DNA from: Pseudomonadota bacterium
GTDB taxonomy: Bacteria; Pseudomonadota; Alphaproteobacteria; Micropepsales; Micropepsaceae
NCBI GenBank assembly: GCA_016201105.1
Contig: JACQDN010000030.1
Coordinates: 62,001-126,000, forward strand
DNA: 64,000 nucleotides
Direction of reading: 5' to 3'
In this document: positions 1 through 64,000 of the stretch, piece by piece
Layout of the letters: every line of letters begins with the position of its first letter
Numbering within the stretch: position 1 is the stretch's first letter
The notes under the pieces: model-generated
What the model was told of the DNA's origin: nothing
What the model saw: only the letters and a program-made list of their open reading frames with translations
Databases searched by the model: none
Made by a program: the position numbers and the translations under genes

Positions 1-1
1 T

Positions 2-1147
2 CTGGCGCCGGATTTCGCGCGCCCCTATCACAATCTGGGTTACGCTTACTCCCATCTGGGCCGCCTCGGTGACGCGCTCGAGGCTTATGAAAATTCGCTC
101 GCGCGCAGCGTCGATGAGGCCGAACAACGAGAAAGCCGCCATTCGCGCAGCGTCTGCCTGATCGGCATGGGCCGGCTCGAAGAGGGATTCCGCGAATACG
201 AAATCCGCAATACCGAACGTTTCCGCGCCTACGTCCATCACATGACGAACGCCCCGCTGTGGAAAGGCGAGCCGCTCACGGGAAAACGCATTCTTATCGT
301 AGGCGAGCAGGGGCTGGGCGATGAATTCATGTTCGCCAACATCCTACCCGATCTGACGAACGCCGTTGGAGAGACGGGCAAGGTTCAGATCGCCGTCGAT
401 CCGCGCCTCGTGCCGCTGTTTCAGCGCTCTTATCCGAATGCGCAAGTCGGCGCCTATGACGACCGCAAGCTGCTTGATCCCGATGGCGCGAAGGAATTGC
501 GCTTCATTCCCTGGGCGATGGAAAACGGCGAGCCCGACTTCTACGCACCGATGGGCACCGCGTTGCAATTCTATCGCAAACGCGTGGAAGACTTTCCGAA
601 GGTTGCGTTTCTGACGCCTGATCCCGCCCGCGTCACCGAATTCCGCAAGCGCTTGGAAGCGCTGGGTAGCGGACCGCTGGTCGGCGTCTGCTGGCGCTCC
701 ATGATGCTGGGCGCCAAGCGCTCGAAATATTACAGCCCGCTCGATACCTGGGGGCCGATCCTGAAGACACCCGGCGTCACCTTCGTCAATCTTCAGTATG
801 GCGATTGCAAAGACGAGTTGGCGCGCGCTTCAACCTTGCACGGCGTGAACATCCACGTGTTCGACGACCTTGATCTGAAAAACGACATCGATGGCGCCGC
901 GGCTTTGTCGGCGACATTGGACCTGGTGGTTTCCGCGCCGACCGCGGCGGCCGCGACGGCTGCCAGCGTCGGCGCCGAAGTGTGGTTTCTCACGGCCGGC
1001 CGCACCTGGCCGCAGCTCGGCACCGATCATTATCCCTGGTATCGCGCAACGAAAGTTCTCAGCCCCGAAACCTTCGGTGACTGGAAAGCGCTGATGCCGC
1101 GTGTGGGCGAGAAGCTGCGCGAGTTCGCGCTCCACACAGCGAACTGA
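2..1147 (+). CDS. TPR-containing glycosyltransferase-like protein (5' end outside window)
   Basis: The reading frame is open from the first bases of the window, so the gene starts upstream. The first visible residues (ARPYHNLGYAYSHLGRLGDA) match a tetratricopeptide repeat. The downstream part has the GEQGLGDE stretch seen in TPR proteins with a C-terminal glycosyltransferase-like Rossmann domain, and a late segment (VSAPTAAAATAASVGAEVW) that resembles the sugar-nucleotide-binding end of such domains. The substrate cannot be read from sequence. It converges with the alpha/beta hydrolase, with a hairpin between them. The fold assignment is family knowledge; the enzymatic role is inferred. Confidence 0.75.
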   Translation: MAPDFARPYHNLGYAYSHLGRLGDALEAYENSLARSVDEAEQRESRHSRSVCLIGMGRLEEGFREYEIRNTERFRAYVHHMTNAPLWKGEPLTGKRILIVGEQGLGDEFMFANILPDLTNAVGETGKVQIAVDPRLVPLFQRSYPNAQVGAYDDRKLLDPDGAKELRFIPWAMENGEPDFYAPMGTALQFYRKRVEDFPKVAFLTPDPARVTEFRKRLEALGSGPLVGVCWRSMMLGAKRSKYYSPLDTWGPILKTPGVTFVNLQYGDCKDELARASTLHGVNIHVFDDLDLKNDIDGAAALSATLDLVVSAPTAAAATAASVGAEVWFLTAGRTWPQLGTDHYPWYRATKVLSPETFGDWKALMPRVGEKLREFALHTAN

Positions 1148-1151
1148 GCCT

Positions 1152-1178
1152 TTCACCTCCCCGCGAGGAGGAGGTGAA
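1152..1178. terminator. Hairpin between convergent genes (repeat-derived?)
   Basis: TTCACCTCC (1152-1160) pairs with GGAGGTGAA (1170-1178) around a 9-nt loop, directly after the glycosyltransferase stop. There is no T-tract. The arm and the following AATTTCGG resemble the ends of the intergenic repeat family annotated at 25987, 38446, 44922, 60711 and 61878, so this may be a truncated copy that serves as a bidirectional transcription end. Confidence 0.4.
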
Positions 1179-1200
1179 GCGCAATTTCGGAATCCTACTT

Positions 1201-2223
1201 CTAATAGCCCGACGATTTATCGTCCGTTGCCGGCGTCAAGAACGCCCGCACGTCGGCGGCCGATTGATCGGCCACTTCTTCCATCGGGATGTGTCCGACA
1301 TTTTTGTAGATGATGAGCTTGGAGCCGGAAATCGCCTTGTTGAATTCGTGCGCGGCTTCGACCGGAATCAATCCATCCTGATCGCCCCAGAGAATCAGCG
1401 TCGGTGTTCTGATGTCCTTGGCATGATCGCGGACATACCAATCCCAGGCAAGCTGGAAGCGCGCGCCCGTCGCGGCGCGCGTTCCTTCCATGAGGGCGAA
1501 ATCCCAGTACATGTCGATCATCTTGTCGGTAATGATCTCTTTGCGCATGATCGCTTTGTTCAAGCCGTCCACCACCAGCGAGCGCGGCGTGATGTGCAGC
1601 ACGATCTGGTTCAGCACCGGAATGCGCGCGATCTGAAACGCCAGCGGAGTGCGATCGCCTTGCTTGCTCGGCATGCCTCCGGCATCGACCAGAATTAAAT
1701 GCGTCAGCGAATCCGGATAGGTCTCGGCAAAACGCGCGGCGACGCCGCCGCCCATGGAATTGCCGGCGATGGCGAATTTCTTGATGCCGAGCTTGTCGGT
1801 CACCGCCTTGACGAATTCAACCATGCCTTTCTGGGAATAGTCGTGCGACGGCACGGCGCCGGTAAGCCCGTGACCGGGCAGATCGAGCGAAACGACACGG
1901 AATGTATCGCTGAGGCGCTTGGACCAAGGTTCCCAGGTGAACAGCGAGGCATTCGAGCCGTGCACCAGCACGATCACCGGCGCATCGCGGGGGCCGACGT
2001 CGCGGATGTGCACGCGTGTGTCGTAGGCACCGGGAGGAGGCTGTTCAAGCGTTGCAGACCCTGCCACGCTTGTAGGTGGATAGCTGATCGTCACGAACTG
2101 CGACGGCGGCGTCGCATATTTCGCTTCCAGCGTCGCGCGCGGAATATCCGCCTCGCTGAAGTAGTAGAAGGCGCCCGCCAACGCCGCGAGCACAACCACG
2201 AGACCGATAAGAAATTTCCGCAT
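1201..2223 (-). CDS. Alpha/beta hydrolase with N-terminal membrane anchor
   Basis: A 340-aa alpha/beta hydrolase. A hydrophobic segment at residues 4-22 looks like a membrane anchor or uncleaved signal. The oxyanion HG lies at about 88-89, the nucleophile elbow GNSMG puts Ser at 156, the acid is probably Asp283 in WGDQDG, and the catalytic His is 311 in VGHIP. Its ATG overlaps the TAA of the upstream hemY-like gene (TAATG), so it is translationally coupled to the heme operon. The substrate is unknown; it resembles the esterase/haloalkane dehalogenase-like group. A heme-related role is not established. Confidence 0.85.
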   Translation of the reverse strand: MRKFLIGLVVVLAALAGAFYYFSEADIPRATLEAKYATPPSQFVTISYPPTSVAGSATLEQPPPGAYDTRVHIRDVGPRDAPVIVLVHGSNASLFTWEPWSKRLSDTFRVVSLDLPGHGLTGAVPSHDYSQKGMVEFVKAVTDKLGIKKFAIAGNSMGGGVAARFAETYPDSLTHLILVDAGGMPSKQGDRTPLAFQIARIPVLNQIVLHITPRSLVVDGLNKAIMRKEIITDKMIDMYWDFALMEGTRAATGARFQLAWDWYVRDHAKDIRTPTLILWGDQDGLIPVEAAHEFNKAISGSKLIIYKNVGHIPMEEVADQSAADVRAFLTPATDDKSSGY

Positions 2224-3779
2224 TACACTCCCCCACCTCTGATCGCCGATGCGGGCTCGAATTCGTCACCCTCGGGCCCCGGATCGTCCGGCGGCCGCGG
2301 CAGGACGACGAAACCGCCCTCGTCCAACGCGTCTTCCGTTTTCGGTGCCGTTCTTGGCGACGGCTTTTCGAGCGCCATACGTTCGTCCCGACTATCTTCG
2401 CCGTCGCTGTCGGCATGCAAGAACACGTGCGCCGCGGAATCCATGCCGAGCCGCGCGTCCAGTGCAGCACCCGGCATGTTCTCCAGCGTTTCTTCGTCCG
2501 GCGACGACCAGGAAAGCGAATCGAAGGCACCGCAGCTGCCGCAGACGGCGTTCCATTGCGGCGAACTCCAGCTGCAATTGCTGCAGCGCCATTCCGCATC
2601 GTGCGGCGCGCGCACCGCGCGCGACAGCCAGGCATGCGCGGCCGTCGCGTCGTGACGCTCGCCCTGTTCGATTTCCGCCATCAAAGCGCAGACCCGCGCA
2701 CTGGCGAAGCCGGTGGCCATGGGCGCGAGCAACCGGCGCGCTTCGGCCCAGTTCATCAGAGTGACGGCCTGCTCGGCTTCCAGGATCCGGCTTTCGAAAT
2801 GATCGCGATTCAAATGCGCAAGACCGATCAGGCGGCGCGCGCGCGCGTCGGCCGGTTCTTCAGGCTTGATGACGGCGTAAGTGGCGGCGAGATCGGGATG
2901 CGGCGACTGCGACCACGCCGCTTCGATCACGTCCTGTGCGCGCCAGGAGCGCCCCTGCGAGGCGAGCTTGCGCGCGGCGAGAGCGGCCGCGGGCGCCAGC
3001 GACGGCGAAAGGTCGAGTGCTTCCAGCGCGGTGGAGAGCGCGTGACTGCCGTCACCGCGCGCTTCGGAATCCAGCGCTTCGGCGGCCAGCAACACCGCGC
3101 GGCGGCGGCGCAGCAATCCCGGATCGATCAGCTTGGCGCGCGCGGATTCTTCCAACACGCCTTTTGCGTCGCTCCATTCGCGATTGGCGGATTTAAGATC
3201 GAACAGCGCATTCGCCGACCATGCCGCGCGCGGTTTGAGTTCGTGCGCGCGCGCGGCGAGCTTCATGGCTTCGCCATGATCGTCCCGGCGCATCGCCTGC
3301 ATGAAAAGGCCGCGCAGACCCAGGAACTCCGTTTCGGGATGCTCGAGCATGGCGCGATAGGCGCCGGACTGTCCCGTTTCGTCGCCGTCGAGCTGGGCGG
3401 CTTGGGCGGTGAGCAGCAAGGCGAGCGGCGGCGAGCCGAGCAGTGCGTGAACCTTTCCCGCTTCCTTGCGCGCGGATTGGGAATCGCCTGCAGCCGCCGC
3501 GACCAGGCCGCGCTGGAGTGCTTCCTGTCCCCGGCGCATGCGGCGCGCGCTGGTCCAGCGGCCCACTGCACCGGGCGTGCCCAAAATCGTCGCCATCACG
3601 CGCGAACCGAAACCGATCAGAAACGCTGCGAGAATGCCGAGCCCGATGGCGACGCTGGCGCTGGTGCGGACTTCAAGATTGTCGATGGTGAAGAGAAGCT
3701 CGCCTTGCCGGTCGGCGATCCAGGCAATGCCGGCCGCAACCAGAGCGGCGCCGATCAGAATGGCAAGCAGACGGATCAT
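2223..3779 (-). CDS. hemY: HemY-like TPR membrane protein of the heme operon
   Basis: A 518-aa protein with two N-terminal transmembrane helices (about 3-22 and 42-62), then a long alanine-rich helical region of TPR type, as in the proteobacterial HemY N-terminal family. Near the C-terminus a CxxC...CxxC zinc ribbon (CSNC and CGSC) occurs, a feature of alphaproteobacterial members that recalls LapB. The family sits with hemC and hemD and is thought to act in tetrapyrrole synthesis or as a membrane scaffold. It is not the protoporphyrinogen oxidase that shares the name. The start overlaps the preceding stop as ATGA. Confidence 0.85.
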   Translation of the reverse strand: MIRLLAILIGAALVAAGIAWIADRQGELLFTIDNLEVRTSASVAIGLGILAAFLIGFGSRVMATILGTPGAVGRWTSARRMRRGQEALQRGLVAAAAGDSQSARKEAGKVHALLGSPPLALLLTAQAAQLDGDETGQSGAYRAMLEHPETEFLGLRGLFMQAMRRDDHGEAMKLAARAHELKPRAAWSANALFDLKSANREWSDAKGVLEESARAKLIDPGLLRRRRAVLLAAEALDSEARGDGSHALSTALEALDLSPSLAPAAALAARKLASQGRSWRAQDVIEAAWSQSPHPDLAATYAVIKPEEPADARARRLIGLAHLNRDHFESRILEAEQAVTLMNWAEARRLLAPMATGFASARVCALMAEIEQGERHDATAAHAWLSRAVRAPHDAEWRCSNCSWSSPQWNAVCGSCGAFDSLSWSSPDEETLENMPGAALDARLGMDSAAHVFLHADSDGEDSRDERMALEKPSPRTAPKTEDALDEGGFVVLPRPPDDPGPEGDEFEPASAIRGGGV

Positions 3780-5035
3780 GGAACGCGACCCGCCGGCGTC
3801 TGTTGCGGAAGCGGCACTGCCAAACTCGCGATCATCTTCCGCGACAAGGACGACGTATCGCGATCCGCCGCGAGGCGTGCATGGGCCGCGGCGAGCCAGG
3901 GCTTGGCGGCGTTCCCTGCAGGTCCCGTCAGGGCTTCGACTTCCTGAACGGCGCGGGCGAGATCGCCGGACTTGGCGGCGACTTCAGCGCGCGCCAGACG
4001 GCTTTGCGTTCCGTTGCCCGAGACGTTTCCGACCTGGCGCACCGAAACGAGATTGGAAAGATTGGCGAGGAAACGCTGCATCCAATTCTTCGCCTTGGCG
4101 TCACGCTCGGCAGCAAGAATGAAATCGGCGTCTCGCGTCAGGCGCTCGGCAAGCACGGCCGGCGTCGCAACGCCGCGTTTGGCATAGTGGGAAAGATCGG
4201 TCACTTCGGACGATTGCGGCAGCAACGCCTTCAATGCGGCGAGCTCGGAAGAGAAGGGCTGGCCGTCCTGCGACACGCGCATCAAATTGGCGAGCGCCAG
4301 CACCGACGCCGCACGCTTCATCACTTCGGTGGAATTGGAGCTTTCCAGCTTCGTCATCCGCACGGCCAAAGCCGCGCTATCCGATTTCGACGCGAAGCCG
4401 GCCAGTTGCTGAGGAAGATCGGCTGGCGGCGCGGTTTTTTCCAATTCCGCGACCCGCATGTCCACCTTGCTCAGAGAATCGTTCAGGCTTTGGGCGCGCG
4501 CGCCAAGATCCTTGAGCGCCTTGTCGTCCGCGTCCAGCCGTCCCGGCGAGAGCCTGGCGGCGCCTTGCTCCAGTTTTTGAACGCGCGCGGCGAGCTGGGC
4601 GACGTCGGCGACGCTCGACTTGAGCGAAGACGAATCGACCGTGCCGCTTTCACCGGCGGATTTTTCGAGCGCCATCAACCTTGCTTCGTCGGCATCGACG
4701 CGATCGGAGAGCGCGGACAAATCCTTGCGCAGATCGTTGAACGTGGCGGCGGCGGCTTTCGGCGCCTGACCCGCGGCCAACTGATCGACGCGCGTTTCCA
4801 ACGCCGCGATACGATCGCCGCTGGCCGAAGAATCCTGGGTGCCCGTCAGCGAGGGCCAATAGACCGCAAGCGTGCCGCCCAAGACGGCCGCCAACAAGGA
4901 GAGAAGGAAGATGCCGATGGCACCCTCGGGCAACAGTCCGCGGCGGGCGCGCGGCTCCGCGGCGGGAGAATCCATGTTTTCCAGCTGCGGCAGAGCGCTG
5001 AAAGAACGCTCCGGCACCGGATCGGTATCGGCCAT
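3776..5035 (-). CDS. Mic60/mitofilin-like inner-membrane protein
   Basis: A 419-aa protein from the ATG at 5035 (MADTDPVPE). An in-frame ATG 69 bases upstream is possible but adds atypical sequence. A short cytoplasmic N-terminus is followed by one transmembrane helix (about 39-60), a long periplasmic coiled-coil region (about 75-220) and an alpha-helical C-terminal domain. This is the layout of alphaproteobacterial Mic60/COG4223 proteins, which bend the inner membrane and are encoded between hemD and hemY in this class. Membrane shaping here is inferred from family and synteny. Confidence 0.82.
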   Translation of the reverse strand: MADTDPVPERSFSALPQLENMDSPAAEPRARRGLLPEGAIGIFLLSLLAAVLGGTLAVYWPSLTGTQDSSASGDRIAALETRVDQLAAGQAPKAAAATFNDLRKDLSALSDRVDADEARLMALEKSAGESGTVDSSSLKSSVADVAQLAARVQKLEQGAARLSPGRLDADDKALKDLGARAQSLNDSLSKVDMRVAELEKTAPPADLPQQLAGFASKSDSAALAVRMTKLESSNSTEVMKRAASVLALANLMRVSQDGQPFSSELAALKALLPQSSEVTDLSHYAKRGVATPAVLAERLTRDADFILAAERDAKAKNWMQRFLANLSNLVSVRQVGNVSGNGTQSRLARAEVAAKSGDLARAVQEVEALTGPAGNAAKPWLAAAHARLAADRDTSSLSRKMIASLAVPLPQQTPAGRVP

Positions 5036-5113
5036 GTTTACGCCCTTCGCCAGCCGCGGTTTCCGCGGCAAAAAACCTATAAGAGCAACGCCCATTTCCA
5101 ACAAGGCTTGGCC

Positions 5114-5815
5114 TTAACCAATCAGCGCCAAGACCGCTTCCTGATTGGGTTTTGCCGCAACGCGAATTTCACGGAACTTGAGCGGTTGAAGCGCCTTGGC
5201 CGCGGCCTCGCTGATGCAGGCCGCGATGATTCGCGCGCAGGACGCGCGCAGGTCCGCCGCCTCGACGCATTTTGCGAAAATGGATGCGGTGCGCGGAGAG
5301 AAGAACAATGCGGCGTCGACATCGTTGTCTTGCAGCGCGCGAGCCGCGAGCCGCGGCAGGCGCGACACGGGTGCCGCCTCATAGAGCGTCTCGGTTCTGA
5401 CCTGAAAGCCGTGAGCGCAAAGCGTGCGCGCCAGATCGCCTTTGGTCTTCGATGCCGCAGCATGAAGCAGGTCGCCGCCGTCCGGTTTTGCCCAGTTGAG
5501 CGTGGCTTCGGCCAGCGCTCCGGCATCGCCCTGCGCCGATTTCACGGTCTTGAATCCGGCTTGGCGCGCAGCTTGCGATGTTTGCGGGCCGACGGCGAAA
5601 ACCGCGACGTCGCGATGTGTGGTTCGCGAAGCAAGCGCGCGCACGCCGTTCGCGCTTGTCGCCAATATCGCCTGAACACCCTGAAGCGAAATATCTCCAC
5701 CCGATCGGAAACGAATTTCGAGCAACGGCGCCACGATTGCCTGATGACCGAGGCTCTCCAAACGCTTTGCCGTTTGCGGGGCGTCCTCGATGGGGCGGGT
5801 GACAAGAATGCGCAT
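5114..5815 (-). CDS. hemD: Uroporphyrinogen-III synthase
   Basis: HemD closes linear hydroxymethylbilane with inversion of ring D to give uroporphyrinogen III. The start is placed at the ATG at 5815 (MRILVTRP), which overlaps the hemC stop as ATGA. The start MRILVTRPIEDA and the internal FFSPRTASIF stretch are typical of HemD, a poorly conserved family of about 230-250 aa. Position directly after hemC makes the call firm. Confidence 0.9.
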   Translation of the reverse strand: MRILVTRPIEDAPQTAKRLESLGHQAIVAPLLEIRFRSGGDISLQGVQAILATSANGVRALASRTTHRDVAVFAVGPQTSQAARQAGFKTVKSAQGDAGALAEATLNWAKPDGGDLLHAAASKTKGDLARTLCAHGFQVRTETLYEAAPVSRLPRLAARALQDNDVDAALFFSPRTASIFAKCVEAADLRASCARIIAACISEAAAKALQPLKFREIRVAAKPNQEAVLALIG

Positions 5816-6744
5816 CAAAGCGCGAGCCATTGCGCGACGCGCGGCTTCAGCGTGAGCCCCGCCTCGCGGCCCAGGCGCGCCGCTTCCACGACAAAATCGC
5901 CGGACAGGCGCACATCGATTTTCTCGCCGGCAAATGCACTGCCGTCGGGCGCCAGCACTTCGCCTTCGAACATCAGCCGATCTTTTTCCACTTTCGCGTA
6001 ACCGCCGATCGAAGTGCGGCAGGAGCCATCAAGCGATGCCTGGAAGGCGCGCTCGCAGGCAAGCGCGATCGCCGTTGTTTCGTCGTTCAACGGCGCCACT
6101 TGTTTTGCGACGTTGTCGTCGCGCGTTTCGATCCCGATGGCGCCTTGCGCGAGCGCGGGCAGCCAGGAAACCAACGGCAAGATCGAGGTTACGCGGGCCG
6201 CAAGGCCAAGGCGTTTCAACCCCGCCATGGCGAGCAGAATGGCATCGAACGTACCGGCATCGAGCTTTGCCAGCCGCGTATCGACGTTGCCGCGCAGCAA
6301 ACGGATTTCCAGATCGGGCCGCGCGCGCATGACTTGCGCCTTACGCCGCACCGAACTCGTTCCGATGACCGCGCCCTTGGAAAGGTCCTGAAGCGTCTTC
6401 GCCTTGGGGCTGAGGAAAGCGTCGCGCGCGTCTTCGCGCGGCAGCAGCGCCGCAATTTTCAGGCCGGCCGGTATCTGCACCGGCACGTCTTTCATCGAAT
6501 GAACGGCAAGATCGATTTCTTGGCGCAACAGCGCTTCTTCCAGCTCCTTGGTGAAAAGACCTTTGCCGCCGGCATCCGCCAGCGGGCGATCCAGAATGCG
6601 GTCGCCGGAGGTCTTCACAATCACCAATTCGCAGGCAATGCCGGCATTTTCCTTGAGCAGCCTCTGTACGAGCTCGGCCTGGAAGCGGGCCAGCTTGGAG
6701 CCCCGCGTGCCGATCCGAAGAGAGGAAGATGGGCTTTGCGGCAT
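5815..6744 (-). CDS. hemC: Porphobilinogen deaminase (hydroxymethylbilane synthase)
   Basis: A 309-aa enzyme that polymerises four porphobilinogens into hydroxymethylbilane. RIGTRGSKLA lies near the N-terminus, VHSMKDVP carries the catalytic aspartate, and Cys242 in DGSCRTSIGGYA is the expected attachment site of the dipyrromethane cofactor. It is the first gene of the hemC-hemD-Mic60-hemY-hydrolase operon, in which every junction except hemD/Mic60 overlaps. It is divergent from tsaD across about 50 bp, so both promoters must lie in or near that short gap. Confidence 0.96.
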   Translation of the reverse strand: MPQSPSSSLRIGTRGSKLARFQAELVQRLLKENAGIACELVIVKTSGDRILDRPLADAGGKGLFTKELEEALLRQEIDLAVHSMKDVPVQIPAGLKIAALLPREDARDAFLSPKAKTLQDLSKGAVIGTSSVRRKAQVMRARPDLEIRLLRGNVDTRLAKLDAGTFDAILLAMAGLKRLGLAARVTSILPLVSWLPALAQGAIGIETRDDNVAKQVAPLNDETTAIALACERAFQASLDGSCRTSIGGYAKVEKDRLMFEGEVLAPDGSAFAGEKIDVRLSGDFVVEAARLGREAGLTLKPRVAQWLAL

Positions 6745-6796
6745 TGGCGCGTTCGGGCTAGAGGCAGGTGGAAACTAGCATGCGGCGGCAGAAGCG

Positions 6797-7873
6797 GTGC
6801 GCCAATTTACGGTTCTCGGCCTTGAAACGAGCTGCGACGAAACGGCAGCGTCCGTGGTGCGCGGGCGCGCGCCTGGGCCCGGCGAAGTGCTGTCCAACAT
6901 CGTGCTCAGCCAACTCGAAGAACACGCGCCCTATGGCGGCGTCGTGCCGGAGATCGCCGCGCGCGCCCATATCGAAGCGCTCGATGCGATCGTGGAACGC
7001 GCGCTTTGCGAAGCCAAAATTTCACTTCAGGAAGTCGACGCCATCGCCGCAACCGCCGGGCCAGGCTTGATCGGCGGGGTGATGGTGGGATTGACGACGG
7101 CCAAGGCGCTGGCGCTCGCAAGCAACAAGCCGCTCATCGCCGTCAATCATCTTGAAGCGCATGCACTCACCGCGCGGCTGACCGATGGCGTCGCATTTCC
7201 TTTCCTGTTGCTTTTGATTTCCGGCGGACATTGCCAATTGCTCGGTGTCGAAGGCATCGGCCGATTCAGATTATATGGGACAACCATCGACGATGCGGTG
7301 GGCGAGGCGTTCGACAAAACCGCGAAATTGATGGGCCTTGCTTATCCCGGCGGGCCGAGCGTCGAAAGGCTAGCCAAAAGCGGCAATGCCAAACGCTTCG
7401 CTCTGCCGCGACCATTGGCGGGCCGCGCGGGCGCGGATTTTTCATTTTCGGGATTGAAGACAGCCGTGCGCCAGATCGTTCGCGGCGCGGAATTTTCGCA
7501 AGATTCCAAGCCCGATGTGGCGGCTTCGTTTCAATCCGCCGTGCTCGACATTCTCACCAACCGCACGCGTGCGGCGATGGCGATGTTCCGGCGCGATTGT
7601 CCCCAAGTGCAGGAGCGCGTTCTGGTGGTGGCGGGCGGCGTTGCCGCCAACAGCGCGATCCGCTCGGCGCTCAGCGCGCTTTCGGAAGAGGAAGGATTCC
7701 AGACAAAAATACCCCCGCCAGGGCTTTGCACGGACAACGCCGCGATGATCGCCTGGGCGGGGGTAGAGAGAAGCCAGATCGGGTCCTTCGATTCACTGGG
7801 GGTAGCGCCGAAGGCCCGCTGGCCGCTTCAGGACATGCCGGCTAGGGGGAGCCTTGTTTCCGGCACGTCCTGA
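6797..7873 (+). CDS. tsaD: tRNA t6A37 threonylcarbamoyltransferase TsaD
   Basis: A 358-aa ASKHA-fold protein that transfers threonylcarbamoyl from TC-AMP to A37 of ANN-decoding tRNAs together with TsaB and TsaE; tsaB is present here at 60056. Visible signatures are [11 protein letters not shown] at the N-terminus and the metal-binding HLEAH (His118 and His122). Later comes the GGVAAN nucleotide-binding stretch. The start is GTG at 6797; no in-frame ATG gives a better N-terminus. It is divergent from hemC, as is usual in alphaproteobacteria. Confidence 0.96.
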
Positions 7874-7891
7874 ATTTGAAGCCGTCCGCGA

Positions 7892-8017
7892 TTAGAGAAT
7901 CGCGAACTGCGAGAGCGACAAGAACCCGGCGAGGATCAGGACGGCGGCCGTAAAAATGCCGACGATCACATTGTCGAATCCGGAGCGCTCTGGGGTGTGG
8001 GACGAAATGTTGGTCAT
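7892..8017 (-). CDS. 41-aa single-pass membrane peptide
   Basis: A short frame from ATG (8017) to TAA encodes 41 residues: a polar N-terminus (MTNISSHTPERSGFDN) and one hydrophobic helix (VIVGIFTAAVLILAGFLSL). An AAGGAGA ribosome-binding site lies about 6 bases before the ATG, which argues that it is translated. Its size and layout recall small subunits or stabilisers of membrane complexes, but I recognise no family. It converges on tsaD and is divergent from xth. Confidence 0.6.
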   Translation of the reverse strand: MTNISSHTPERSGFDNVIVGIFTAAVLILAGFLSLSQFAIL

Positions 8018-8146
8018 GATTGCTTCTCCTTATGCTTGCGGCTTCGGCTTGCGCCTTGGCCGTCCAAATCTCTGGTCGGAACCGGACGGAATGCTCTGTT
8101 CCGACAGGGTTGATATAGAGCTGGACGGAGTCGTTTCAATGAATAC

Positions 8147-8211
8147 TTCTAGAAATATTCAGTATTTAATATTTGATATTCGTGAAGATGTATCTGTAAC
8201 TATTTGATATT
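8147..8211. promoter_or_regulatory. AT-rich intergenic block with spaced operator-like repeats
   Basis: The 285-bp gap between the divergent 41-aa gene and xth contains an AT-rich block unlike its surroundings. It holds the palindrome TTCTAGAA (8147-8154) and two exact copies of TATTTGATATT (8170-8180 and 8201-8211), 31 bp apart, about three helical turns. The first copy lies in the dyad AATAT-TTG-ATATT. This arrangement suggests two binding sites for one regulator on the same DNA face. I cannot name the regulator. Confidence 0.4.
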
Positions 8212-8302
8212 ATTGAGTAATTATATTACAATGCGAAACGATGCCGTGTTCGCATGGGGGACATGCAAGGTAAATGAAGGTCGCAAACGTGAAATTTGCC
8301 CG

Positions 8303-9097
8303 ATGAAAATCGCCACCTGGAACATCAATTCGGTCCGGCTGCGCCAAATCCTCGTCCAGAAGCTGCTCAGGTGCGAGCAGCCCGATGTGCTGTGCCTGCA
8401 GGAGACCAAGGTCATCAACGACCTCTTCCCCGCCGAGGCCTTCGCCAAGCTTGGATACGTCCATCAAGCGATCCACGGCCAGAAGGGCTATCACGGCGTG
8501 GCCGTGCTTTCGCGCCTGCCTTTCCGCGAAACGGCGCCCTCGAGTTTTTGCGGCAAGGACGACTGCCGGCACATGCGGGCGGTGTTCGAAAACGGGATCG
8601 AACTGCACAATTTCTATGTGCCTGCCGGCGGCGACATCCCCGATCCCAAGACCAATCCGAAATTCGCCCACAAATTGGATTTCCTGCGCGAAATGGCCGC
8701 ACGTTTCGAAAAGCGCAAAGACAGCAAGAGCGCGCCGGTCGTTTTGGTGGGCGATCTGAATGTGGCACCGCTGGAAAACGACGTCTGGAGCCACAAGCAA
8801 CTGCTCGACATCGTCAGCCACACCCCGTTGGAAACCGGACTTCTGGGCGACGTGAAAGCCGCATTCGACTGGATCGACGTGACGCGGAGTTTCGTGCCGG
8901 AAAACGAGAAAATCTATTCGTGGTGGAGCTATCGCGCGCAGGATTGGAAGGCCTCGGACCGCGGGCGCCGGCTCGACCACATCTGGGTCAGTCAAGCATT
9001 GAAGGGTGCCGCGACGTCTCACGACATTCTCAAAGCCGCGCGCGGTTGGAAACAGCCTTCCGATCATGTCCCCGTCGTTGTCACGTTTGACGCGTGA
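8303..9097 (+). CDS. xth: Exodeoxyribonuclease III / AP endonuclease
   Basis: A 264-aa exonuclease III-type enzyme that incises DNA at abasic sites in base-excision repair. The ATG at 8303 gives the canonical start MKIATWNINSVR. Motifs are LQETKV with metal-binding Glu34, GDLNVAP, and the C-terminal SDHVPV carrying the catalytic His. An in-frame ATG 99 bases upstream adds non-family sequence. The AT-rich block upstream may regulate it. Confidence 0.95.
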   Translation: MKIATWNINSVRLRQILVQKLLRCEQPDVLCLQETKVINDLFPAEAFAKLGYVHQAIHGQKGYHGVAVLSRLPFRETAPSSFCGKDDCRHMRAVFENGIELHNFYVPAGGDIPDPKTNPKFAHKLDFLREMAARFEKRKDSKSAPVVLVGDLNVAPLENDVWSHKQLLDIVSHTPLETGLLGDVKAAFDWIDVTRSFVPENEKIYSWWSYRAQDWKASDRGRRLDHIWVSQALKGAATSHDILKAARGWKQPSDHVPVVVTFDA

Positions 9098-9120
9098 TTT
9101 CGTAAAATTTTATCGATTCC

Positions 9121-9142
9121 GGAACTTTCGGCAGAAAGTTCC
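9121..9142. terminator. Inverted repeat after xth
   Basis: GGAACTTTC (9121-9129) and GAAAGTTCC (9134-9142) form a perfect 9-bp stem with a 4-nt loop 23 bases after the xth stop. No T-run follows, so it may be a weak terminator or an mRNA end-stabilising hairpin. Confidence 0.4.
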
Positions 9143-9293
9143 CGAATGCGTAAATACGGGGGGGCCCTGTTAAAGGGCGGGCAATATTTTTCCTGTTCAA
9201 TCCTGGGCACGGGGCCAGGGACGTTGGGCGACCAGTTGTCGATCGATTGCTCGTCACCAGTGGCTGACCAAGGATTTTGAGCCGGAGATATCT

Positions 9294-9458
9294 ATGAAGA
9301 ACCTTGTGAAGCGCTTTCTCTCCAATGAATCGGGTGCGACAGCCATCGAATACGGCCTGATCGCGGCCGGCATCGCCGTTGTCATCATAGCGGCGGTTCA
9401 GCTTGTCGGTGTGAACCTGACGGGGACGTTCAACTCCGTCGCAGCTGCGGTGAAGTAA
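9294..9458 (+). CDS. Flp/Fap-type pilin
   Basis: A 54-aa pilin precursor. The N-terminus MKNLVKRFLSNESGATAIEYGLI has the Flp layout: a short basic leader, Gly before the prepilin peptidase site (SG/ATAIEYGLIAAG), the conserved Glu-Tyr pair and a hydrophobic helix. GGAG precedes the ATG by 7 bases. Flp subunits are processed by TadV/CpaA and assembled by Tad machinery, none of which is encoded in this window. It is therefore a solitary copy, or the Tad locus lies elsewhere. Confidence 0.88.
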   Translation: MKNLVKRFLSNESGATAIEYGLIAAGIAVVIIAAVQLVGVNLTGTFNSVAAAVK

Positions 9459-9471
9459 GACGAGGATTTCT

Positions 9472-9501
9472 GAAGGCGGCTGGGTTGGGTGGGCCGCCTT
9501 C
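9472..9501. terminator. Terminator-like hairpin between pilin and thioesterase genes
   Basis: GAAGGCGGC (9472-9480) pairs with GCCGCCTTC (9493-9501) around a 12-nt loop, 13 bases after the pilin stop, and a T-rich stretch follows on the + strand. It overlaps the end of the convergent thioesterase gene. Confidence 0.55.
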
Positions 9502-9973
9502 AGGCTTCTTTGTTCCCGGATTCTTTCTTTTTGAGCGGCGCGATCATGATGGTCGCGCTCGCGGTGGCAACCACCTTGCCCGCGTCGGACGCGAGCGTGG
9601 CTTCCAGAAAATTCACCGTGCGCCCGCGCTTGATGACGCGCGCTTCGGCGAAATGTTTTCCCGCGCCGCCCTGGTTGAGATAACTCACTTTCATTTCCAG
9701 CGTCGGCGCGATCTCGCCCCATTGCAGGACCAGGCCGGCCGCGACCGAGAGCACGTCATCCATCACGCAGGCGATGGATCCGCCATGCAGCGCGCCAAAG
9801 CGGTTGAAATGCACCTCGCCGAGATCGTAGGCGATCCGGCACCAGCCTTCATCGGTGTCGATCTGCAGAATGTCCTGGTTGAGCCACACGGCCGCCGGCG
9901 CGCGCCGCTTTAGGATCGCCTGAATGTTGGCGGGATAGTCTTCGCGCTTGGCGGGATCGACAGGACGACGCAT
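9500..9973 (-). CDS. PaaI-type hotdog-fold thioesterase
   Basis: A 157-aa hotdog protein of the PaaI/YdiI group, which hydrolyse acyl-CoA thioesters. The core has the family pattern FNRFGALHGGSIACVMDDVLSVAA, with HGG before the catalytic acidic residue in the long helix, then MKVSYLNQGGAG. The acyl substrate cannot be predicted. It lies 15 bp downstream of the CHAD gene on the same strand, so the two are probably co-transcribed. Confidence 0.85.
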   Translation of the reverse strand: MRRPVDPAKREDYPANIQAILKRRAPAAVWLNQDILQIDTDEGWCRIAYDLGEVHFNRFGALHGGSIACVMDDVLSVAAGLVLQWGEIAPTLEMKVSYLNQGGAGKHFAEARVIKRGRTVNFLEATLASDAGKVVATASATIMIAPLKKKESGNKEA

Positions 9974-9988
9974 CGAGAGTTGCGGGTG

Positions 9989-11092
9989 CTAGTGGATGGC
10001 GTCGCTGTGCCAGAACGGCTCGGTGTGCTCCATCTGTTTCCAGCGCTTGCGCGCCTTCTTCCAGATGTGGCTCGCGCGATCCAGATGCCAGCCATACACG
10101 ACACCTGCCGCAAAAGAGAGCGCGGCGCGATTGGCGGCGGGAGTTCTGTCGTTGTCGCCCGTCAATTTCTGCAACGTATCGCGCGCCACAGCCACGTCGT
10201 TCAGTGCGCCCAGAATGTCCTGAAGATTGGAAATCTTCTTGAGAAACTCTCCAACGTCTTCTTCGTCATAAAGGGGCGCAAAAAATTCGGCCGTGTAGCG
10301 CAGCTTCTTGAGCGCAATACGCAGCTTGTGACGCCTCTGGTCGGAGAGATGCTTGAGCTTCTTGGCCCGCTTGCGCACGTCTTTCAAGCGATGCGCGAGC
10401 ATGCGCTTGGCGATTTCGCTCGCCGGCATTTCGAACGCCATATGGCCTTTGCTGGCATGAGCGCGGCCGGCCGCTTCGAACCAGATACGCCGGTCGAGCG
10501 CATCGCCGAGATCATGCATGAAGCTCGCAAAGGCGGGGCTCAGCACATGCGCCACGGCGAAATTCCACGCGGTCACCCGCGCTTCGCCCGCGCGCTGACG
10601 CAGCAGATCGAAGGCTTCGATCGCGCCATTGGCCTGGGCCGCCGGCTCCAGCAGCTCCTCGACAAAGACGTCGAGATCGCGCGCCGGTCCCAGTTTCTCC
10701 GACAGCTTTTGGGCGCGGGCGCGCAACGCTTCCAAGGCCGGCGTGCGAAAGTCGCCGCCGAAGGACGTCAGCGCCACCCGCAACCGGCGAAAGCCGACCC
10801 GCATCTGATGGATGCCTTCGACCTGATGCCCGTCGACAATAGCGGCGACATTCGAAGCGATGTGCCATTTGCATTGCAGCAGCGTGAGTCGGAATGCGTC
10901 TTCGGCCGCGATGTCTCTGGGCAGAATCGCGCGTCGGGCCTTGACCGGAACCGGATTGGAACGCGCGCGCGCCGCTGCACCGGCTTCGGCTGCGATCAGG
11001 GCAGGCAGCGCCATCTGATCGTGCAGCGCCTCAAAGCGCCTGGGACGCGATACATCGCGCTCATCCAACTTGAATTCGAATTGCTGGCCCAT
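9989..11092 (-). CDS. CHAD domain protein
   Basis: About 367 aa from the ATG at 11092; another in-frame ATG lies 63 bases upstream. The body is a CHAD helical domain with conserved basic and histidine residues (VEGIHQMRVGFRRLRVAL and a second half HLSDQRRHKLRIALKKLRYTAEFF). CHAD proteins bind inorganic polyphosphate. The short N-terminus (MGQQFEFKLDERD) looks like the first strand of a CYTH triphosphatase domain, but the rest of CYTH is missing. The polyphosphate role is family knowledge. Confidence 0.85.
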   Translation of the reverse strand: MGQQFEFKLDERDVSRPRRFEALHDQMALPALIAAEAGAAARARSNPVPVKARRAILPRDIAAEDAFRLTLLQCKWHIASNVAAIVDGHQVEGIHQMRVGFRRLRVALTSFGGDFRTPALEALRARAQKLSEKLGPARDLDVFVEELLEPAAQANGAIEAFDLLRQRAGEARVTAWNFAVAHVLSPAFASFMHDLGDALDRRIWFEAAGRAHASKGHMAFEMPASEIAKRMLAHRLKDVRKRAKKLKHLSDQRRHKLRIALKKLRYTAEFFAPLYDEEDVGEFLKKISNLQDILGALNDVAVARDTLQKLTGDNDRTPAANRAALSFAAGVVYGWHLDRASHIWKKARKRWKQMEHTEPFWHSDAIH

Positions 11093-11196
11093 GTCGCTGC
11101 AAAGCCGCGCCGAAACGCGGGCGTTTTCCTCACACCAAACTCGAGAGGCGGACATTCATTCATGAAACGGAAGTGCCATCAATCGCGGTTAAAAAT

Positions 11197-11952
11197 TTAA
11201 CGCACCAAAAGCCCCGCGGAAGCCAGTTTTTCCTTGGCTTTTCCGATGCTTACCTCGCCAAAATGAAATATCGACGCGGCCAAAACCGCGCTCGCATGAC
11301 CGTCCACAATTCCATCCACAAGATCATCCACAGACCCCACTCCGCCGCTGGCAATGACCGGTACGGAAACAGCGTCCGAAACCGCCCGGGTCAGCGCCAA
11401 ATCGTAGCCGGAACGGGTTCCGTCGCGGTCCATGGAGGTCAGCAGGATCTCGCCCGCACCGTACTCGGTGAGCCGCCTGGCATGGGCGACGGCATCGATT
11501 CCAGTGGGGTTGCGCCCGCCATGGGTGAAGACCTCGAAACGGCCGGGAGCCGTTTGTTTGGCGTCGATGGCGGCGACGATACATTGACTGCCGAATTTCT
11601 CGGCCGCTTCGCGCACCAACTCAGGACGGCGCACCGCTTCGGTGTTGATCGCAACCTTGTCGGCGCCCGCCAGCAACAGCGCGCGAATATCTTCCAGCGT
11701 GCGCACGCCGCCGCCGACGGTAAGCGGCATGAAACAGACTTCCGCCGTGCGGCGCACGACATCGAGCAGAATGCCGCGCTTTTCATGGCTGGCCGTGATG
11801 TCGAGAAAGCAAAGTTCGTCGGCGCCGGCGCGGTCGTAGACGATCGCCTGCTCGACGGGATCGCCCGCGTCGCGCAAATTGACGAAGTTCACGCCTTTGA
11901 CGACACGGCCGTCTTTCACGTCGAGGCAGGGAATGATGCGGACTTTGAGCAT
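11197..11952 (-). CDS. hisF: Imidazole glycerol phosphate synthase, cyclase subunit
   Basis: A 251-aa TIM barrel that, with HisH glutaminase, makes imidazole glycerol phosphate and AICAR in histidine synthesis. The start [21 protein letters not shown] is canonical. The catalytic aspartates are Asp11 (PCLD) and Asp130 (AAID). Phosphate-binding loops TVGGGV and ASGGVG are present. Other his genes are not adjacent; hisE lies 40 kb away at 51687. A long inverted repeat sits just upstream. Confidence 0.97.
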
Positions 11953-11970
11953 GGGGGGATATTAGGAAAG

Positions 11971-12134
11971 CTTCCTCCCCCGCAAAGCGGGGTAGGTGCC
12001 GAACGAGCCCTTCGCGAGCGAGGCGGAGGGGGTGCGTGTATCTTGACCTTCGAACTTCATTTTTGCTCTTTCATACCCCTTCCGTCATCACGCGCTGCGC
12101 GGATGACACCTCCCCCGCTCTGCGGGGGAGGAAG
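11971..12134. repeat. Intergenic inverted repeat, family B copy 1
   Basis: Outer arms CTTCCTCCCCCGC (11971) and GCGGGGGAGGAAG (12122-12134) bracket about 160 bp. They contain a second, inner pair around GGCGGAGGGGGTG and ACCCCTTCCGTC. The same architecture recurs at 36831-37011. It fills the gap between holA and hisF and would fold into a large hairpin in RNA. Confidence 0.75.
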
Positions 12135-12138
12135 AACC

Positions 12139-13164
12139 CTACTCGCGTCTTCTTGCCATGGCTGCGACATTGAAGAAGGTGCGTCCGCAAACAGCCTCTG
12201 CCGGCACGCCGGTGGTCTTGCACAGCACTTCGGCTTCCAGCAGCAGATCGAGCGCTTCGCCAAGCCGCGCTTCGCTCCAGTTGCGCGCCTGAGTCTTGAA
12301 CGACGTTGCGCGCATGAAGTGGACCGGCGGACGCAGCCGGCGCATGGCGGTTTCGATACCCTCGCCGCGTTCGGCTTCAACTTTCGCCAGAGCAAGGCGC
12401 TGGAAATGGCCCATCGCAATGCGCAGGATCGCGATCGGCGACATGTCCTCCGACCACAACCTTTCCAGCGCCGTATCCAGCAGCGCGATGTTGCCCTCGC
12501 CCGCGGCGTCGCAGACTTCATCGACGCGCGCTTCGGCTTCGTCGCCCATCACCGCGCGCACATCTTCCAGCGCAACTTTGCCTTTGTCCTTGGCGTAGAG
12601 CGCGAGTTTCTCGATCTCGCGCCTTGTCACGCCGCGATCGGAACCGAGACGCGCGACGGCATCGTCGAGGGCTTCGGCGGAAATCGTGAGACCTTCGGCC
12701 TTGAGCGTGTCGCGCACCACCGTCGCCAGATCGCGGTCATTGTCCGGATAACAGGCGATCGCGGCGGCGTTGTCGGCCTCTTCGAACACACGGCGCAGAC
12801 TTGCACTCTTCGCAAGATCGCCCGCTTCCACCACGATCAACGCGTCGCCTTTGGGATTGTCGAAGAAGGCTTCAAAGGTCTTGGACAGTGTATTGCCCGC
12901 GCCGCGCACGCGTACCACGCGACGCCCGCCTAGCATCGAAATGGCGGCCGCCTCATCGGCCAGGCGAGCCGGATCGCCGCTTAAGACCGAATCGTCGAGA
13001 TCGGCAACGCGAAAGGCATCGGAAAGATCGGGAACGACGCTCTTGGCCGCACGCTCGGCGCGTTCGCGGATCAAGCCCTCATCGGGGCCGAAAAAAAGAA
13101 AAGCGAGAATGTCCTTGGGCGGATGCGCGACGGTGCGCTCGGCATCAGCAGGCTTGACGATCAT
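12139..13164 (-). CDS. holA: DNA polymerase III delta subunit
   Basis: About 341 aa from the ATG at 13164 (MIVKPADAER); a longer in-frame start would overlap lptE. HolA opens the beta clamp in the clamp-loader complex. The sequence shows FLFFGPDEGLIRERAE near the N-terminus, the GDPARLADEAAAISMLGGRRVVRV strand region, and a helical C-terminal collar domain. It follows lptE after 13 bp, the standard alphaproteobacterial order. Confidence 0.92.
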   Translation of the reverse strand: MIVKPADAERTVAHPPKDILAFLFFGPDEGLIRERAERAAKSVVPDLSDAFRVADLDDSVLSGDPARLADEAAAISMLGGRRVVRVRGAGNTLSKTFEAFFDNPKGDALIVVEAGDLAKSASLRRVFEEADNAAAIACYPDNDRDLATVVRDTLKAEGLTISAEALDDAVARLGSDRGVTRREIEKLALYAKDKGKVALEDVRAVMGDEAEARVDEVCDAAGEGNIALLDTALERLWSEDMSPIAILRIAMGHFQRLALAKVEAERGEGIETAMRRLRPPVHFMRATSFKTQARNWSEARLGEALDLLLEAEVLCKTTGVPAEAVCGRTFFNVAAMARRRE

Positions 13165-13177
13165 TTTGCCCCTGCGA

Positions 13178-13717
13178 TCACTTTGGGCCGGTCTTCTGCG
13201 CAAAGAACACGCCGAGATCGGTGCGCAGCCGATAGGCGATGTCGTCCGCGGCACGCTTTTGTGCGTCCTGTTGCGCGATCAGCGTCGCATACGGCGAACT
13301 CACCACGTCGTAAGCGGAGAGTGTGGATTCCACGCCCTTGGTGACGAGCGTGCCTTTGGCGTCGGTGAGCGTATAGTTGGCGGTGAGCGTGTAGTTGTAG
13401 CGTGTAATGGTCGTTTCATTGAGGCCGCCGACGACCTGGTTCTGCAGCGCCGCGCCTTCGCGCTTTTCCTGGAGCGCAATCTGCAAGCGATAGGTCGCGC
13501 TTTCGGGCGTTGCACGCGCTTCCAGCAGATCGATCATCGAGTTGCGCAAGTCGTAACCGACGCGTTCCAGATCGATGGGCTCGACATAGACCGAGGCGAA
13601 AATCTGCTGCGCGCCGGGATCGGCGCCAAAGCGGCCGTAAAGCGGACGAAAGCCGCACGCCGACAGTGCCAGCGCAAGACCCGCAAGCAATACGATGGAG
13701 ATGGCGCGCTTTTTCAT
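13178..13717 (-). CDS. lptE: LPS-assembly lipoprotein LptE
   Basis: A 179-aa outer-membrane lipoprotein. It has a signal peptide with lipobox LSAC (Cys21) followed by GFRPLYG, the hallmark start of alphaproteobacterial LptE. LptE plugs LptD and delivers lipopolysaccharide to the cell surface. The ATG overlaps the leuS stop (ATGA). Such coupling to leuS is typical of the family's synteny. Confidence 0.93.
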
Positions 13718-16275
13718 ACGACGATGTTCACGATCCGGCCAGCCACCACGATAACACGCTTCGGCGTCTTTCCTTCCAGCGCGCGGGCGACGGACTCCAG
13801 CGCGAGTGCCGCCTTTTCCACGGTTTTACTGTCGGCGTCGCGGGCGACGGAGAGTTCACCGCGCAATTTCCCGTTCACCTGAACGCCGATGGTGAGGGTA
13901 TCCGAGCGCACCAGCGCCGGGTCCGCTTTGGGCCACGGTGCATCGACGAGCAGCGTCTTGTGGCCGAGAGCCTCCCAGCAGCTCTCCGCCAGATGCGGCA
14001 TCATTGGGCCGATCATCAGCACCAGTGTCTCCAGCGCTTCCCGGCGCACGCCGCCGTCGAGCGACGCGGGTGCCGCCCCGATCGCATTCGACAATTCGTA
14101 GATACGCGCCACCGCACGGTTGAAGCGCAGAGCTTCGAGATCTTCAGTGACGGCCGCGATAGTGCGATGTGTGGCGCGGCGCATATCCAGCGCCACTTCG
14201 TCGTCCGCCTTCATCGCAATACCGGGCGGCGGCAGGTTCTCGGTTTCCGTCACCTGGCGCCAGATGCGTTGCACAAAGCGCCAGCAGCCCTCCGCGCCTT
14301 CGTCGGTCCATTCGATATCGCGTTCCGGCGGCGTGTCGGACAGCATGAACCAGCGGATCGTGTCGGCGCCGTAGACGTCGATGATCGTGCTCGGCGTGAG
14401 CAGGTTCTTCCTGGATTTCGACATCTTCTCGGATGGACCGATGACGACCGGCGTGTTGGTGCCTTTGAGATAGGCTTTGCCGTCGCGCTTTTCGACGTCT
14501 TCCGGCAACAGCCAATCGCCGTTCTGACCGCGATAGGTTTCGTGGCAGATCATGCCTTGCGTGAAGAGCCCAGCGAACGGTTCATCCAAATTGATATAAC
14601 CACACTTCTTCATCGCGCGGATGAAGAAGCGCGCATAGAGCAGATGCAAAATCGCGTGCTCGATGCCGCCGATATATTGATCGACCGGCAACCAATAGTT
14701 CACGGCGTCGCGATTCACCGGCTCTTGAGTGAATGGATCGCAGAAGCGCGCGAAGTACCAGGACGAATCCACGAAGGTGTCCAGCGTATCGGTTTCGCGC
14801 CACGCGTCGCTGCCGCAGGTGGGACACTTCACATGCTTCCAGGTGGGGTGATGGTCCAGCGGATTGCCGTGCACATTGAAGTTTAGATCGTCCGGCAATT
14901 TCACGGGCAGATCGGATTCCTTGACCGGCACCACGCCGCATTTAGCGCAATGAACCATGGGAATGGGACAGCCCCAGGCGCGCTGGCGCGAGGCCAGCCA
15001 ATCGCGCAAGCGATAGTTCACCGCGCGCTCGCCGCGGCCCTCGGCTTCCAGCCGTTTGGCCACTTCCGCTTTAGCAGCCTCGACCTCCAAACCGTCGAGG
15101 AAGCGCGAATTGGCAAGTTTGCCTGGGCCGTTATAGGCCTCATCGCCCACGGCGAACGTCTTGGGATCGCTGCCTTCCGGCACCACCACCGGCAACACCG
15201 GCAATTTGTATTTGCGCGCGAAATCCAGGTCGCGCTGATCGTGCGCTGGGCAACCGAAGATGGCGCCGGTGCCGTAACCCATCAGCACGAAGTTCGCGAC
15301 ATAGACCGGCAATTTCCAGCTCGGATCGAAGGGATGCGCGGCGGTGATGCCGGTGTCGTAGCCGAGCTTTTCGGCCTTCTCTATTTCGCCTTCCGCCGTA
15401 CCCAGATGATGGCATTCCTCGACGAATGCGGCGAGCTTGGCGTCCTTCTTGGCCAACTCCGTTGTCAGCGGGTGATCGGGCGATAGCGCGACGAAGCTCG
15501 CGCCGAACAGCGTGTCGGGCCGCGTGGAAAAAGTCTCCAGTTTCGAGCTGCCCGCTAGATTTTTTGACGACAAATCGAATGTAAAGCGCAAGCCTTCGGA
15601 GCGGCCGATCCAGTTCTTCTGCATCAGCCGGACTTTTTCCGGCCAACGCTCCAAATGATCGAGCGCATTCAGCAGCTCGTCGCTGTAAGCCGTAATCTTG
15701 AAGAACCACTGCGACAGCTTCTTGCGCTCCACCAGCGCGCCGGAACGCCAGCCGCGGCCGTCGATCACCTGCTCGTTGGCCAGCACGGTCTGATCGACTG
15801 GATCCCAGTTCACGTCGGCTTCGGCGCGATAGACGAGGCCAGCCTTGTGAAAATCGATGAACAGTTTCTGCTGATGGCGGTAATAGGCGGGATCGCAAGT
15901 GGCAAACTCGCGGCTCCAGTCGATCGCCAGCCCCAGCAGTTTCAGTTGTTCGCGCATCTGCGCGATGTTGGCGTAGGTCCAATCGCTCGGATTGATGCCC
16001 TTGTCGCGCGCGGCGTTTTCCGCCGGCAGACCGAAGGCGTCCCACCCCATGGGATGAAGCACGTTGAACCCCTGGGCTAGGCGGAAGCGCGCCAGCACGT
16101 CGCCCATCGTGTAGTTGCGGGCATGCCCCATGTGGATGTTGCCCGATGGATAGGGAAACATTTCCAGCACGTAGGATTTTGGCTTGGCGGTATCGTTGGA
16201 GGTGACGAAGGTTTTGCGGGCGGTCCACTCCGCCTGCCACCGCATCTCCGATTCCTTGGCGTTGTAGCGCGCCAT
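13714..16275 (-). CDS. leuS: Leucyl-tRNA synthetase
   Basis: An 853-aa class I synthetase of full length. The HIGH motif appears as HMGH in [18 protein letters not shown] near residue 50. The editing domain and zinc-binding CAKCG/CPTCG segments lie in the middle. The KMSKS loop is intact ([12 protein letters not shown]), followed by the anticodon-binding helical domain. It is the upstream gene of leuS-lptE-holA. Confidence 0.98.
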
Positions 16276-16345
16276 CTGAAAGTCCCTCTCGCCGCCACCT
16301 GCTCACTGAAGCCGGTGGCGTGAAGAGGCTTACAGTGAGGTCAAA

Positions 16346-16795
16346 TTAATCGCCAGTGTCTCCCGCTGCGAGTCGAAGCTCGCGGGCGCGTGTCAGGATC
16401 GCGTCTTCCAGCTTGGTCGCGGTGTCCGGGTTGACCTGGGCGTCAGCCCACACGCCGTCCGCGGCTTTGGTCTGGCGGAAGGCGGCGATGCGGATGCCGT
16501 CGGCGCGCAAACGCCGGTCGAGAATATAGACGGTGAGCTTCATGCGCTCGTCCGCCTTTTCCGGCGACGAATACCAGTCGGTGATGACGACGCCGCCGAA
16601 CGGATCGGCGGAAGCCAGCGGCATGAAGGACAACGTGTCGAGCGTGGCGTGCCACAGGTAGGTGTTCACACCCAGCGTCATGCGGCTGCTGTCGGAAGAG
16701 ATGACGGTCGAGCCCGATGAGTCGATGGTGTCCTCGTCGGATGAACCGCAACCGACGAGCAACAAGGCACAGATGGTGAGGGCTACTACCCGCAT
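16346..16795 (-). CDS. DUF3576 lipoprotein
   Basis: A 149-aa exported protein with signal peptide and lipobox LVGC (Cys16). The mature region (LGVNTYLWHATLDTLSFMPLASADPFGGVVITDWY) is the DUF3576 signature. The family is largely restricted to alphaproteobacteria and is encoded just before leuS. Its function is unknown; location next to lptE suggests an envelope role, which is inference only. Confidence 0.9.
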   Translation of the reverse strand: MRVVALTICALLLVGCGSSDEDTIDSSGSTVISSDSSRMTLGVNTYLWHATLDTLSFMPLASADPFGGVVITDWYSSPEKADERMKLTVYILDRRLRADGIRIAAFRQTKAADGVWADAQVNPDTATKLEDAILTRARELRLAAGDTGD

Positions 16796-16987
16796 GGGAT
16801 CGCTTTATCCTTCTAAACTCGGGCTCTTGCCGAATGCCGACCGAATTTTGGCGCGAGGCGCCGAGGCGTCCCCTGGGCCGCGCTTATACTGGCCGCAAAG
16901 CCAGCACGCAACGGCGGATGACGATCCGGCGGCGGCCATATGTCGAAGCAATAGAAGAGGTTAAGAGCGGATTGCCAATGCGTAATG

Positions 16988-17608
16988 CTAAGCAAGGTTA
17001 GCGAGCGAAAGTCCGTCAATCGCCGCCAGACCCGCGAGCCTCGAACCGGCCAAGCGGCCCGCATTCGCCGCTCCTATCCCCCCCAAAGCGTAAACGGGGA
17101 CGCGAGCCTGCGACGCCATGAGCATCAGCCTCGTTGCACCAAGGCTGGGATGGTCGGGGTGGCTGCGGGTGGGGAACGCCGGGGAGAGGAACACGGCATC
17201 GGCCGCGCTTGCCAAACGAAGTCCCGCAAAGGAGTGGGCTGAAGCGGTGATGAGCCAACCTGGATGGCGCGCCCGCCAATGCGACGCTTCGCGGGCGCGC
17301 GCCTGCGGCAGATGCACGCCGTCTGCGCGGACGGCCAGAGCAAGTTCAGGGTCGTCCGCGATCAGCACGATGAGATCGCGCGCATGATGCAGAAGCGTGG
17401 TTGCGATGTCGGCGCGGCGCGCGGCATCGCGCGCCCGCACGATCACCATGCAGCCGCGGGGCAGTGCGCGGGCCGAACGGTACGGATCGGCAAGGCGTTC
17501 GTCGTCGCTCATCAGCACCAGAAAGGGAAGCTTGCCGGCATAGCCGTTCTTCGCGTTGAGACACGCGGCCAGCCTTGCTAGCTTCCTGCGCGCGAGAACG
17601 CTGGCCAC
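16988..17608 (-). CDS. ThiE/TenI-like thiamine phosphate synthase family protein
   Basis: About 206 aa from GTG at 17608, chosen because GGAGGAGG lies 6-7 bases upstream; longer starts have no comparable site. It is a TIM barrel with ADGVHLPQ, SPAFPTRSHP and YALGGIGAAN, the substrate and phosphate loops of ThiE. Alphaproteobacterial proteins of this type are often annotated thiamine phosphate synthase, but the usual pyrimidine-binding motifs are only partly visible, so activity is uncertain. The start codon lies one base from that of the divergent yggS-like gene. Confidence 0.8.
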   Translation of the reverse strand: MASVLARRKLARLAACLNAKNGYAGKLPFLVLMSDDERLADPYRSARALPRGCMVIVRARDAARRADIATTLLHHARDLIVLIADDPELALAVRADGVHLPQARAREASHWRARHPGWLITASAHSFAGLRLASAADAVFLSPAFPTRSHPDHPSLGATRLMLMASQARVPVYALGGIGAANAGRLAGSRLAGLAAIDGLSLANLA

Positions 17609-17609
17609 T

Positions 17610-18296
17610 ATGTCCTCCTCCACACAATCTGCAGCCGATCCGGCCGAAGCGCTTGGCGCCATTCTCGCGCGCATCGAAGCCGCGCGAAAGGCAGCGATCG
17701 CGCCAGCATCTCCCATCACCCTGATCGCCGTTTCCAAGACCTTCGAGCCGCATCACATTTTGCCAGTGTTGACGGCCGGCCAACGCGTATTTGGCGAGAA
17801 TCGCGTGCAGGAGGCCAAATCCAAATGGCCCGAACTCAAGCGCGAATATCCCGCTATCGAACTTCATCTCATTGGGCCCTTGCAGAGCAACAAGACGCGC
17901 GAAGCGGTTGAATTGTTCGATGCGATTCATTCCCTGGACCGGCCCAAGCTTGCGCACGCGCTGAAGGCCGAACTCGACAGGACGGGCCGCGCGCCGACGC
18001 TGTTCATCCAGGTGAATACCGGCGAAGAACCGCAGAAATCGGGTGTGACGCCGTTGCAGGCGCCCGCCTTCATCAGACTCTGCCGCGATGAGCTGCGTTT
18101 GCCGGTGAAAGGCTTGATGTGCATTCCGCCGGAAGCGGAAAATCCCGCGCTGCATTTCACGCTGCTGAAGAAAATCGCGGACGAGAATGCTTTGCCGTTT
18201 CTCAGCATGGGCATGTCGGCGGATTTCGAAACCGCGATCCGCTTTGGCGCTACCCACCTGCGGGTGGGCAGCGCCATTTTCGGACATCGAAATTAG
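17610..18296 (+). CDS. YggS/PROSC-type PLP homeostasis protein
   Basis: A 228-aa PLP-binding TIM barrel. Lys43 in LIAVSKTFEP is the expected Schiff-base lysine. FGENRVQEAKSKW, IHSLDRPKLA, SMGMSADFETAIRFGATHLRVGSAIFG complete the family pattern. These proteins buffer pyridoxal phosphate and affect amino-acid pools. ATG at 17610 gives normal family length; longer in-frame starts would lie inside the opposite gene. Confidence 0.94.
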   Translation: MSSSTQSAADPAEALGAILARIEAARKAAIAPASPITLIAVSKTFEPHHILPVLTAGQRVFGENRVQEAKSKWPELKREYPAIELHLIGPLQSNKTREAVELFDAIHSLDRPKLAHALKAELDRTGRAPTLFIQVNTGEEPQKSGVTPLQAPAFIRLCRDELRLPVKGLMCIPPEAENPALHFTLLKKIADENALPFLSMGMSADFETAIRFGATHLRVGSAIFGHRN

Positions 18297-18318
18297 TGGG
18301 CGCAACTAGTGGGTGAAA

Positions 18319-18816
18319 CTAGTGCGTGGTTCTCAGCTGGATCTTCTTGGTCTTGGACTGCGCACCAGCCGACCGCGGCGCAAAGATCTTCAGCACACCT
18401 TTGTCGAACGACGCCTCGATTCTGCTCGCCTCGGCTTCGAAGGGAAGACGGAAGCGCCGCAGGAAGGTGCCATAGGAGCGTTCCGACAAATGATATTGCC
18501 GAGCTTCATCCTTTTCCTCACGCTCGATCTTTTTCTCCGCTTTTAGCGTGAGCATGTCGTCGGAAAGTTCGATGTCGATGTCCTTTTGATCGATGCCGGG
18601 AAGCTCCGCCTTGAGTTCCAGGCCCCTATCGGTCTCGCTGACATCGACCACGGGCTGGAGCAGCCCGTACTCGGTCGGAATGGGCACCCGGCCCAGTGTG
18701 CTGCGGGTGAAATCGTCGAACAGCCGATCCATTTCGCGCCACAAGCCCAGGAAGTCGCCATCACCTTGTCTTACGGGAACTTCGGTGCGGCGGAATGGGG
18801 AGGGAAGAGTTGCCAT
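18319..18816 (-). CDS. Small heat-shock protein Hsp20
   Basis: A 165-aa alpha-crystallin-type holdase from the ATG at 18816, with GAGG 8 bases upstream. A variable N-terminus with FLGLWREMDRLFDDF precedes the crystallin core (VDVSETDRGLELKAELPGIDQKDIDIELSDDMLTLKAEK). The C-terminal A-x-x-x-L-x-x-G-V-L pattern is present as ASFDKGVLKIFAP. It binds unfolding proteins in the cytoplasm. No clear RpoH promoter or ROSE thermometer could be recognised in the leader. Confidence 0.94.
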   Translation of the reverse strand: MATLPSPFRRTEVPVRQGDGDFLGLWREMDRLFDDFTRSTLGRVPIPTEYGLLQPVVDVSETDRGLELKAELPGIDQKDIDIELSDDMLTLKAEKKIEREEKDEARQYHLSERSYGTFLRRFRLPFEAEASRIEASFDKGVLKIFAPRSAGAQSKTKKIQLRTTH

Positions 18817-18946
18817 GACGTGCCTCACTTTTTTGAAGCGTTGACCCCATGCGCGTTCGCCCCCAAAGCGCGCATCGCTACAAAGCGCAGAACACGACTG
18901 CGTTCCGGCATATTTCCATGAAATTATTTGCGAGACGCGAGGTTTG

Positions 18947-19669
18947 CTAATGAAGTTGCGCGGGCGGCTGGTTAGCCACTTTCGAGTCGGCGAGCATCTT
19001 CTGATACGCGGCGACCGCACGCAGGCCGAGATCGGAATCGATGCCGTTGTTCAGCATAGACTGGGTCAGCGCCGCGACGCTTTGCGGATCCATGGCGATC
19101 GTTTGCGCCGGCACGCCTTGCTTGATCTGAGCCAAGGATGGCTGCGTGGCCGTCGTGATCATGGCTTGCTTCGCAGCCGGCTGCGCGTTGTCGGCGACCT
19201 TGGCGGGCTTTTCGCTATCCTGCGTTGTGGCCAGCATCTTCTTGGGTGTGACGTCGACAGCGGCAATCGCGGTTTGCGGCTGCGTGGCGTCAAACCCGAG
19301 CCAGGCCATCGCGGTATCGCCGAAATCCTTGCCCGTAATCTTCTGGAAAGCGATGTTGGCGGCGGAAGAAAGAAACCCCGGAACACCGCCATAGAGCGTA
19401 TCGCCCGCCAGACGTTCCAACGGCTTGATGGTATCGCCGGTCACGGCGCGATAGATGGTAGAAACGATGGGGATATGCTGCAGCGGATTGATGATATCGA
19501 GTGCGTCGTCGAAGCTGAAACCCCGGTCGGAGGATTTCGCATTCGGGACCGCGGCGGTCTTGGCGGACGTATCGGTTTTCGCCGCGTCGAGCTGCGCCTT
19601 GTGACGGGCGCGCGTCGCCGTGTCGAGAAACGACATCTGCACGCCTTGCGCGAAATCCGGAACGGCCAT
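18947..19669 (-). CDS. Conserved hypothetical alphaproteobacterial protein
   Basis: About 240 aa from ATG at 19669 (MAVPDFAQG). A conserved-looking block runs DALDIINPLQHIPIVSTIYRAVTGDTIKPLERLAGDTLYGG..PGFLSSAANIAFQKITGKD. Before and after it are alanine, lysine and glutamine-rich, probably disordered segments. There is no signal peptide or clear transmembrane helix. I have seen this block in other alphaproteobacterial hypothetical proteins, but no function is known. It precedes hsp20 on the same strand with a 130-bp gap. Confidence 0.75.
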   Translation of the reverse strand: MAVPDFAQGVQMSFLDTATRARHKAQLDAAKTDTSAKTAAVPNAKSSDRGFSFDDALDIINPLQHIPIVSTIYRAVTGDTIKPLERLAGDTLYGGVPGFLSSAANIAFQKITGKDFGDTAMAWLGFDATQPQTAIAAVDVTPKKMLATTQDSEKPAKVADNAQPAAKQAMITTATQPSLAQIKQGVPAQTIAMDPQSVAALTQSMLNNGIDSDLGLRAVAAYQKMLADSKVANQPPAQLH

Positions 19670-19803
19670 TCTGCACACTCCCTGAGGCCCTGCGTTGCAA
19701 GCGCTTTGCCACTGGAACGTCCGCGCCTTGCCTGGGATATCGCACGCCCTTGGAGCGGTACCGGCAAATTCTGCCGAGGCGATGCGCGTAAGAGAGTGCC
19801 CGC

Positions 19804-20628
19804 ATGACGAGGCCAGACGACGGGGGCTATGACCGGCTCTACAAGGAGTTCGACTCGCCTTTATCGAAAAAGATGCGCGCGGCGGCCTATGCGCGCGACA
19901 TAGGCCAGCACTCCTGGGTGAGCGCGGAGGAGCTGGAGGCGGTGATCCCGCAGCTTGGCCTCAACGCTGCGAGCCTCGTCCTCGACCTTGGCTGCGGACC
20001 CGGCGGGCCGCTGACATTCCTCGCTGGGGAAACCGGCTGTCGCGGCAATGGCGTCGATTTGAGCGCGCCAGCCATTGCTGCGGCGCGTGAACGCGCCATT
20101 GCGTTGGGACTTCAAACCCAGCTCAATTTCCAGCAAGGCGATTTGCACGAGCGTCTGCCGTTTTCCGCCGGTACGTTTGACGCCGCGCTTTCTCTCGACG
20201 TGATCCTGCACGTGCGCGACCGCGAAACGCTATTCGGGGAAATCGCACGGGTTTTGAAACCGCGAGGGCGGTTTTTCTTCACCGATGCCGGCGTTCTCAC
20301 GGGCACCGTGACGGCAGAGGAAAGACGGCTGCGCGCGTCTACCGCGCCGCTGCAATTCGTGGCCCCGGGTTTCAACGAGCGCGCGCTGGAGAGCGCAGCT
20401 TTTCGCGTGATCGCATGTCGCGATTCCACTGAAAATGTTCTTGCCGTGGCGAAGGGGCGACTCTCCGCGCGCGCATTGTGCGGCGACGAATTCAAGGCCG
20501 GGGAAGGCGAAACGGAATTCTGTAAGCAGGAACTCTATCTGAAAACCGTCGCAGCGTTGTCCGAGCGCCGGGCGCTTTCGCGGATAAGTTATCTTGTGGA
20601 AACCGACAGAAACGAAATGACGGCCTAG
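19804..20628 (+). CDS. SAM-dependent methyltransferase
   Basis: A 274-aa class I methyltransferase. Motif I is VLDLGCGPGGP near residue 60, followed by the acidic VDLS and the FDAALSLDVILHVRD motif IV region. It looks like a small-molecule methyltransferase of the UbiE/sarcosine type, but the substrate is not readable. Its TAG shares the tetranucleotide CTAG (20625-20628) with the stop of the convergent RMF-like gene. Confidence 0.85.
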   Translation: MTRPDDGGYDRLYKEFDSPLSKKMRAAAYARDIGQHSWVSAEELEAVIPQLGLNAASLVLDLGCGPGGPLTFLAGETGCRGNGVDLSAPAIAAARERAIALGLQTQLNFQQGDLHERLPFSAGTFDAALSLDVILHVRDRETLFGEIARVLKPRGRFFFTDAGVLTGTVTAEERRLRASTAPLQFVAPGFNERALESAAFRVIACRDSTENVLAVAKGRLSARALCGDEFKAGEGETEFCKQELYLKTVAALSERRALSRISYLVETDRNEMTA

Positions 20629-20816
20629 CGTTTCAGCGCGTCGTCGAAGCCGGCGCGCCAGCGGGCCTTCGCCGGGCCGCTCTTGTGCGGATTGAGGCGG
20701 TCGATCTCTTTCTCGCTGAGGCTACCGGATTGGTCCGACGGCAACGTGCTCCCGGCAGCCCAACCCGCCGCGTAGACGCGGCTCAAGGCGAAATCGCTGA
20801 GCACCTTCGCGGTCAA
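20625..20816 (-). CDS. Ribosome modulation factor-like small protein
   Basis: A 63-aa protein. The pattern SRVYAAGWAAG, LNPH, and ARWRAGFDDALKR recalls ribosome modulation factor, which dimerises ribosomes in stationary phase, and its alphaproteobacterial relatives. The start is TTG at 20816, overlapping the desaturase stop as TTGA. GGAG lies 8 bases upstream inside the desaturase gene, supporting this start. An RMF-like role is inferred from short similarity only. Confidence 0.65.
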   Translation of the reverse strand: MTAKVLSDFALSRVYAAGWAAGSTLPSDQSGSLSEKEIDRLNPHKSGPAKARWRAGFDDALKR

Positions 20817-21847
20817 GCGCCCAGCTCCTGATTGTGAGGTTCTTTGCGAAAAGCATCGCGAAAGCGCACGAGCTTGTTCTGGGCTTCATCCCACAGCGCG
20901 AGATTCCCCGCGCCCAGGGCTCTTTTCAAGGACAGCGGTTTTTCCTGGCGCAGCACTTCGTTGTCGCGGTGGCAGGCCGCGAGGCGATAGTTCGGCACGC
21001 GCGGCGAAAGATGATGAATGTGATGATAACCGATATTGCCGGTGAGCCAGTGCAGCACCGAAGGCAGCGCCAGATAGGACGAGCCCTTCATCGCGGCGTC
21101 GGTAAAATTCCATTCCGGTTGCCTCACCCAGCGCGCGGTCTCGAAGCGATGCTGAACCGAGAACAGCCACACCCCGACGATGGTGGTGATGACGACGATG
21201 GGGAGCTGCACCATCAACACCGCGCCAAAGCCGAGCGCCAATCCGAGAGCAACGAAGGCGGCGGCGACCGCGAGATTGGTGAACCAGACCGAGCGGCGTT
21301 CGCGCGTCCATTCCTTCGGGGTGTCGAACGGCACGCGATAGAGCAGCAGAAACACCAACGGCGGGAATACGATGTGGGCGATCAGCGGATGACGCGGCAG
21401 ACGATAGAGGAACCGACTCATTGGCGACCGGGCGCGGTATTCCTCCACTGTGAGGCAGGCCGAATAGATGTCCGCGCCGGATTCGCGCCGGTCGAGATTG
21501 TTCCAGTTGGAATGATGACCGGCATGCTGGCGGCGCCAGCTGGCGTAAGGCGCGAGCGTGAGCACGCCGCAGATCGATCCCAGAATGTCGTTGCCGCGCT
21601 TCCAGGCGAAGAAAGAGCCGTGACCGCAATCGTGCTGAATGATGAAGACACGAATGAGCAACCCGGCGGCGGGAAGAGAGAGCGCCAGCGTAAGCCAATA
21701 GGAAATTCCCAGCGACCAGTACATCAAGGCGACGGTGCCGAGATAAAAACCCAATGAGGAAACGATCTGCCAGAGGCCCCGCGCGAGGCTGGGCGTTTCG
21801 TAGGGAGCGACGGCAGCGCGCAACTCCGCGCGTGTGTAATCCTGCAT
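20813..21847 (-). CDS. Membrane fatty acid desaturase
   Basis: A 344-aa integral membrane di-iron desaturase. The three histidine boxes are visible: HDCGH (about residue 74), HAGHH (about 109) and HHIHH (about 275), with hydrophobic helices between. It is related to acyl-lipid or acyl-CoA desaturases that introduce double bases into membrane acyl chains, adjusting fluidity. It is coupled to the downstream RMF-like gene, which pairs membrane and ribosome responses in one transcript. Confidence 0.92.
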   Translation of the reverse strand: MQDYTRAELRAAVAPYETPSLARGLWQIVSSLGFYLGTVALMYWSLGISYWLTLALSLPAAGLLIRVFIIQHDCGHGSFFAWKRGNDILGSICGVLTLAPYASWRRQHAGHHSNWNNLDRRESGADIYSACLTVEEYRARSPMSRFLYRLPRHPLIAHIVFPPLVFLLLYRVPFDTPKEWTRERRSVWFTNLAVAAAFVALGLALGFGAVLMVQLPIVVITTIVGVWLFSVQHRFETARWVRQPEWNFTDAAMKGSSYLALPSVLHWLTGNIGYHHIHHLSPRVPNYRLAACHRDNEVLRQEKPLSLKRALGAGNLALWDEAQNKLVRFRDAFRKEPHNQELGA

Positions 21848-21866
21848 TAAATCTCCCTTTGGCCCT

Positions 21867-22250
21867 TCAGTTGGCGAAGCGTTCGTTTTTCAGCCACGCA
21901 TCGGCGCGATCGGCATGAACCGACCACACCTCGCCGGCTTTGCCCTCGGGCTTGTGAAACAGGGCCGTCTCGGCCGAACAGGAACGGTTCTTGATCGATT
22001 CCGGATTGGCGCTGAAGCGGCGGAAGGCGCGCTCCACTTCATCTTCGAACTTCTGCGGTATCGATGCCCCGGCGCGCTCGCGTCTTGCGCGCATCGCGCG
22101 CATCACGGACCAGCGGCGCAGGCCGGCGGGATGTTCGCGCAGCACGGCGATCAAATCGACCACGAGGGGCAGCTCCGAACGCAGTTTGCGCGCCGCAAGA
22201 TCGGCCTCCCTGTCGGGCAGAAGGGGTGAGAGGTTTTGCTGGTACGTCAT
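21867..22250 (-). CDS. Hypothetical protein
   Basis: About 127 aa from ATG at 22250; a longer in-frame start exists at 22343. It contains basic helical sequence (LRRWSVMRAMRARRERAG) and ends SVHADRADAWLKNERFAN. No signal peptide, membrane helix or family was recognised. It lies 19 bp before the desaturase gene on the same strand and may be in its operon. Codon pattern looks native. Confidence 0.6.
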   Translation of the reverse strand: MTYQQNLSPLLPDREADLAARKLRSELPLVVDLIAVLREHPAGLRRWSVMRAMRARRERAGASIPQKFEDEVERAFRRFSANPESIKNRSCSAETALFHKPEGKAGEVWSVHADRADAWLKNERFAN

Positions 22251-22346
22251 GATGGTTGAGATCCGGCTCGGCATTTGTTCGGCAATTCGGCGTACGATTT
22301 GGCGATCGGGGCGGCAGAGACCTCCGCCGCCCGTCTCGGCCATGCT

Positions 22347-22550
22347 TTAGGCGGCCTTGAGGTTGACGGCCTTGGAGCCGCGCGCGTCAGGCTGAATTTC
22401 AAAAGAGACGCGCTGACCTTCCTGAAGGCTGCGCATACCGGCCATTTCCACGGCCGTGGCGTGAACGAATACGTCCTTGCCGCCGTCTTCCGGCGCGATG
22501 AAACCAAAACCTTTTGACGTGTTGAAAAACTTTACTGTTCCGATAGCCAT
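22347..22550 (-). CDS. cspA: Cold-shock domain protein
   Basis: A 67-aa single cold-shock domain. RNP1 appears as KGFGFIAP and RNP2 as DVFVHATAV. CspA-type proteins bind single-stranded RNA and melt structure at low temperature. A long leader of about 150 nt precedes it, with a sigma70-like promoter at 22709-22737, as expected for cold-regulated csp genes. Confidence 0.96.
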
Positions 22551-22708
22551 GTTTTTTCCTTGTGCATCGGGTTGTGCGCGGACACATGTCTACGCAGTGC
22601 GGACGCAACATCGGATTGGGAAGTTCGGCTGTTTCGCCCAGGCGCGCACGTATGCGGGTCGGTTTCTGAACAGTGCGCTTCGAGTAAGACGTACGCCTTC
22701 GCCCGCTC

Positions 22709-22737
22709 CATATAGGCGTTAACGCGTTGAAATACAA
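22709..22737 (-). promoter_or_regulatory. Predicted sigma70-type promoter of cspA
   Basis: On the minus strand TTGTAT (-35; 22732-22737) is followed after exactly 17 bp by TATATG (-10; 22709-22714). This predicts a transcript start near 22702 and a leader of about 150 nt before the cspA ATG at 22550. Confidence 0.55.
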
Positions 22738-22793
22738 GAAAGGCCAATTTCAGCGTGTTTTGCCGCGCGCGCAACGCGAGGAACTCGCAACGT

Positions 22794-23939
22794 TTAAAGC
22801 AGATGTCCCGCTTTTTCGGCTTTGGTCTTCAGATAGGCGCGATTGTGGATGTTGTCGGGAAATTTGTGCGCCACACGCGCGCTGACGTGCACGCCGGCGG
22901 CCTCAAGCGCCTTCACCTTGTCGGGATTGTTGGTGAGGAGTCGCACCGATTTGTAGCCCAACAGAACAAGCATCCGCGCGGCAACGGCATAAAGCCGCTC
23001 ATCCGCTTCGAAGCCCAGACGCTCATTGGCCTGGATGGTATCGAAGCCCTGGTCCTGCAACCGGTAAGCGCGCAATTTATTGATGAGCCCGATGCCGCGC
23101 CCTTCTTGCGCGAGATACAGCAGTACGCCGCCACCATTCTTGGAGATCACTTCGATGGCGCCGCGCAATTGCGCGCCGCAATCGCATTTGAGCGAGTCGA
23201 GCAGATCGCCGGTAAAACATTCCGAATGCAGCCGCGTGAGCACGGGCTCGCTCGGGCGCGGCGCATTGATGACGACGGCATAGTGTTCCGGCCCGCCGTC
23301 GGCGGGGCGAAAGGCCACCAGTTCGGCATTTTCCGCGCCTTGAAGCGGCACGCGCGCGCGCGTCACAAGCGCGAGCGAACGCGCGGTCTCCGCTTCGTAG
23401 TTTTCGATGTCGCTCGCTGCGATCGCGAACGCGCCCTTCGCTACCTTTGAAGACGCGAGGACGGCCGGGAGAAGTCCCGCGAGCTTCGCCAGTTTCACGC
23501 CGGCGCGCATGGCCGAGGGAAGACTTTCGCGCTGCGCCTCGAACGGGCCTTTCATCGGCGCCGCAAGATCGCTGGTGGGATCGGCGATGGCGCGCAGATT
23601 CTCGGCCCGCACGTCCTTTTCCAACGCGAGAGCCACGACGTCCGGCGTGTAGAGCCTGATCTTCAAGGTGCGCGCGCGTCCATGCGTCAGCACCAGGCGG
23701 AGATTTTTTCGCGCGCCCATGGCGGCGATGGTTTTATCCCCGGCGGTTTCCACTGCAAGCGCCGCGACGGGACCGTCCGTGCCGCGGATGACGACGACAC
23801 CGCCGCGGCGGAAAACCTCCACGGCCTTTCCCACTTTGGCCACAATCGAGGAGCCTGTGTTCGGCACCCGATTTCTCACCCGCTCTTTTGGGGGCGCGGA
23901 TTTCCTTTTCACGGCTTTGCGACTTGGCTTGGAGGGCAT
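22794..23939 (-). CDS. ribA: GTP cyclohydrolase II with degenerate DHBP-synthase half
   Basis: About 381 aa from ATG at 23939 (MPSKPSRK). The C-terminal half is a complete GTP cyclohydrolase II: zinc ligands Cys241, Cys252 and Cys254 (SECFTGD...KCDCG), AQEGRGIGL, and LTNNPDKV. It opens GTP to the first riboflavin intermediate. The N-terminal half aligns in position with RibB but lacks its acidic DDEDREnE active-site motif (here VVIRGTDGPVAAL), so it is probably inactive in making DHBP. A separate ribB would then be required. Confidence 0.92.
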   Translation of the reverse strand: MPSKPSRKAVKRKSAPPKERVRNRVPNTGSSIVAKVGKAVEVFRRGGVVVIRGTDGPVAALAVETAGDKTIAAMGARKNLRLVLTHGRARTLKIRLYTPDVVALALEKDVRAENLRAIADPTSDLAAPMKGPFEAQRESLPSAMRAGVKLAKLAGLLPAVLASSKVAKGAFAIAASDIENYEAETARSLALVTRARVPLQGAENAELVAFRPADGGPEHYAVVINAPRPSEPVLTRLHSECFTGDLLDSLKCDCGAQLRGAIEVISKNGGGVLLYLAQEGRGIGLINKLRAYRLQDQGFDTIQANERLGFEADERLYAVAARMLVLLGYKSVRLLTNNPDKVKALEAAGVHVSARVAHKFPDNIHNRAYLKTKAEKAGHLL

Positions 23940-24022
23940 CCACCCCACATACACCCCTATCCGAAAACCGGGTAGAGTTGGCCTTCGACCCAACGATGGG
24001 CGGGCGTGCAAAAGGAGCCTTC

Positions 24023-24706
24023 ATGCCAAGTGCCAAACGGGTTCTTCTGGTCGACGACGACGCGATGCTGAGGGCCTCGCTTGCCGAGCAGATCGCTGCG
24101 GAAGGCGAATACCAGCCGATCGAAGCGTCAAGTTGCGCGGAGGCTCGCGCGCGCGCCAAGGAGGGGCTCTACGAATTCATGATCCTGGACGTCGGCCTTC
24201 CCGACGGCGACGGACGCACCCTCTGCCGCGAGCTGCGCGATGGCGGCGTCACCTGCCCGATCCTTCTTTTGACGGCCGCCGATTCCGATGCCGATACCAT
24301 CGAAGGATTGAAATCCGGAGCCAATGATTATGTCGTCAAGCCGTTCCGCTTCGCCGTGTTGATGGCGCGCATTCATGCCCATTTGCGAAGCCACGAGCAG
24401 AGCGAAGAGGCCGTCTATCGCATCGGGCCCTACACCTTCCGGCCCAGCGCCAAGATCCTGCTCGATCCGGCCGGCAAGCGCATCCGCCTGACCGAGAAGG
24501 AAACCAACATCCTGAAATTCCTGCACCGCTCAGGCTCGACCGTGGCGCGCGAGACGCTTCTGCACGAGGTCTGGGGCTACAACCCGGCCGTCACCACCCA
24601 CACGCTGGAAACCCATATTTACCGGCTGCGCCAAAAGATCGAGACAAATCCGGGCCAAGCGCAGATTCTGGTCACCGAAAGCGGGGGGTACCGGCTGGTG
24701 GCCTGA
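24023..24706 (+). CDS. OmpR/PhoB-family response regulator
   Basis: A 227-aa two-domain regulator from ATG 24023, preceded by AAAGGAG. The receiver domain has the acidic pocket DDD (11-13), phosphoacceptor Asp56 (ILDVGLP) and NDYVVKPF. The C-terminal winged helix (about 130-227) contains LTEKETNILKFLHR and the THTLETHIYRLRQKIE recognition region. No histidine kinase is encoded nearby, so its signal is unknown. It is divergent from ribA. Confidence 0.94.
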   Translation: MPSAKRVLLVDDDAMLRASLAEQIAAEGEYQPIEASSCAEARARAKEGLYEFMILDVGLPDGDGRTLCRELRDGGVTCPILLLTAADSDADTIEGLKSGANDYVVKPFRFAVLMARIHAHLRSHEQSEEAVYRIGPYTFRPSAKILLDPAGKRIRLTEKETNILKFLHRSGSTVARETLLHEVWGYNPAVTTHTLETHIYRLRQKIETNPGQAQILVTESGGYRLVA

Positions 24707-24900
24707 GCCATTTTTCGGCCGTTTCCGATCCGTTGGACGGAAAGACGCTATTTTGTTCCCCTACCCGCCTGGCATGGGGGACGTGCAGATCGGCCCGTCT
24801 ATGCGCACGAGTTCGGCGCGACCTATCTGTGGAGCCGAGAGTGCGGTCCCCGGGGGCAGTTTGGGGGGCCGTTCATGCCCAGGCCAAGGAGGCAAATGAG

Positions 24901-25977
24901 ATGCACAGCCAACTAAAGTCACTGCTCGGGGGAGCGGCGGTCGCAACGCTTTTGATTGTTCCGTCACTGGCAGCGCCGCAAACGCCTTCTCAGCCGCCCG
25001 CACCGCCGAAACCTCCGGCTGCGATGCAACCCGTGCGGCCGCCGAACTACGGCGACTGGGTGACGAAACCGCAGAAGAGTTTCAACGTGCGCGCCGTCAA
25101 ATTCAACGATGTGGTCGGATCGATCACCGTGGCCGTGCGCGATAACGGACCCATGACACTCGATGTTTCCGGCGTGAGAGAGCGCGTCGACGGGCTTCAA
25201 GTGTCCACCGAAAACGGCACGCTCACGATCGAAGGATCCCAAGTCAACGATGTGTGGGACTGGCATCACTGGTTCGATTTCTCGGTGCACGACCGCTCCA
25301 AGCCCGATGCGCTGATCGTGAAGGTCACCGTGCCGCGCGGCGCGGACGTGAATGTCGACGGCCTCGTCGGCGACGCCAACATCGGCGATACCTATGGGCA
25401 TTTGAAATTCGACGCCGCGGTGTCCAAGGCAAAAATCGGCAAAGTCGGCAAAGCCGAGGTTTCGCTGGCAGGCGCGGGCAACATCGATGTCGCAGAAGTC
25501 GACGGCCCGCTCTCGCTCGACATCGCCGGCTCCGGCAAGGTCAAGATCGGTCCGGTGAAAGGTGCGATGAAAGCCGATATCGCGGGCGCGGGCGATGCCT
25601 GGGTCGGTCCGGTGTCGGAGGGCCTCAAGGTCGATATCGCCGGCTCTGGCGACATCTTCGTGCAGAGCATCAAGGGCAGGACGTCCGTGGACATTGCAGG
25701 ATCCGGTTCGGTGAAGATCGCCGACGGCGAAGCCGATCCGCTTCACGTCGACATCATAGGCTCGGGCAACTTCGATTTCGGCGGCGTGGCGGTCGATCCG
25801 CGCATCAGCGCGCTGGGCTCGGGAAATGTGAAGATCAAGTCCTATCGCGGGAAAATGTCGGCGGACGGCATGGTGACGGTGAAAGTCGGCGATAAGAACA
25901 TCACCGTCGGCGATGACGACGACGACAGCGACAACGATAAAGACAAAGGTCACGACAAAGACCGCGACGACGATTGA
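24901..25977 (+). CDS. Exported head-GIN/DUF2807-like beta-repeat protein with acidic tail
   Basis: A 358-aa protein from ATG 24901, preceded by AGGAGG. It has a Sec signal (about 1-25), a proline-rich linker (PPAPPKPPAAMQP), and then a beta-rich region with repeats on a D-I-A-G-S-G pattern (DIAGSGKV, DIAGAGDA, DIAGSGDI, DIAGSGSV, DIIGSGNF). This suggests a right-handed beta-solenoid as in DUF2807 adhesin-like domains. The last about 25 residues are nearly all Asp, Lys and His. The acidic tail might bind cations; that is speculation. Confidence 0.8.
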   Translation: MHSQLKSLLGGAAVATLLIVPSLAAPQTPSQPPAPPKPPAAMQPVRPPNYGDWVTKPQKSFNVRAVKFNDVVGSITVAVRDNGPMTLDVSGVRERVDGLQVSTENGTLTIEGSQVNDVWDWHHWFDFSVHDRSKPDALIVKVTVPRGADVNVDGLVGDANIGDTYGHLKFDAAVSKAKIGKVGKAEVSLAGAGNIDVAEVDGPLSLDIAGSGKVKIGPVKGAMKADIAGAGDAWVGPVSEGLKVDIAGSGDIFVQSIKGRTSVDIAGSGSVKIADGEADPLHVDIIGSGNFDFGGVAVDPRISALGSGNVKIKSYRGKMSADGMVTVKVGDKNITVGDDDDDSDNDKDKGHDKDRDDD

Positions 25978-25986
25978 AATAGGCGT

Positions 25987-26119
25987 CACCTCCCCCTCGT
26001 GGGGAGGTCGACGCGCGAAGCGCGTCGGGTGAGGGGAAGCCTCACCATTGCGCTCTATTCTTACCCCTCACCCGAAATTTGCGTTCCGCAAATTTCGACC
26101 TCTCCACAAGGGAGAGGTG
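25987..26119. repeat. Intergenic inverted repeat, family A copy 1
   Basis: Arms CACCTCCCC and GAGAGGTG bracket about 130 bp. The 3' half carries the family core, the palindrome GAAATTTGCGTTCCGCAAATTTC flanked by CTCACCC and GACCTCTCC. It lies between the beta-repeat gene and the end of the convergent macB-like permease gene. Confidence 0.75.
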
Positions 26120-26124
26120 ACGAT

Positions 26125-27324
26125 TTACTCGTGACGGAGCGCCTCGATGGGATCGAGGCGCGCCGCGCGTCTGGCCGGGAAATAGCCGAAGGCCACGCCC
26201 ACGGCCGCGGAAAACAGCACCGCAATCACGACGATTCCCGGATCGACCGTAAAGGGCAGCTTCAGCGCCTGTGACGCGACCGCCGAGCCTGACAATCCGA
26301 TCAAAACTCCAATCACGCCGCCCATCGCGGACATCACCACCGCTTCGATGAGGAATTGCAGCAGCACATCGCGCTCGCGGGCGCCGATGGCAAGGCGGAT
26401 GCCGATCTCGCGCGTGCGCTCCGTCACCGAAACGAGCATGATGTTCATGATGCCGATGCCGCCGACGAGCAGGCTGACGGCGGCGACGGCGGAAAGAAAA
26501 GCGGTGAGAATGGCGGTCGTCGATTCCACCATGCGGGTGATTTCCTGCATGTCGTTGACTTCGAAATCGTCGGCCGCCCCGGCTTCGAGATGGCGCCGTT
26601 CGCGCATCAGCGCGTGCACGTCGGCGCGCACGCGCGATACATCGTTCGCACTGGCGACCGAAATCCAGATCAGATTGACGTCGGTGTTGCCGGCGAGCCT
26701 TCGCTGCACCGCCTTGAGCGGCATGACGACGAGATCGTCCTGATCCTGGCCGAAGGTAGACTGGCCTTTGGCTTCAAGGATGCCGACGACGTCGCACGCG
26801 ACGCGGTCGATGCGGATACGCGCGCCGATGGCGCTCTCGCCGCCAAAGAGTTCGCGCCTCACCGTCTCGCCCAGGACGCACACCGCTTTGCCGGCGCGCT
26901 CTTCGGCCGGCGAAAAATCGCGGCCCACCGCCACCGGCCATTCGCGGGCCTTAAAATAAGCGTTCGTCGTGCCGACAATTTGCGTGGTGCGGTTGCGGTT
27001 CAGGCTGACGGCGACGCCCTGGCGAGCTTGCTGCGGCGCAACCGCGCCCAAGCCTTGCACGTCGCGGGTGATGGCATCGGCATCCGAAATCTGAAATGGG
27101 GTGGCCGCGACAGGAGGGCCGCGACGCTGGCCTGGAATCACGATCAGAAGATTGCGCCCCATCGAAGCGATATCGGCCGTCACGCGCTTGGTGGCGCCGG
27201 AACCCAGCGTCACCATGGCAATGACCGCGGCCACGCCGATCACGATGCCCAGCGTGGTGAGACCCGCGCGAAGAAGATTGTTGCGGATTTCCTTGAGCGC
27301 GAGAAGGAAGGCGTTGAGGATCAT
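26125..27324 (-). CDS. MacB-type ABC transporter permease
   Basis: A 399-aa FtsX/MacB-fold permease: an N-terminal helix with LRAGLTTLGIVIGVAAVIAMVTLGSG, a large periplasmic domain (about 50-270), and three C-terminal helices including VGGIGIMNIMLVSVTERTREIGIRLAIGA. These mechanotransmission permeases work with a periplasmic adaptor and TolC-like channel to expel drugs, peptides or lipids. Its ATG overlaps the ATPase stop (ATGA), forming adaptor-ATPase-permease in that order. Confidence 0.93.
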   Translation of the reverse strand: MILNAFLLALKEIRNNLLRAGLTTLGIVIGVAAVIAMVTLGSGATKRVTADIASMGRNLLIVIPGQRRGPPVAATPFQISDADAITRDVQGLGAVAPQQARQGVAVSLNRNRTTQIVGTTNAYFKAREWPVAVGRDFSPAEERAGKAVCVLGETVRRELFGGESAIGARIRIDRVACDVVGILEAKGQSTFGQDQDDLVVMPLKAVQRRLAGNTDVNLIWISVASANDVSRVRADVHALMRERRHLEAGAADDFEVNDMQEITRMVESTTAILTAFLSAVAAVSLLVGGIGIMNIMLVSVTERTREIGIRLAIGARERDVLLQFLIEAVVMSAMGGVIGVLIGLSGSAVASQALKLPFTVDPGIVVIAVLFSAAVGVAFGYFPARRAARLDPIEALRHE

Positions 27325-28010
27325 GCGGCGACCGCCGCGTTGTCGGACGCAACGTGACCGTCGACAAAACGGACCTTGCGGTTGGCGTATTTCGCGATGT
27401 CTTCCTCATGGGTGACGAGGACGATCGTGAGCCCCTTTTCCTCGTTCAACGATTTGAGCAATTTCATGATCTCGTGGCTGCGCGCGCTGTCGAGATTGCC
27501 GGTGGGCTCGTCGGCAAACATCACCGAAGGATTGGTGACAAGGGCGCGCGCGATCGCCACGCGTTGCTGCTGGCCGCCGGATAGTTCGGATGCAGTGTGA
27601 TCTTCGCGGTCGGCGAGACCCACTTGCGCCAGCACTTCGCGCGCGAGCGCGCGCCGCTCCTCCCTCGCCATGCCGCGATAGATGAGCGGCAGTTCGAGAT
27701 TTTCCAGCGCCGTGGTGCGCTTGAGAAGATTGAAGCCCTGGAACACGAAGCCGATATAGTAGCGGCGCAGAAGCGCCAGCTGATCACGCGTGAGCGTGCC
27801 CACATCGGTGCCGCGGAAATAATAGCGCCCGCTCGTGGGCACATCGAGGCAGCCTAAAATATTCATCGCGGTGGATTTGCCAGAGCCCGAGGGGCCCATG
27901 ACGGCGACGAATTCGCCATCGTCGATGGCAAGATCAATGCCGGCGAGCGCGGTGACGGCCGCCTCGCCTGTGCCGTAGACCTTGGTTACCTGGCGGAGTT
28001 CGATGAGGAT
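27321..28010 (-). CDS. MacB-type ABC transporter ATPase, apparent AUC start
   Basis: The coding sequence extends upstream of the first ATG (27899): 37 in-frame codons encode ILIELRQVTKVYGTGEAAVT...FVAV, the normal first strands of this ATPase. No ATG, GTG or TTG occurs in that stretch. ATC at 28010 lies 8 bases after GGGGAG, so an AUC start is the simplest reading, giving about 229 aa. Walker A GPSGSGKST, LSGGQQQR signature and Walker B VMFADEP are intact. Starting at 27899 would delete the beta strand before Walker A. Function is firm, start is not. Confidence 0.8.
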   Translation of the reverse strand: MLIELRQVTKVYGTGEAAVTALAGIDLAIDDGEFVAVMGPSGSGKSTAMNILGCLDVPTSGRYYFRGTDVGTLTRDQLALLRRYYIGFVFQGFNLLKRTTALENLELPLIYRGMAREERRALAREVLAQVGLADREDHTASELSGGQQQRVAIARALVTNPSVMFADEPTGNLDSARSHEIMKLLKSLNEEKGLTIVLVTHEEDIAKYANRKVRFVDGHVASDNAAVAA

Positions 28011-29221
28011 TTGCTCTTCTCCCCATCCGGCGATTTGGTATCGACGACGACCTTGTCGTCTTCGCTCAGATCGCCGGAGATCACTTGCGTGAACTGGCCG
28101 TTGGTGGCGCCGAGCTTCAAATCGTGAGGCACGATGCTACTGCCGTCCTGCAGCCAGACGCGGCCGAGATTGGGGCCGAGCTTCAACGGCGGCGAATTGG
28201 CGACGACGTCGTCGGCCGGCGTGAAGCGCAATGCGCCGTTGGGAACGCGAAGCACGTCCTTCAGATTGGCGGCGTTGATTTCCGCGGTCGCCGTCATGCC
28301 GGGTTTCAAGAGCAGTGAGGGATTCTGCACCAAAAGCACGCCGCGATAGGTGACGACGCCCTGCTCGGTCTTGGGGGCGCTGTGCAATGAGATCAGTTTG
28401 GCGCCGAACTTTCGCGCCGGGTAGGCATCGACGGTGAAAATCGCTTGCATGCCTTCGCGCACCGAACCGACGTCCGCTTCATCGATATCGACGTCGAGCT
28501 CCATCAGCGAAAGATCGCTGGCAAGCGTGAAGACCACCGGCGTGGTCATCGCGGCGACCACGGTCTGACCCGGCTCGATCTTGCGATCCAGCACGACGCC
28601 GTCGATCGGCGAGAAGACCGTGGCTTTTGACAGCGTCGCTTCGTCGGATCGCACCTGCGCGCGCGCGAGTTCCACACCCGCTTTGGCGCGGCCATATTCG
28701 CCTTCGGCGTTGTCCACCTCCTGCGGCGACAGCGCGTTGCTCTTCCGTAAGACGCGATAACGTTTGATGGTTGCACTGGTTTGGGTGAGCGTGGCTTGGG
28801 CTTGCGCCAGCGACGCGCGCGCCTGGGCGAGCTGGGCCTGAATCTGGTCGGTGTTGATGCGGGCGAGCTTCTGGCCCTTTTTCACGCGGTCGTTGAAATC
28901 GACATACACCTCGTCGATACGGCCGGATATTTCGGCGCCGACATCGACCTGATCGCGCGGGGCAAGCGTGCCTGTGGCGCTGACGGTGATGGTGAGCGGG
29001 CCGCGGCTGACGTCCTGCGTCACATATTCGACGCGGGTGCCGCCGCCGAAAACCAGGCGCAGCACGAGCAGCAACACAAGAAGACCAACGCCGCCATAGA
29101 TGAGCTGACGGCGCGAGAAGCGGCCTTTGACGATCCCGCTCAGTCCCAGCCGCGCGGCCATGTCGGCGTCGGGTGCGGGATCGGAGCGAGGTGTTTTTTG
29201 GTCCAAGTCTGCCGCTCTCAT
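27986..29221 (-). CDS. MacA/HlyD-type periplasmic adaptor
   Basis: A 411-aa membrane-fusion protein: cytoplasmic N-terminus, one transmembrane helix (about 40-60), a lipoyl/barrel-sandwich domain (SGRIDEVYVDFNDRVKKGQKLARINTD), a coiled-coil hairpin rich in Ala and Gln (AQLAQARASLAQAQATL), and beta-barrel and membrane-proximal domains. It links the ABC pump to an outer-membrane channel. Its 3' end overlaps the start of the ATPase gene. No outer-membrane channel gene is adjacent. Confidence 0.92.
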   Translation of the reverse strand: MRAADLDQKTPRSDPAPDADMAARLGLSGIVKGRFSRRQLIYGGVGLLVLLLVLRLVFGGGTRVEYVTQDVSRGPLTITVSATGTLAPRDQVDVGAEISGRIDEVYVDFNDRVKKGQKLARINTDQIQAQLAQARASLAQAQATLTQTSATIKRYRVLRKSNALSPQEVDNAEGEYGRAKAGVELARAQVRSDEATLSKATVFSPIDGVVLDRKIEPGQTVVAAMTTPVVFTLASDLSLMELDVDIDEADVGSVREGMQAIFTVDAYPARKFGAKLISLHSAPKTEQGVVTYRGVLLVQNPSLLLKPGMTATAEINAANLKDVLRVPNGALRFTPADDVVANSPPLKLGPNLGRVWLQDGSSIVPHDLKLGATNGQFTQVISGDLSEDDKVVVDTKSPDGEKSKSSSNSAR

Positions 29222-29338
29222 TTCCCGAAGATTACACGGATTGAACGTCCGATTCCGGCGCCTGGCTCCAGGTTAAAGCGGGCTGCGCGGCGCGCTGTAT
29301 GTCTGCATTGGGCCCCACGGCGTCAAGGGCCGGTTTGT

Positions 29339-30865
29339 CTAACGGCAAGCCCCGGCACCCTGCAGCAACACATAACTCATGGTGTCACGGCGGTTTTGGG
29401 TGGTCAGCAGCGTGGCGGCCACATCACCGCGCGCCAGCGTCTTGCCGAGATCGGCATGCAAGACATCGCTCGCATAGGCTTTCAGTTGGGCCGGCATATC
29501 CTTCTTGCCTTCCCAGACCAGCAGGCATTCGCCGTTTTGCGGCGGGCCGAACACCGAATCGGGATAACCGGGCGTAACGATGCGCGAAGCCTGCATCACG
29601 TAGCGCAGATTGCCGCCCAGATCGTAGGTCGCCGCGACCACCGTGCCGCGCGCAAAGCCCGCCGCGCGAAAGGCCTGCGCATAGGACGGCATCGGCCAGT
29701 GCTCGCGGCAAACCCTGCAGGTCTCGCCTGTGGTTCGATAGATCCAGAACCTCGCACCCACGACCGCCAAGGCGAAGGCGAGCGCGAGGGCGGCGAAGAT
29801 CTTGTTCGAGCGTTCATAATCCGCGGCCAGCTTCACGCGCAGGAAGAACCAGATGAACAGCGGCATCGTGACCTGATGCATCCAGCGCGCCTTGAAGTTC
29901 TCCGTGCCGATGAAAAAAACGGCGACAAGCATCATCAAGGCGCCCGAGATCATCGCGATCTCATAGAGCCTCAGCCAATCGTGATCTTCGCTGTCGCCGG
30001 ATTCTGCGGGGAGTTTCTTGCAGGCGCGCCAATAGAGAATAGGAAAAAGTAGGGCTGCGGGAATGATCGCGCCGATCAGCGCAACGGCGAGATCACCCGC
30101 GCCTTTGAGCCAGCCCAGCGGATCGAACGACGGTCCCGCGCCTTTGGTGATCGTCTTGGCGAGGGCAAAGAGTGAATATTCATGCGTCGTCGCCCACCAG
30201 GCATAGGGTGCCACGATGAGGATGGCGATGAGCAGTGCGCCGAGAAGAGGGCCAAGTTTAAGACGCGCGCGCAACGAAGGGGTGAGCACGGTGCCGACCG
30301 CCATCGCCAGCGGCAGCACGACAAAAACATATTTCGAAAGAATGCCAAGGCCGGTAATGACGCCAAGCAGGATGTAGTCGAGCCAGCGCCCGCGCGTCAG
30401 CACCAGCGCATCTGCCCACAGATACGCCGCCAGCATCGAGGCCAGCAGCACCGTGTGCATCAGATCGATATGGGGCAGATAGCCCATGACGAAAGTGGTG
30501 AGCAGCGCGAACGTGGAAAGCGCTGCCAGCCTCACATCGCGAATGACGATCCGGGCGGCCGCGAAATAGGCGGCAAGCCCGAAACCCATCAGCAGATATT
30601 TGAGAAAAAAGAAGGCGGCGCGATTGGTGCCCGTGCCGGTCAGCGTCGCCCAGGTCAGCCAGGTGATGAGCGGGGGATGGCGGAAGCGATAGCCCCACTG
30701 CAGGCTCTGGCTGAACAGCATCTGCTCGGATTCGTCGAGCGTGAAGTTGGGCGAGAGCGATACGCGCACGAAGAGATGTACGAGGCAATAGACGAGGAAG
30801 ATCGCGAGCACGCTTTGCGGCTCGGCGAGCGACTCCCAAATCGTCTGCGACTTTCGCACGCTCAT
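29339..30865 (-). CDS. Glycosyltransferase family 39 (ArnT/PMT-like) membrane protein
   Basis: A 508-aa polytopic protein with about ten hydrophobic helices and the acidic motif LDESEQMLFSQ in the first periplasmic loop, typical of GT-C polyprenyl-phosphate sugar transferases such as ArnT. It likely moves a sugar from a polyprenyl phosphate to an envelope acceptor. The gene overlaps the upstream GT2 gene (ATGA), whose product would supply the polyprenyl-linked sugar. The acceptor is unknown. Confidence 0.9.
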   Translation of the reverse strand: MSVRKSQTIWESLAEPQSVLAIFLVYCLVHLFVRVSLSPNFTLDESEQMLFSQSLQWGYRFRHPPLITWLTWATLTGTGTNRAAFFFLKYLLMGFGLAAYFAAARIVIRDVRLAALSTFALLTTFVMGYLPHIDLMHTVLLASMLAAYLWADALVLTRGRWLDYILLGVITGLGILSKYVFVVLPLAMAVGTVLTPSLRARLKLGPLLGALLIAILIVAPYAWWATTHEYSLFALAKTITKGAGPSFDPLGWLKGAGDLAVALIGAIIPAALLFPILYWRACKKLPAESGDSEDHDWLRLYEIAMISGALMMLVAVFFIGTENFKARWMHQVTMPLFIWFFLRVKLAADYERSNKIFAALALAFALAVVGARFWIYRTTGETCRVCREHWPMPSYAQAFRAAGFARGTVVAATYDLGGNLRYVMQASRIVTPGYPDSVFGPPQNGECLLVWEGKKDMPAQLKAYASDVLHADLGKTLARGDVAATLLTTQNRRDTMSYVLLQGAGACR

Positions 30866-31623
30866 TGGCGCGGAATTTCATCGCTTACGGCCAGCGTGCC
30901 GCGCTGCGTGAGCCAGAAGACGCCCATCAGGTCGAAGATGCCGGCACCGAGACGGCCGAAGAAGCCGTATTTGGAAACGCCGGCGGCGCGCGGGCGATCT
31001 TCGATGGGGATCTGCATGATGTCGTAACCAGCGCGGCGCACCAGCGCGGGAATGAAACGATGCATGCCATCGAAGAAGGGTAGCTTCACCGCGATCTCGC
31101 GGCGGATGAGCTTGAAGCCGCAACCGGTATCGGCGGTGTCGTCGCGCAACAAACTGCGGCGCACGAAATTGGCGGTGCGCGAAGAGAGCCATTTGACGAC
31201 GCCGTCATTGCGCCGCTTGCGCCGGCCGGAGACGAGGCCGAGGGTTGCCGCCGGTCCCATTTCACCGTTTTGAGGCGCGTGAATGATCTTCCAGATCCGC
31301 GCGACGTCGGCCGGATCGTTCTGGCGATCGCCGTCGAGGGTCTGAATCCACGGCGCGCGCGCCGCCCAGAAGCCGGTGACAAGTCCCGCGCTCTTGCCGG
31401 AGCGCTTTCTGTGTTTCAGCAGACGCACGCGCGGGCTTTTCGCCTGGGCCTGCTTCAATTCTGCAGCTGTGGCATCGGAAGAACCGTCATCGACGAAGAT
31501 GATCTCGAAGCTGACGAGACCGCTCAGCGCAGCCTCGACCTCATCCAGCAGCGGCAGGATGTTTCCCGCTTCGTTGTAGACCGGCACGACGACGGAGAGT
31601 TGGGGCTGGCCGGGATCGGCCAT
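30862..31623 (-). CDS. Family 2 glycosyltransferase (polyprenyl-phosphate sugar synthase type)
   Basis: A 253-aa GT-A enzyme starting LSVVVPVYNEAGNILPLLDEVE, with FVDDGSSDAT and the DxD-like LDGDRQNDP. It resembles dolichol-phosphate mannosyltransferase/ArnC-type enzymes, which attach a sugar to a lipid carrier. One hydrophobic segment near the C-terminus (GRLGAGIFDLMGVFWL) may contact the membrane. It is the first gene of the GT2-GT39 pair. Confidence 0.92.
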   Translation of the reverse strand: MADPGQPQLSVVVPVYNEAGNILPLLDEVEAALSGLVSFEIIFVDDGSSDATAAELKQAQAKSPRVRLLKHRKRSGKSAGLVTGFWAARAPWIQTLDGDRQNDPADVARIWKIIHAPQNGEMGPAATLGLVSGRRKRRNDGVVKWLSSRTANFVRRSLLRDDTADTGCGFKLIRREIAVKLPFFDGMHRFIPALVRRAGYDIMQIPIEDRPRAAGVSKYGFFGRLGAGIFDLMGVFWLTQRGTLAVSDEIPRQ

Positions 31624-31736
31624 CAGAACCTCGCAGGCATAAGCGGGGCGTGACTACGCGGTTTGACCCATTTCGGCAAGCAAAGCCCGGCTTTTCGGCA
31701 GATTTCCGGCGTCTCTCAACGATTTAGGCAAGATGT

Positions 31737-31750
31737 TTAACGCCCGTTAA
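31737..31750. promoter_or_regulatory. TTAA-N6-TTAA element upstream of PBP1A
   Basis: TTAA (31737-31740) and TTAA (31747-31750) are separated by 6 bp, 45-58 bp before the PBP1A ATG. The alphaproteobacterial cell-cycle regulator CtrA recognises TTAA-N7-TTAA; the spacing here is one short, although TTTA-N7-TTAAC can also be read. Treat as a possible CtrA-like site. Confidence 0.25.
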
Positions 31751-31794
31751 CCGATGGCGCTTAGGAATCCCTCTTCCGGAGCTTGAACCCTGTC

Positions 31795-33750
31795 ATGGCC
31801 TCTCCGCCCAAGATCGTTCCGCGCCAACGCACTCCCGCCGATTCCGCCGGTGGCGCAGCGCGTCCCCGTAAGAAGAAGCCCAAGACCAAGCGCACCTGGC
31901 CTTACGCGCTTGCGCTGCTGGGCGCCTGGGGCGCGATCTTCGGCGCGGTGTTCTTCTTTCGCTGGGTCTCAGATCTTCCCGACACCAACGATCTTCTCGC
32001 CAAGGGTCCGTCGCACGACGTGACCATTCTGGATTCGCACGGACGGCTGATCGCGCGGCGCGGCCTCACCCAGGGCCAGATGGTGCTGGCTGCCAATTTG
32101 CCCGACTACGTGCCCAATGCCTTCATCGCCATCGAAGACCGGCGCTTTCGCTATCACCCGGGCCTTGATCCCATCGGTCTGGTGCGCGCCGCAGTGGAGA
32201 ACGCCGTCGCCGGACATGTGGTGCAGGGCGGCTCCACGCTAACGCAGCAGCTGGCCAAAAACCTTTTTCTCGATCCCAACCGCACCTTCGACCGCAAGAT
32301 GCAGGAAGCAATGCTCGCGCTGTATCTGGAGTCGCGCTACAGCAAGGACCAGATCCTCTCGCTCTACCTGAACCGCGTTTATTTCGGCGCCGGCACTTAC
32401 GGCATCGAAGCGGCCTCCGAGCGCTTCTTCGGCAAACCCGCGGCAGCGCTTTCGCTTCCGGAAGCGGCGATGCTGGCAGGCAGCGTGAAGGCGCCTGCCC
32501 GTTTCAATCCGCTGACCGACACCGACGCTTCTTTCGAACGCGGGCGCACGGTTTTGCGCGCGATGCAGGATGCGGGTTTCATCGACGACAAGACGCGGGC
32601 CGAAGCCGAATCGACGCGCCCGCGCGTGGTGCATGGGACGGGCACACCGGGCTCTGGCTATTTCGCCGATTGGATCATGGCGCATCTGCACGAATATGTC
32701 GGCGATTTCGACAAGCCGATCGTCGTGGAGACGACCTTCGATATCGACATGCAGAACGAGGCGGAGCGCGCGGTCACCCGTGGGCTCGCCAAGGACGGCG
32801 TCTCGCTCAACGTGAACCAGGCAGCGCTCGTCGCCATGACGCCGGACGGTGCCATTCGTGCGATGGTGGGCGGCAAATCCTATGGCCTCAGCCCGTTCAA
32901 TCGCGCGACGGACGCCGAACGCCAGCCGGGCTCGGCCTTCAAGCCGTTCGTCTATCTGACCGCCTTCGAACGCGGGCACACGCCGGACGATCTGATGAAT
33001 GACGGACCGGTGAGAATCGGAAAATGGAGTCCCGGCAACTATGAAGGGCGCTACGAAGGCGAGATCACGCTGACGCGCGCCTTTGCGAAATCGTCCAACG
33101 CGGTCGCCGCACAGTTGACGGCTGAAGCCGGACCGCACGCGGTGGCGCGCACCGCCCATCGCCTCGGTATCGCTTCGCCTCTGTCCGAAGTTTCTTCGCT
33201 GGCGCTCGGCACCTCGGTGGTCACGCCGCTCGAACTCACCGCCGCCTATGCACCGTTCGCCAATGGCGGCGACGGCGTGGTCCCATACGGCATCGTGCGC
33301 ATTCACACCAAGGACGGCAAAACGCTGTGGACCCGCAACGCATCGAAGCCGGCGCGGGTAATGAGCGAGCAGAACGCCCGCGAACTTTCACAATTGATGA
33401 CCGAAGTGGTGACGACGGGCACCGGCAAGGCAGCCAAACTCGACGAGCGGCCCAGCGCCGGCAAGACCGGCACGACACAGGATTTCCACGACGCGTGGTT
33501 CGTGGGCTTCAGCGCCGATCTCGTCTGCGGCGTGTGGATCGGCAATGACAATTACACACCGATGAATCATGCCACCGGCGGCAGTCTGCCGGCCCGCGTC
33601 TTTAAATCGTTCATGGAAGATGCCGAGACCGGCATCCCAGTGCGGCCGCTCAACGGCCTGGCTTTGCCGGTGGCTGCGAACGACGCGTCTCAGACCAGCG
33701 GCACGGGCAGCTTCGACAGTTTTCTCGACCGCCTGCTGAACGGGAATTAG
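31795..33750 (+). CDS. Class A penicillin-binding protein (PBP1A family)
   Basis: About 651 aa from ATG 31795; a TTG start 12 bases upstream is possible. A basic N-terminus precedes one transmembrane helix (about 36-56). The transglycosylase domain carries catalytic Glu114 in [11 protein letters not shown] and [12 protein letters not shown]. The transpeptidase domain has S380-A-F-K, S433-S-N and K557-T-G. It polymerises and cross-links peptidoglycan in the periplasm. It is shorter than E. coli PBP1A because the OB-like insert is absent. Confidence 0.94.
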
Positions 33751-33868
33751 ATCGCGTTCAAACCTTCCACTTCTCGCGTTACGCCGCCGGTTGAAGAATG
33801 GATTCACGCGGAGGCGCGGAGCCGCGGAGTTCTCAACGCTTCACCAGTCTACTCCACTGCTCCGCGTG

Positions 33869-34633
33869 CTAACCCGCGACACGCGGCGCGTAGCTGTGCA
33901 AAAGTATGCCGTTGCGGCTGAGCCAGGCTTGCGGCGATTTCACATCGTCGACCAATTCGCGCACCAGACGCCAGAACCGCATGCCGTGATTCATCTCGCG
34001 CAAATGCGCCACTTCATGGGCCACGACGTAATCGAGCACGAAATCCGGCGCGAGAATGAGGCGCCAGGAATAGGAGAGCAGTTTGGTGGACGAACACGAA
34101 CCCCAGCGGCTCGCCGTGTCGCGCACGGTAATGCGTTTGGGCGAAACCTCCAGCTTGGCGGCGTGCGCAAAAGTGCGTTCTTCCAGCGCCTTGCGCGCTT
34201 CGCGCTTGAGAAAATCCAAGATCCGGCGCGGAGCGTGTTCGCTGCGGCCACCGACGAAAATCGCCGGGCGCGCGCCCTCCAAACCGGTCCAAACCGGCGC
34301 GCTTCCGCTCTCGCCCTTGCGGATGATGTGTTCCTCGCCTCGAAACAGGATCAGTTGATCCAACGCGAGAGGTATGGGCGCGGGCACATGGGCGAGCTTT
34401 TTCGCGATCCAATCCGATTCGCCGCGCGCGAAATCGAGCGCATGTCCCAGGGCCCGGCGCGACGGCGCCACCACGGTGATTTCCCCGGTGGAGGGATGCA
34501 CTTTCACGATCAAGCGGCGGGCGCGCGGATTGTGTTTTAGGGTGACCGGCACGAATTCGCCGTCGATTCGCAGCAGTTCGCGACTCGCCAATTGGCGAGA
34601 TGCGCTGTGCGAGGGTGCCGCAGTTTTACGCAT
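33869..34633 (-). CDS. YgjP-like metal-dependent hydrolase (DUF45/M48-like)
   Basis: A 254-aa protein whose C-terminal half has the zinc site VVAHEVAHLREMNHG (HExxH plus a further acidic/His region) of YgjP/WLM metallopeptidases. The N-terminal half is beta-rich (NPRARRLIVKVHPSTGEITVVAPSRR). It is probably a cytoplasmic peptidase-like enzyme; its substrate is unknown. Divergent from the VOC-dsbB-coq7-GNAT operon. Confidence 0.88.
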   Translation of the reverse strand: MRKTAAPSHSASRQLASRELLRIDGEFVPVTLKHNPRARRLIVKVHPSTGEITVVAPSRRALGHALDFARGESDWIAKKLAHVPAPIPLALDQLILFRGEEHIIRKGESGSAPVWTGLEGARPAIFVGGRSEHAPRRILDFLKREARKALEERTFAHAAKLEVSPKRITVRDTASRWGSCSSTKLLSYSWRLILAPDFVLDYVVAHEVAHLREMNHGMRFWRLVRELVDDVKSPQAWLSRNGILLHSYAPRVAG

Positions 34634-34698
34634 GGGCCGTCCCTTTAGAGTACTTCAGAACACTTCCCTCATGCGAACTTCCGCGAGAGAATGAGGCT

Positions 34699-35145
34699 AT
34701 GACCGCACATTCCGATTTGGCCCATTCCCCCTTGGCCCGTTTCCATCTCGCCTTCCCCGTCCGCGATCTTGCCGAAGCGCGCGCGTTTTACGGTGAACTC
34801 CTGGGTTGCAAGGAAGGCCGCTCGTCGGACGAATGGGTCGACTTCGACTTCTTCGGCCACCAAATCGTTGCGCATTTAAGCGCGAATGAGCCTCGAACCC
34901 AAGCGCATAATTCTGTTGACGGCGAGGATGTTCCTGTGCGCCATTTCGGCGTGATCCTTTCGCTCGATGCGTGGCGCGCACTTGCCGACAGGCTCAAACG
35001 CGCCAATGTCAAGTTCACCATCGCGCCACAGATTCGTTTTGAGGGTCAGCCGGGAGAACAAGCGACGTTTTTCTTCACCGATCCTTCCGGCAATGCTCTG
35101 GAATTCAAAGCTTTCGCCGACGAAAAAAAGATTTTCGCAAAATGA
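34699..35145 (+). CDS. VOC-family (glyoxalase-like) protein
   Basis: A 148-aa paired beta-alpha-beta-beta-beta protein: HLAFPVRDLAEARAFYGELLGC at the start and FFTDPSGNALEFKAF at the end, with His, Glu and other metal-ligand candidates at the usual places. Related proteins act as dioxygenase-like or lyase enzymes; specificity is unknown. The TGA overlaps the dsbB ATG, so it heads a four-gene operon. Confidence 0.85.
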   Translation: MTAHSDLAHSPLARFHLAFPVRDLAEARAFYGELLGCKEGRSSDEWVDFDFFGHQIVAHLSANEPRTQAHNSVDGEDVPVRHFGVILSLDAWRALADRLKRANVKFTIAPQIRFEGQPGEQATFFFTDPSGNALEFKAFADEKKIFAK

Positions 35146-35621
35146 ATCCAACACCGCAAAATGTAGCGATGGCTTTGGGCGCGGTGTCGCTCTCTCTCAT
35201 TTTGGGAGCGCTGGCGTTTCAATATATCGGCCACATTCCCCCATGCGAGATGTGCCATTGGCAACGCTGGCCTCACATCGCCGCGGCCGTCGTGGGCTTG
35301 CGCGGCGGTCTTTATTTGAGACATGGCGCGCTGCCCGCCCGATTCGACAAGCCGATCGCGTGGCTCACGATTCTGCTGGTCGCCACGGCGGGCGGGATCG
35401 GCGTGTTTCATGCGGGCGTGGAATGGCAGTGGTGGCAGGGACCAACCGCCTGCACCGGCAATGCCTTTCACGGGGTGATGGACCTGAGCGCGCCGATCGT
35501 GCGCTGCGACATCGCGGCCTGGCGGCTCTTCGGCCTTTCGCTCGCCGGATACAATGCGCTGATCTCGTTAAGTCTTGCTGGATTGGGAACATGGCTGCTG
35601 GCAAAGACAAAAAAGTCATGA
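35142..35621 (+). CDS. dsbB: Disulfide bond formation protein DsbB
   Basis: A 159-aa inner-membrane protein with four helices. The redox pairs are visible: CEMC in IPPCEMCHWQRWPH, and two cysteines in the second periplasmic loop (TACTGNAF and VRCDIAAW). DsbB reoxidises the periplasmic oxidase DsbA and passes electrons to quinone. It is followed by coq7, an ubiquinone-synthesis gene, with an ATGA overlap; the pairing of a quinone user and a quinone maker is notable. dsbA is not in the window. Confidence 0.92.
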   Translation: MNPTPQNVAMALGAVSLSLILGALAFQYIGHIPPCEMCHWQRWPHIAAAVVGLRGGLYLRHGALPARFDKPIAWLTILLVATAGGIGVFHAGVEWQWWQGPTACTGNAFHGVMDLSAPIVRCDIAAWRLFGLSLAGYNALISLSLAGLGTWLLAKTKKS

Positions 35622-36175
35622 GCGCCAGCCGCGGCAGAAGGCCCGCAGCCCCCGGCAGCAAGACGTCGCGCGATGTCGAAGCGATGATCCGCGTGGATCA
35701 CGCCGGCGAATATGGCGCCGTGCGCATCTACGAAGGGCAGCTTGCCGTTCTGGGCGGGCGCAAATCGAAAGCCGTCGACGCCATCCGCGAAATGGCCGAG
35801 CAGGAACAGCGCCATTTGAAACGCTTCGATGCGCTCATCAACGAACGCCGGGTGCGGCCGACCGCGCTGGAGCCCGTCTGGCGCGTCGCAGGCTTCGCGC
35901 TGGGCGCAGCGACCGCTCTGATGGGCGAAAAAGCGGCCATGGCCTGCACCGCGGCGGTCGAAGAGGTGATCGACAATCACTATGCGAGCCAAGTGGAAAA
36001 GCTCGATCACGATCCGGATCTGAAAGCGACCGTCGAAGATTTCCGCGGCGAGGAAGTCGCCCATCGCGACAAGGCCATCGCCCACGGCGCGGAGGAAGCC
36101 CCCGGCTACCGGCTCTTAAGCGAAACCATCAAGGCAGGCTGCCGCCTCGCCATCAAACTCTCCGAGCGCCTATGA
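35618..36175 (+). CDS. coq7: COQ7-type demethoxyubiquinone hydroxylase
   Basis: About 185 aa from the ATG at 35618, which overlaps the dsbB stop (ATGA); an ATG at 35591 would add nine residues. The di-iron ligands are arranged as Glu in HAGEYGA, EQEQRH, Glu in AVEEVIDNHY and EEVAH. COQ7 hydroxylates 2-polyprenyl-3-methyl-6-methoxy-benzoquinol in aerobic ubiquinone synthesis. It is a ferritin-like membrane-associated enzyme. Confidence 0.93.
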   Translation: MSASRGRRPAAPGSKTSRDVEAMIRVDHAGEYGAVRIYEGQLAVLGGRKSKAVDAIREMAEQEQRHLKRFDALINERRVRPTALEPVWRVAGFALGAATALMGEKAAMACTAAVEEVIDNHYASQVEKLDHDPDLKATVEDFRGEEVAHRDKAIAHGAEEAPGYRLLSETIKAGCRLAIKLSERL

Positions 36176-36828
36176 ACGAGACTGATGACCGTCACGCGCG
36201 GCTGCAGGCTGCCGCGCATCCGCGCCGCGCCACCGCGAACGACACCGAAAAGCTCGCGCGGTTGTTTGCGGCCGCCTTCATGACCGATCCGGTGATGGAC
36301 TGGGTGGCGCGCCGCGGGCCCAAACGCGCCATCGGGCTCGAGCGTTTTTTCTATTGGCTGATGAGCGTGCGCGCGATCCCCTTCGGCGAAGTATGGATGA
36401 GCGACGACGGCGGCGCCGCGGCCGCCTGGCTTCCGCCCGATGTTCCGGCCACCGCGGGCGGCTTTTGGGACCAGATGCGGCTGATGCCGATGTTCCTGAG
36501 GCTGTGCGGCCTTCCTCGTATGCTGCGCGGACAAGCGATGGGCGATGCGATGGAGAAACATCATCCTCACGAGCGGCATTACTATCTCGCCTTCGTGGCG
36601 GTGGCGCCGCGATTGCAAGGCCTGGGGCTCGGTTCGGCGATCATGGATGCCACGATCGCGCACGTCGATGCTGAGGGGCTTCCCGCTTATCTGGAAAATT
36701 CCAATCCCAAGAACGCCAAGCTCTATGAGCGCTGCGGCTTCGTGCGTCGGCAGAACATCGCGCCGAAACAGGCCCCGCCGCTGATTGCGATGTGGCGCGA
36801 TGCGCGAAACCGCATAGGGAGCAGCTAA
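36172..36828 (+). CDS. GNAT-family N-acetyltransferase
   Basis: A 218-aa protein whose ATG overlaps the coq7 stop (ATGA). The acetyl-CoA-binding motif is VAVAPRLQGLGLGSAIM (R/Q-x-x-G-x-G/A) at about residue 140, followed by the NPKNAKLYERCGF core. The substrate is unknown. It is the last gene of VOC-dsbB-coq7-GNAT and is followed by a family B repeat. Confidence 0.87.
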   Translation: MNETDDRHARLQAAAHPRRATANDTEKLARLFAAAFMTDPVMDWVARRGPKRAIGLERFFYWLMSVRAIPFGEVWMSDDGGAAAAWLPPDVPATAGGFWDQMRLMPMFLRLCGLPRMLRGQAMGDAMEKHHPHERHYYLAFVAVAPRLQGLGLGSAIMDATIAHVDAEGLPAYLENSNPKNAKLYERCGFVRRQNIAPKQAPPLIAMWRDARNRIGSS

Positions 36829-36830
36829 TT

Positions 36831-37011
36831 CTTCCTCCCACCGCCATTGCGGGGGAGGTGGACGGCGATGCGTCAGCGTCGCCGGACGGAGGGGGTGGCA
36901 GCAGCGGAGAAGATTGATCGCGATTTTCTTTCTTGTTTCTCGCCACCCCCTCCGTCATCCGCGTGCTGTCGCGCGCGTCTGACACCTCCCCCGCAACGGC
37001 GGGGAAGGAAG
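36831..37011. repeat. Intergenic inverted repeat, family B copy 2
   Basis: Outer arms begin CTTCCTCCC and end GGAAGGAAG. An inner pair GACGGAGGGGGTGGC and GCCACCCCCTCCGTC is perfectly complementary over 15 bp. The layout matches 11971-12134. It separates the ends of the convergent GNAT and HNH genes. Confidence 0.75.
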
Positions 37012-37023
37012 AAACCGAGAGCC

Positions 37024-37584
37024 TTAAGGCTCCAGTTCGCTATCCCAATAGAGATAGTCCGCCCAGCTCTGGTGCAGGTAGTTGGGCGGGAAACGGCGGC
37101 CGTTGTTGCGCAGTTCGTTCACGCTGGGACGGTGCGGATTCTGGCGCGGATACATGCCGACCTGATGGGCGAGCCTTCCGCCTTTCAAAAGATTGCAAGG
37201 CGCGCACGCCGCGACAACATTGTCCCACGTGGTGCGCCCGCCGCGCGAACGCGGAATGACGTGGTCGAAAGTCAGGTCCTCGTCGTCGCCGCAATATTGG
37301 CATTCGAAGCGATCGCGCAGAAATACGTTGAACCGGGTGAAAGCGGGATTGCGCGCGGGCCTGATATAAGACTTGAGTGAAACGACCGAGGGCAGCTTCA
37401 TTTCCAGGCTGGGCGAACGCACGGCGCGGTCGTATTCCGCCAGGATGTTCACCCGTTCGAGGAAGACGGCCTTGATCGCGTCCTGCCAGGACCACAAAGA
37501 CAAGGGAAAATAGCTCAACGGACGGAAATCCGCGTTGAGGACCAGCGCCGGGCAATTGTCGGGTAAACGCTCGGCGGTTATCAC
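37024..37584 (-). CDS. HNH endonuclease domain protein
   Basis: A 186-aa protein. CxxC zinc knuckles (CQYC and CAPC) surround the HNH core FDHVIPRSRGG and NVVAACAPCN. It belongs to the widespread alphaproteobacterial HNH family with RDRFECQYCG. The nuclease target is unknown and no restriction or toxin partner is adjacent, so a housekeeping role is likelier than defence. The first in-frame start is GTG at 37584. Confidence 0.88.
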   Translation of the reverse strand: MITAERLPDNCPALVLNADFRPLSYFPLSLWSWQDAIKAVFLERVNILAEYDRAVRSPSLEMKLPSVVSLKSYIRPARNPAFTRFNVFLRDRFECQYCGDDEDLTFDHVIPRSRGGRTTWDNVVAACAPCNLLKGGRLAHQVGMYPRQNPHRPSVNELRNNGRRFPPNYLHQSWADYLYWDSELEP

Positions 37585-37693
37585 GACACGATGTTCCTGA
37601 AGGTTGCACCTCTCAAAGTTGGCGGGACTTTATGGCCAAGGCCTGCCAGCTGGCAAATTCTAACCGATTCGATGTGACCGCAAGGCGACAGAG

Positions 37694-38395
37694 TCAGCCA
37701 ATTTTGCAGGAAATCTCTGCCGCCGGCCGCGCCAACTGGCCGCGGAACGCCATGGTGAGAAAGAGCCCGCCGAGCAGCAATCCGGCTTCGTCGATGGAGT
37801 GGCCGACCCCGCGCGATAAATGCCATTGCACGGCGGCGCCCGCTTCGCCCAGCGAGGCTGCGGAGGCAAACAGGGCCTCGACCGGAATCATGGGATCGGC
37901 ATCGCCGTGCACCAGCAGAATGGGCGGCGCCTTTGGCGCGAGTGTTTCCAGTTCGCTTCGCCCGGCCAGCAATCCGGAAAAGCCTATGATCGCCGCCGGC
38001 TTCACGGTGCGGCGCAAGCCCACTTGCAAAGCCAGCATCGTGCCTTGGCTGAACCCGACAAGAGCCAGCCGCTCGGACGGCAGGGCGAGACGCTGCAATT
38101 CGGAATCGACAAAGCTTTCCAAGATCGGCGCTGCCTGTTCAACACCGCGCTGCATTTCGGACGGATCGAGCCGCGAAATGGGAAACCACTGATAGCCCGT
38201 CGGCGAACCGGCGCAGGGCTCCGGCCCATTGGGGGCAACGAACGCAACCGTCGGCAGCAGGCGCTGCCAATGCGGCGCCAGCCCGATGAGATCGTTGCCG
38301 TCGGCGCCATAGCCGTGACAGAGCACGACAAGATGGGTGGCCGCGCCTCGCGTGGGCGGCAGGCGCGGTCCGGTCAAAAGGCGCGGGGAAGCCAT
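37694..38395 (-). CDS. Phospholipase/carboxylesterase-family serine hydrolase
   Basis: A 233-aa alpha/beta hydrolase: VVLCHGYGADG oxyanion region, GFSQG nucleophile elbow (Ser at about 119), VHGDADPMIP acidic residue and SRGVGHSID catalytic His. It matches the YpfH/carboxylesterase 2 group that cleaves short acyl or lysophospholipid esters. The physiological substrate is not known. No operon partner. Confidence 0.9.
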   Translation of the reverse strand: MASPRLLTGPRLPPTRGAATHLVVLCHGYGADGNDLIGLAPHWQRLLPTVAFVAPNGPEPCAGSPTGYQWFPISRLDPSEMQRGVEQAAPILESFVDSELQRLALPSERLALVGFSQGTMLALQVGLRRTVKPAAIIGFSGLLAGRSELETLAPKAPPILLVHGDADPMIPVEALFASAASLGEAGAAVQWHLSRGVGHSIDEAGLLLGGLFLTMAFRGQLARPAAEISCKIG

Positions 38396-38445
38396 GGCGG
38401 CAGACTAGAACAAATTTCGTCCATTTCAGAACCGCACTGACGAAC

Positions 38446-38579
38446 CCACCCTCCCAAGGGAGGGTCGAAAAATTCGAGTGCAACGAGAATTTTTCGGGGA
38501 GGATCAGGAAGGAGAATCTCCATTCCACGTCCTCCCCGAAATTTGCTATGCAAATTTCGACCCTCCCAAGGGAGGGTGG
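38446..38579. repeat. Intergenic inverted repeat, family A copy 2
   Basis: Outer arms CCACCCTCCC and GGGAGGGTGG are perfectly complementary. The 3' half carries GAAATTTGCTATGCAAATTTC, the family core palindrome, and the 5' half a second palindromic unit (AAAATTC...GAATTTT). It lies in the divergent gap between the esterase and gluQ, so it is not restricted to transcript ends. Confidence 0.75.
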
Positions 38580-38629
38580 ATTCCAATCAGACCGGCACCT
38601 CTAAGCGTTCCGCCACATAAAGCGCTACA

Positions 38630-39502
38630 ATGGCGGACATGGTCGTTACGCGTTTCGCGCCGAGTCCGACGGGGTATTTGCATCTGGGACACGCCTTCGC
38701 GGCGTTGACCGCGTTCGAAGCGGCCAAGGCGTCCGCCAAGTCGTGCGATGGACGCTTTGTGTTGCGTATCGAAGACATCGACCGCTCGCGCTGCCGCTAT
38801 GAATACGAAGCCGCGATCCTGGACGATCTGGCCTGGATCGGGCTCAGCTGGGAATGGCCGTGCCTGCGCCAGTCCGAGCGGTTCGAGGCCTATCGCGCAG
38901 CGCTGGCGAGCCTGAACGCGCAGGGCCTGCTCTATCCCTGCTTCTGCACGCGCAAGGATATCGCCGAGGAAATCGCGCGCGCGGTAGAAGCTCCTCACGG
39001 TCCGGAAGGACCGCACTATCCCGGCACCTGCCGCGCCCTTTCACAAGAAGAACGTGCGCGGAATATTGCTTCTGGAATTCCCTATGCCATGCGGCTCGAT
39101 GTGACGAGCGCGGCGGCACGCGCGGGTGACTTGACGTTTGAAGAGGGCGGCGCCGGACCAAACGCGGAGCGCGGCACCATCAAGGTCGAGCCGAACCTGT
39201 TCGGCGACATCGTATTGGCGCGCAAGGACGCGCCCGCCGCTTATCACCTGGCCGTGGTGGTGGATGACGCGTTCCAGGGCGTGACGCTGGTGACGCGGGG
39301 AAACGATCTTTTTGCCGCGACCCATGTGCAAAGACTGCTGCAGGCTTTGCTGGGACTGCCTGAGCCCGCTTATGCGCATCACCGGCTCATCTTGGACGAA
39401 CAGGGAAAGAAATTCTCCAAGCGCGATTCGTCTGTAACGTTGCGCGCTTTGCGCGAGCGTGGCGCGACGCCTGAGCAGACTCGCAAGCTGATCGATTTCT
39501 AG
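38630..39502 (+). CDS. gluQ: Glutamyl-queuosine tRNA(Asp) synthetase
   Basis: A 290-aa truncated GluRS paralogue. It shows the HIGH region as RFAPSPTGYLHLGHAFAAL, zinc ligands of the CxCx~11YxxxC type (CFCTRKDI..HYPGTC) and the KMSKS equivalent KKFSKRDSSV. The C-terminal anticodon-binding domain of GluRS is absent, as expected for GluQ-RS, which attaches glutamate to queuosine in tRNA(Asp). Confidence 0.95.
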   Translation: MADMVVTRFAPSPTGYLHLGHAFAALTAFEAAKASAKSCDGRFVLRIEDIDRSRCRYEYEAAILDDLAWIGLSWEWPCLRQSERFEAYRAALASLNAQGLLYPCFCTRKDIAEEIARAVEAPHGPEGPHYPGTCRALSQEERARNIASGIPYAMRLDVTSAAARAGDLTFEEGGAGPNAERGTIKVEPNLFGDIVLARKDAPAAYHLAVVVDDAFQGVTLVTRGNDLFAATHVQRLLQALLGLPEPAYAHHRLILDEQGKKFSKRDSSVTLRALRERGATPEQTRKLIDF

Positions 39503-39573
39503 AATCAGGAAGAAAAAGAAGGTTTCATTCTTTTTCGGGCGGCGCGAAAGTAGAGGTTTACGGAAGACTTTCG

Positions 39574-40299
39574 CTACCAGTCGTTCAGGCCCTGGAATTT
39601 CCTAAAGCCCGCCGATCTGGCCCAGCGGGTCCACTCCCCGCGAAGGCGCACGGTCTCGATGGGGCTGTCCGTACCCTGGCCGATGCCGAGGATCTGAAGC
39701 TCCTTGCAGCCCGCGAACGGCTGTCCTTGCGGAGAAGGCAGATGCGCGCTCGAAGAGGTGAGCTTCGCATATTCGGAATCTTCCAGACCGTCGGAGGCGA
39801 GAATGACCGTCGTCGGCAGGCCGGAGCAGCCGATGCTTTGAGAAATGTTGTCGAGGAAACCGACGATGTTGGTCGTGTTCTGCGATTTCCACTTGCCGCG
39901 GGCGACAAGCATGGGTGTGCCGGAAATCAGTTTCTCCACTTCGGCGGCAACCTGTGCAGGTCGGCTGCGGATCGAAAGCACGGTGTCGTAGTAGAATCCG
40001 TTGGACGAGGCATCGAAGCTTCCGAAGGTGCGCACATGCACCTCGGAGCGGAAGCCGAGCTTCCTGATCTGATCGCCGATGCGGCTGGCGACTTTGGCGG
40101 CGAAGGCCTGATCATCCACCAGCGGATTGCTCTTGGAAATATCGAGGCCGATGACAAGGCGCTGCGGCGCAATCTGCGCCTGCTCCGTCACATAGGAAAC
40201 ATGCTCGAAGGCCGGCGCGTGGCGCATTGCTTCGACGCCATAAGCACCGCCGGCGCCGATCGCGGCGCCTGTTGCCACCGCGAGCATAAACCGCATCAT
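39574..40299 (-). CDS. vWA-domain exported protein
   Basis: A 241-aa protein with a hydrophobic N-terminus (1-20, signal or anchor) followed by a von Willebrand A fold. The MIDAS motif DISKS appears in RLVIGLDISKSNPLVD, and the later acidic loop is ASDGLED. The metal site appears complete, so it may bind a protein ligand via a divalent cation. The ATG overlaps the stop of the membrane protein gene upstream (ATGA), so the two proteins are probably partners. I recognise no named family. Confidence 0.75.
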   Translation of the reverse strand: MMRFMLAVATGAAIGAGGAYGVEAMRHAPAFEHVSYVTEQAQIAPQRLVIGLDISKSNPLVDDQAFAAKVASRIGDQIRKLGFRSEVHVRTFGSFDASSNGFYYDTVLSIRSRPAQVAAEVEKLISGTPMLVARGKWKSQNTTNIVGFLDNISQSIGCSGLPTTVILASDGLEDSEYAKLTSSSAHLPSPQGQPFAGCKELQILGIGQGTDSPIETVRLRGEWTRWARSAGFRKFQGLNDW

Positions 40300-41444
40300 G
40301 CCTGCTCAGCCCGCTGGGCCTGGCTTCTGGTGCTCTGACGGCGGTCGGCCAGCTCCAGCAGATGCAATTGCGCGAAGTTGCGCCTGCGATGGATGTAGTC
40401 GCGTGAGATCGCAAGATTGCGCACGTTGTTTTCCACCGTCTGCATGTAGAGCGCGGCGACCGTGGTGACGATGAAGAAGATCACGCTGGCAAAAGCAAGC
40501 CACACCCAGGAATCGGTGTTGGCGAGCGAACTCTGGGAGATCTTCGGCAGACCGAGAGAAACTTCGTCGGCGCTCGTGGTCGTGGCGGTGTTGGCACTTG
40601 CGGGAATCGCGCGCGGCGAAGAATTGGTTTTGTTATCGGCAAACAGCTGATCGATCGAATTGCCGCGGTTCGCGTTGCTGTTCTGATCCTGCTGGTCGAG
40701 CGTGGCCGAGGTGGCGCCCGCCATGTTGTTGTAGGCGACGAGATAACCGAGGCTTCCGATCATCACGATCGCCAGCACGAAGGCCGCCACGATCAGGGTG
40801 TTGCGGCCATAGACGCCGGTGATCTTCAGCATGAAATGCACGATCAGCACGGCGAAGACGACTTGCAAACTCTTGAACACGACGGAGCTTTGCAGGCTAT
40901 CGGGCACCTGCATGAATTCGTTCGACAGCGCGCGCGTCCACACGTCGCCGCGAATGATGTTGTAATCCACGAACATCGCGAGCACGGCGATGCCGAGCGC
41001 GAGGAGGATCGCGATCACATAGAGCCCGCGATAGTGATGCACCTGGCGGCTCTTTTCGAGATTGCGCACGATGACGTGCGCATCGTCCTGCTCCTCGCGG
41101 CTGAGCGCGGGTTCGGACTCGCCCGCATCGTCATCCTTCCTCTTAGGCGTCATCAGACTGAGCAATCCGAAGCGGCGGCCGGCGCGGCGATGTTTCGGCG
41201 CGTTGCGATCGCCCTTGCGCACCCAATCGGGGCCCCAGGTCGGCGGGTCGACCGGCGTCTTCAGTCGCTCGACCAATTGCGCTTCCAGCCGCTCGCGCGT
41301 TGCGGGCGTCAGTGCTTCGGCATCGGCAAGCGAACGGGCCTCGCGATCGAGTTGTTGCGGCGTGAGATCGTGAAAGAGATCGTGCGACAGCGATTTGGAA
41401 TTGCTGCGCTGAACCGGCACTCCGACAGTTCGATAAGCGACCAT
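40296..41444 (-). CDS. Multi-pass membrane protein, partner of vWA protein
   Basis: About 382 aa from ATG 41444 (MVAYRTVG). A basic cytoplasmic N-terminal region (about 1-150) is followed by predicted helices at roughly 150-170, 200-220, 230-250 and 325-345. A Ser/Asn/Gln-rich, probably periplasmic stretch (DQQDQNSNANRG) precedes the last helix. The C-terminus is basic (RDYIHRRRNFAQ). No family recognised. It is coupled to the vWA gene; together they look like a dedicated envelope unit. Confidence 0.7.
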   Translation of the reverse strand: MVAYRTVGVPVQRSNSKSLSHDLFHDLTPQQLDREARSLADAEALTPATRERLEAQLVERLKTPVDPPTWGPDWVRKGDRNAPKHRRAGRRFGLLSLMTPKRKDDDAGESEPALSREEQDDAHVIVRNLEKSRQVHHYRGLYVIAILLALGIAVLAMFVDYNIIRGDVWTRALSNEFMQVPDSLQSSVVFKSLQVVFAVLIVHFMLKITGVYGRNTLIVAAFVLAIVMIGSLGYLVAYNNMAGATSATLDQQDQNSNANRGNSIDQLFADNKTNSSPRAIPASANTATTTSADEVSLGLPKISQSSLANTDSWVWLAFASVIFFIVTTVAALYMQTVENNVRNLAISRDYIHRRRNFAQLHLLELADRRQSTRSQAQRAEQA

Positions 41445-41968
41445 AAAAACCCCCAGCTGATGCAGCGCTTGGGAACGCGAGCCCCTCACGCCTTTGTGTA
41501 GTAAACGATTGCTTAGTGGCCGAATTTGAGCCCGAATTGGGGCATTGTTGCCTTAATTGTCTGCGGAATTTCTGAGAGGTTCACGCGCATCGTCGCTGCT
41601 GTTGTCTGTTCATCGCGAGTTCCACCACGCTCGCCGCTCGGGACGATGTCATCGCGGCCGACAAAGCTTCTCCGCTCCGCGGCCTTATCCACCTCACCGG
41701 GTGACGGTGTGGAAGAAGGACGCCGCCGGCCAGTGCAAGGTCGCAGGCGACATGGGCACCAACGATCCGGCGCCCAGGTAGGGTGCTTGGAGCAGTTTTG
41801 GTTCTTGCATCTAAAAAATATCCGTCATGGCCGGGCTTGTCCCGGCCACCTAGGATCACGATGCGAAACCAGCTCACTCAGTGGTTCAGCATGGGTGTTC
41901 ATGGGTGGCCGGCACGGGGGCCGGCCATGACGGTGTTTTTTTATTGAATCACATCAACTTGAAGCACT
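41445..41968. other. Intergenic region, possible gene remnant plus repeat C1
   Basis: This 524-bp stretch has no convincing gene. On the + strand a frame ending at 41781 closes with VWKKDAAGQCKVAGDMGTND, which looks protein-like, but upstream the frame is broken by poor sequence. It could be a decayed C-terminus of a lost gene. The family C repeat occupies 41822-41933. Confidence 0.35.
41822..41933. repeat. Family C interspersed repeat, copy 1
   Basis: It begins CCGTCATGGCCGGGCTTGTC and ends GGCCATGACGG, forming a long inverted repeat of about 112 bp. A near-identical copy lies at 52040-52149. The CGTCATGGCCGGGCTTGTCC unit is a known abundant intergenic repeat in alphaproteobacterial genomes. 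Confidence 0.8.
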
Positions 41969-43924
41969 TCAGCTGACCGCCAGCGCCACGATCTCTTTCA
42001 TGATGGTGTTGAGGTCGTAGTCCTTGGGGCTGAACACCGCGGCGACGCCGGCCGATTTGAGCGCCGCCTCGTCTTCCGGCGGAATGATGCCGCCGACGAC
42101 GACCTTCACATCGTCCATGCCCGACGCCTTGAGCTTCGCGACCACCTCGGCGGCGAGCGGGGCATGGCTGCCGGAGAGGATCGAAAGGCCGATGATATGC
42201 GGGTTCTTCTCGCGCGCGGCGGCCACGATCTCCTCCGCCGTGAAGCGGATGCCGTTATAGGTGACATCCATGCCGGCGTCGCGGGCGCGGATGGCGATCT
42301 GCTCCGCCCCATTGGAATGGCCGTCCAGTCCGGGCTTGGCGACAAAGAAGCTGAGCTTGCGTCCCAGTTTGCGCGACGCCGCGTTCACCTCATCGCGCAG
42401 CGCCACGATGCGTTCGTCGTTGCGGGCGGGACCGGACGTCGCCACTCCCGTCGGCGCGCGATACTCGCCGAACACGCGGCGCAGAGCGCCGGCCCATTCG
42501 CCGGTGGTGACGCCGGCCTTCGCCGCCTCGATCGAAGCCGGCATGACGTTCTGTTCTTCCTTCGCCGCGCGTTCGAGCCGCGCCAGCGCCTGCTCGACCT
42601 TCCCGGCATCGCGCGCGGCGCGCCAGGCTTTGAGGCGCTCGACCTGATCGTGCTCCGCCCGCTCGTCGACGACGACGAAGTGTCCATCGCCTGCCGTTAG
42701 CGGCGAGATTTCGGATTCCCGGTACGCGTTGACGCCGACGCGGATTTCATCGCCGGTTTCAATTGCCTCGACGCGCGCAGCATTGGACGCGACGAGACGC
42801 TCTTTCATATATTCGAGCGCTTCTTGCGAGGCGGCGCCGCCGAGCTTTTCGATGCGCGCGATTTCTTCGCGGATTTGCACCACCAGATTTGACACTTTCT
42901 CCTCGATCACCTTCGAGCCGTCGAAGATGTCTTCGTATTCCAGCATGTCGCTTTCATAGGCGCCGATCTGCTGCAGACGCAGCGACCATTGCTGATCCCA
43001 TGGCCGCGGCAGGCCGAGCGCTTCGTTCCAGGCCGGCAATTGCACGGCGCGCGCACGCGCGTTCTTCGACAACGTTACGCCCAGCATCCCGAAAAGAATG
43101 CGATAGACGTTGTTTTCCGGCTGCTGCTCGGTCAGGCCCAGCGAATTGACCTGCACGCCATAGCGAAAGAGCCGCAGCTTGGGATCGCTGATGCCGTAAC
43201 GCTCGCGCGTCACTTCATCCCAGATCTGCGCCATCGCGCGCAGCTTGCAGATCTCGGTGATGAATTTGACGCCGGAATTGACGAAGAAGGAGATGCGGCC
43301 CACGGCCTTCGGAAATTCTTCCGCCGGAATTGCGCCGCGCGCTTTGGCGCTGTCGAGTACGTTGATGGCGGCGGCGAGCGCGAAGGCCGCTTCCTCGACG
43401 GCATCGGCGCCGGCTTCCTGCAAATGGTAGGAGCAGAGATTGATCGGATTCCATTTCGGCATTTCCGCCGTGGTGAAGGCGATCGTGTCCGTGGTGAGCC
43501 GCAGCGCGGGCTTCGGCGGAAAGATATATGTGCCGCGCGCCAGATATTCTTTCACGATGTCGTTCTGCGTGGTGCCGGTGAGAGAGGCACGGGCCGCGCC
43601 CTGCTCGTCCGCCGCCGCCGCATAGAGCGCCAGCAGCCACGCGGCCGGTGCGTTGATCGTCATCGACGTGTTCATGCTGGCGAGCGGAATCCCATCGAAC
43701 AGCGCGCGCATGTCGCCCAAATGCCCGACCGGTACGCCGACCTTGCCCACTTCACCTTTGGCAAGAGGGTGATCGGCGTCGTAGCCAGTCTGGGTCGGCA
43801 GATCGAAGGCGACCGACAATCCCGTCTGTCCCTTCGCCAGATTGGTGCGGTAGAGCGCATTCGAGGCCGCGGCGCTCGAATGACCGGCGTAGGTGCGAAA
43901 TATCCAAGGCTTGTCGCGGGTCAT
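41969..43924 (-). CDS. ecm: Ethylmalonyl-CoA mutase (MeaA-type)
   Basis: About 651 aa from ATG 43924 (MTRDKPWIFRTYAGHSS), the usual Ecm start; an ATG 48 bases upstream is less likely. The TIM-barrel part shows GLSVAFDLPTQTGYD and MNTSMTINA. The C-terminal B12 domain has DGHSNG (base-on DxHxxG), SILSG and VVVGGIIPP. It converts (2R)-ethylmalonyl-CoA to methylsuccinyl-CoA in the ethylmalonyl-CoA pathway. The presence of ccr and mcd downstream in the window supports this over plain methylmalonyl-CoA mutase. Confidence 0.93.
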   Translation of the reverse strand: MTRDKPWIFRTYAGHSSAAASNALYRTNLAKGQTGLSVAFDLPTQTGYDADHPLAKGEVGKVGVPVGHLGDMRALFDGIPLASMNTSMTINAPAAWLLALYAAAADEQGAARASLTGTTQNDIVKEYLARGTYIFPPKPALRLTTDTIAFTTAEMPKWNPINLCSYHLQEAGADAVEEAAFALAAAINVLDSAKARGAIPAEEFPKAVGRISFFVNSGVKFITEICKLRAMAQIWDEVTRERYGISDPKLRLFRYGVQVNSLGLTEQQPENNVYRILFGMLGVTLSKNARARAVQLPAWNEALGLPRPWDQQWSLRLQQIGAYESDMLEYEDIFDGSKVIEEKVSNLVVQIREEIARIEKLGGAASQEALEYMKERLVASNAARVEAIETGDEIRVGVNAYRESEISPLTAGDGHFVVVDERAEHDQVERLKAWRAARDAGKVEQALARLERAAKEEQNVMPASIEAAKAGVTTGEWAGALRRVFGEYRAPTGVATSGPARNDERIVALRDEVNAASRKLGRKLSFFVAKPGLDGHSNGAEQIAIRARDAGMDVTYNGIRFTAEEIVAAAREKNPHIIGLSILSGSHAPLAAEVVAKLKASGMDDVKVVVGGIIPPEDEAALKSAGVAAVFSPKDYDLNTIMKEIVALAVS

Positions 43925-44033
43925 GACCGCAATACTATGACCGTGCTTCCCGCTGCAGAGCAACACGGACATGTGTGGTTCCGCCTGCGGCGGATCGAGC
44001 TAGGCTGCAATAAGCGGGCGGAGAATTGGGCCG

Positions 44034-44918
44034 ATGAAACGATTGCTACTGAGTGTAGTGTTTTTTCTCGCGGCGGCGTCAGGCGTCAGCGCCGACACAC
44101 CCGAACAGATCTGGAAGGCGTCTCTCGTCCAGGACAACGTGGATTGGGCACAAAAGCCGCACGCCATCCTGAAGATCCAGGATGCCGCCTATCTCGGCGA
44201 AGGCCAGAGCGCGACACTGAGAGGCACGCGCGGCCAACCTGCCAGCTATCGCTGGGCGCCCGGCACCAAGGTGAAGGGCGTTCTTGTCGTGACGTTTGTC
44301 AAAGGCCATTTCAGCGCGGTGATGAACGGCAAGACCATTGACGAGGCCGCGCTTAGCAAGACCGTCGTCATCGACAAGGATATCGATATTTCCGGGCAGG
44401 CGACGCAAGTGAATGCCGGCGTGCCCGGCGCGCGCATCTTCCTCTACAACCAGCAGGCCGCAGCGGCGAAAGCCTTCAAGGGTGTCGACTACTTCCCCTA
44501 CGATCCGGCCTATCGCGTGCAGGCAAGCTTCAAGCCCGATCCCAAACTTGTACCGCATGCATTCCGCACGTCGCGTGGCACCGACAAGGAATTCTATCAC
44601 GCGGGCGATGCGACCTTCACGCTTGAAGGCAAACGCATCACGCTGCCGTTCTACGCTTCCAACAAGGATCCCAAGAAGATTGCGACATTTGCCGCTTTCT
44701 TTACGGATGCGCTGACCGGCAAGGAAACCTACGGCGCGGGACGTTATGTCGATATCGAAAAATTCGGTGCCTATCCACCGAAGACGATCACCATCGATTT
44801 CAACTATGCCTACAACCCCAATTGCTCACGCTCGGACTTCTACACCTGCCCCATCGCCATCGACAATTTGGTGATCGCCGTGCGGGCCGGCGAGAAAGAT
44901 CCGCATACTAAACACTGA
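44034..44918 (+). CDS. DUF1684-type exported protein
   Basis: A 294-aa protein with a clear Sec signal (LLLSVVFFLAAASGVSA, cleavage near residue 20). The conserved segment TLEGKRITLPFYASNKDP, DIEKFGAYPPKTITIDFNYAYNPNCSRSDFYTCPIA matches the end of DUF1684 proteins (YNPYC..CPiPP-like). The function is unknown. It is divergent from ecm by 109 bp. It might be periplasmic; a role in the pathway is not implied. Confidence 0.75.
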   Translation: MKRLLLSVVFFLAAASGVSADTPEQIWKASLVQDNVDWAQKPHAILKIQDAAYLGEGQSATLRGTRGQPASYRWAPGTKVKGVLVVTFVKGHFSAVMNGKTIDEAALSKTVVIDKDIDISGQATQVNAGVPGARIFLYNQQAAAAKAFKGVDYFPYDPAYRVQASFKPDPKLVPHAFRTSRGTDKEFYHAGDATFTLEGKRITLPFYASNKDPKKIATFAAFFTDALTGKETYGAGRYVDIEKFGAYPPKTITIDFNYAYNPNCSRSDFYTCPIAIDNLVIAVRAGEKDPHTKH

Positions 44919-44921
44919 ATC

Positions 44922-45104
44922 TACCCTCCCCTTGAGGGAGGGTCGAAATCTTTGCGAACGAAGTGAGCAGAGATTTCGGGGAGGGGTCATGCCGCGGTCT
45001 CTCAAAGCGAAGTGATGCGTTGACCAGTCAGCAACTTGGACAGCACCGCATGACCCTTCCCCGAAATTTGCTTCGCAAATTTCGACCCTCCCCAAGGGGG
45101 GTGG
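44922..45104. repeat. Intergenic inverted repeat, family A copy 3
   Basis: It starts TACCCTCCCCTTGAGGGAGG and ends with CCCTCCCCAAGGGGGG. The core palindrome GAAATTTGCTTCGCAAATTTC is intact, and TCGGGGAGGGGTCATGC pairs with GCATGACCCTTCCCCGA. It lies between the convergent DUF1684 and VOC genes. Confidence 0.8.
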
Positions 45105-45119
45105 AATTGCTCCTATGAT

Positions 45120-45581
45120 TCACGCGGCGGCATTGCCTTCATTGTACGCGCCGCCGATGCGCGTGCCGGGCTGCAGCAGCCCGCGCCCCGGAACGTGATT
45201 GATCTCCAGCCGCGTTCCATCGGGATCCTCGAACAGAACAGAGTAGTAGCCGGGCGCATAACCATCTTCCTGCGGTCCATGCACGATGTGGGTGCCGATC
45301 TTCTTGAGGAAGGCATAGGCTTCATCGACATCCGCCCGTTCTCGCGCGCGAAAGCAGACGTGATGCAGCCCCACGGTGCCTTGCCGAAAACGCTTGCCGC
45401 GTTCGGAATCGTCCGGTGCTTCGATGCCGAAGGCCGTCCGCCCGCCGACGCAATAGAAAATCGTGGGCGTGTCGGCGACGACCTTCATGCCGAGAAACGG
45501 CAAAAGCTCGGCATAGAAAGCACGGTTCGCCTGGAAATTTCCCGCAGTGATAAAGACGTGTGCGATTCCATTGATTTCCAT
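45120..45581 (-). CDS. VOC-family protein
   Basis: A 153-aa glyoxalase-fold protein from ATG 45581 (MEINGIAHVFIT). It shows the beta-alpha-beta repeat pattern: ANRAFYAELLPFLG, GLHHVCFRARERADVDEAYAFL and LFEDPDGTRLEINHVPG with candidate metal ligands His and Glu. The VOC fold also contains methyl/ethylmalonyl-CoA epimerase, which the nearby pathway needs, but epimerase-specific motifs are not evident. Specificity is therefore open. Confidence 0.85.
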   Translation of the reverse strand: MEINGIAHVFITAGNFQANRAFYAELLPFLGMKVVADTPTIFYCVGGRTAFGIEAPDDSERGKRFRQGTVGLHHVCFRARERADVDEAYAFLKKIGTHIVHGPQEDGYAPGYYSVLFEDPDGTRLEINHVPGRGLLQPGTRIGGAYNEGNAAA

Positions 45582-45729
45582 GGGAAGATCCTCAATTCCA
45601 ATCGTCAGTCCAAACGACCTTGAGGCTCGGATCAAGCGTAGCGTCGGCGGCTCGCTTGCATCCCTGTTGCGTGGATCGAACGCGAAATGGCAGATTTTCG
45701 GTCTTGTGGGTCATTGAGGCGAGGAAATC

Positions 45730-46644
45730 ATGGGGAAATGGACAAGGCGCGGTTTGATCGCGCTCGGCGTGATCGCCGTTATCGGCGGCGCGGCCTACTA
45801 CTGGCTGATCATGGAAAGCGGTACCTCGTCGCAATCTTATGCGCTCGACATCGCGCAAGTGCGCCGGCTCGCCGACGCCATGCCGGGCGACAAGCCTCGC
45901 GAAATTCACGTCGAGCAGGTGGCGGCGTTTGCGTTTCCCGAAACCGCGGTGGTCGCCGGCGACAGCTGGAACACCACGGCGATACCGGTCTTTTCGTATC
46001 AACTCGTTTTTCCGAATTCGGCGGCGATTGTCGATACCGCCTTGGACGAGAAAATCGGCAAGGCCGCGGGCACGGTTGCATTCTATCCGGCCGCGTTCGC
46101 GCGCATGAGTACGGCGCTGAACAAAGCCTCACTGATCGTCGTGACGCACGAGCATGGCGATCACATTGGCGGGTTGCTGGTGCAACCGAACTTGAAGCAA
46201 TTGCTCAATGCCGCCAAGTTGAACAAGGAACAGGTCGACAATCTTCAGCGCTATGCGCCGGATTACCCGCGCGCCGCGTTCCAGAATTATCATCCGATCA
46301 CATACGACAAATACCTCGCTGTGGCGCCGGGTGTTGTCCTGATCCGGGCCGCGGGCCACACGCCGGGCAGCCAGATCGTCTATGTGAAGACGCAAGATGG
46401 AAAAGAATTTCTGTTTTTGGGCGATGTCGCCTGGCACATGCGCAACATCGACACGATGCGCGAACGCGCGCGGCTGATAACCTGGTGGTTTCTCGGCGAA
46501 GACCGCGACGCCGTGCTTGCCGAACTCGTAGCGCTCCACGCGCTCAAGAAATCCGAGCCGACCATTCACATTCTTCCCGGTCACGATGGCGAAACCGTTG
46601 CGGCCTTGGAGCGCGACGGTCTCTTGAAAAAAGAGTTTCAGTGA
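45730..46644 (+). CDS. Exported/membrane-anchored MBL-fold metallohydrolase
   Basis: A 304-aa protein with an N-terminal hydrophobic anchor (about 8-28). The metallo-beta-lactamase signature is VVTHEHGDHIGG (HxHxDH), with further ligands in AAGHTPGSQI, LGDVAW and LPGHDG. The fold hydrolyses esters, lactones or phosphoesters; the substrate is unknown. Its stop overlaps the next gene's GTG start (GTGA). Confidence 0.87.
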   Translation: MGKWTRRGLIALGVIAVIGGAAYYWLIMESGTSSQSYALDIAQVRRLADAMPGDKPREIHVEQVAAFAFPETAVVAGDSWNTTAIPVFSYQLVFPNSAAIVDTALDEKIGKAAGTVAFYPAAFARMSTALNKASLIVVTHEHGDHIGGLLVQPNLKQLLNAAKLNKEQVDNLQRYAPDYPRAAFQNYHPITYDKYLAVAPGVVLIRAAGHTPGSQIVYVKTQDGKEFLFLGDVAWHMRNIDTMRERARLITWWFLGEDRDAVLAELVALHALKKSEPTIHILPGHDGETVAALERDGLLKKEFQ

Positions 46645-46949
46645 AGACGGACGAGGAACGAAAACGGGAGAAAGAGCGCGCCAAGCGCGCGGCGTTGCGG
46701 GCGCTTCGCAAGGCCCGCGCCGCAGCGGAGAAGACCGGCGTCAAACTTTCCGATTGGGAAGGCGAGTTCCTGGGCTCTGTCGAAGGGCGCATCGAAACCT
46801 ATGGCCGGGCCTTTCGCGACTTCGAAAAAGGAGCCGCTTCGTCCTCTCTCTCCAGCCTTCAACACGTGAAGCTGAAAGAGATTGCGGCCAAGGCCAAGGG
46901 CGCCAAACGGCCCTGGACGCGCACGTCCTTCCGGCCAAAATCGAAATAA
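46641..46949 (+). CDS. Small basic hypothetical protein
   Basis: A 102-aa protein starting at GTG 46641, which overlaps the preceding stop. The N-terminus is a charged helix rich in Lys, Arg, Glu and Ala (DEERKREKERAKRAALRALR), followed by SDWEGEFLGSVEGRIETYGRAF and a basic end (KGAKRPWTRTSFRPKSK). It may bind nucleic acid or protein. No family recognised; translational coupling supports that it is real. Confidence 0.65.
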   Translation: MKTDEERKREKERAKRAALRALRKARAAAEKTGVKLSDWEGEFLGSVEGRIETYGRAFRDFEKGAASSSLSSLQHVKLKEIAAKAKGAKRPWTRTSFRPKSK

Positions 46950-47003
46950 TATTGCTCAACACGCGACAAATTCGCACAAAGTCACAAGAAAATCGTGCTG
47001 CGC

Positions 47004-47021
47004 TGCAAAATGTTTCTTGCA
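47004..47021. promoter_or_regulatory. TGCAA-N8-TTGCA dyad upstream of ccr
   Basis: A perfect 5-bp dyad TGCAA/TTGCA with an 8-bp spacer lies 86 bp before the ccr ATG, within a TGC-rich stretch (GTGCTGCGCTGCA and CACTGCGGCAGG). TGC-rich dyads are bound by PhaR- and other carbon-storage regulators in alphaproteobacteria, so this may be an operator. The regulator is not identified. Confidence 0.35.
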
Positions 47022-47106
47022 CTGCGGCAGGAAACGCCTCTTAAACTGGCGGATCGTCCGGCTCGGCGTTTTTGGAAATTGGGCCGGTTTCAGTGTGGAG
47101 CAAGAC

Positions 47107-48384
47107 ATGGCGCAAGCCGAAGCACGGGCGTTTGACGTCTACAAGGATCTCTACGAGATCGGCGAAATCCCGCCGCTCGGCCATGTGCCGAAGAACATGT
47201 ATGCGTGGGTTGTGCGCAAGGACCGTCACGGTCCGCCGGAATCGTCCATGCAGATCGAGGTGGTTCCAACCTGGACGCTCGACAGTCACGACGTGCTCAT
47301 TCTCGTGATGGCGGCTGGCGTGAATTACAACGGCGTGTGGGCCGCGCTCGGCACGCCGATCTCGCCGATGGACGCGCACAAAAATCCCTATCACATCGCC
47401 GGCAGCGACGCGGCCGGCATCGTGTGGGCGGTGGGCTCCAAAGTGAAACGCTGGAAGGTCGGCGACGAAGTCGTCGTGCACTGCAATCAGGACGACGGCG
47501 ACGACGAGGAATGCAATGGCGGCGATCCGATGTTCTCGCCCAGCCAGCGCATCTGGGGTTACGAAACGCCCGACGGTTCGTTCGCCCAGTTTGCCCGCGT
47601 GCAGGATCGCCAGCTCATGGAGCGGCCCAAGCATCTCTCCTGGGAAGAATCAGCCTGCTACACGCTGACCCTCGCCACCACCTATCGTATGTTCTTCGGA
47701 CATCGCCCGCATATTCTTCGCCCCGGCCACAACGTGCTCATCTGGGGCGCCAGCGGTGGGCTCGGATCGTTCGCCGTTCAGCTCTGCGCTGTCTCGGGCG
47801 CCAATGCGATTGGCGTCATCAGCGATGAGAGCAAGCGCGAGTTCGTGCTTTCGCTGGGTGCGAAAGGCGTGATCAACCGCAAGGATTTCAATTGCTGGGG
47901 CCAGATGCCGACGGTGAGTACGCCGGAATACGATTCATGGACAAAAGAGGCGCGCAAATTCGGCAAAGCGATCTGGGACATCACCGGCAAAGGCAACGAC
48001 GTCGACATGGTGTTCGAGCACCCCGGTGAGAGCACCTTCCCGGTTTCCTGTCTGGTGGTGAAGCGCGGCGGCATGGTCGTGTTCTGCGCCGGCACCACCG
48101 GCTACAACATCACCTTCGACGCGCGCTATGTGTGGATGCGCCAGAAGCGCATCCAAGGCTCGCACTTCGCCAATCTTCTGCAGGCAAGCCAAGCCAACCG
48201 CTTGATGGTGGAGCGGCGCCTGGATCCCTGCATGAGCGAAGTGTTCACCTGGAACGATATTCCGCGCGCCCATACCAAGATGTGGAAGAACGAGCACTTG
48301 CCGGGAAACATGGCCGTGCTGGTGAACGCCCAGCGCCCGGGCCTGCGCACCTTCGAGGATGTGATCGAGGCGGGAGCGCGCTAG
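47107..48384 (+). CDS. ccr: Crotonyl-CoA carboxylase/reductase
   Basis: A 425-aa medium-chain dehydrogenase/reductase. It carries the Ccr-specific sequences AAGVNYNGVWAALGTPIS, the insertion with CNQDDGDDEECNGGDPMFSPSQRIWGYETPDGSF, and the nucleotide loop WGASGGLGSFAVQL. It reductively carboxylates crotonyl-CoA with NADPH and CO2 to (2S)-ethylmalonyl-CoA. It is the key enzyme of the ethylmalonyl-CoA pathway. A TGC-rich dyad lies upstream. Confidence 0.97.
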   Translation: MAQAEARAFDVYKDLYEIGEIPPLGHVPKNMYAWVVRKDRHGPPESSMQIEVVPTWTLDSHDVLILVMAAGVNYNGVWAALGTPISPMDAHKNPYHIAGSDAAGIVWAVGSKVKRWKVGDEVVVHCNQDDGDDEECNGGDPMFSPSQRIWGYETPDGSFAQFARVQDRQLMERPKHLSWEESACYTLTLATTYRMFFGHRPHILRPGHNVLIWGASGGLGSFAVQLCAVSGANAIGVISDESKREFVLSLGAKGVINRKDFNCWGQMPTVSTPEYDSWTKEARKFGKAIWDITGKGNDVDMVFEHPGESTFPVSCLVVKRGGMVVFCAGTTGYNITFDARYVWMRQKRIQGSHFANLLQASQANRLMVERRLDPCMSEVFTWNDIPRAHTKMWKNEHLPGNMAVLVNAQRPGLRTFEDVIEAGAR

Positions 48385-48623
48385 TATCGGTTCTCCCTGA
48401 CAGAAACCTATCTTCGTTGCGCAACCGCTTTTGCGAGAATATCGAGACACACGCCATGACCGCGTGTCCATGTCGTGCCAAATCAGTGGAATTTTGTATC
48501 GAGCGCCCGTCTTGCGCCACTCTGATCCGAATATCGCTGACTATTCAAGCTATTAGCGCGAACTGTAGAAGGCTAGTGAATTTCATGCTATTAATAATCT
48601 TACTTTGACGAAGGGGGGAGAAC

Positions 48624-48977
48624 ATGAAGCGTTCATTTTTCGTTGCATCTGGGATGCTTGCTCTATCCTTGTCTCTTTGTGCAGAAACGGCCGCTGCTAA
48701 AGACAGAGAGATAGTTATCAAGCCTCCAAGTGTTTATGTCGGGACCGACAGCTCCGGTCTGGTTATTGGTAGCGATGATATCGTGACGACGCTTACCAAT
48801 GCTTGCAGGCCCGAAATCAGGACATGTGACGTTCCGTGCGACAGCGCCACGTTGGGAGAGCCGGCAAAGAACGCAACAAAGAGAGTTTGTGAAGTCCTTT
48901 ATCAGTGTAAAGGCGCATCACAAACCAAATCTCTGATAGTCGGCGAACATACCGCCATTCAGCTTAGATGCCCATGA
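48624..48977 (+). CDS. Small exported cysteine-rich protein
   Basis: A 117-aa protein from ATG 48624 with GGGGGAG 4 bases upstream. A Sec signal peptide (about 1-25, ending ETAAAK) precedes a mature part with six cysteines (ACRP, TCDVPCD, VCEVLYQCK, RCP), which suggests up to three disulfides in the periplasm. No family recognised. Base composition is clearly lower in GC than the flanking ccr and mcd genes, consistent with recent acquisition. No partner is evident except the next small exported gene. Confidence 0.65.
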   Translation: MKRSFFVASGMLALSLSLCAETAAAKDREIVIKPPSVYVGTDSSGLVIGSDDIVTTLTNACRPEIRTCDVPCDSATLGEPAKNATKRVCEVLYQCKGASQTKSLIVGEHTAIQLRCP

Positions 48978-49127
48978 AGAGGCAACTGGCTTGATTTGGA
49001 CTTGGCGGGCGAACAATTGGAAGAATTCATTGTTCGCCCGCTCTCCAATGCTCAACGAGCCGGACTGTCAGACCGCACAGCGGCATAGAGATGGATTCGC
49101 CGCCTGGTATAAAAATGGGAGCGCGAG

Positions 49128-49631
49128 ATGGATAGGTACGTATGCGGTCTTGCGGCTTCGTTGGCTGCATTTCTTTTCATTTCCGTCCCTCCTGCGAGTG
49201 CAGGCGTGGTATATGACGCAAAGCTTGTGGAACAAGGTATCTTCGATTGCGGCGTGCGCAGCTATCGACCATCCGAAACGGGGGGAAACACTTACTCAGT
49301 TAATGGCTGCCAATTGAAAGAGTCCACAAACGTCGTCCGTGGACAAATCGGGGTGATGTACGGGTGCAAATTTAGTTTGATTGGATCGCCGAATGGAGAG
49401 GACGTCATTGTTGAGGCCACGTGGCGTATTCCACCTCCCGGGGCAAAAAACGAAAAGACGGGCGAATATTTTTTGATGCACTCCAACTATTGGCACGCGA
49501 CTATCGGTGAAATCTCGATCTTCGCTTGGACGCCGGACAATGAAGGCGAGGTTGTCGCGGGAAAATGGCTCCTTGAAATACGCGTGGGAGGTCAGGTGCT
49601 CGGCTCATGCGCTTTCGATGTCAGAACATAA
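49128..49631 (+). CDS. DUF3859-like exported protein
   Basis: A 167-aa protein with a Sec signal (LAAFLFISVPPASA, cleavage near 25). The mature part has four cysteines and the pattern GCKFSLIGSP..VIVEATWRIPPPGAKNEKTGE, ending GKWLLEIRVGGQVLGSCAFDV. This resembles DUF3859, an immunoglobulin-like exported domain of unknown function, but I cannot confirm it. It lies in the same low-GC segment as the gene at 48624. Confidence 0.65.
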   Translation: MDRYVCGLAASLAAFLFISVPPASAGVVYDAKLVEQGIFDCGVRSYRPSETGGNTYSVNGCQLKESTNVVRGQIGVMYGCKFSLIGSPNGEDVIVEATWRIPPPGAKNEKTGEYFLMHSNYWHATIGEISIFAWTPDNEGEVVAGKWLLEIRVGGQVLGSCAFDVRT

Positions 49632-49982
49632 CTCTCACAAAAGTTGAGTAAAAGAGGCGCCACCCGTAGATTGCTCAGCGCGGTACAATCGCGAGGTGGA
49701 ATCGCATCCAAGCAATCCGTACCGTGTCCCGCATTCTTGTGATGACGTGAATCTCCTTTGCGCTCTGCTTCTGTTGCTGGGTCTTGGCGCGCCCGCGCTT
49801 ACCGCACCCAATGCACAGCTGACCACCGTGCTACTGGAAGGCGCGATGCCTCTGTCGCTGCTGGAGGCGCGGATCGAGCGCTGGATCGCCGAACAGGGCG
49901 GATAGCCGCAGGATCCTGCGTAATAGTGCGCCGCACAAATTTGTTCGCTAAGCTTGAGGCAGCTTTCTTGCGGCGATCATCC
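49632..49982. other. Gap before mcd with a possible short frame and a palindrome
   Basis: Only a weak frame is present: GTG 49747 to TAG 49905, 52 residues with a hydrophobic start (VNLLCALLLLLGLGAPALTA) and LSLLEARIERWIAEQGG. No ribosome-binding site is convincing. It could be a tiny exported protein or the stump of a lost gene. CGCAGGATCCTGCG (49907-49920) follows it. Confidence 0.3.
49907..49920. promoter_or_regulatory. Perfect 14-bp palindrome upstream of mcd
   Basis: CGCAGGATCCTGCG is fully self-complementary and lies 63 bp before the mcd start. It could be an operator of mcd. It is too short on its own for a confident terminator. Confidence 0.3.
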
Positions 49983-51647
49983 ATGGTCTTGATTCCTTCC
50001 GATCTGCTTTCCCTTTGCGACGACGCTGCGCGCTCGGCAGAAAACCTGCTGGCCGCCGCCAAGGCGAAGGTTTCCGCGCGCGTCAGCAAGAGCGGTAAGC
50101 CCTCGCCCGCGCTGATCGACAAGGAGCAGCGCGCTGCCCATGCCTTTGCCTGGCTCGCAACTTGTGTGGAGGCGTTGCTCCAGCTGGCGCGCTGGGGCCG
50201 CGAACTCGAGCACAACGGAAAATTCAGCGAGATCGAAAAGCTGATCCTGCTCTGCGGCAGCGCGGAGTACCTGGCACAGATTGCCGGCGGCATACCCATG
50301 AGCCAGAACGAGATCGCCCGGCCCGCCGACATGGATCTGACCGATTCCGATATCGGCGCGTTCCGGACGGCGAGCGTGCAGCAGATCATGTCCGCTGGCG
50401 GCAAGAGCGAGGTGCGCGCCGCCATTGCCGATTACATGGCCAAGCATGCCGGCGCCATGACCGTCGGCGCCGATGGCCTCGACGACACCATGGGCATGAT
50501 CCGCGATCAGTTCTTCCGCTTTGCACAAGCGAAAGTGACGCCGTTCGCCCACCAGTGGCATCTGAAGGACGAACTCATTCCGCTGGAGGTGATTTCAGAA
50601 CTCTCGGCGCTGGGCGTGTTCGGGCTGACGGTGCCCGAGCAATATGGCGGCGCGGGACTTGCCAAGATCGCGATGTGCGTCGTCTCCGAAGAACTGTCGC
50701 GCGGCTATATCGGCGTGGGCTCGCTGGCGACGCGCTCGGAAATCGCGGCGGAATTGATCCTGGGCGGCGGCACGACGGATCAGAAAGATCATTGGTTGCC
50801 GAAAATCGCCAGCGGCGAAATCCTGCCGACCGCGGTGTTCACCGAACCTGCCGGCGGCTCCGACGTGGCGGCGCTGCGCACGCGCGCGACGCGCGAGGGC
50901 GACGTCTACAAGGTCTTCGGCAACAAGACCTGGATCACCCACGCCGCCCGCGCCGACATGATGACACTGTTGGTGCGCACCAATCCCGACGCGCCGGGCT
51001 ATCGCGGACTTTCCATGTTCCTGGCCGAAAAGCCGCGCGGCAGCGAAGCCAAACCTTTCCCCGCCAAAGGCATGACGGGCGGCGAGATCAAAGTGCTCGG
51101 CTATCGCGGCATGAAGGAATACGAAATCGGCTTCGACGGTTTCGAAGTACCCGCCGCCAATCTGCTCGGCCACGAAGAAGGCCAGGGCTTCAAACAATTG
51201 ATGCAGACCTTCGAATCCGCGCGCATCCAGACGGCAGCGCGCGCCATCGGCGTGGCGCTCGCCGCCATGGATCTGGGCCTGCGCTATGCGCTCGACCGCC
51301 AGCAATTCGGCCAGGCACTGATCCATTTCCCCCGCGTGCGCGACAAGCTTGCGATGATGGCGGTGGAGATCGTCATTGCGCGCCAGATCGCCTATCACGC
51401 CGCACGCGAGAAAGACGAAGGACGGCGCTGCGATCTCGAAGCCGGCATGGCGAAGCTTTTGGCGGCGCGCGTCGCCTGGGCCTGCGCCGACAATGCGCTG
51501 CAAATCCACGGCGGCAATGGCTTTGCCCTGGAATTCGAGATCAGCCGCGTGCTGTGCGACGCGCGCATCCTCAACATCTTCGAGGGCGCCGCCGAGATTC
51601 AAGCGCAGGTGATTGCACGGCGGCTGCTGGAACCTGGCGCGAATTAG
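49983..51647 (+). CDS. mcd: Methylsuccinyl-CoA dehydrogenase
   Basis: A 554-aa acyl-CoA dehydrogenase from ATG 49983. An N-terminal helical extension of about 160 residues (SLCDDAARSAENLLAAAKA..GGIPMSQNEI) sets it apart from ordinary 380-aa acyl-CoA dehydrogenases and is typical of Mcd. The core shows VFTEPAGGSDVAALRT, FGNKTWITHA, and QIHGGNGFALEFEISR. It oxidises (2S)-methylsuccinyl-CoA to mesaconyl-CoA in the ethylmalonyl-CoA pathway. Ccr and Ecm in the same locus support the assignment. Confidence 0.95.
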   Translation: MVLIPSDLLSLCDDAARSAENLLAAAKAKVSARVSKSGKPSPALIDKEQRAAHAFAWLATCVEALLQLARWGRELEHNGKFSEIEKLILLCGSAEYLAQIAGGIPMSQNEIARPADMDLTDSDIGAFRTASVQQIMSAGGKSEVRAAIADYMAKHAGAMTVGADGLDDTMGMIRDQFFRFAQAKVTPFAHQWHLKDELIPLEVISELSALGVFGLTVPEQYGGAGLAKIAMCVVSEELSRGYIGVGSLATRSEIAAELILGGGTTDQKDHWLPKIASGEILPTAVFTEPAGGSDVAALRTRATREGDVYKVFGNKTWITHAARADMMTLLVRTNPDAPGYRGLSMFLAEKPRGSEAKPFPAKGMTGGEIKVLGYRGMKEYEIGFDGFEVPAANLLGHEEGQGFKQLMQTFESARIQTAARAIGVALAAMDLGLRYALDRQQFGQALIHFPRVRDKLAMMAVEIVIARQIAYHAAREKDEGRRCDLEAGMAKLLAARVAWACADNALQIHGGNGFALEFEISRVLCDARILNIFEGAAEIQAQVIARRLLEPGAN

Positions 51648-51658
51648 CCGTTTTCAGC

Positions 51659-51686
51659 GGCGCCATTTAGGAGTTTAAATGGCGCC
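51659..51686 (+). promoter_or_regulatory. Hairpin presenting hisE ribosome-binding site in its loop
   Basis: GGCGCCATTTA (51659-51669) and TAAATGGCGCC (51676-51686) form a perfect 11-bp stem with a 6-nt loop GGAGTT. The loop holds the only Shine-Dalgarno sequence before the hisE ATG at 51687, which follows the stem directly. It may also end mcd transcription. An alternative hisE start is ATG 51705. Confidence 0.5.
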
Positions 51687-52007
51687 ATGGTCGAGTCGCA
51701 TCCTATGGATCGCCTCTTTGCGCTGATCGAAGCGCGAAAGGGGTGCGATCCATCGCAATCCTATACCGCCAAGTTGTTCTCCCAGGGCACGCTCAAGATT
51801 GCCAAGAAGCTGGGCGAGGAGGGCGTGGAGACGGCGCTCGCCGCGGTCGCCCAGGACAAGGCCGCGCTCGCCGCGGAATCGGCGGATCTGCTGTATCATC
51901 TGCTGGTGCTGTGGGCGGCTTGCGGATTGAAGCCGGAAGAAGCCTATGCCGCGCTCGAAGCACGTGCGGGGCGGTCTGGAATCGACGAGAAAGCTTCGCG
52001 CGGTTAG
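51687..52007 (+). CDS. hisE: Phosphoribosyl-ATP pyrophosphatase
   Basis: A 106-aa all-alpha pyrophosphohydrolase. SYTAKLFSQG, KIAKKLGEEGVETALAA and ESADLLYHLLVLW carry the conserved metal-binding glutamates and aspartate. It hydrolyses PR-ATP to PR-AMP in the second step of histidine synthesis. Unusually it is separated from hisF (11197) by 40 kb; in many relatives it follows hisF. MDRLFALIEARK at 51705 is an equally plausible start. Confidence 0.93.
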   Translation: MVESHPMDRLFALIEARKGCDPSQSYTAKLFSQGTLKIAKKLGEEGVETALAAVAQDKAALAAESADLLYHLLVLWAACGLKPEEAYAALEARAGRSGIDEKASRG

Positions 52008-52039
52008 CGCAGATTTGAACTGAGTTTGCCCATTTACAT

Positions 52040-52149
52040 CCGTCATGGCCGGGCTTGTCCCGGCCATCTAGGATCGCGATGGCGAATTTCACGCAAAAAT
52101 GGTTGGCACGGTGATCATGGGTGGCCGGCACGGAGGCCGGCCATGACGG
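52040..52149. repeat. Family C interspersed repeat, copy 2
   Basis: It begins CCGTCATGGCCGGGCTTGTC and ends GGCCATGACGG, near-identical at both ends to 41822-41933 but with a different middle. It lies between convergent hisE and the XRE regulator. Confidence 0.8.
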
Positions 52150-52198
52150 TGTTTGTTGTTGTTTTGATTCAACCGAACGCAACCAGTTCAAGCGACGA

Positions 52199-52609
52199 TC
52201 AATCGTCCTGCTCGGCGGCGAGGCTCTTGGCGAGATCGAGCAGGCGCTTGCGCACCTTGGGGTCCTTGATGCGCATGAAGGCCTGGCTCAATTGAAGGCC
52301 TTCGGCACTGGAAAGAAAATCCATCACCGGTAAAGGCGTCGCGTCTTCTGCGGCATGGCTGCCCGCGAGGCGGAGTTCTTCGTGGATCCCTTCGAAAAAA
52401 TATTCGATGCGCACGCCCAGGATATGCGCCGTCTGAAACAGGCGGCTGGCGCTGATGCGGTTGGTGCCTTTTTCGTATTTCTGCACCTGTTGAAAGGTGA
52501 GGCCCAATTGTTCGCCGAGCTTTTCCTGGCTCATGCCGACCAGCATGCGGCGCACGCGAAGGCGCATGCCGATCTGACTATCGACACCGGTGGTCTGCTT
52601 TTTCGGCAT
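52199..52609 (-). CDS. XRE-family transcriptional regulator
   Basis: About 136 aa from ATG 52609 (MPKKQTTGVDSQIG). The helix-turn-helix is GMRLRVRRMLVGMSQEKLGEQLGLTFQQVQKYEKGTNRISASRLFQTAHILGV, the well-known alphaproteobacterial HTH next to lnt. The C-terminal region (VMDFLSSAEGLQLSQAFMRIKDPKVRKRLLDLAKSL) is conserved in this group. Its targets are unknown. In many relatives metK follows; it does not here. Confidence 0.92.
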   Translation of the reverse strand: MPKKQTTGVDSQIGMRLRVRRMLVGMSQEKLGEQLGLTFQQVQKYEKGTNRISASRLFQTAHILGVRIEYFFEGIHEELRLAGSHAAEDATPLPVMDFLSSAEGLQLSQAFMRIKDPKVRKRLLDLAKSLAAEQDD

Positions 52610-52688
52610 CAGCCCCTGAATCGAATTTTCTTGTGCTGACGGGAGCTTAGTGAATTTCAGCGGAGGCGGAAAGAAATTTGTGCACGCG

Positions 52689-54305
52689 TCAGTTGAACGC
52701 TTCGCGCTCCTGCCGGCCCATCCAAAACGCGAGCGCAATACAACTTAAGATAAGCAAGAGGAAAGCGAAGTCACCCAAGCGTGCATAGAGAGTCGGCGGC
52801 AAAGCGACAGGAAGCTTCGCATCGATGATCCCCATCTGGCCTGCACCCAGTTCGGCGACGACACGGCCGAGCGGATCGATGACCGCGGAGATTCCCGTAT
52901 TGGCGGCGCGCGCGACGGGGATGCCTTCTTCGATCGCACGCACGCGCGCAATGAGAAAGTGCTGCTGCGGACCGGAAGACGACGGCGGACCGAACCAGGA
53001 ATCATCCGTCACGTTCACGAACCACTGCGGACGTTGCGCGCCGGTGACGGCTGCGGGAAACAGAATCTCGTAGCAGATCAGCGGCCCTGCATCCGGCGCA
53101 CCGGGCACGGAATAGGTTTGCGGGCCGGGACCGAAACTGAAACTTCCGGGAAGGCCGACGATCTTCTTGAGTCCCAGCGCATTCATCAACGACTCGAACG
53201 GCAGATATTCCCCGAACGGCACGAGATGGAATTTGTCGTACGTCGCCAGCAGCTGGCCGCCGTGGCCAAAGATGTAGAAAGAGTTGTAGTAGCGCGGCGG
53301 CTGATCCGGTTCGACGTCGGCCCGCACCGCGCCCGTCATCAGCACACGATTGCCGCTCGTGAGAATAGCGACGTCGTCCAACGCTTCCGGTTCGCGCGAA
53401 AGCAGGAAGGGCGGCGCCGCTTCCGGCCAGATGATGTGTGTCGGCGCCTCGCTATTTTTTTGGCCACTTTTTTCCACGCTTTGCAGGACAAGCCTGCGCC
53501 AGTTCCTCACACGCAGTTCGGGCGTGTATTTCTCCTGCTGGGGAACATCGGGCTGCACGATGCGCAGATTGACGCCGGTGACGTCTTCGGTTGGCGTAAG
53601 CGCCAGGCGCGCCGCGCCGCCGCACCACAGCAGAACGAACAACGCGATCATCGAGGCAGGCGCGAGCCAGGCGCGCGGCCTTTCCTCGCCGAAGAAAATC
53701 GCGAGCGACGCTCCGAGCAGGATCGTCAACAGCGAGAGCCCATAGGCGCCGATCAGCGACACGCTTTGCAGGATCGCCAGAGATCCGCCCCAGGAATAGG
53801 CCGGAATGTTCCAGGGAAAGCCGGTGAAGATGTGGCCGCGCAGCCATTCTAGGAGGACGTAGGCCACGGCAAAGATAAAGATGCGCGCAATGCCCGATAG
53901 CCAGAACAGGGATGCGAGGCCGCACGCGAGCGCCGTGAAGAGGGCAAGACTGCCGGGAAAGATCAGCGCCACAAAGGGTAGCTGCCAGGCGTGATCGGCG
54001 GCATCGACCACGAAGGCGTAGCCAATCCAGTAGAAGCCGGCGAGAAAATGTCCGAAGCCGAACCCCCAGCCGGCCAGAGCGGCCAAAGCGGCGCTGTAGA
54101 ACGGCCGCGCAGGGCTTTGCGCTCCATCGATGAGAAGGACCAGCGCGGCAAACGCGATAAGCAGAAACGGAAAGAGATTGAACGGCGCGAAAGCCAGCGC
54201 GGACAGCAGGCCTGTGATGAGCGCAAAAAGAAAGCGGCGCCATCCCGTCAGCGCGCGGACGAACGCGCCGGTATGTTCAAGCGTTTGCGAAACAGCGTGG
54301 AGCAC
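52689..54305 (-). CDS. lnt: Apolipoprotein N-acyltransferase
   Basis: A 538-aa inner-membrane enzyme with about six N-terminal helices and a nitrilase-like periplasmic domain. The catalytic triad is visible as Glu in WPEAAPPFLL, Lys in YDKFHLVPFGEYLPFE and Cys in PLICYEILFP. It adds the third acyl chain to lipoproteins. The start is GTG 54305, whose G is shared with the corC TAG. It is the last gene of the tsaB-to-lnt block. Confidence 0.95.
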   Translation of the reverse strand: MLHAVSQTLEHTGAFVRALTGWRRFLFALITGLLSALAFAPFNLFPFLLIAFAALVLLIDGAQSPARPFYSAALAALAGWGFGFGHFLAGFYWIGYAFVVDAADHAWQLPFVALIFPGSLALFTALACGLASLFWLSGIARIFIFAVAYVLLEWLRGHIFTGFPWNIPAYSWGGSLAILQSVSLIGAYGLSLLTILLGASLAIFFGEERPRAWLAPASMIALFVLLWCGGAARLALTPTEDVTGVNLRIVQPDVPQQEKYTPELRVRNWRRLVLQSVEKSGQKNSEAPTHIIWPEAAPPFLLSREPEALDDVAILTSGNRVLMTGAVRADVEPDQPPRYYNSFYIFGHGGQLLATYDKFHLVPFGEYLPFESLMNALGLKKIVGLPGSFSFGPGPQTYSVPGAPDAGPLICYEILFPAAVTGAQRPQWFVNVTDDSWFGPPSSSGPQQHFLIARVRAIEEGIPVARAANTGISAVIDPLGRVVAELGAGQMGIIDAKLPVALPPTLYARLGDFAFLLLILSCIALAFWMGRQEREAFN

Positions 54306-55240
54306 TAGCGCTCCGGCATCGCGTTGGCGATCTGAGGCTCGCCAGCCACTTCAGGGGTGCGGCGGATACGCAGCTTTTTCACCCGCCGGGGATCGGCCTC
54401 CAGAATCTCGAACTCGAAACCGGAAGGATGATGCACGATTTCCCCGCGCAACGGCACGCGGCCCAAGAGCGAGACGACCAGACCCGCCAGCGTATTGACG
54501 TCTTCCTCCGGATCTTCCGGCTTCAATTCGACGCCGGTTTGGGCTTTGAAATCTTCCAGGTCGATGCGCGCGTCGACATCGTAGCTGCCGTTCGGCTGAC
54601 GGCGGATATGCGGTGTCTCATCGACGTCGTGCTCGTCATCGATGTCGCCCACGATCTCTTCGACAAGATCTTCGATGGAAACGAGCCCGTCAGTGCCGCC
54701 ATATTCGTCAATCACCAGTGCGAGATGGGAATGCGTCGCCTGCATCTTGAGCAGAAGATCGAGCGTCGGCATCGAAGGCGGCACGAAGAGAATGTCGCGT
54801 TTGATCTTGGCGGCGGGCATGTCGGGCCAGCGCGCGGCACCCTCATTGCCGGATTCCAAATGCGCCAAAACGTCCTTGATGTGCACCAGCCCCGTCGGAT
54901 CGTCGAGGGTTTCGCGGTAGACCGGCAGGCGCGAATGCTGGGCTTCGCGGAACAAGGCCGCCACTTAGGCAATTCCCGTACTTTCCTCCACGGCCACGAT
55001 GTCGGCGCGCGGTACCATCACGTCATGGACGCGCAAATCGCCGAACTTGAGCAGGTTCGCGAGCATGACGCGCTCCTGCACGGAAAGCTCGGGCGATTTG
55101 CGCTCGCTCTCCTCGACCACTTCCTTGAGGCTCTCGCGGAACGGATCGGCGCCGCCCAAACGCAAGGCCTGTGCCACGCGCTTGAGCAGCGAGAGCTTGA
55201 CTTGCTGTTCTTCGGCAGCCGGCGCGGCGGGCTCGGACAT
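54305..55240 (-). pseudogene. corC: CorC-type CBS-domain protein interrupted by an in-frame TAA
   Basis: The sequence reads without frameshift from ATG 55240 (MSEPAAPAAEE) to TAG 54305, about 311 codons, apart from TAA at 54965-54967. This stop falls in the first CBS domain, between EESTGIA and VAALFREAQHSRLPVY, where relatives continue. The rest is complete: CBS2 with DEYGGTDGLVSIEDLVEEIVGDI and a CorC_HlyC domain. CAA to TAA would explain it. Either the gene is dead, or the GTG right after TAA allows re-initiation. The family takes part in magnesium/cobalt efflux or membrane homeostasis. Confidence 0.8.
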
Positions 55241-55242
55241 GA

Positions 55243-55779
55243 TCAGGCGGCCTTCTTGCGGCACGGCGCGTAGGGATCGGCGATCCCGAGATCGCGCAAA
55301 ATCTTCGTTTCCAGAGCTTCCATTTTTTCGGCGTCTCGCCGCGCTTCATGGTCGTAGCCCAGAAGATGCAAGGCGCCGTGGACGGCAAGATGGATCACGT
55401 GATCCACGAGCGGTTTTCCTTCGGCCAGGGCTTCGCGGGAAGCGACGCCGTAGGCAATCGCGATGTCGCCAAGATAAGAGTCGTTGTCGCTCGAATGCGC
55501 AAAGGAGAGGACATTGGTCGCTTTGTTCTTGCCGCGGAAATCGTAGTTGAGCGCGCGCAGGTGTTCGTCGCCGGCAAGCAGCAGCGTCAGAGCGCGAACA
55601 TCCTTGGCGGCGGCGGCTTTCAGCGCGTAACGCACGGCGCGGCGCAAGGAAGGCTCCAAGCCGCGCAACCGGCGCCATCCAGAGTCGTCAATGACAAGAT
55701 CGATCTTCACGGGCTTGATTTTCGCAAGTTTGATCTTGGGTGCGGTGCGCGATCGCGGACGTTGCTTAAGCCGTTTCAT
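55243..55779 (-). CDS. ybeY: Endoribonuclease YbeY
   Basis: A 178-aa single-strand RNase that matures 16S rRNA and takes part in ribosome quality control. The zinc site HLAVHGALHLLGYDH has the HxxxHxxGxxH pattern. TNVLSFAHS and LGDIAIAYGVA lie upstream as in the family. A basic N-terminal stretch ([17 protein letters not shown]) is longer than in E. coli. Its start overlaps the phoH stop (ATGA). Confidence 0.95.
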   Translation of the reverse strand: MKRLKQRPRSRTAPKIKLAKIKPVKIDLVIDDSGWRRLRGLEPSLRRAVRYALKAAAAKDVRALTLLLAGDEHLRALNYDFRGKNKATNVLSFAHSSDNDSYLGDIAIAYGVASREALAEGKPLVDHVIHLAVHGALHLLGYDHEARRDAEKMEALETKILRDLGIADPYAPCRKKAA

Positions 55780-56807
55780 TCTTCGGTCTTGCGCGCTTTG
55801 CGATTGTTGGGCGGCAGATCGCCTTCAAACTGCGTCGCGGCATTATAGGCACGCACGATGCGGGTGACGAGAGGATGGCGCACGACATCTTTCTCGCTGA
55901 ATCGCGCGGTGGCGACGCCTTCGACGCCGCCGAGCAGGCCGAGCGCCTCGTTCAGCCCTTCCGCGCGGCCGCTGGGCAAATCGCTTTGCGACGGATCGCC
56001 GGTCACGACCATGCGGGCGTCTTCGCCGAGCCGCGTCAGAAACATCTTCATCTGCATCGATGTCGTGTTCTGCGCTTCGTCGAGAATGACGAAGGCGCGC
56101 GCCAGCGTGCGCCCACGCATGAAAGCAAGCGGCGCCACTTCGATGACACCCGACTCCATCAGTTTCGTCGCCTGTTCGCCCATGACATCGAATAGCGCGT
56201 CGTAGAGCGGGCGCAAGTACGGATCGATCTTTTCCTGCAGCGTGCCGGGAAGAAACCCCAATCGCTCGCCGGCTTCCATCGCGGGACGGGAAAGAACGAG
56301 GCGTTCCACGCGGCGCTCATAGAGAAGATGCGCACCAAATGCTGCCGCGAGATAAGTCTTGCCCGTACCGGCGGGACCGATGCCGAAAACCAGAGGGTGC
56401 GTGCGCATCAAATCCAGATAGGCGGCTTGCGCGGGCGAGCGCGTGCGCGTGACGCGCGCGGCCGCCGTCTTGATCGAAGGCGTGCCGAAACCGTCCATCG
56501 GGCGGGCTTGAGGCTCATGGGTCGCAAAGCGGATTTCAGCGTCGACTTCGGCGACACCGGTGTCTTCGCCGCCTTCGATCCGGGCGTAGAGCGCGCGCAA
56601 CACAGACGCCGCGCGCTCGCGCGCTTCGGGCGCACCTTCAACCGCCACCAGATTGCCGCGCATGGCCACGCGCACGCCGAGCTTCTGCTCGATGCGCACG
56701 AAGTTCTTCTGATGCGCGCCGCCAAGGCTGGCGAGCAGCGCATTGTTGGGGAATTCCAGCGTCACCTGTTCCCGCGTCGGACGACGGCTGTTTGCGGCGG
56801 AACTCAC
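55776..56807 (-). CDS. PhoH-family ATPase
   Basis: A 343-aa P-loop ATPase with an N-terminal KH-like RNA-binding region. Walker A is [11 protein letters not shown] (about residue 152) and Walker [12 protein letters not shown]. The enzyme is related to the helicase-like PhoH/PhoL. It is paired with ybeY as in most bacteria, suggesting RNA processing. The start overlaps the miaB stop. Confidence 0.95.
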
Positions 56808-58180
56808 TGGGCGGCCATGCTTTGCGTTGCGGGTTCAAGAACTCTGGGCGGATCGGCGAACACGCCCTTCAAACTATTGGGCAGCACACTCTCGATGCGA
56901 ACGTGGCGGATCTCACCGATGAGATCGCCGGCGCCGTCGACATGAACCGGCTGCAGATAGGGGCTGCGGCCCACGGCTTGTCCGGCTTTGCGGCCCGCCT
57001 TTTCAAACAGAACGGCCATGGAGCGCCCTTCGCAGGATTGATTGAACGCCTTTTGCTGCGCCGTGAGCAGACCCTGCAACGCCGCAAGACGCGCAACCTT
57101 TACTTCGTCCGGAATCTGCTTCGCGGCGGTCGACGCGGGTGTGCCGGGGCGGGGGCTGTATTTGAACGAAAAAGCTTGCGCGTAACCGACGTCGCGGACC
57201 AAGGAGAGCGTGGCCTCGAAATCCTTGTCGCTTTCGCCGGGAAATCCGACGATGAAATCCGAAGACAGGGCGATGTCGGTGCGGGCATCGCGAATGCGCT
57301 CGACGAGCTTCAGATAATCGCCCGCTTTGTGCTGACGGTTCATCGCGGCGAGAATGCGATCCGATCCGCACTGCACCGGCAGGTGCAGATAGGGCATCAG
57401 CTTTTCCACTTCGCCGTGCACGGCGATGAGATCATCGTCCATGTCGCGAGGATGGCTGGTGGTGAACCGCAGCCGTTCGAGCCCGTCGATGTTGGCAAGA
57501 TGGCGGATCAGTTTCGCAAGGCTTGACGGTTCGCCGTCCTCCCCCGCACCGCGATAAGCATTCACATTCTGACCGAGCAGCGTGATCTCGCGCGCGCCCT
57601 TGGCGACGAGTTTGCGCGCTTCGGTTTCGATCTGCGCCACGGAGCGCGAGAATTCCGCGCCGCGCGTGTAAGGGACGACGCAGAAGGTGCAGAACTTGTC
57701 GCAGCCTTCCTGGACGGTGAGAAACGCCGTCGGGCCCGATGACGAGAGTTCTTCGGGCAGGGAATCGAACTTGTCTTCGGCGGGAAAATCGGTTTCCAGC
57801 GCGCGGCCGGTCCCGCGCGAAACCCGCGCGATCATCTCGGGCAGGCGTTGATAGGATTGCGGGCCGACGACGATATCGACCGCGCTCTGCCGCGCCACGA
57901 TCTCCGCGCCCTCGGCCTGTGCCACGCAACCGGCAACGGCGATCAGCATCGAGCCGCCGCTCTGCGTCTTTCTTTCCTTCATGCGGCGCAGGCGTCCGAG
58001 TTCGGAATAAACCTTCTCGGCGGCCTTTTCGCGGATGTGACAGGTGTTGAGGATCACCATGTCGGCGTCGTCGGGCTCTTGCACCGGCGCATAACCCAGC
58101 GGCGCCAGCAGATCCGCCATCCGGGCGGAATCATAGACGTTCATCTGGCAACCGTAGGTCTTGATGAAGAGCTTCTTCAT
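56804..58180 (-). CDS. miaB: tRNA-2-methylthio-N6-dimethylallyladenosine synthase
   Basis: A 458-aa radical-SAM methylthiotransferase. The N-terminal cluster is bound by cysteines in [15 protein letters not shown] and AGCVAQ. The radical-SAM motif is CDKFCTFC (CxxxCxxC). A C-terminal TRAM domain follows. MiaB adds the ms2 group to i6A37 in tRNA. Confidence 0.97.
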
Positions 58181-58240
58181 GGGGGGCGGGTTATGCGGGA
58201 AAGGCCATTTTCTGGCAAGGAAAGAGCCTGTTGGCCTTAG

Positions 58241-59107
58241 CTAGGCGGCGGCTTCCGCGAGGCCGTCTTCCCCGATTTCTTCAGCATTCCGGCGGGGTTC
58301 GGCCGCAGTTGCTGCGCGCCCCGCCAGCGCGCGGGCTTGCCCGCGGCGGATGGTTTCTTCCACCTGCTGGGCCAGACGCTTGCGCCCGCCGGCGCTGTCG
58401 ACCGTCACCGCCGGATGGAATTCGACGACGATGTCCATCGGCCCGGTCACGACCGATTCCCAAAGATGGGGGATCAGATCCATATCGCCATACCAGGCGA
58501 AGAGCGGCCGGTTCTCGCGGCCCATGGGGATGCCGTGAATCCCCACATAGGAAACCGAAACCGGTTGCACCGGGACATGCTGCACATGGCCTTGCGAGTC
58601 GAGGCCGACTTCGGATTCGGCCGCGCCCATCAGCGCGCTCTTGAACGCAAGCACGCAATTGCCGTCGCTCGAGGTGCCTTCGGGAAAGAGCACCAGCGCA
58701 TCGCCTTCCTTGAGCCGCTTGCGAATCTCATCGCGCGATTCGCCTACGCCGCTGCGCCGGTCGCGATCGACGAACACAGTTTCCTGCAGGCGCGCCATGG
58801 TGCCGAAGAACGGCCAGGTGCCGACTTCCCGCTTGGCGACGAACGACACGCGCGCGGTACCCGAAAGAATGAGGATGTCCCAATAAGACGTGTGGTTGGC
58901 CACCATCAACACACCGCGATCCTGGATCGGCTTTCCGATCACCGTGATGCGGAAGCCGAACAGCCTGCAGAGCCAGCGGTGATAGCGATTAGGAAACGTC
59001 TTGCGGCGCGGGAGTTTGAAGCGCAGAGCCGACGACTGCCACGGAATGCCGGCAACCGTCGCGGTGACGAAAATGAAGAGAACGATGGCGGCGCGAATGG
59101 ATTGCAT
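58241..59107 (-). CDS. plsC: 1-acyl-glycerol-3-phosphate acyltransferase
   Basis: A 288-aa membrane acyltransferase with an N-terminal hydrophobic segment. NHTSYWD provides the catalytic H-x4-D, and FPEGTSS is the substrate-binding motif. It makes phosphatidic acid. The C-terminus (after about residue 245) is rich in Ala, Arg and Glu and is probably disordered. It sits between fur and miaB as in many relatives. Confidence 0.93.
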   Translation of the reverse strand: MQSIRAAIVLFIFVTATVAGIPWQSSALRFKLPRRKTFPNRYHRWLCRLFGFRITVIGKPIQDRGVLMVANHTSYWDILILSGTARVSFVAKREVGTWPFFGTMARLQETVFVDRDRRSGVGESRDEIRKRLKEGDALVLFPEGTSSDGNCVLAFKSALMGAAESEVGLDSQGHVQHVPVQPVSVSYVGIHGIPMGRENRPLFAWYGDMDLIPHLWESVVTGPMDIVVEFHPAVTVDSAGGRKRLAQQVEETIRRGQARALAGRAATAAEPRRNAEEIGEDGLAEAAA

Positions 59108-59121
59108 GGTTTTGCGTGAGC

Positions 59122-59541
59122 TCAGTGGCTCGACTTCTTGGCTTTGGGCCTGCCGTAAAGCTCAAGGCGGTGATCGACCAGCTCGAACCCGAGTTCCTCG
59201 GCGACGCGCCGCTGCAGTTTTTCGATCTCTTCGTTGCGGAATTCGATGACCTGGCCGGACTGCACGTCGATCAGGTGATCGTGGTGGGCATCGGGCACTT
59301 CCTCATAGCGCGAGCGGCCGTCGCGAAAATCGTGACGTTCCAGAATGCCGGCATCCTCGAACAGCTTTACGGTGCGATAGACGGTGGCGATGGAAATATG
59401 CGGATCGAGCGTGGCAGCACGGCGATAGAGCTCTTCGGCATCGGGATGATCGCTCGCCTCCGACAGCACGCGCGCGATCACGCGGCGCTGCTCAGTCATC
59501 CTGAGGCCCTTTTCGGCGCAGAGCTTTTCGATGCGCGTCAC
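59122..59541 (-). CDS. fur: Fur-family transcriptional regulator
   Basis: A 139-aa metal-responsive repressor. The winged helix (LRMTEQRRVIARVLSEASDHPDAEELYRRA..ISIATVYRTVKLFEDAGIL) precedes the dimerisation and metal-binding domain with DAHHDHLID. The classic CxxC zinc-binding motif of E. coli Fur is missing here; the protein has only one cysteine near the N-terminus. Fur/Mur in alphaproteobacteria often respond to manganese or iron, and an Nramp-like transporter lies 3 kb away. Confidence 0.9.
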   Translation of the reverse strand: MTRIEKLCAEKGLRMTEQRRVIARVLSEASDHPDAEELYRRAATLDPHISIATVYRTVKLFEDAGILERHDFRDGRSRYEEVPDAHHDHLIDVQSGQVIEFRNEEIEKLQRRVAEELGFELVDHRLELYGRPKAKKSSH

Positions 59542-59570
59542 GAACGATCCCTTTCGACCAGAACCGGAGT

Positions 59571-60059
59571 CTAGTCGAAACCGGCGGCTTTGCCCAAGGG
59601 CCGAAGGGGCAGATTCACCTTCAGAATGACGGCGTCTTCCGGGGCTTTGCCGATCTGGCGGTAATAGGCCTTTCGCGTGCCGACCTGATGAAAACCGAGC
59701 CCCTCATAGAGCCCGCGCGCCGCTGCGTTGGCGATTGCGACTTCAAGAAAGAGCGTGCGCGCGCCTTCCTCATAGGCCCGTGCGGCCGCTGCGGCGATCA
59801 AGCCGCGGGCAAGGCCCGACCGCCGTGCGGGCGGGACGACGCCGATGCTCAAGATTTCCGCTTCGCCTGCCACCGCGCGAACAAGAATAAAGCCTTCGGT
59901 TTGACCGTCGCGTCCGGCGAGCAGCGCAAAGGAACCTTGCGTACTCATCAGGCTTGCAAAGGATTCCATCGTCCAGCTCTCGGCGAAGCAGGCATTATGC
60001 AACGCCGCCAGCAATGCGGTGTCACCGGACATGGCTGCTCTCGTCGCAGGCCCGTTCAT
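59571..60059 (-). CDS. rimI: Ribosomal protein S18-alanine N-acetyltransferase (RimI-like)
   Basis: A 162-aa GNAT protein from ATG 60059, which overlaps the tsaB stop (ATGA). Acetyl-CoA motif SIGVVPPARRSGLARGLI is present (R-x-x-G-x-A), followed by LEVAIANAAARGLYEGLGF and RKAYYR. Linkage to tsaB supports RimI. It acetylates the N-terminus of ribosomal S18; substrate identity is by homology. Confidence 0.9.
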   Translation of the reverse strand: MNGPATRAAMSGDTALLAALHNACFAESWTMESFASLMSTQGSFALLAGRDGQTEGFILVRAVAGEAEILSIGVVPPARRSGLARGLIAAAAARAYEEGARTLFLEVAIANAAARGLYEGLGFHQVGTRKAYYRQIGKAPEDAVILKVNLPLRPLGKAAGFD

Positions 60060-60709
60060 GCCGGAAGCTTCGCATCGGGAGCGCGCAGATAAAGCGGTTT
60101 TGGGACGTCCTGCGGCGCGGGCCTGCTCTGGGCAAGCCGCGCCACCCACAGCGCATCGGGAAAACGGATCGCGGTCATCTTGGCATCGCCACCGAAGCGT
60201 GGCGCGGCTGCTTGCGCCGCCGTGTCGCAAAGCGCGAGCAATGCCTGTGGGCAGCGTGCCTTGATTGCGGCCACGGCGTCATCCAGCAGAGCGATGCTAG
60301 GTTCGATGACGACATTCCCCGAATCGACGAGTGCAAAATAAACTTCGCCGCGCTTGGCATCGTGCAAAGCGGCGGCGGATTGCGTCTGGGCTTGCGCCAT
60401 CGCGGCGGCGCACATCGCTTCCAGGGTGGTGATGCCCACGAGCGGCTTCTTCAGTGCAACGCGCAAGCCTCGCATGAACGCAAGTCCAACGCGCTGGCCG
60501 GTGAACGTGCCGGGACCGGTGGTAACGGCCAAGCGTTCCAGTGCGGAAAAAGAGAGCCCGGCTTCACCCATGGCTTCTTCGACCATGGGCGCCAGCCTTT
60601 CGGCATGGCCGCGGTCCATCAGTTCAAAACGGTGCGCGAGAATTCTGTCGCCCGACAGCACAGCAACGGAACAGGCGCCGAGCGCGGTATCGACAGCGAG
60701 GATATTCAC
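60056..60709 (-). CDS. tsaB: t6A biosynthesis protein TsaB
   Basis: A 217-aa ASKHA-fold pseudo-enzyme that binds and activates TsaD for t6A synthesis. ILAVDTALGACSVAVL begins the fold; ERLAVTTGPGTFTGQRVGLAFMRGL is the family's core motif. TsaD is encoded at 6797 on the other strand. It heads tsaB-rimI-fur-plsC. Confidence 0.95.
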   Translation of the reverse strand: MNILAVDTALGACSVAVLSGDRILAHRFELMDRGHAERLAPMVEEAMGEAGLSFSALERLAVTTGPGTFTGQRVGLAFMRGLRVALKKPLVGITTLEAMCAAAMAQAQTQSAAALHDAKRGEVYFALVDSGNVVIEPSIALLDDAVAAIKARCPQALLALCDTAAQAAAPRFGGDAKMTAIRFPDALWVARLAQSRPAPQDVPKPLYLRAPDAKLPA

Positions 60710-60710
60710 C

Positions 60711-60899
60711 TACCCTCCCCTTGAGGGAGGGTCGAAAAATTCGTGAGCGCCAGCGAGTGGATTTTTCGGGGAGGGGTCATGCCGTGTTCTGAGAAATGAC
60801 GCGCGATCGAAGATCATGAACATACCTTGCAAATTCGCGGCATGACCCCTCCCCGAAATTTGCGTTCCACAAATTTCGACCCTCCCTCAAAGGGAGGGT
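60711..60899. repeat. Intergenic inverted repeat, family A copy 4
   Basis: Outer units TACCCTCCCCTTGAGGGAGG and CCCTCCCTCAAAGGGAGG flank an inner pair GGGGAGGGGTCATGCCG and CGGCATGACCCCTCCCC, with a core GAAATTTGCGTTCCACAAATTTC. It begins two bases before the tsaB start codon, so any tsaB leader would lie within the repeat. Confidence 0.8.
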
Positions 60900-60903
60900 C
60901 GTT

Positions 60904-61467
60904 TTAAACCGCTTCAACGGCGTTCACTTCCGGAACGTAGTGGCGAAGCATGTTCTCGATGCCGTTCTTGAGCGTCATCGTGGAAGACGGACAGCCGGCG
61001 CACGAGCCGCGCATGTGCAGCGATACGATTCCGGTCGAACTGTCGAAGCCCTTGAAGATGATGTCGCCGCCGTCGCCGGCCACGGCGGGACGCACGCGGG
61101 TTTCGATCAATTCCTTGATCTGCGAAACGATCTCGGCGTCTTCCTCGGAATAGGTTTCGGAAACTTCGCTTTCCTCCGCGCCGCCGCTCAGCAAGGGAAG
61201 GCCGCGGGTGAAGTGATCCATGATGGCGGCGAGGATCGGCGCCTTCAGGTTGCGCCAGTCGCCCTCTTTCTTGGTCACCGAAATGAAATCGGCGCCGAAA
61301 AAAACGCGCGCGACTTCGGGAAGATCGAAAATAGCGGCGGCCAGCGGCGAGCGTGTGGCGGACGGCGCGTCGGCAAAATCGGCAACCGCGCCCTCACCCA
61401 TCACCTCGCGGCCGGGGAGAAACTTCAGCGTCGCCGGATTCGGCGTCGATTCCGTCTGGATGAACAT
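60904..61467 (-). CDS. NfuA/NifU-type Fe-S carrier protein
   Basis: A 187-aa two-domain protein. The N-terminal Nfu-N domain starts MFIQTESTPNPATLKFLPG, and the C-terminal NifU domain has the cluster-binding CxxC in GSCAGCPSSTMTLKNGIENML. It transfers 4Fe-4S clusters to client proteins. Adjacent genes include fur and a Complex II assembly factor, consistent with iron-sulfur metabolism. Confidence 0.95.
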   Translation of the reverse strand: MFIQTESTPNPATLKFLPGREVMGEGAVADFADAPSATRSPLAAAIFDLPEVARVFFGADFISVTKKEGDWRNLKAPILAAIMDHFTRGLPLLSGGAEESEVSETYSEEDAEIVSQIKELIETRVRPAVAGDGGDIIFKGFDSSTGIVSLHMRGSCAGCPSSTMTLKNGIENMLRHYVPEVNAVEAV

Positions 61468-61540
61468 ACGCGTCTCTTTTAAAGACTTTATCCTTCCGGC
61501 CTTACATGGACCCAGGCTCCGCCACGATCAAGCCGCGTGG

Positions 61541-61753
61541 TTAAAAGTCGCTGGCGATGCCGTTTTTTTCCCAGTCGCCATAGCGCGTGGGTTCCGGGCC
61601 TTTGGGACCATTGACCTCTTTTGCTTTAGGGCTTTGCGGTTTTGCGGCCGCCCGGCGCGCTTCGGCTTCGGCCTTAGCGCGCTCGCCGGCGGCGCGGACT
61701 CGTTTCGCGATTTCCTCGGGCGATGAGGGCTTTGGACGGTTTTCTGCGGGCAT
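61541..61753 (-). CDS. DUF1674 / SDHAF4-type succinate dehydrogenase assembly factor
   Basis: A 70-aa protein from ATG 61753 (MPAENRPKP). A charged, alanine-rich N-terminus is followed by the family's C-terminal signature [19 protein letters not shown]. Eukaryotic SDHAF4 binds the flavinylated SdhA subunit and promotes Complex II assembly; the bacterial role is inferred. It lies 73 bp upstream of the nfuA-like gene on the same strand. Confidence 0.9.
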
Positions 61754-61877
61754 GGAACAGCTTGCCTTGAACCGCCCCACCATACATCACGGCTGCGGTG
61801 TGTTCATTAGCTATGAGCGGCGCCCGCGAAAGGCAAGTTCGGCGCAGATACAACCGCGCAGCTCTTGGAGTCCCGTT

Positions 61878-62054
61878 CACCTCCCCCTTGTGGGGAGGTC
61901 GACAAATCCTGAGCGCAGCGAAGGATTTTCGGGTGGGGGGAAGTGGTGAAGATTTCTGTCGCAACAAAACTTGGCAAGCGAAGTAGCGCGTCGAGGCTTC
62001 CCCCCAATCCGAAATTTGCGTTCCGCAAATTTCGGCCTCCCCGCAAGGAGGAGG
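61878..62054. repeat. Intergenic inverted repeat, family A copy 5
   Basis: It starts CACCTCCCCCTTGTGGGGAGG and ends with CCTCCCCGCAAGGAGGAGG. The core GAAATTTGCGTTCCGCAAATTTC is identical to copy 1, and GTGGGGGGAAG pairs with CTTCCCCCC in the middle. It lies between the DUF1674 gene and the end of the Nramp-like gene. Confidence 0.78.
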
Positions 62055-62082
62055 CAAAAATGTAGTATTTCCTCGCGCAAGC

Positions 62083-63387
62083 TCACATGTTGCTGGAATA
62101 CAAAAGCAGCAGGACGGTCAGCGCCATCAATACGGCCGCACACCATCCGATGATGCGAAGCCAATAGGGAATCAGGAACAGCCGAAGCCCGCGTTCGCTG
62201 GATACGATCAGCATCATGGCGAACATGATCGGCACCGCCACAAAACCGTTGATCACCGCGGCCCAGAACAACATGGCGATGGGATCGACAGTGGTGGCTG
62301 CGAGAGCTGCGCCTGCCAGAGTTGCCGCTCCAATCACGCTATAAAAACCAATCGCGCGATTTGCCGGCAGTTCGAGACTGCCGCGTAATCCGAAAACTTC
62401 CGCGACGGCGTAGGCCGCAGATCCCGCAAGCACCGGCACCGCCAGCAGGCCCGTACCGATGATCCCCGCCGCAAACAGCGCAAAAGTGAATTCGCCGGCG
62501 ATCGGCCGCAGAGCTTCGGCAGCTTGGGCGGCGCTCCCGATATGGGTGATGCCGTGCACATTCAGCGTGGCGGCGGTCGTCACGATGATGAAGAAGGCGA
62601 TGAGATTCGAAATGAGCATCCCCGACCAGGTATCGATGGAAATATGCCGGAAGACAGCGCGGGATAACCCCGACCGCGATCCGCGCCTGTGACTCAGCCG
62701 CGATTCTTCGGCTTCCTGCGACGCCTGCCAGAAAAACAGATAGGGACTGATGGTCGTGCCGAACACGGCGACAATGGTCAGCAGCAGGTCCCGGCTCAAC
62801 CCCACATGCGGAACGACGGTGGCCAGAACGACGCGGGTCCATGGAACGTCGACGCTGAAAGCGGCGATCACATAGACAAACAAAACCATGGTCAGGAATT
62901 TCAGATACCCGGCGTAGCGGTGATAAGGGACGAGGACTTCCGCGATGAGACAGGCGAGACCGAAACCCGCCGCATAAACGAGTGACGGACCGCCGGCGAC
63001 CAGCTTGAAGGAGCCACCCATGGCCGCCAGATCGGCCGCGATGTTGATGGTATTGGCCACGACGAGCAGACCCACGAGCCCATAAACGACGGGCTTGGGA
63101 AGCTGCGCCGCGATGTTTCGCGCCAGCCCGCTTTTCGCACCCCAGCCGATGCAGGCGCTGATGATCTGGATCGCCGCCATGAAAGGCAGCGTCAGGATCA
63201 TCGTCCAGGTCAGTCCGTAGCCGAATTGCGCGCCGGCTTGGGAATAGGTGGCGATACCGCTGGGATCATCGTCCGCCGCGCCGGTGATAAGGCCGGGGCC
63301 AAGCACTCTGAACAATCGGCCCAAGGTCGTTTGGTTCAAGGAGTGCTGCGCGGTTTGTTGCGCCGGTTCGTTTGTCATCTTCGCCAA
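62083..63387 (-). CDS. Nramp-related divalent metal transporter
   Basis: A 434-aa protein with about eleven helices. TM1 reads GAADDDPSGIATYSQAG, in the position of the Nramp DPGN metal-binding motif but with DPSG. The canonical TM6 MPH motif is not visible (ATLNVHGI instead). This places it in the large prokaryotic Nramp-related group annotated as divalent metal transporters, whose substrate preference (Mn, Fe, Mg or other) is unclear. Fur lies 3 kb away but no Fur-type site was recognised. Confidence 0.87.
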   Translation of the reverse strand: MAKMTNEPAQQTAQHSLNQTTLGRLFRVLGPGLITGAADDDPSGIATYSQAGAQFGYGLTWTMILTLPFMAAIQIISACIGWGAKSGLARNIAAQLPKPVVYGLVGLLVVANTINIAADLAAMGGSFKLVAGGPSLVYAAGFGLACLIAEVLVPYHRYAGYLKFLTMVLFVYVIAAFSVDVPWTRVVLATVVPHVGLSRDLLLTIVAVFGTTISPYLFFWQASQEAEESRLSHRRGSRSGLSRAVFRHISIDTWSGMLISNLIAFFIIVTTAATLNVHGITHIGSAAQAAEALRPIAGEFTFALFAAGIIGTGLLAVPVLAGSAAYAVAEVFGLRGSLELPANRAIGFYSVIGAATLAGAALAATTVDPIAMLFWAAVINGFVAVPIMFAMMLIVSSERGLRLFLIPYWLRIIGWCAAVLMALTVLLLLYSSNM

Positions 63388-63575
63388 TATGCACCGATTT
63401 GCGGCATCGGCCTCATGCGATCGAGCCTTCTCAACAGTGCGACGGAGCGCATCAGGAATTCTTCGAAACGCCGCTTGCTCTGACCCCGGCGGGGTGGGTA
63501 TGTCCAGACCCGCGAGCCGCGGGCTGTCTCAAGACCTCTCGCGCAAATTCCCTTCTCCCTCAACGGCCTTGCGCG
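63388..63575. other. Divergent intergenic region, Nramp-like gene / ABC permease
   Basis: A 188-bp region with the short palindrome CCCGCGAGCCGCGGG-like sequence near 63511 and a CT-rich stretch before the permease start. I see no confident riboswitch or promoter; a metal-sensing leader cannot be excluded. Confidence 0.3.
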
Positions 63576-64000
63576 ATGCAGTTTCTCCCCACGATTTCGG
63601 TCAAGGCCGGGCGCTATTTGCCGAGCCGGTGGGACGTGCTCGCGGCCCTCATCGTGCTCGGCTTTCTCATCTTGTTCACGAGCACCAGCGATCTGCTGGT
63701 GCAGCCGTTTTCCACGCTCGCCGCCAAACCGATTTCGCTCGACCCTTCGCACCTGCCCGAATACGCGGCGCGCACGGCGCTGAGAATGCTCATAGCGTTG
63801 GGTTTTTCCCTTGTCTTCACCTTCACCTACGCCACGTTGGCCGCGAAGAGCGCACGCGCGGGAGCGCTGCTCATTCCGCTGCTGGACATTCTGCAATCGG
63901 TTCCGATTCTCGGCTTCATCTCCGTGACGGTCGTCTTCTTCCTGTCGCTCGCGCCGGGCCGGATCCTCGGCGCCGAACTTGCCGCCGTCTTCGCCATCTT
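63576..64000 (+). CDS. ABC transporter permease (3' end outside window)
   Basis: An open frame from ATG 63576 runs to the window end, 141 codons. It has a TM helix at 23-36, a periplasmic loop, then helices within LRMLIALGFSLVFTFTYATLAAK and PLLDILQSVPILGFISVTVVFFLSL. The TFTYATLAAKSARAGALLIPLLDILQSVPILGF pattern matches binding-protein-dependent permeases of the SsuC/TauC-like double-permease group (COG4986), for anions. Substrate not assignable from this part. Confidence 0.8.
   Translation, partial: MQFLPTISVKAGRYLPSRWDVLAALIVLGFLILFTSTSDLLVQPFSTLAAKPISLDPSHLPEYAARTALRMLIALGFSLVFTFTYATLAAKSARAGALLIPLLDILQSVPILGFISVTVVFFLSLAPGRILGAELAAVFAI

Follow-up and report, generated by a model that had tools for sequence, protein, structure and literature searches.

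The ATPase gene of a MacAB-like exporter operon in the window (the whole 64,000-nucleotide stretch of Micropepsaceae DNA analysed here) has no canonical start codon at the homologous place, and it is probably translated from a near-cognate AUC codon at 28010, chosen by a strong Shine-Dalgarno (SD) sequence 7 nt upstream; we put the probability of this reading at about 0.6. The AUC start is the best-supported reading of the locus, on the grounds of the site itself, its SD, the spacing between them, the selection acting on the codons that follow, and the AUA start of infC in the same family.

The operon comprises three genes on the minus strand, encoding an adaptor, an ATPase and a permease, of which the adaptor and permease genes are intact. 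The MacA-like periplasmic adaptor gene (27986..29221) ends in a TAA codon at 27988..27986, and its product scores 187 bits against the NCBIfam model RND_mfp (cutoff 94.9) and 158 bits against the MacA model PRK11578, under that model's cutoff of 342. Counted from the ATC at 28010, the ATPase gene covers 27321..28010 (229 codons, stop at 27323..27321), and its stop is overlapped, in the form ATGA, by the ATG of a MacB_PCD/FtsX permease gene (26125..27324). The ATPase matches the Pfam domain ABC_tran with 106.5 bits and MacB PRK10535 over positions 4-227 with 252 bits, which is below a cutoff of 966 that was set for a fused protein of 648 residues. In fused MacB the ATPase and permease form one protein, whereas the operon in the window has two separate genes. 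With an ABC domain that aligns along the MacB NBD, and with adaptor and permease encoded alongside, the gene product can be assigned as a MacB-type exporter ATPase. A tRNA scan of the window found none.

On the minus strand the ATPase reading frame stays open over 28136..27321. The ATG at 27899 is the earliest ATG, GTG or TTG in it and lies at the Walker A motif (MGPSGSGKST), and the 79 codons between the upstream stop and this ATG contain none of the three in frame. The in-frame bases around the proposed start read TGG GGA GAA GAG CAA ATC CTC ATC GAA CTC CGC CAG GTA ACC AAG, wherein the ATC at 28010 lies 37 codons before the ATG. It was stated in the initial annotation that these 37 codons encode the normal N-terminus of the family while lacking ATG, GTG and TTG, and this is borne out: in the alignment, residue 1 of MJ0796 falls opposite residue 2 of an AUC-started protein. 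As the ATPase aligns over its full length with MacB (PDB MacB entries) and with MJ0796 (PDB 1f3o), M-L-I-E-L would be the complete N-terminus, and initiation at 28008..28010 would give M-L-I-E-L-R-Q-V-T-K. The codons upstream of the ATG at 27899 are under purifying selection. For the 35-codon segment between the I of LIEL and the first ATG, dN between the window and seven relatives is 0.11-0.20 and dS is 0.57-1.76, with the larger dS values near saturation for several pairs in so short a stretch; the individual dN/dS pairs are 0.12/1.48 (L066), 0.13/1.60 (L067), 0.18/0.94 (L068), 0.11/1.76 (L069), 0.13/0.93 (L012), 0.19/0.57 (L070) and 0.20/0.67 (L080). L069 groups near the window in the tree with low support (0.24). 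We see an alike pattern in the following 160 codons. Given this selection, the codons before the ATG are presumably translated.

Start codons were then compared across two sets of orthologous loci. The first came mostly from the same family, with some other groups, at a threshold of 52% ATPase identity; the second came from the same class, at a threshold of E <= 1e-78. Loci ending too near the start were left out, as were duplicates and weaker paralogues. A start was called canonical where an in-frame ATG, GTG or TTG occurred in the 60 nt before the conserved LIEL. In the first set, 79 of the 81 distinct loci (the window included) have a canonical start, the nearest codon being ATG in 59, GTG in 15 and TTG in 5, and two have none. 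The second set adds 24 loci and brings the count to 103 of 105 (80 ATG, 18 GTG and 5 TTG), again with two exceptions, namely the window, with AUC, and locus L085 of genome G078, with AUA. With a canonical start in 103 of the 105 orthologues, its absence from the window is more than a chance matter. As a control, the permease start was looked for between 60 nt upstream and 15 nt downstream of the aligned first residue, and a canonical codon was seen in 78 of 78 readable loci, 3 of the 81 being unreadable.

The comparison also yields points against the AUC start. Relatives are likely to start at -9 relative to LIEL or further upstream (-9 to -48, mostly -15 to -21), and 5 of the 105 loci have a GTG or TTG at -3. 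The column of the AUC, -6, holds ATC in 1 of 105 loci and CCN in 78, and none of the 105 has a canonical start there. All near relatives that were read have canonical starts, including the sister locus L066 (ATG at -18), and an ATG out of the ATPase frame lies 16 nt upstream of the AUC. Relatives do not conserve a near-cognate codon, as the AUA of G078 sits at another column. The initial annotation would have given up its AUC reading had relatives carried ATG at the same place and reads shown a base error; ATG, GTG or TTG codons do occur close by in relatives, but none at the identical codon.

Among the AUN codons in frame, the ATC at 28010 fits best as a start by its sequence context. It is preceded by UGGGGAGA (28018..28025) at a spacing of 7 nt, with a pairing energy of -7.8 kcal/mol, in agreement with the earlier claim of an SD at good spacing within the end of the adaptor gene, with which the ATPase gene would overlap by 25 nt (27986..28010). 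The ATC at 28004, within the LIEL codons, shares this SD at a spacing of 13 nt (-7.5 kcal/mol) and is a second possible start; the ATC at 28034 has an SD of -3.7 kcal/mol. These energies were calculated with a generic anti-SD, as the 16S rRNA gene was not found in the assembly, even though the latter is rated 98.6% complete; other anti-SD lengths give -7.2 to -9.1 kcal/mol for the window. For comparison, 3043 ATC codons lying within long genes were scored over 400 kb of this genome, and 4.1% reach -7 kcal/mol and 2.0% reach -8 kcal/mol; the background for gene starts was crude, with the first ATG of each open frame taken. When the best candidate start of each locus is considered, an SD as strong as that of the window is seen in 6 of the 103 canonical orthologues, and one as strong as that of L085 in 3 of 103. 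Ranked by SD strength among the 105 loci, L085 is fourth and the window eighth, giving a rank-sum p of 0.0055 for a test which, like AUC as the scored codon, was chosen after the sequences had been seen. An 8-bp hairpin between the SD and the start was considered as a coupling device and dropped, the start-region energy of the window being only 47th of 105; the z-score of this SD-AUC hairpin is -1.35 in 46 nt and -2.26 in a 31-nt cut chosen around the hairpin.

The second exception, L085, is one and the same locus as L046 and L097 (G078:C55, JAFKEW010000057.1). Its start region reads GCC ATA ACA CCG CCG CTC ATC, and the ATA overlaps the TAA of the adaptor gene at the point where many relatives carry ATGA. 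The ATA stands behind the SD CGGGAGGG, with an energy of -10.8 kcal/mol. A GTG 10 codons after the ATA is a point against counting L085 as a second case.

The family offers a reference for near-cognate initiation in its infC gene, which was found in 58 of 60 family genomes. In the genome under study, infC has no ATG, GTG or TTG before the IF3 N-terminus and carries an ATA behind CAAAGGAGAG, so that initiation at an AUN codon is most likely by its sequence. We looked at 31 infC loci and counted 26, the own genome included, leaving out 5 that lack the N-terminal motif used. An ATA lies 15-17 codons before this motif in 26 of 26 genes, and the AGGAGA-like SD in front of it reaches -7.3 kcal/mol or stronger in 25 of them, while L210 did not score. 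In 18 of 26 the open frame has no canonical codon before the motif, and 8 have one, either up- or downstream of the ATA. The loci in question are L186 (G000:C40, near 20 kb), L184, L185, L187 and L189-L215. Since all 26 infC genes counted share this AUA start, near-cognate initiation probably works in this bacterium.

Alternative explanations of the missing start were weighed against this reading. The genome is a draft of 84 contigs, and one wrong consensus base could hide an ordinary start at or near the site: several codons there are one substitution away from a start codon, and the canonical starts in 103 of 105 orthologous loci would be in keeping with such an error. Against this, consensus substitutions in drafts are rarer than near-cognate starts, and one would not expect errors arising at random to hit just the two orthologues with strong SDs. 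A survey of 464 kb of the genome flagged 19 of 340 predicted coding segments as having no start near the predicted onset. Nine of these (the ATPase and 8 others) were scanned with Pfam, and 5 have a domain, which precedes the first start only in the ATPase; of the 8 others, 4 have no domain and 4 have one well after the first start. In the remaining 10 of 19, judged by eye, the start follows 12-27 codons after the predicted onset. No other gene with a domain before its first start was found by this survey, whose power is limited and which is no direct measure of the error rate. Taken together, we consider a substitution error unlikely. Loss of the start in earnest, with the ATPase hardly made and the operon decaying, is a reading to which we give little credence: near-cognate starts can be very weak in E. 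coli, which would suit it, but the ATPase has an open frame and a complete domain, its dN falls well short of dS, and both the adaptor and permease genes are intact.

Two further explanations turn on the out-of-frame ATG, which the initial annotation placed at 28027 and which in fact occupies 28026..28024. This ATG lies near the start positions of relatives and misses the ATPase frame by exactly one base; its own frame closes at 27934. The bases 'GAG CAA' also occur in the start regions of both L014 and L015, and the match in L016 is GAG CAG. An ancestral ATG may accordingly have been put out of frame by a one-base indel, whether genuine or introduced in assembly, and the sister locus L066 has an adaptor-ATPase frame relation different from that of the window, which shows that indels do occur between the adaptor and ATPase genes. 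However, were the indel undone, the adaptor would lose its present stop and run to 27934, and because the overlap with the ATPase would then be longer than in any of the 103 loci read, this explanation is disfavoured. The adaptor TAA at 27988..27986 already falls 16 nt inside the LIEL codons, an arrangement shared with L070, L080 and L172 (4 of 103 loci with the window), and in none of the 103 loci with the stop read does it lie deeper; despite the long overlap, these three relatives have a canonical ATPase start at a more upstream position. The frame relation of the window is moreover common to 64 of 103 loci (the window included), and the SD before the ATG at 28026 is weak (-1.1 kcal/mol). 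A one-base insertion was our first reading of the locus, in view of an ATG where relatives start, and was weakened by comparing the frame and stop of the adaptor with those of relatives; a frameshift joining the nearby ATG to the frame, which the initial annotation had named as grounds for abandoning the AUC, is likewise disfavoured by the adaptor's reading frame. An indel is in our judgement quite improbable. We also considered whether the adaptor stop at +16, which L070 and L080 share, marks an architecture held in common with the window, and rejected this: the tree puts both loci in another clade, so the equal stop position is no proof of common descent and serves only to illustrate a comparable overlap. 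Lastly, the ribosome might start at the ATG at 28026 and make a +1 shift at AGA-AGA, or shift by -1 out of the adaptor. AGA makes up 2.7% of arginine codons here, and the AGA-AGA pair follows closely after the ATG. The same weak SD speaks against such a start, a classical slippery heptamer was not seen in the overlap by eye, a periplasmic adaptor end fused to a cytosolic ATPase would make no topological sense, and 103 of 105 orthologous loci are canonical and need no shift; we hold frameshifting to be highly improbable.

If the AUC start is correct, an ancestral ATG or GTG start would have been lost in the lineage of the window, and initiation would occur with fMet at the AUC at 28010. As the AUC and its SD are both within the terminal part of the adaptor gene, ribosomes finishing the adaptor may supply or expose the site. 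This idea of coupling draws on the ATGA overlaps of many relatives and on published work on termination-reinitiation (PMC6728339, in the part available). The likeness to that system is that ATGA occurs at the adaptor/ATPase junction in many relatives and at the ATPase/permease junction in the window; the difference is that in the window the ATPase start precedes the adaptor stop by 22 nt, with no ATGA.

Reportedly, pcnB of E. coli has an AUU start, near-cognate like that of the ATPase proposed here. In the excerpts available of the published studies, the infC start is ATT in E. coli and ATC in Streptomyces (PMC5472188), and AUA in S. aureus (PMC13009471), thereby resembling the window in having an AUN codon behind a strong SD. 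However, infC is autoregulated and its AUN start is conserved, whereas the ATPase start in the window belongs to an exporter gene and is not conserved. In Streptomyces, sigR is similar in that it has a non-canonical start and in that the products of its operon need balance, and IF3, which represses non-canonical starts, represses the sigR start; it differs in that the codon is GTC rather than ATC, is present in 32 of 34 Streptomyces species, and has been shown by experiment (all from the available portion of PMC5472188). The genes ccpN (AUA) and cvfC1 (AUU) of S. aureus also combine a near-cognate start with an extended SD. They differ from the ATPase in being supported by ribosome profiling and reporters, and an overlap with an upstream gene is not described in the accessible part of the paper (PMC13009471). 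According to the same excerpt, the output of AUA and AUU starts in S. aureus is about 10% of that of AUG when the medium is poor, and ccpN reaches up to 30% in rich medium. By analogy with these published near-cognate starts, we infer that ATPase output would be lower than that of its pump partners, as had been proposed in the initial annotation, and that it would be low and IF3-sensitive. Among the papers listed by our literature searches, none concerned a MacB with a non-canonical start and few were relevant to bacterial AUC or AUA starts; PMC11497404 offered nothing of use on AUN starts.

Overall, an AUC-started ATPase would be a further instance of the known near-cognate starts, with a possible recurrence in G078. 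A wider proposal, which we find doubtful and put forward tentatively, is that on two or more independent occasions in this family a MacAB-like exporter ATPase has exchanged a normal start for an IF3-checked AUN codon behind a strong SD (AUC here, AUA in G078), making the ATPase the limiting subunit and tying pump assembly to the level of IF3, whose own gene has a conserved AUA start in the family. The AUA of infC serves as an in-genome reference for near-cognate initiation. For annotation, gene finders that accept ATG, GTG and TTG only would cut the ATPase at Walker A or miss the gene. In short, if the AUC start is real, an exporter subunit would join the few known near-cognate starts, which would suggest control of the subunit ratio by IF3.
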